Source of the DNA: Candidatus Tectimicrobiota bacterium | GTDB lineage: Bacteria; JACPSX01 | Direction of reading: 5' to 3' | DNA length: 14,624 nucleotides | Assembly: GCA_016193065.1 (NCBI GenBank) | Contig: JACPSX010000027.1 | Coordinates: 10,457-25,080, forward strand | Shown here: one piece after another, positions 1 to 14,624 of the stretch | How positions within the stretch are numbered: position 1 is the stretch's first letter | How the letters are laid out: every line of letters starts with the position of its first letter | The notes under the pieces: model-generated | Told to the model about the DNA's origin: nothing | The model's input: the letters and a program-made list of their open reading frames with translations, nothing else | The model's database searches: none | Made by a program: the position numbers and the translations under genes

Positions 1-369
1 GTCCGCGAGGCCCTCCTGCCTGCCCAGAGGCGGACCGCGGAGTGGGGGGGCGTGGTGGTGGACGGCAGAGACGCGGGCACGGTGATCTTTCCCGATGCAG
101 AGATCAAATTTTTCCTTGATGCTTCTCCGCGGGAGAGAGCCAGGAGAAGATACCTGGAGCTTAAGAACCGCACGCAGGGACTGGATCCATCCCAGGTTTT
201 GGAGGATCTCAACCGGCGGGATCTTCAGGACAGCCGGCGGGCCGCGGCCCCTCTCCAGATACCCAAAAACGCGGTGGTGGTTGACAGCACGGGGTTGACG
301 CCGGACGAGGTGGTGGCCCGGATGGTGGAGACCGTTTCCGCCTACCGGATGCCGAGCACCTGCGGGTAA
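1..369 (+). CDS. cmk: Cytidylate kinase, C-terminal part (5' end outside window)
   Basis: Cytidylate kinase phosphorylates CMP and dCMP to the diphosphates in the cytoplasm, using ATP. The frame is open from base 1 and ends with TAA at 367-369, giving 122 residues, about the C-terminal half of a protein usually near 220-230 residues. The P-loop half lies upstream of the window. Visible family signatures are a VVVDGRDAGTVIFPDAEIKF stretch (near residues 18-37; compare the family DGRDIGTVVFPDA), then an arginine-rich lid segment (RERARRRYLELK), a second lid-like NRRDLQDSRRAAAPL motif, and the final VVDSTGLTPDEVV motif. The next gene is rpsA, as in many proteobacteria; ispH, which sits between the two in some lineages, is absent here. 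Nothing looks broken in the visible part. Confidence 0.95.
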   Translation, partial: VREALLPAQRRTAEWGGVVVDGRDAGTVIFPDAEIKFFLDASPRERARRRYLELKNRTQGLDPSQVLEDLNRRDLQDSRRAAAPLQIPKNAVVVDSTGLTPDEVVARMVETVSAYRMPSTCG

Positions 370-441
370 AATTTTTCAGGAAGGGGGGAGTTTTCAAACA
401 CAGCGAGTTCCGGCACTGATCACAAGTTAAATTTCAATTTC

Positions 442-448
442 AGGGAGG
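442..448 (+). promoter_or_regulatory. Ribosome binding site of rpsA
   Basis: An AGGGAGG Shine-Dalgarno sequence lies 11 bases before the ATG at 460. It supports this start in a 90-base gap (370-459) that otherwise shows an AT-richer stretch near 425-441 but no convincing promoter or terminator. Confidence 0.7.
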
Positions 449-459
449 TTTGTGTCGCG

Positions 460-2280
460 ATGCAAGAAGAGAGTGGGTATCTATCTCATCCTAGGGCGGA
501 TGACGCCGTGGAAGCCAAAACGCCGGGCAGTGAGCCAGCGGGGAATACGGGTCCTGGCGACTCCGGAGAGGAGTCGCTGAGTCAGGAGGAGCTGGAGAAG
601 ATTTATGCGGGTAGTTTTGAGAGGATCCGCGAAGGGGAGATTGTCCGGGGCCGGGTGGTGAGTATTGAAAAGGACATGGTCCTGGTCGATATCGGCTACA
701 AATCCGAGGGCGTCATTCCCATCTGGGAGTTTCCCCGGCACGGACGGGACCTGCGGGTCGGGGAAGAGGTGGAAGTGTATCTGGAGGAGGCGGAAGACAC
801 CGAGGGTCTGGTGGTGCTCTCCAAGGAGAAGGCCAACCGGATCAAGATCTGGGACGACATCAGCCGGGCTTACGAGAACAACCGGCCCGTGGAGGGGGAA
901 GTGATTTCCCGGATCAAAGGCGGTCTCACGGTGGATATCGGTCTGAAAGCCTTCCTGCCGGGCTCCCAGGTGGATTTAAGACCCGTGCGGAATCTGGAAA
1001 AGTTGATCGGTCAGAGGCTGCAAATGAAGATAATCAAACTGAACCGCAAGCGGGGCAATATCGTCTTGTCCAGGCGCGTGCTCCTGGAAGAGGAGCGGAT
1101 GGAGGCGAAAAAGGAGACTCTGGCCCATCTCCAGGAGGGGCAGATCCTGGAGGGAGTCGTCAAAAACATCACCGAGTATGGCGCCTTTGTGGATCTGGGG
1201 GGAATCGACGGCCTCCTGCACATCACCGACATGTCCTGGGGGCGTGTGAATCACCCCTCGGACCTCTTCGCGGTGGGCGACCGGATCAAGGTCATCGTGC
1301 TGAAGTACGACCGGGAAACCGAACGGGTCTCCCTGGGCTACAAGCAGATCACGCCGGATCCCTGGAGCAAGGTGGAAGAGAAATATCCCATTGGATCCCG
1401 CGTTAAGGGGAAGGTCGTCAGCATCACCGACTACGGGGCCTTCGTGGAGTTGGAGGAGGGGATTGAAGGGCTGGTCCATATCTCCGAAATGTCCTGGACC
1501 CGGAGAGTCCGTCATCCCTCGAAGGTCGTGGCCGTGGGGGATGTGGTGGAGGCTCAGATCCTCAACGTGAACAAGGAGGAAAAACGGATTTCCCTGGGCA
1601 TGAAGCAGGTGGAGCCCAATCCCTGGACGACCATCGCGGAGAAGTACCCGGTCGGCAGCGAGGTGGAAGGAAAAGTCCGCAACTTGACCGACTTCGGGGC
1701 CTTCATCTCCCTGGAGGAGGGGATCGATGGCTTGATCCACGTCTCGGATATGTCCTGGACGCAGAAGGTGAAGCACCCCTCGGAGATACTGAAGAAGGGG
1801 CAAAAGCTCAGGGCGGTCGTTCTGAGCATCGACCAGGAAAACGAACGCCTCTCCCTCGGCATGAAGCAACTCAGCGAAGATCCCTGGAAGGACGTGGCGC
1901 AGCGCTACCGGGTGGGGCAAGACATCCGGGTGCGCGTCGTCAAGGTCACAAACTTCGGCGCGTTTGCCGAGCTGGAGCCCGGCATTGAGGGGCTCGTGCA
2001 CGTCTCCGAACTGGGCCGGGGGGAGATCGACAATCCGGAAAAGGTCGTCAAGCAGGGAGACGAACTCGACGTAAAAGTCATCAAGATGGACGTGGAATCG
2101 CGCAAGATCGGCCTGAGCGTCCGGGCGCGTTTGGACGATCAAGACAAGGCCGATATTGCCCGCTACGGTCAAGATGTTGGAGGAGAGTCCACGATTGCTG
2201 ATCTGCTCTCCCAGCAATCCCGCCGGAGGCGGCGTAAGGAGAGGGATTCCGAATACAACGGGGATGCCGATTCGGACTAG
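460..2280 (+). CDS. rpsA: 30S ribosomal protein S1
   Basis: S1 binds mRNA on the small ribosomal subunit and helps structured or weak-SD messages to initiate. The 606-residue protein carries six S1 (OB-fold) domains at about residues 58-123, 142-206, 226-295, 311-383, 398-470 and 485-556. Domains 3 to 6 have the classic Y/F-GAF-hydrophobic-E and G-[IL]-[ED]-GL-[LV]-H-[IV]-S signatures. Repeated linkers of the form [DN]PW-x3-[AE]-x-[KR]Y-x-[VI]-G separate domains 3 to 6. Domains 1 and 2 are divergent, as expected for the ribosome-binding half. The N-terminus has an acidic extension of about 50 residues, and the tail (about 586-606) starts with an Arg/Lys cluster and ends acidic. Length slightly exceeds E. 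coli S1 (557). The start has a good SD. It sits between cmk and ihfB, as in E. coli, except that sppA and a palindromic element intervene. Confidence 0.97.
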   Translation: MQEESGYLSHPRADDAVEAKTPGSEPAGNTGPGDSGEESLSQEELEKIYAGSFERIREGEIVRGRVVSIEKDMVLVDIGYKSEGVIPIWEFPRHGRDLRVGEEVEVYLEEAEDTEGLVVLSKEKANRIKIWDDISRAYENNRPVEGEVISRIKGGLTVDIGLKAFLPGSQVDLRPVRNLEKLIGQRLQMKIIKLNRKRGNIVLSRRVLLEEERMEAKKETLAHLQEGQILEGVVKNITEYGAFVDLGGIDGLLHITDMSWGRVNHPSDLFAVGDRIKVIVLKYDRETERVSLGYKQITPDPWSKVEEKYPIGSRVKGKVVSITDYGAFVELEEGIEGLVHISEMSWTRRVRHPSKVVAVGDVVEAQILNVNKEEKRISLGMKQVEPNPWTTIAEKYPVGSEVEGKVRNLTDFGAFISLEEGIDGLIHVSDMSWTQKVKHPSEILKKGQKLRAVVLSIDQENERLSLGMKQLSEDPWKDVAQRYRVGQDIRVRVVKVTNFGAFAELEPGIEGLVHVSELGRGEIDNPEKVVKQGDELDVKVIKMDVESRKIGLSVRARLDDQDKADIARYGQDVGGESTIADLLSQQSRRRRRKERDSEYNGDADSD

Positions 2281-2405
2281 GGGGCTGCTGAAAAATGCCT
2301 TTCATGCTTCGACAAGTCTCAGCATGAACGGGTAGGTATCGGTGATACGAGGCCTCTGCCGTTCGCAGCGTGTCGAAGGACGGGCGGTCGATTTTCTGCA
2401 GCCTG
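2281..2405. repeat. MITE-like or intergenic palindromic repeat element
   Basis: A compact non-coding palindromic unit begins directly after the rpsA stop. Its ends are imperfect inverted repeats: 2283-2296 (GGCTGCTGAAAAAT) matches the reverse complement of 2391-2403 (ATTTTCTGCAGCC) with one substitution and one indel. Nested inside, CTTCGACA (2307-2314) pairs with TGTCGAAG (2371-2378), GAACGG (2326-2331) with CCGTTC (2359-2364), and GTATC/GATAC (2336-2340/2344-2348) forms the apex around a 3-base loop. CATGCT/AGCATG (2303-2308/2321-2326) can form an alternative local hairpin. A GACT tetramer flanks it on both sides (2275-2278, 2410-2413) and could be a target duplication or chance. The TTCGACAAG...TCAGCATGAACGG core resembles, from memory, dispersed intergenic repeats in several bacterial genomes. 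No coding sequence is present. Confidence 0.7.
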
Positions 2406-2439
2406 TTGAGACTGACCGTGGGGTTGGGTCCTTATAAGT

Positions 2440-2444
2440 GGGGA
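2440..2444 (+). promoter_or_regulatory. Ribosome binding site deciding the sppA start
   Basis: GGGGA lies 8 bases before ATG 2453. It overlaps the alternative in-frame GTG at 2438, so ATG 2453, which gives the N-terminus MKKQN followed by a membrane helix, is preferred. Confidence 0.55.
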
Positions 2445-2452
2445 AAGCGCCA

Positions 2453-3352
2453 ATGAAGAAGCAGAATATTGTGACCGGTTTCATCCTCTTGGGGGTGCTT
2501 GTCCTCCTGTTCTTCCTGTTTGTGGCGGGCATTAACTACTTTTCCGGAGGGATGGAGGGCGTTGCCGCGGGAGGAGACAAGATTGCCATTGTAAGCGTCC
2601 GGGGGACGATCCTGGATGCCGAGGACACGGTCGAACAACTCAAGAAATACGGGGAAGACGCCACGATCAAAGGGATCATCCTCAGAGTGGACAGCCCGGG
2701 CGGCGCCGTGGGCCCTTCCCAGGAGATTTATACCCAGGTTCTCAAGACCCGGATGAGCGGCAAGAAGGTCGTGGCTTCCCTGGGCAGCGTGGCGGCCTCG
2801 GGAGGTTATTATGTGGCCGCCGCCACCGACCGGATCATCGCCAACCCGGGAACCCTGACGGGGAGCATTGGGGTGATTTTCCAGTTTGCCAACCTGGAAG
2901 AGCTCATGAAGAAGATCGGGTTGAAGACCGTGGTCATCAAGAGCGGGCAGTACAAGGATGTGGGTTCCCCCATGAGACCTCTGCGAGAAGACGAGCGCCG
3001 GCTTTTGCAGGGGGTTATCGACGATGTCTACGAGCAGTTCGTGCAGGCAGTCGCCAAGGGGCGCAAGCTCCCCATCGAGAAGGTGAAGGAAGTCGCCGAC
3101 GGCCGGATCTTCACGGGCAGGCAGGCCAAAGAGTTGGGACTCGTAGACAAGCTGGGAAGTTTGCAGGATGCCGTCGAGGAGACGGCCCGTCTGGCCGGCA
3201 TTTCCGGCAAGCCCCGGATCGTTCGGGAGCGCGAGGATCGGAGCTGGATTTTCCGCCTCCTGGGAGGAGTGCTGGGGAATGAGGGCTGGGTGCGTGACGT
3301 TGCCGGAGTCGGGGGAACTTCCGGATTGCAATACCTGTGGCGGTTTCCCTAG
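2453..3352 (+). CDS. sppA: Signal peptide peptidase SppA, 36K (short) type
   Basis: SppA is a membrane-anchored serine/lysine protease of the S49 family that degrades cleaved signal peptides. The 299-residue protein starts with a short basic segment (MKKQN) and one transmembrane helix at about residues 7-26, then a single ClpP-fold protease domain, as in the short Bacillus-type SppA rather than the double-length E. coli form. The nucleophile is Ser116 in GSVAASGGYY, with SPGG at 81-84 forming the oxyanion region. The likely general base is Lys168 in IKSGQYKDVGSP; the 52-residue spacing equals that recalled for the B. subtilis Ser147/Lys199 pair. A C-terminal tail of about 40 residues after SGKPRIV is family-variable. 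It lies between rpsA and the IHF gene, 22 bases from the latter, and a repeat element occupies its upstream region. ATG 2453 was chosen over GTG 2438 on ribosome binding site grounds. Confidence 0.93.
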   Translation: MKKQNIVTGFILLGVLVLLFFLFVAGINYFSGGMEGVAAGGDKIAIVSVRGTILDAEDTVEQLKKYGEDATIKGIILRVDSPGGAVGPSQEIYTQVLKTRMSGKKVVASLGSVAASGGYYVAAATDRIIANPGTLTGSIGVIFQFANLEELMKKIGLKTVVIKSGQYKDVGSPMRPLREDERRLLQGVIDDVYEQFVQAVAKGRKLPIEKVKEVADGRIFTGRQAKELGLVDKLGSLQDAVEETARLAGISGKPRIVREREDRSWIFRLLGGVLGNEGWVRDVAGVGGTSGLQYLWRFP

Positions 3353-3360
3353 GAACAACC

Positions 3361-3369
3361 GGAGGTGGA
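3361..3369 (+). promoter_or_regulatory. Ribosome binding site of the IHF/HU gene
   Basis: GGAGGTGGA lies just upstream of ATG 3375, with GGAGG 9 bases from the start. This decides the start against a much longer open frame that begins inside sppA. Confidence 0.7.
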
Positions 3370-3374
3370 AGGGG

Positions 3375-3650
3375 ATGACTAAGGCGGATCTGGTGGAGAG
3401 GGTTTCCGAGCGGATTACCCTTAACAAGAAACAGACGGAAGTCTTGGTGGACACGGTCTTCGGTACGATTACAAAGGCCCTTGCCAAGGGGGACAAGGTG
3501 GAACTGCGGGGGTTCGGCAGCTTTCGAGTCCGCACCAGGGATCCTCGAGAGGGCCGCAACCCGAAGACCGGGACTCCCGTGCGGATTCCCGCCAAGAGGG
3601 TCCCCTTCTTCAAGGCGGGCAAGGAACTGCGCGACATCGTTGATCGCTGA
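3375..3650 (+). CDS. ihfB: Integration host factor / HU-family DNA-bending protein, IHF beta-like
   Basis: This small histone-like protein bends DNA as a dimer and takes part in nucleoid structure, transcription and recombination. The 91-residue length is typical. It begins MTKADLVERVSERI and has the beta-ribbon DNA-binding arm with the family signature GFGSFRVRTRDPREGRNPKTG (residues 47-67) and the intercalating proline in the arm (GTPVRIPAKRVPFFKAG). The C-terminal helix FKAGKELRDIV is closest to IHF subunits, and its position downstream of cmk and rpsA matches E. coli ihfB. IHF versus HU cannot be settled from one subunit, so the symbol is a synteny-supported call. Its last 11 bases overlap the proposed miaA start, which suggests translational coupling. 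Confidence 0.88.
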   Translation: MTKADLVERVSERITLNKKQTEVLVDTVFGTITKALAKGDKVELRGFGSFRVRTRDPREGRNPKTGTPVRIPAKRVPFFKAGKELRDIVDR

Positions 3651-4566
3651 TCGCCGCTCTTCACCTTCCTCGCGACTGATCGTCCTGGTGGGTCCCACGG
3701 CCGTAGGCAAGTCTTCTCTGGCCCTGCGATTGGCCGCCGATCTCCGGGCCGAAATCGTCAGCGCGGATTCCCGTCACATCTACATGGGAATGGACGTCGG
3801 CACGGCGAAGCCGACCCCCGAGGATCGCCTTGCGGTCCCCCACCACATGGTCGATTTGATATCCCCGGACCAAACCTATAGTGCCGCCCGGTACGGCCGC
3901 CAGGCCGGGGCGATCGTGGACCGCCTTCTTGCGGGGGGTAAAGTGGCACTCGTGGTGGGGGGAAGCGGGCTTTACATTAAAGCCCTGCTGCGGGGCTTGT
4001 TCCCGGGTCCGGTGGCGGATCCGGCCCTGCGGGAAAGCCTGCGAGGAAAAAAGCCGGAGGAGCTGCGACGCGAGCTGGAAAGGTTGGATCCCGAGGCGGC
4101 CGGACGGATCCATCCCAGAGACATGGTGCGGACCGTTCGCGCTCTGGAGGTCTACTACTTGACCGGGAAGCCCATCTCGACCCTGCAGTCCCGCCATGCC
4201 TTCCCCAACCGGTATCCCGATGCGGTGCTCATCGGTCTCACCCGGGAGAGGGCCGATCTGTACCGCCGGATCGAAGAGCGGGTCGATGCCATGATCCGGC
4301 AGGGCCTGTCCGAGGAAGTGGCAAGCCTGGTGAAGGCGGGCTATTCTCTGGATCTTCCCTCCATGCAGACCCTCGGATACCGTCATCTGGGGCGGGTGCT
4401 TCGGGGGGAATGGAGCATGGCCGAAGCGGTGCAACGCTTGAAGAAGGATACGAAAGCCTTTGCGAAGCGCCAACTCACCTGGTTCCGGGCTATGGAGGGC
4501 GTTCGTTGGTTTGATCTGAGCAGCAGCGGCGAGGAGGAAGTGCTGAAGGCCCTTGTGACGCTGTGA
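3640..4566 (+). CDS. miaA: tRNA dimethylallyltransferase
   Basis: MiaA transfers a dimethylallyl group from DMAPP to N6 of A37 in tRNAs reading UNN codons. With TTG 3640 as start the protein is 308 residues, the usual size. It shows the P-loop GPTAVGKSS (about residues 17-25), the SADSRHIYMGMDVGTAKPT substrate and catalytic motif, VGGSGLYIKALLRGL, RTVRALEVYYLTGKP, and the C-terminal MQTLGYRHLG and TKAFAKRQLTWFR motifs that contact tRNA. Minor departures are SRHIY where many homologs have SRQIY, and GGSGLY for GGTGLY; neither looks damaging. No ATG exists in frame between the upstream gene and the P-loop. The only well-placed start is TTG inside the end of ihfB, leaving 12 residues before the first beta strand. 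An AAGGA 14 bases upstream is a weak ribosome binding site. Confidence 0.92.
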   Translation: MIADRRSSPSSRLIVLVGPTAVGKSSLALRLAADLRAEIVSADSRHIYMGMDVGTAKPTPEDRLAVPHHMVDLISPDQTYSAARYGRQAGAIVDRLLAGGKVALVVGGSGLYIKALLRGLFPGPVADPALRESLRGKKPEELRRELERLDPEAAGRIHPRDMVRTVRALEVYYLTGKPISTLQSRHAFPNRYPDAVLIGLTRERADLYRRIEERVDAMIRQGLSEEVASLVKAGYSLDLPSMQTLGYRHLGRVLRGEWSMAEAVQRLKKDTKAFAKRQLTWFRAMEGVRWFDLSSSGEEEVLKALVTL

Positions 4567-4601
4567 AGTTTTTGATAGGCTTGTTGCAAGAAAGATAGAA
4601 G

Positions 4602-5156
4602 ATGGAAACGGCGCGCAAGAAAAATGTAATCTTAATGGGATTTAAGGGGTGCGGTAAGACCACTGTGGGGGGGCCGCTGGCCGACGCACTCGGTGTGCCC
4701 TTTGTGGATACGGATCGCCTCATCGAAAAGATTTACGAGGAGAAAGAAGGCCCCTCCCTGACCTGCCGCGAGATTTTCCAGAAGCGCGGGGAGACCTTCT
4801 TCCGGGACCTGGAGCGCGAGGCCCTGGAGAAAGTCTGTAACTTAGGAGAAGCCGTGATCGCCTTGGGCGGTGGAGCCATCGAACACCCGGAACTTTTGGC
4901 CCGGCTCAAGCAGAACGGCCTGTTGGTATACCTGCAGGTAAGCTCCGAGGAACTCTTCCGGCGTATCGAGAGCCAGGGACTGCCTCCCTTTTTGTCGCCG
5001 GAAGACCCGCGGAGGGCCTTTGAAGAGCTGCTGCAAAAGCGCTCCTCCCTCTATGAAGAATGGGCAGATGCGGAAGTTTCCAATGGCGGGGGGCCCGTTT
5101 CCGAGGTAGTGTCCAAGATTGCGGCGCTTGTTGGGGGGAAATATGCCAGGAAGTAG
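4602..5156 (+). CDS. aroK: Shikimate kinase
   Basis: Shikimate kinase phosphorylates shikimate at the 3-hydroxyl, the fifth step of the chorismate pathway. The 184-residue protein has the P-loop GFKGCGKTT (13-21), the shikimate-binding FVDTD (34-38), RGETFFR (62-68), the GGG motif (89-91) and a C-terminal [11 protein letters not shown] stretch (146-156). The canonical lid motif RPLL is replaced by a [15 protein letters not shown]-type segment around 126-140, which I associate with a subgroup annotated as shikimate kinases. Position 24, usually Arg after TTVG, is Gly. The neighbouring aroC and aroA strongly support the role. The ATG has only a weak purine-rich leader (AAGAAAGATAGAAG). The reading frame overlaps aroC by 14 bases. 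It follows miaA after 35 bases that contain no terminator. Confidence 0.88.
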
Positions 5157-6222
5157 TTTTGGAGTCTGTTTCCGGGTCGCGACCTGGGGCGAGTCTCACG
5201 GAGAGGCGGTGGGGGTGGTGGTGGATGGCTGTCCGGCCGGTCTCCCGCTCGAAACGTCCGATGTGCAGAGGGAGCTCGATCGCCGGCGGGTGGGGCAGAG
5301 CAAGGTAACCTCCCCTCGCCAGGAGGCGGACCGTGTGCGGATTCTCTCCGGGATCTTTCAGGGGCTCACCATGGGAACGCCGATTTCCATGCTGGTTACT
5401 AACGAGGATGCGGACTCGAGCAAGTACGAGCCGATCCGGGACGTTTTCCGGCCGGGTCATGCCGATTATGGCTACTTCGCCAAATACGGGGTGAGGGATT
5501 ACCGGGGCGGGGGACGCTCCAGCGCCCGGGAGACGGTGGGCCGGGTGGCCGCGGGGGCGATTGCGCGCAAGCTCCTCTTAAGCCGCGGGATCAAGATCGT
5601 GGGACACACGCAGATGATCGGCGGAATTGAAGCCGGGGCCTTCGTCGAGTCGGAAATTGAAAACAATCTCGTCCGCTGCGCGGACCCCGAGGCGGCCCGG
5701 CAGATGGTTGACCTCATCTTGAAGGCTCGGGAAGAAAAGGACTCGCTGGGTGGAATTGTGGAGGTGCGCGTTTCCGGGTTGCCGGCGGGTCTCGGCGAAC
5801 CCGTTTTCGACAAGCTTGATGCGGACATCGCCAAGGGTCTCATGAGCATCGGAGCTATTAAAGGGGTCGAGTTCGGGGACGGGTTCCAGGCGGCCCGGAT
5901 GCGAGGATCGGAGCACAACGACCAATACCGGGTCGAAGAGGGCGTGGTGATCCCCATTACGAACCACGGGGGCGGCGTCACGGGTGGAATTTCCAATGGC
6001 GCTGAGCTCGTGGTGCGGGCGGCCGTCAAACCCACCTCTTCCATCGAGCGGGAGCAGCAGACCGTGGACGAGGAGAGCCGGCAGCGGACCATTGAGATCA
6101 AGGGGCGCCACGACCCCTGCATTTGCCCCCGGATTGTCCCTGTCGCGGAGTCCATGGTGGCGCTGGTTCTTGCCGATCACCTGCTGCGAAATCGGGCAAG
6201 CCGGCTGAGGGCTAAGGGCTGA
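5143..6222 (+). CDS. aroC: Chorismate synthase
   Basis: AroC converts 5-enolpyruvylshikimate-3-phosphate to chorismate and needs reduced FMN. The 359-residue protein is normal length. It carries the [12 protein letters not shown] signature with His19, the [11 protein letters not shown] segment, PGHADYG with His106, the FMN/phosphate site [19 protein letters not shown] (115-133), the SEHNDQY and [13 protein letters not shown] motifs (257-287), and the terminal RHDPCICPR motif. ATG 5143 was chosen because family members begin directly with about six residues before F-G; an upstream in-frame ATG at 5119 lies inside aroK and would add eight alien residues. A run of G (5133-5138) acts as a close SD. 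The last six codons (RLRAKG) and the TGA are supplied by a downstream heptamer repeat. Confidence 0.96.
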
Positions 6223-6265
6223 GGGCTAAGGGCTGAGAGCTAAGGGCCAAGAGCTGAGGGCTGCT
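6203..6265 (+). repeat. Tandem heptamer repeat, consensus RGCTRAG
   Basis: Nine consecutive 7-base units run through the end of aroC: GGCTGAG, GGCTAAG, GGCTGAG, GGCTAAG, GGCTGAG, AGCTAAG, GGCCAAG, AGCTGAG, GGCTGCT. The first five alternate GGCTGAG and GGCTAAG exactly. The third unit supplies the aroC TGA at 6220-6222. Inverted copies (CTTAGCT at 6273-6279, CTAAGCT at 6280-6286 in overlapping register) follow. Confidence 0.85.
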
Positions 6266-6281
6266 CTAGGCTCTTAGCTCT
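6236..6281 (+). other. Strong stem-loop between aroC and aroA
   Basis: Bases 6236-6248 pair with 6269-6281 (12 Watson-Crick pairs and one G-U). After an A-A mismatch, 6250-6254 pair with 6263-6267, leaving an 8-base loop TGAGGGCT (6255-6262). The stem is made from direct and inverted copies of the heptamer. No T-run follows, so it is not a classic intrinsic terminator. It could stabilise an upstream mRNA 3' end or weaken transcription into aroA. Confidence 0.65.
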
Positions 6282-6299
6282 AAGCTAAAGGCAACAGTT

Positions 6300-7586
6300 A
6301 TGATTTTGACCGTCCGGCCGGGGAATCTCAAAGGCTCGGTGGAGATTCCTTCCTCCAAATCCCATACGATCCGGTCCCTGGCTTTTGCCACACTGGCTGG
6401 TGGAGATTCGGAGATTCTTGCGCCGCTTGACTCCGAGGATGGCCGCTCGGCCCGGGAGGCCTGCCGGCTTCTGGGAGCTCAAATCGAGGTGGGGGAGACC
6501 TGGAAGGTGCGGGGTACGGGTAGTCTGCCCGCCTCTCCTGAAGCGATAATCGATGTGGGGAATTCGGGTACGACGGCCCGTATTGCCACGGGGATGGCCA
6601 CTCTCCTGGACGGCACGTTTGCCGTCATTACGGGGGATGCCCAGACCCGCCGCCGCCCCATGGGGCCGCTGATTGAGGCCCTGGGCCGTCTGGGGGGAAG
6701 AGTCTTTTCCACCCGCGGTAACGGCTTCCTGCCCGTGGTGGCGGGGGGGAGGCTGAAGGGGGGAATCACCTCTGTGGCGGGGATCACCTCCCAGTTTCTC
6801 ACGAGCTTGCTGATCTCGACTCCGCTGGCTCGCGGGGACAGTCAGATTCAGGTCATCGACCTGCACGAGAAGCCGTATGTGGACATGACCCTGTGGTGGC
6901 TCGATCGTCTGGGGATACGTTACGAAAGACGGGGGTACGAGGAATTCTTCGTATACGGCAGCCAGACCTACCCCTCTTTCAGGCAAGCGATTCCGGGGGA
7001 TTTTTCCTCGGCCACGTTTTTCCTGTGCGCGGCGGCCATGACGGATTCCGATGTGACCCTGACAGGTCTGGATTTGAGCGATCCGCAGGGGGACAAGCAG
7101 GTGATTGACATGCTCGCGGCCATGGGGGCCCGCATCGAATCGGGCCCCGGCGGAATTCGGGTTCGGGGGGGAGATTTAAAGGGGATGGATCTCGATTTGG
7201 GGGACACTCCGGATGCTCTGCCGGCGCTGGCCGTGGTGGGCTGTAAAGCCCGGGGCACCACGCGTTTACTCAATGTCCCTCAGGCCCGCATCAAGGAAAC
7301 AGACCGGATCGCGGTCATGGCCCGCGAGATTACCCGGATGGGAGGCCGCATCCAGGAACTTGCCGATGGCCTTGTCATCGAAGAAAGCTCCCTGCGGGGA
7401 ACCGAGGTGGATGGACACGGGGATCACCGTGTGGTCATGAGCCTGGCCATTGCGGGCTTGGTTGCCCGTGGGACGACCTGGGTGGGCACGGCGGAAGCCA
7501 TCTCGGTGACCTTTCCCAACTTTCCCGCACTTCTCGCCCGGTTGGGGGCCGAGTTAACCTTAGATCACTCCAAAGGTAATCTGTAA
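6300..7586 (+). CDS. aroA: 3-phosphoshikimate 1-carboxyvinyltransferase (EPSP synthase)
   Basis: EPSP synthase joins PEP to shikimate-3-phosphate. The 428-residue protein keeps the core signatures: SSKSHTIRS near residues 18-26 (Lys and Arg of the SKS-xxx-R motif), GNSGTTAR, the TGDAQTRRRPMGPL segment, SQFLTSLL, PGDFSSATFFL, the catalytic Asp in TPDALPA, KETDRIAVM, and GHGDHRVVMSLA. It is divergent from the enterobacterial class: it has SSKSHTIR where PGSKS is typical, and it lacks the proline that follows NAGTAMR in class I enzymes (Ile here). The C-terminal motif is AISVTFPNFP rather than K-TFPDY. These features occur in other EPSPS lineages, so function is likely. A modest AAAGG (6287-6291) precedes the ATG by 8 bases. 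It is separated from aroC by 77 bases of repeat, unlike the overlapping aroK-aroC pair. Confidence 0.93.
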   Translation: MILTVRPGNLKGSVEIPSSKSHTIRSLAFATLAGGDSEILAPLDSEDGRSAREACRLLGAQIEVGETWKVRGTGSLPASPEAIIDVGNSGTTARIATGMATLLDGTFAVITGDAQTRRRPMGPLIEALGRLGGRVFSTRGNGFLPVVAGGRLKGGITSVAGITSQFLTSLLISTPLARGDSQIQVIDLHEKPYVDMTLWWLDRLGIRYERRGYEEFFVYGSQTYPSFRQAIPGDFSSATFFLCAAAMTDSDVTLTGLDLSDPQGDKQVIDMLAAMGARIESGPGGIRVRGGDLKGMDLDLGDTPDALPALAVVGCKARGTTRLLNVPQARIKETDRIAVMAREITRMGGRIQELADGLVIEESSLRGTEVDGHGDHRVVMSLAIAGLVARGTTWVGTAEAISVTFPNFPALLARLGAELTLDHSKGNL

Positions 7587-7645
7587 CAAGCTGAATTTCA
7601 AAGAGATTAGAGGATAACCGAGGGTTGACTTGCAAGGTTTTCGTC

Positions 7646-7674
7646 TTGACAAGAGGGGGGTCCCCTTATACGAT
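7646..7674 (+). promoter_or_regulatory. Putative sigma70 promoter of rpiB-glyA-nrdR
   Basis: A perfect TTGACA (7646-7651) is followed after 17 bases by TACGAT (7669-7674; 4 of 6 matches to TATAAT). Alternative TATACG at 7667 gives a 15-base spacer. Transcription would begin near 7681, leaving about 45 bases before ATG 7726. It lies in the 139-base gap after aroA, the best place for a new transcription unit here. Confidence 0.45.
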
Positions 7675-7712
7675 CCTCAAGATGAAGCTGGCTCGAGAGA
7701 GCTTGTGTTTGT

Positions 7713-7718
7713 AGGGGG
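7713..7718 (+). promoter_or_regulatory. Ribosome binding site deciding the rpiB start
   Basis: AGGGGG lies 7 bases before ATG 7726. The frame is open further upstream to a TTG at 7630, but that segment contains the predicted promoter and has no family similarity. Confidence 0.6.
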
Positions 7719-7725
7719 TTTCAAG

Positions 7726-8202
7726 ATGAAGATGGATGGGGAACAGGATCAGAAACGGGGTCTTGAGGTCGCCATTGCGGCGGATCATGCCGGGTATCCT
7801 CTGAAGGAGGACCTTAAAAACTTTCTGAAGAATAAGGGGTATACCCCGATCGACCTGGGGACTCACAGTGCCGACCCGGTGGACTATCCCGATTTCGCGG
7901 ACCCGCTGGCCCGGGGTATTTCCAATGGTGACTACGAGCGCGGCATTCTCATCTGCGGCACGGGCATCGGCATGTCGATGACCGCCAACCGTTTCCCGGG
8001 GGTGCGGGCGGCCCTGGTGCAAGATGCCGAGACGGCCCGGTTAAGCAGGGAACACAATGATGCCAATGTCCTGGTGCTGGGAGGCCGCGTCACTCCGTTC
8101 GAGAGCGCCCGGGAGATTCTCGAGGTGTGGCTTGCGACGGAATTTGCCGGGGGCCGGCATGAGCGCCGCATTCAAAAAATGGAACGATTGAACGGCAACT
8201 AG
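7726..8202 (+). CDS. rpiB: Ribose 5-phosphate isomerase B
   Basis: RpiB interconverts ribose 5-phosphate and ribulose 5-phosphate in the non-oxidative pentose phosphate pathway. With ATG 7726 the protein is 158 residues, slightly over the family's typical 145-150 because of about ten extra residues (MKMDGEQDQK) before the first strand LEVAIAADHAG. Key residues are Asp20-His21 in ADHAG, the DYPDFA motif (53-58), Cys77 in the phosphate/active-site loop ICGTGIGMSMTANRFPGVRAA, and His110 in REHNDANVLVLGGR. The second ATG at 7732 is also possible. glyA follows after 15 bases, and the rpiB-glyA-nrdR order is common in Desulfobacterota. Confidence 0.93.
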   Translation: MKMDGEQDQKRGLEVAIAADHAGYPLKEDLKNFLKNKGYTPIDLGTHSADPVDYPDFADPLARGISNGDYERGILICGTGIGMSMTANRFPGVRAALVQDAETARLSREHNDANVLVLGGRVTPFESAREILEVWLATEFAGGRHERRIQKMERLNGN

Positions 8203-8217
8203 CAGAAGAGGAAAAGG

Positions 8218-9471
8218 ATGAAAAGACTCGCCGAAGTAGACCCCGAAGTAGCCGAAGCGATTCGCCTGGAGACGGAGCGCCAGGCCGGCAACCTGGAGCT
8301 CATCGCCTCCGAGAACTTTGTCAGCGAGGCGGTCCTGGAAGCCCAGGGTTGCATCATGACGAACAAATATGCCGAGGGGCTTCCGGGAAAGCGGTACTAC
8401 GGGGGATGCCAGTATGTCGACATCGTGGAAGAGCTGGCGCGGCAGAGGGCCAAGGCGCTCTTCGGCGCCGATCACGCCAATGTGCAGCCCCATTCGGGAG
8501 CCCAGGCGAATATGGCGGTCTACATGGCGACTCTGGCCCCGGGGGATACGTATCTCGGGATGAACCTGAGCCATGGCGGGCACCTGACTCACGGCAGTCC
8601 GGTCAACTTCAGCGGCCGGCTCTATCGCGTGGTTCCCTACGGGGTGCGCAAGGACACGGAAACGATCGACTACGATCAGGTCATGGATCTGGCCCGGGAG
8701 CACCGGCCCAAGTTGATCGTGGTGGGGGCCAGCGCCTACCCGCGCATCATCGACTTCAAAGTCTTCCGGGAAATTGCCGACACCGTGGGAGCCAAAGTCA
8801 TGGTGGACATGGCCCACATCGCCGGCCTGGTGGCGGCCCGCCTTCATCCCAATCCTGTCCCCTATGCCGAATTCGTCACCACGACGGTCCACAAGACCCT
8901 GCGCGGACCCCGCAGCGGCATGATTTTGTGCCGGCAGGAGTACGCCGCCGCGATCGACAAGTCCGTTTTCCCCGGCACCCAGGGGGGGCCGCTCATGCAC
9001 GTGATTGCCGCCAAGGCGGTGGCCCTCAAAGAAGCCATGGGCGAGGATTTCGTGCTCTACCAGCGGCAGATCGTGGCCAACACGCGGGCTTTGGGGAAAA
9101 GGCTGCAAGAGCGCGGATTCCGTCTGGTCTCGGGCGGCACGGACAACCATCTCCTGCTGGTGGATCTACGGACCAAGAACATGACCGGAAAGGAAGCCGA
9201 GGAAACTCTGGATCGCTGCGCCATCACGGTCAACAAGAACACGATTCCATTCGAGGAGAGAAGTCCCTTCGTCACCAGCGGCATCCGCATCGGGACGCCG
9301 GCCGTAACCACCCGGGGCATGAAGGAGCGGGAGATGGAGATGATCGGAGAGTTCATCGCGAACGCTCTGGAGAGGCGGCAGGATGCGGAGGCACTGGCGG
9401 AGATCCGGGAGCAGGTTCACACCCTGTGTAAGGACTTCCCTCTCTACGCCGAACGGTTGGCCGTCTATTAG
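8218..9471 (+). CDS. glyA: Serine hydroxymethyltransferase
   Basis: GlyA is a PLP enzyme that converts serine and tetrahydrofolate to glycine and 5,10-methylene-THF, the main source of one-carbon units. The 417-residue length is standard. The PLP Schiff-base lysine is Lys226 in [14 protein letters not shown]. Other signatures are [17 protein letters not shown] (28-44), [18 protein letters not shown] (51-68), [15 protein letters not shown] (88-102) and [14 protein letters not shown] (194-207). The C-terminal [15 protein letters not shown] motif is intact. AGAGG and AAAAGG just upstream give a good ribosome binding site. Gaps to rpiB (15 bases) and nrdR (19 bases) suggest one operon. Confidence 0.97.
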
Positions 9472-9490
9472 AGGGGCGCAAAACAAAAAC

Positions 9491-9949
9491 ATGAAATGCC
9501 CCTCTTGTGCCAGCGTTGAAAACAAAGTCGTGGACTCCCGTCTCAGCAAGGAGGGGGACGTGATCCGCAGGAGGCGGGAGTGCCTGAAGTGCAACCGGCG
9601 CTTTACAACGTACGAGCGGGTCGAGGAGAGCCTGCCTCTGGTGATCAAGAAGGATGGTCGGCGGGAACCGTTTGACTCCCAGAAGATCTTGACCGGGATT
9701 CAGAAAGCCTGCGAGAAGCGCCCCATCAGCATCGCCGACCAGGAGGAGGTGGTGCGGCGGATCGAGAAGATGATGATCGAACGCGGGGAGCGCGAGGTCC
9801 CCAGCGAGGTGATCGGCGAACGGGTCATGAAGGAGCTGCACGACCTGGATCAAGTCGCCTACGTGAGGTTCGCCTCGGTCTACCGGTCTTTTAAGGACAT
9901 CAACGAGTTCATGAACGAGCTGAAGGAACTCCTCGATGAACGCCACTGA
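9491..9949 (+). CDS. nrdR: Transcriptional repressor NrdR
   Basis: NrdR is an ATP/dATP-sensing repressor of ribonucleotide reductase genes. The 152-residue protein has an N-terminal zinc ribbon with Cys3-Cys6 (CPSC) and Cys31-Cys34 (CLKC), the [19 protein letters not shown] junction, and an ATP-cone domain at about residues 47-137 ([16 protein letters not shown] onward), ending [19 protein letters not shown]. The start is fixed by the family N-terminus MKCPSC. An open frame extends 108 bases upstream but overlaps glyA. The best SD (AGAGGGG at 9470-9476) is 14 bases away, so initiation may be weak or coupled to glyA termination. The end overlaps the next gene by 14 bases. No NrdR box was recognised in the window and no ribonucleotide reductase gene is adjacent. 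Confidence 0.96.
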
Positions 9950-10646
9950 GGATTTGCCGCCAAAATCCGGAGCCGCTTCAGGTCTTCAGGCCCGCTATTA
10001 TCCCGTCTTTCTTGACGTGGCTGGAAGGCGCTGCGTGGTGATTGGGGGTGGGGAAGTGGCGGAGCGTAAGGTGGAGATGCTCCTGGCCTGCGGTGCCGAG
10101 GTGACGGTGGTGAGTCCCCAGATGACTCCGAGGCTGGCGTTCCTCTCTCAGCAGGGGAGCATCCATCACGAAAAGCGGGAATTCTTCCTCTCTTGTCTGG
10201 AGGGGGCTTTTCTCGTCATCGGGGCCACCGATGATGAGAACGTGAACCACGCTGTTTGGCGGGAGGGGCAAAGCCGCCATCTCCTCGTCAACGTCGTCGA
10301 CGCCCCGGAGCTGTGCAACTTCATTGCTCCCGCTGTCTTTCAGCAGGGGGACCTGCTCATCAGCATCTCCACCAGCGGCAAGAGCCCGGCCTTGGCCAAA
10401 AGGATCCGCCAGGATTTGGAATCTCGATACGGGTCGGAATACGCGGAGTTCCTTAAAATCCTGGGAGACATGAGGGAACGGGTCTTCTCGGCAGTCCCCC
10501 AAGTGGAGCAGCGCAAGGAGGTCTTCGAGCGTCTGGTGGTTTCGGAAATCCTGGATCTCCTGCGCCAGGGCAACTCTGCGGAAGCACGGCGGCGGGCCGA
10601 AGAGATCGTGCGGCAAGCGGTTGAAAGCGCTCGGGGGAAGGGATAG
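9936..10646 (+). CDS. Precorrin-2 dehydrogenase / sirohydrochlorin ferrochelatase (Met8/CysG N-domain type)
   Basis: This enzyme oxidises precorrin-2 to sirohydrochlorin with NAD and, in bifunctional members, inserts iron to make siroheme. The 236-residue protein begins with a short extension, then [19 protein letters not shown] (21-39), a Rossmann fold with [14 protein letters not shown]. It continues with the catalytic Asp122 in [16 protein letters not shown] and the [14 protein letters not shown] motif (146-159). The C-terminal part (about 165-236) is a helical dimerisation tail ending in [19 protein letters not shown]. It lacks the methyltransferase domain of full CysG; that activity is encoded by the cobA part of the fusion about 3 kb downstream. 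The start overlaps nrdR by 14 bases with AAGGA 8 bases upstream. Its position before the ccsA-like gene and hemA fits a tetrapyrrole operon. The symbol is left blank because cysG, sirC and met8 are all used. Confidence 0.92.
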
Positions 10647-10651
10647 AAGGA

Positions 10652-11614
10652 ATGTCACTCCCGCTGGTCTACTACGGCATTATCCTTTTGTGCTACCTGG
10701 TGGGGTCTGTTTCCCACTGGGTGTACTTGAGTTCGCGGCGCCGCGAGCTGATGACTCTGGGCATGGCCGCCGTCATCACGGGCTTCGGGTTCCAGACGGT
10801 TCTGCTGGCCGTGCGGACACTGCGCTGGGGCCGCGTACCTCTCACCAACTTCTACGAATGGATGACTTTTTTTTCCTGGGCGATGATTCTTCTCTACCTG
10901 CTGGTCTATGGACGCTACCGTCTCAGAGCCCTCGGGGCGTTTGTCGTCCCCATGGCCTTCCTGGCCCTGGCCATTGTGGGAATCACCCCCCACGACGTCA
11001 CCGAGTTTTTCCCGGCCCTGGACAGCGTCTGGCTTTCCCTCCACATCTTTTTCTCTTTTTTGGGAAACGCGGCTTTCGCCCTTACCTTCGGGGTGGGAAT
11101 CATGTACCTCTTCCAGCAGGGGCAGCTTAAGTCCAAGAAGCTGGGCTCCCTCTATTTCCGCCTCCCCTCCCTGGAGATTCTCGATCAACTCAACTATCGC
11201 TCGTTGATGAGCGGGTTTCCCCTGCTCACTCTGGGATTGGTGATGGGTTCTCTCTGGTCACTGCACGTCAAGGGCACGATTCTCTGGGACCTTGCCCGGG
11301 TTCTCCCACAGGTGGTTTCCTGGGCCATCTATGCGTTTCTCTTCGTGGGGAGGCTGGGGATGGGCTGGCGGGGGAAACGGGCCGCGCTGGGATCGGTGAT
11401 CGGGTTCGTGGTGGTTGTCTTGGGTTACGCCCATTGCGGTGAGAGAGCAGATGGCTTTTTCCGAGGCGATGCTGGAGGAGTCTCTGGAAAGCCTGCGGCG
11501 GATCCCCGATCTGGAGGAAGGGGTCATTTTGTCGACCTGCAACCGGGTGGAAATCTGCGCTCATGTCTTGAACGGAAATCTGGGACTGCCTCAAATTCAG
11601 GAGTACCTGTGTAA
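10652..11614 (+). CDS. CcsA/HemX-like cytochrome c assembly membrane protein, apparently damaged 3' end
   Basis: Members of this integral membrane family act in haem handling for cytochrome c maturation (CcsA, system II) or affect HemA levels (HemX), and commonly sit before hemA. About eight hydrophobic segments are visible up to residue about 259. They include WLSLHIFFSFLGNAAFALTF (127-146) with a conserved-type His131, and the following YLFQQGQLKSKKLGSL and LPSLEILDQLNYR motifs. The tryptophan-rich WDPKE haem motif of true CcsA is absent; WDLARVLPQVVSWAIY takes its place, so HemX-like is a fair alternative. From about residue 260 the frame reads through hemA coding DNA in another phase, producing about 60 polar, glycine-rich residues of no family likeness. 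The natural C-terminus and stop seem to be missing. AAGGGA (10638-10643) is the likely SD. Confidence 0.8.
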   Translation: MSLPLVYYGIILLCYLVGSVSHWVYLSSRRRELMTLGMAAVITGFGFQTVLLAVRTLRWGRVPLTNFYEWMTFFSWAMILLYLLVYGRYRLRALGAFVVPMAFLALAIVGITPHDVTEFFPALDSVWLSLHIFFSFLGNAAFALTFGVGIMYLFQQGQLKSKKLGSLYFRLPSLEILDQLNYRSLMSGFPLLTLGLVMGSLWSLHVKGTILWDLARVLPQVVSWAIYAFLFVGRLGMGWRGKRAALGSVIGFVVVVLGYAHCGERADGFFRGDAGGVSGKPAADPRSGGRGHFVDLQPGGNLRSCLERKSGTASNSGVPV

Positions 11615-12674
11615 AGTTCACGGCATCGATCCGGCTGACGTTGGCCGGTTTCTCTATGCGTATCAGGATGCGCAAGCCGTGGCTCACGTTTTCCGGGTGG
11701 CGGCGAGCCTGGATTCCATGGTCGTCGGGGAACCTCAAATTACGGGACAGGTCAAAGATGCTTACGCCAGAGCCCGCAAATGCGGAGCCATAGGGCCGGT
11801 CCTGAGCCAGCTTTTCGACCGGGCGCTGGCCGCCGCCAAACGGGTGCGCACGGAAACGGCCGTGGGGGAGAGCGCCGTCTCGGTGAGCTTTGCCGCCGTG
11901 GAGCTGGCCCGCAAGATCTTCGGCTCCCTGGAGGATAAAGTGGTCATGCTGGTGGGGGCCGGAGAAACCGCCGAGCTGGCTGCCCGGCACCTGGTCAGCA
12001 ACGGGGTGAAAACTGTTTTTGTCGCTAACCGCACCTACGAGCGGGCGGTGCGGCTGGCCCAGGAGTTCGGCGGCAGCGCCGTGCACTTTGACCGCCTGGC
12101 TCAGGAGCTGAGACGGGTGGACATCGTGATTACTTCCACGGGGGCCCCGCACTACTTGATCGACCCGATTACCGTCCAGGAATGCATCCGCGTTCGGCGC
12201 CACCGCCCCCTGTTTTTCATCGATATCGCCGTGCCGCGGGACGTGGACCCGGCGGTTCACCAGATCGGCGACGTCTACCTGTACGATATCGACGACCTGC
12301 AGTCGGTCGTGGAGGCCAACCTCAAGGAGCGCGAGAAGGAAGCGGAAGTCGCCGAGAAGATTATTTCGGAAGAGGTATTCAAGTTCTGGGGATGGCTCGA
12401 AGCCAGGGATGCGGTCCCCGTGATTGTTTCCCTGCGCCAGTGGGCGGAGGAGATCCGCAGCCGCGAGCTGGAAAAAGCTCTGCAGCAGTTGGGACCCCTT
12501 TCGGAACGGGACCGGCGCACGGTGGAGATCCTGACCACTTCCATCGTCAACAAACTCCTCCATACTCCCATCGTGAACTTAAAGGATTCGGGGGAAAAAG
12601 TCGGGGAGAGGGGTCATTACCTGAAGGTTGTCCGCCACCTGTTCGGTCTCGGACGGAAAGAAGAATCATCATGA
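11415..12674 (+). CDS. hemA: Glutamyl-tRNA reductase, apparently lacking its first ~10 residues
   Basis: HemA reduces glutamyl-tRNA(Glu) to glutamate-1-semialdehyde, the first committed C5 step of tetrapyrrole synthesis. The frame from TTG 11415 gives 419 residues. From residue 5 (TPIAVREQMAFSE) it matches the family: catalytic Cys42 in LSTCNRVE, VFRVAASLDSMVVGEPQITGQ, the NADPH-binding VVMLVGAGETAELAARHL, VANRTYERAVRLA, FFIDIAVPRDVDP, and the C-terminal dimerisation helices. The first beta strand and the GLNHKTAP-type motif that should precede VRE are missing; E. coli has its catalytic Cys at 50. TTG 11415 is merely the first start codon after an in-frame stop at 11397-11399, has no clear SD, and may not be real. 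It overlaps the aberrant tail of the ccsA-like gene by 200 bases. The stop overlaps the hemC start (ATGA, 12671-12674). Confidence 0.87.
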   Translation: MSWVTPIAVREQMAFSEAMLEESLESLRRIPDLEEGVILSTCNRVEICAHVLNGNLGLPQIQEYLCKVHGIDPADVGRFLYAYQDAQAVAHVFRVAASLDSMVVGEPQITGQVKDAYARARKCGAIGPVLSQLFDRALAAAKRVRTETAVGESAVSVSFAAVELARKIFGSLEDKVVMLVGAGETAELAARHLVSNGVKTVFVANRTYERAVRLAQEFGGSAVHFDRLAQELRRVDIVITSTGAPHYLIDPITVQECIRVRRHRPLFFIDIAVPRDVDPAVHQIGDVYLYDIDDLQSVVEANLKEREKEAEVAEKIISEEVFKFWGWLEARDAVPVIVSLRQWAEEIRSRELEKALQQLGPLSERDRRTVEILTTSIVNKLLHTPIVNLKDSGEKVGERGHYLKVVRHLFGLGRKEESS

Positions 12675-13618
12675 GCGAGCCGGTAGTCATCGGAGCGCGG
12701 GGGAGCCCGCTGGCGCTCTGGCAGGCCAACTGGGTGCGGGGCGCCCTGGAAACAGCGCGGCCCGAGCTGCGGATCGAGATCCGCAAGATCGTCACCAGCG
12801 GGGACATGTTTGTCCAGGGTCCCCTGGCCCTGGCGGGGGGAAAGGGGCTTTTCGTCAAGGAAATTGAAATGGCTCTCCAGAGGGGGGAGATCGACCTGGC
12901 GGTTCATAGCATGAAGGACGTGCCTGCGGAGTTCCCCCCGGGTCTTGGAATCGGGGCAATCCCTCCCCGCCAGGACCCCCGCGACGTCTTCCTGTCCCGG
13001 CGCCGGATTCCCATTACGGAAATGCCTGCGGGTTCGCGGATTGGTACCAGCAGCTTGCGGCGCCAATGTCAGCTCCTTCACCATTTTCCCGGGTTTCGGA
13101 TCGTTGCCCTGCGGGGCAACGTGGATACCCGGATCCGAAAACTGCGGGAGGGGCAGGAACTGGACGGGATCGTTATGGCGGCTGCCGGTCTGAAGCGCCT
13201 TGGGCTGGAAGCGGAAATCGACCAGTTTCTGGAAGCCGACTTCCTCCTGCCGGCGATCGGACAGGGAGCTCTGGGAATCGAGGTCCGTCTGAAAGATACC
13301 CGGATCCAGCAGTGGGTGGCGGGTCTTAACGACCCCGATACAGCTCGTCAGGTCCAGGCCGAGCGCGCTTTCCTGAAGACCATGCAGGGCGGGTGCCAGG
13401 TGCCCGTGGCAGCTTTCGCAAGCTTGCAGGGAGGGGAGCTTATCCTGCACGGGCTGGTGGCTTCCCTGGACGGCCGGCGGGTGGTTCGGGACCGCGTTCA
13501 CGGCGACCCGGGGCAGGCGGTTGCTCTCGGAGTGCGGTTGGGAGAAAAACTCCTGGCCGCGGGCGGGCGGGAGATCTTGCAAGAAATCTTCGCGCCGGGA
13601 GCAGGTAAGACTTCATGA
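12671..13618 (+). CDS. hemC: Porphobilinogen deaminase (hydroxymethylbilane synthase)
   Basis: HemC polymerises four porphobilinogens to hydroxymethylbilane on a dipyrromethane cofactor. The 315-residue protein begins VVIGARGSPLALWQANWV and shows FVKEIEMALQRGEIDLAVHS then MKDVP (catalytic Asp83), GTSSLRRQCQL (125-135), ALRGNVDTRIRKL (146-158) and the cofactor-binding Cys242 in MQGGCQVPVAAF, the same number as in E. coli. The C-terminal domain is complete. ATG 12671 was chosen because it overlaps the hemA stop as ATGA and gives the family N-terminus; the frame is open much further upstream inside hemA, but that translation is a shadow. Its own stop overlaps the cobA ATG in the same ATGA form (13615-13618). 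Confidence 0.95.
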   Translation: MSEPVVIGARGSPLALWQANWVRGALETARPELRIEIRKIVTSGDMFVQGPLALAGGKGLFVKEIEMALQRGEIDLAVHSMKDVPAEFPPGLGIGAIPPRQDPRDVFLSRRRIPITEMPAGSRIGTSSLRRQCQLLHHFPGFRIVALRGNVDTRIRKLREGQELDGIVMAAAGLKRLGLEAEIDQFLEADFLLPAIGQGALGIEVRLKDTRIQQWVAGLNDPDTARQVQAERAFLKTMQGGCQVPVAAFASLQGGELILHGLVASLDGRRVVRDRVHGDPGQAVALGVRLGEKLLAAGGREILQEIFAPGAGKTS

Positions 13619-13629
13619 GCACAGGGAAG
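13615..13629 (+). other. Stranded start of cobA (first five codons)
   Basis: ATG 13615 overlaps the hemC stop and encodes MSTGK, a normal opening for a CobA that would continue K-VYLVGAGPGDP. Instead the frame passes into LAGSRRGDLRLAF, unrelated to the family, while the CobA body resumes in another frame at 13631. The first five codons therefore seem to be the true start cut off by a deletion. Confidence 0.7.
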
Positions 13630-13630
13630 C

Positions 13631-14624
13631 TTGCAGGAAGCCGACGTGGTGATTTACGACTGGCTTTCCAGCCCGGATCTCCTCTCCTTAGTCCCTGCCC
13701 ATGCGGAACTGATCTATGTGGGAAAGCGGGCGGGAATTCACACTCTCCCTCAGGACAAAATCAACCAGCTCCTCGTGGAGAAGGCCCGGGCGGGACTCCG
13801 TGTGGTTCGTTTGAAGGGGGGGGACCCGTTTATTTTCGGCCGCGGTGGGGAAGAGGCGGAGACGCTGGCAGGAGAAGGAATCGAGTTTGAGGTGGTGCCG
13901 GGGATTACTTCGGCTGTTGCTGTGCCCGCCTATGCGGGGATCCCTCTGACGCACAGGGAATTTTCTTCCTCTGTGGCCATTCTCACCGGATTTGAAGAGG
14001 GTGGGAAAAAAGAGTCGAGCATCGACTGGGAGAAGATCTCCACGGGTGTGGGCACGCTCGTTTTCCTGATGGGCGTCACGGCCCTGCCGCGGATCGTGCA
14101 GCAGCTCGTCCGGCACGGCCGGTCGCCGGATACTCCGGTGGCGGTCATACAGTGGGGCACGACCGCGCGCCAGCGCACCGTGGAGGGAACTCTGCGGACC
14201 ATCGTGGAACTGGTCAATGCGGCAGGGCTCAGGCCGCCGGCCGTGACGGTGGTTGGCGATGTGGTCTCCTTGCGCCGGAAACTGCGCTGGTACGAATCCT
14301 TGCCGCTGTTTGGCAAGCGCATTGTGGTAACCCGGGCCCGGGGGCAGGCCGGCCGGTTCAGCGAGCGGCTGCGGCAGCTCGGGGCCCAACCTCTGGAGTT
14401 TCCGGTCATTGAGGTCCTGCCCCCCGAAAGTTGGGCGCCTTTGGATGACGCCATTTCCCGGCTTTCTTCCTTTTCATGGCTCATTTTTACCAGCGCCAAC
14501 GGAGTCGGTTTTTTTGTGGAGCGGCTCTTCGCGCAGGGAAAGGATATGCGGGAGCTCAAGGGAGTCCGGGTGGCCGCCATCGGCAGCGAGACCTCTGTTG
14601 CTCTGGGCCAGAGAGGTTTAAAGG
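13631..14624 (+). CDS. Uroporphyrinogen-III C-methyltransferase / uroporphyrinogen-III synthase fusion, 5' deleted, 3' end outside window
   Basis: The CobA half makes precorrin-2 from uroporphyrinogen III with SAM; the HemD half closes hydroxymethylbilane to uroporphyrinogen III. The frame beginning at TTG 13631 gives 331 residues to the window edge with no stop. CobA signatures are LQEADVVIYDWLSSPDLL, YVGKRAG, RLKGGDPFIFGRGGEEAE (about 60-77), VVPGITSA, GIPLTHREF, LVFLMGV, AVIQWGTTARQRTVEGTL and VVGDVV. HemD starts near residue 236 with KRIVVTRARGQAGRFSERL and includes LIFTSANGV and AAIGSETSVAL. The N-terminal strand and the GPGDP SAM-binding loop are absent, apparently deleted together with the link to ATG 13615. 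As it stands, methyltransferase activity is doubtful, while the HemD domain could work if translated. TTG 13631 is only a conventional start; a pseudogene or an assembly error are both possible. Confidence 0.85.
   Translation, partial: MQEADVVIYDWLSSPDLLSLVPAHAELIYVGKRAGIHTLPQDKINQLLVEKARAGLRVVRLKGGDPFIFGRGGEEAETLAGEGIEFEVVPGITSAVAVPAYAGIPLTHREFSSSVAILTGFEEGGKKESSIDWEKISTGVGTLVFLMGVTALPRIVQQLVRHGRSPDTPVAVIQWGTTARQRTVEGTLRTIVELVNAAGLRPPAVTVVGDVVSLRRKLRWYESLPLFGKRIVVTRARGQAGRFSERLRQLGAQPLEFPVIEVLPPESWAPLDDAISRLSSFSWLIFTSANGVGFFVERLFAQGKDMRELKGVRVAAIGSETSVALGQRGLK

Follow-up and report, generated by a model that had tools for sequence, protein, structure and literature searches.

A 62-nt loss near the start of a cobA-hemD fusion gene in a draft Candidatus Tectimicrobiota genome is very probably an assembly artefact

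The cobA-hemD fusion gene at the end of one contig of a draft Candidatus Tectimicrobiota genome is broken close to its start, where 62 nt are missing from the deposited sequence. We consider it very probable that this break is an assembly artefact, produced by a join that lost about 62 bp and left no N behind, and it is almost certainly not a real feature of the organism; a real deletion is unlikely. This reading draws on a pattern seen across the genome rather than on anything observed directly at the join.

The stretch of DNA that we analyzed (the window; 14,624 nt) spans bases 10457 to 25080 of contig C11, which is 25,080 bases long, so that the right edge of the window is the contig end. 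The draft genome comprises 2.9 Mb in 294 contigs and is an estimated 86% complete; this degree of fragmentation and completeness suggests that it was assembled from a metagenome. The window carries, in order, the 3' part of cmk, rpsA, sppA, an IHF/HU gene, miaA, aroK, aroC, aroA, rpiB, glyA, nrdR, a gene for a siroheme synthase N-terminal domain, ccsA, hemA, hemC, and the cobA-hemD fusion. The names glyA and ccsA were assigned from the sequences of the genes themselves. No Rfam family matched within the window, and a phylum-wide search for sister genomes returned only the genome of the window itself. The nearest CobA-HemD relatives are about 55 to 60% identical, and many of them are labelled Deltaproteobacteria or Desulfobacterales. 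The features discussed below are listed in Table 1.

Table 1. Positions, in window coordinates, of the broken genes, the two cuts and the neighbouring features.
Feature	Position	Strand	Remark
cmk, 3' part	1..369	+	Directly follows NNNN; about 36 nt of coding sequence expected there
ccsA-like gene without C-terminal residues and stop	10652..11428	+	Frame continues into hemA to 11614
Second cut without N; ccsA tail and hemA start gone	11425..11428	+	11 homologous loci compared
hemA without its first ~12 residues	11427..12674	+	Sole glutamyl-tRNA reductase match in the genome
hemC, intact	12671..13618	+	TIGR00212 positions 2-291 of 293
cobA remnant, first five codons (MSTGK)	13615..13629	+	ATG overlaps the hemC stop
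Junction lacking 62 nt	13629..13631	+	Spanned by 21 residues in 98 of 100 homologues
Remaining cobA (SUMT) domain and beginning of the fused hemD	13631..14623	+	Open to the contig end

The anatomy of the junction is as the original prediction described it. The cobA ATG (13615 to 13617) overlaps the TGA stop of hemC (13616 to 13618) as ATGA, and the opening MSTGK can be read directly in the sequence, where the deposited frame continues as M S T G K L A G S R. CobA returns one frame over; read from stop to stop, this second frame gives A Q G S and then, from TTG at 13631, LQEADVVIYD. The roughly 20 residues proposed to be missing, SAM loop included, could be counted more closely, since in 98 of 100 homologous loci the GK-like position and the L of LQEAD are separated by exactly 21 residues; the remaining two escaped the search pattern, and by eye they show the same loop and spacing. 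Likewise, the suggested frame-breaking deletion of about 62 bases is exactly 62 nt long, because 63 nt are expected between AAG and TTG and a single one (C13630) is there, although the precise position of the join within 13629 to 13631 is uncertain by a few bases. Downstream of the junction, 331 codons are open to the contig end, with both the remainder of CobA and the beginning of HemD conserved, again as had been stated.

The SUMT family binds SAM through a GPGD loop. This loop reads GAGPGD in 86 of the 100 homologous loci, with minor variants in the rest. Because the loop and its spacing hardly vary, chance does not come into question for the missing segment. The N-terminal strand and the G-x-GPGD loop, present at fixed spacing in homologues, are both absent from the deposited cobA. 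Over most of the domain, the window copy nevertheless scores 280 to 284 bits against TIGR01469, whose curated cut-off is 185, with a match covering profile positions 23-24 to 237 of 238. It resembles the SUMT/CobA-HemD fusions of this family in its fusion to HemD and its place directly after hemC, but differs from them, as deposited, in lacking profile positions 1 to 22 with the SAM loop and in its broken frame. An 11-bp repeat, AAGCTTGCAGG (at 13420 and 13627), might have marked a deletion hot spot, but we set it aside as ordinary, since the window holds 19 pairs of 11-base repeats no more than 250 nt apart.

Another cut of this kind, absent from the original prediction, lies 2.2 kb upstream of the first. 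Here ccsA, which has lost its tail and its stop, runs into hemA in a different frame. In 11 loci that contain both genes, the aligned points in ccsA and hemA lie 68 to 176 nt apart, versus −2 nt here, and therefore 70 to 178 nt are missing. Homologous HemA proteins start with a short strand and the motif G-x-N/S-H-x-T, followed by A/T-P-V/I-x-V-R-E; the strand and the first motif are absent here. No decay is visible in hemA downstream of the cut. A hemA start within VVVVLGYAH was considered and discarded, as this segment aligns instead with the C-terminus of ccsA (GWRGKRAA...GF). There are thus two clean cuts within 2.2 kb, while the family matches of the other window genes tested extend over the full length, or almost, and show no comparable loss.

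We scanned coding frames in about 577 kb of the genome, sampled in stretches, and found further losses without N. In ilvB (L132), about 40 residues are lost between VGNDAF and PPGPVLVDLPKD, and there is a second small break; nuoL runs into nuoM (L147), leaving NuoM without roughly its first 17 to 25 residues; argB, at the argB/argD locus (L157), lacks a tail of about 18 residues; and about 35 residues are lost from cofC (L163). Smaller losses probably affect ubiD (L146), a reductive-dehalogenase-like gene and a muconate-cycloisomerase-like gene, those in the first two having been judged by eye. The breaks or losses without N include sites in L166 and L176. The scan flagged 20 sites in the 577 kb, compared with only 2, both weak, in 200 kb taken from a single-contig control genome, a genome-wide rate that is only rough because some flags are false: in L162, uvrA has a normal ATG start and the frame of otsB reads through. 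Breaks of the cobA kind thus also occur in the unrelated single-copy core genes hemA, ilvB, argB, nuoM, and cofC.

Nine runs of N, each of 4 to 60 bases, are present in the approximately 577 kb sampled, and the contigs are therefore scaffolds. One of them, NNNN at 10453 to 10456 of C11, lies inside cmk, immediately precedes the first base of the window and went unmentioned in the original prediction; the window start was evidently set by this run. E. coli CMK has 12 extra residues at this position, which makes the gap about 32 nt too short. As four Ns here stand for about 36 nt, gap sizes in this draft can fall short by tens of bases. By contrast, nuoH holds a run of 56 N, which we take to be about right for the spacing of the nuoH family.

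We prefer an assembly artefact because the breaks recur in unrelated core genes, the draft is scaffolded, one gap is mis-sized, and the broken genes show no secondary decay. A short-read assembler or scaffolder may have fused two contigs directly, the left one stopping a few codons into cobA and the right one beginning near its 27th codon, and such a join would drop about 62 bp without inserting N. A technical cause common to all the cuts, and this exact joining step, are what we infer from the pattern. Local assembly errors that leave incomplete or incorrect genes, and errors at scaffolding gaps, have been described in metagenome-assembled genomes (PMC7111523). The cobA case is like those errors in that short wrong or missing stretches at contig joins break genes in otherwise good contigs; it differs in that those errors were identified from reads, while ours is deduced from the structure of genes throughout the genome. 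The earlier statement that cobA carries a deletion accordingly holds for the deposited sequence and is probably wrong for the organism. It had also been proposed that the lesion is either very recent or not real, and the hemA cut, the undersized N gap, and the losses elsewhere favour the latter half.

The genome has a CobA paralogue, an intact standalone copy on contig C115 (L001:1438-2277) that is about 57% identical to the window copy and matches TIGR01469 from position 1 to 237. It adjoins an iron-sulphur (HdrD-like) gene and a multihaem cytochrome gene; the frame of the latter (L001:2325-3557), open for 410 codons, is interrupted only by an in-frame TGA at codon 55, which may be a sequence error, a genuine stop or a case of recoding. 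At L186 (contig C83:5892-6611), a 642-residue open frame includes another complete HEM4 (uroporphyrinogen-III synthase) domain. If the cobA lesion were real, the C115 paralogue could cover the function. We therefore weighed a real, recent 62-bp deletion that inactivated the SUMT domain and was tolerated since the paralogue supplies precorrin-2. The undecayed sequence past the junction fits a recent event, and slippage during a real deletion would account just as well for a few bases at the join that suit either side. We nonetheless regard such a deletion as improbable, as it leaves unexplained both an equal cut in the single-copy hemA and the losses in ilvB, argB, nuoM, and cofC. A scenario in which a genuine recent deletion marks the ongoing loss of SUMT from the operon, with the C115 paralogue taking over and the fused HemD still translated from an internal start, seems to us quite improbable.

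A working CobA variant might instead start at TTG 13631 and do without both the first strand and the SAM loop. TTG can serve as a start codon, its frame is open from 13619, and AGGGA stands a few bases upstream, but none of the 100 homologues lacks the loop, and without GPGD to hold SAM methylation would be expected to fail; we rate this as very unlikely. Programmed frameshifting between the two cobA frames, which do overlap at the switch with no stop between in the downstream one, has a negligible chance of being correct, because it cannot restore 21 missing conserved residues.

With an assembly artefact as the preferred explanation, the hemC-cobA/hemD junction of the organism is most likely an ordinary one that encodes the usual GAGPGD loop and a normal CobA. 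Read literally, the draft would point to a broken CobA and a broken HemA, and hence defects in the synthesis of siroheme, heme, and cobalamin. Spotting joins without N guards against such false claims of pseudogenes or auxotrophy, and for other frame breaks with short sequence loss in this genome a technical origin should be the default assumption until the reads have been checked.
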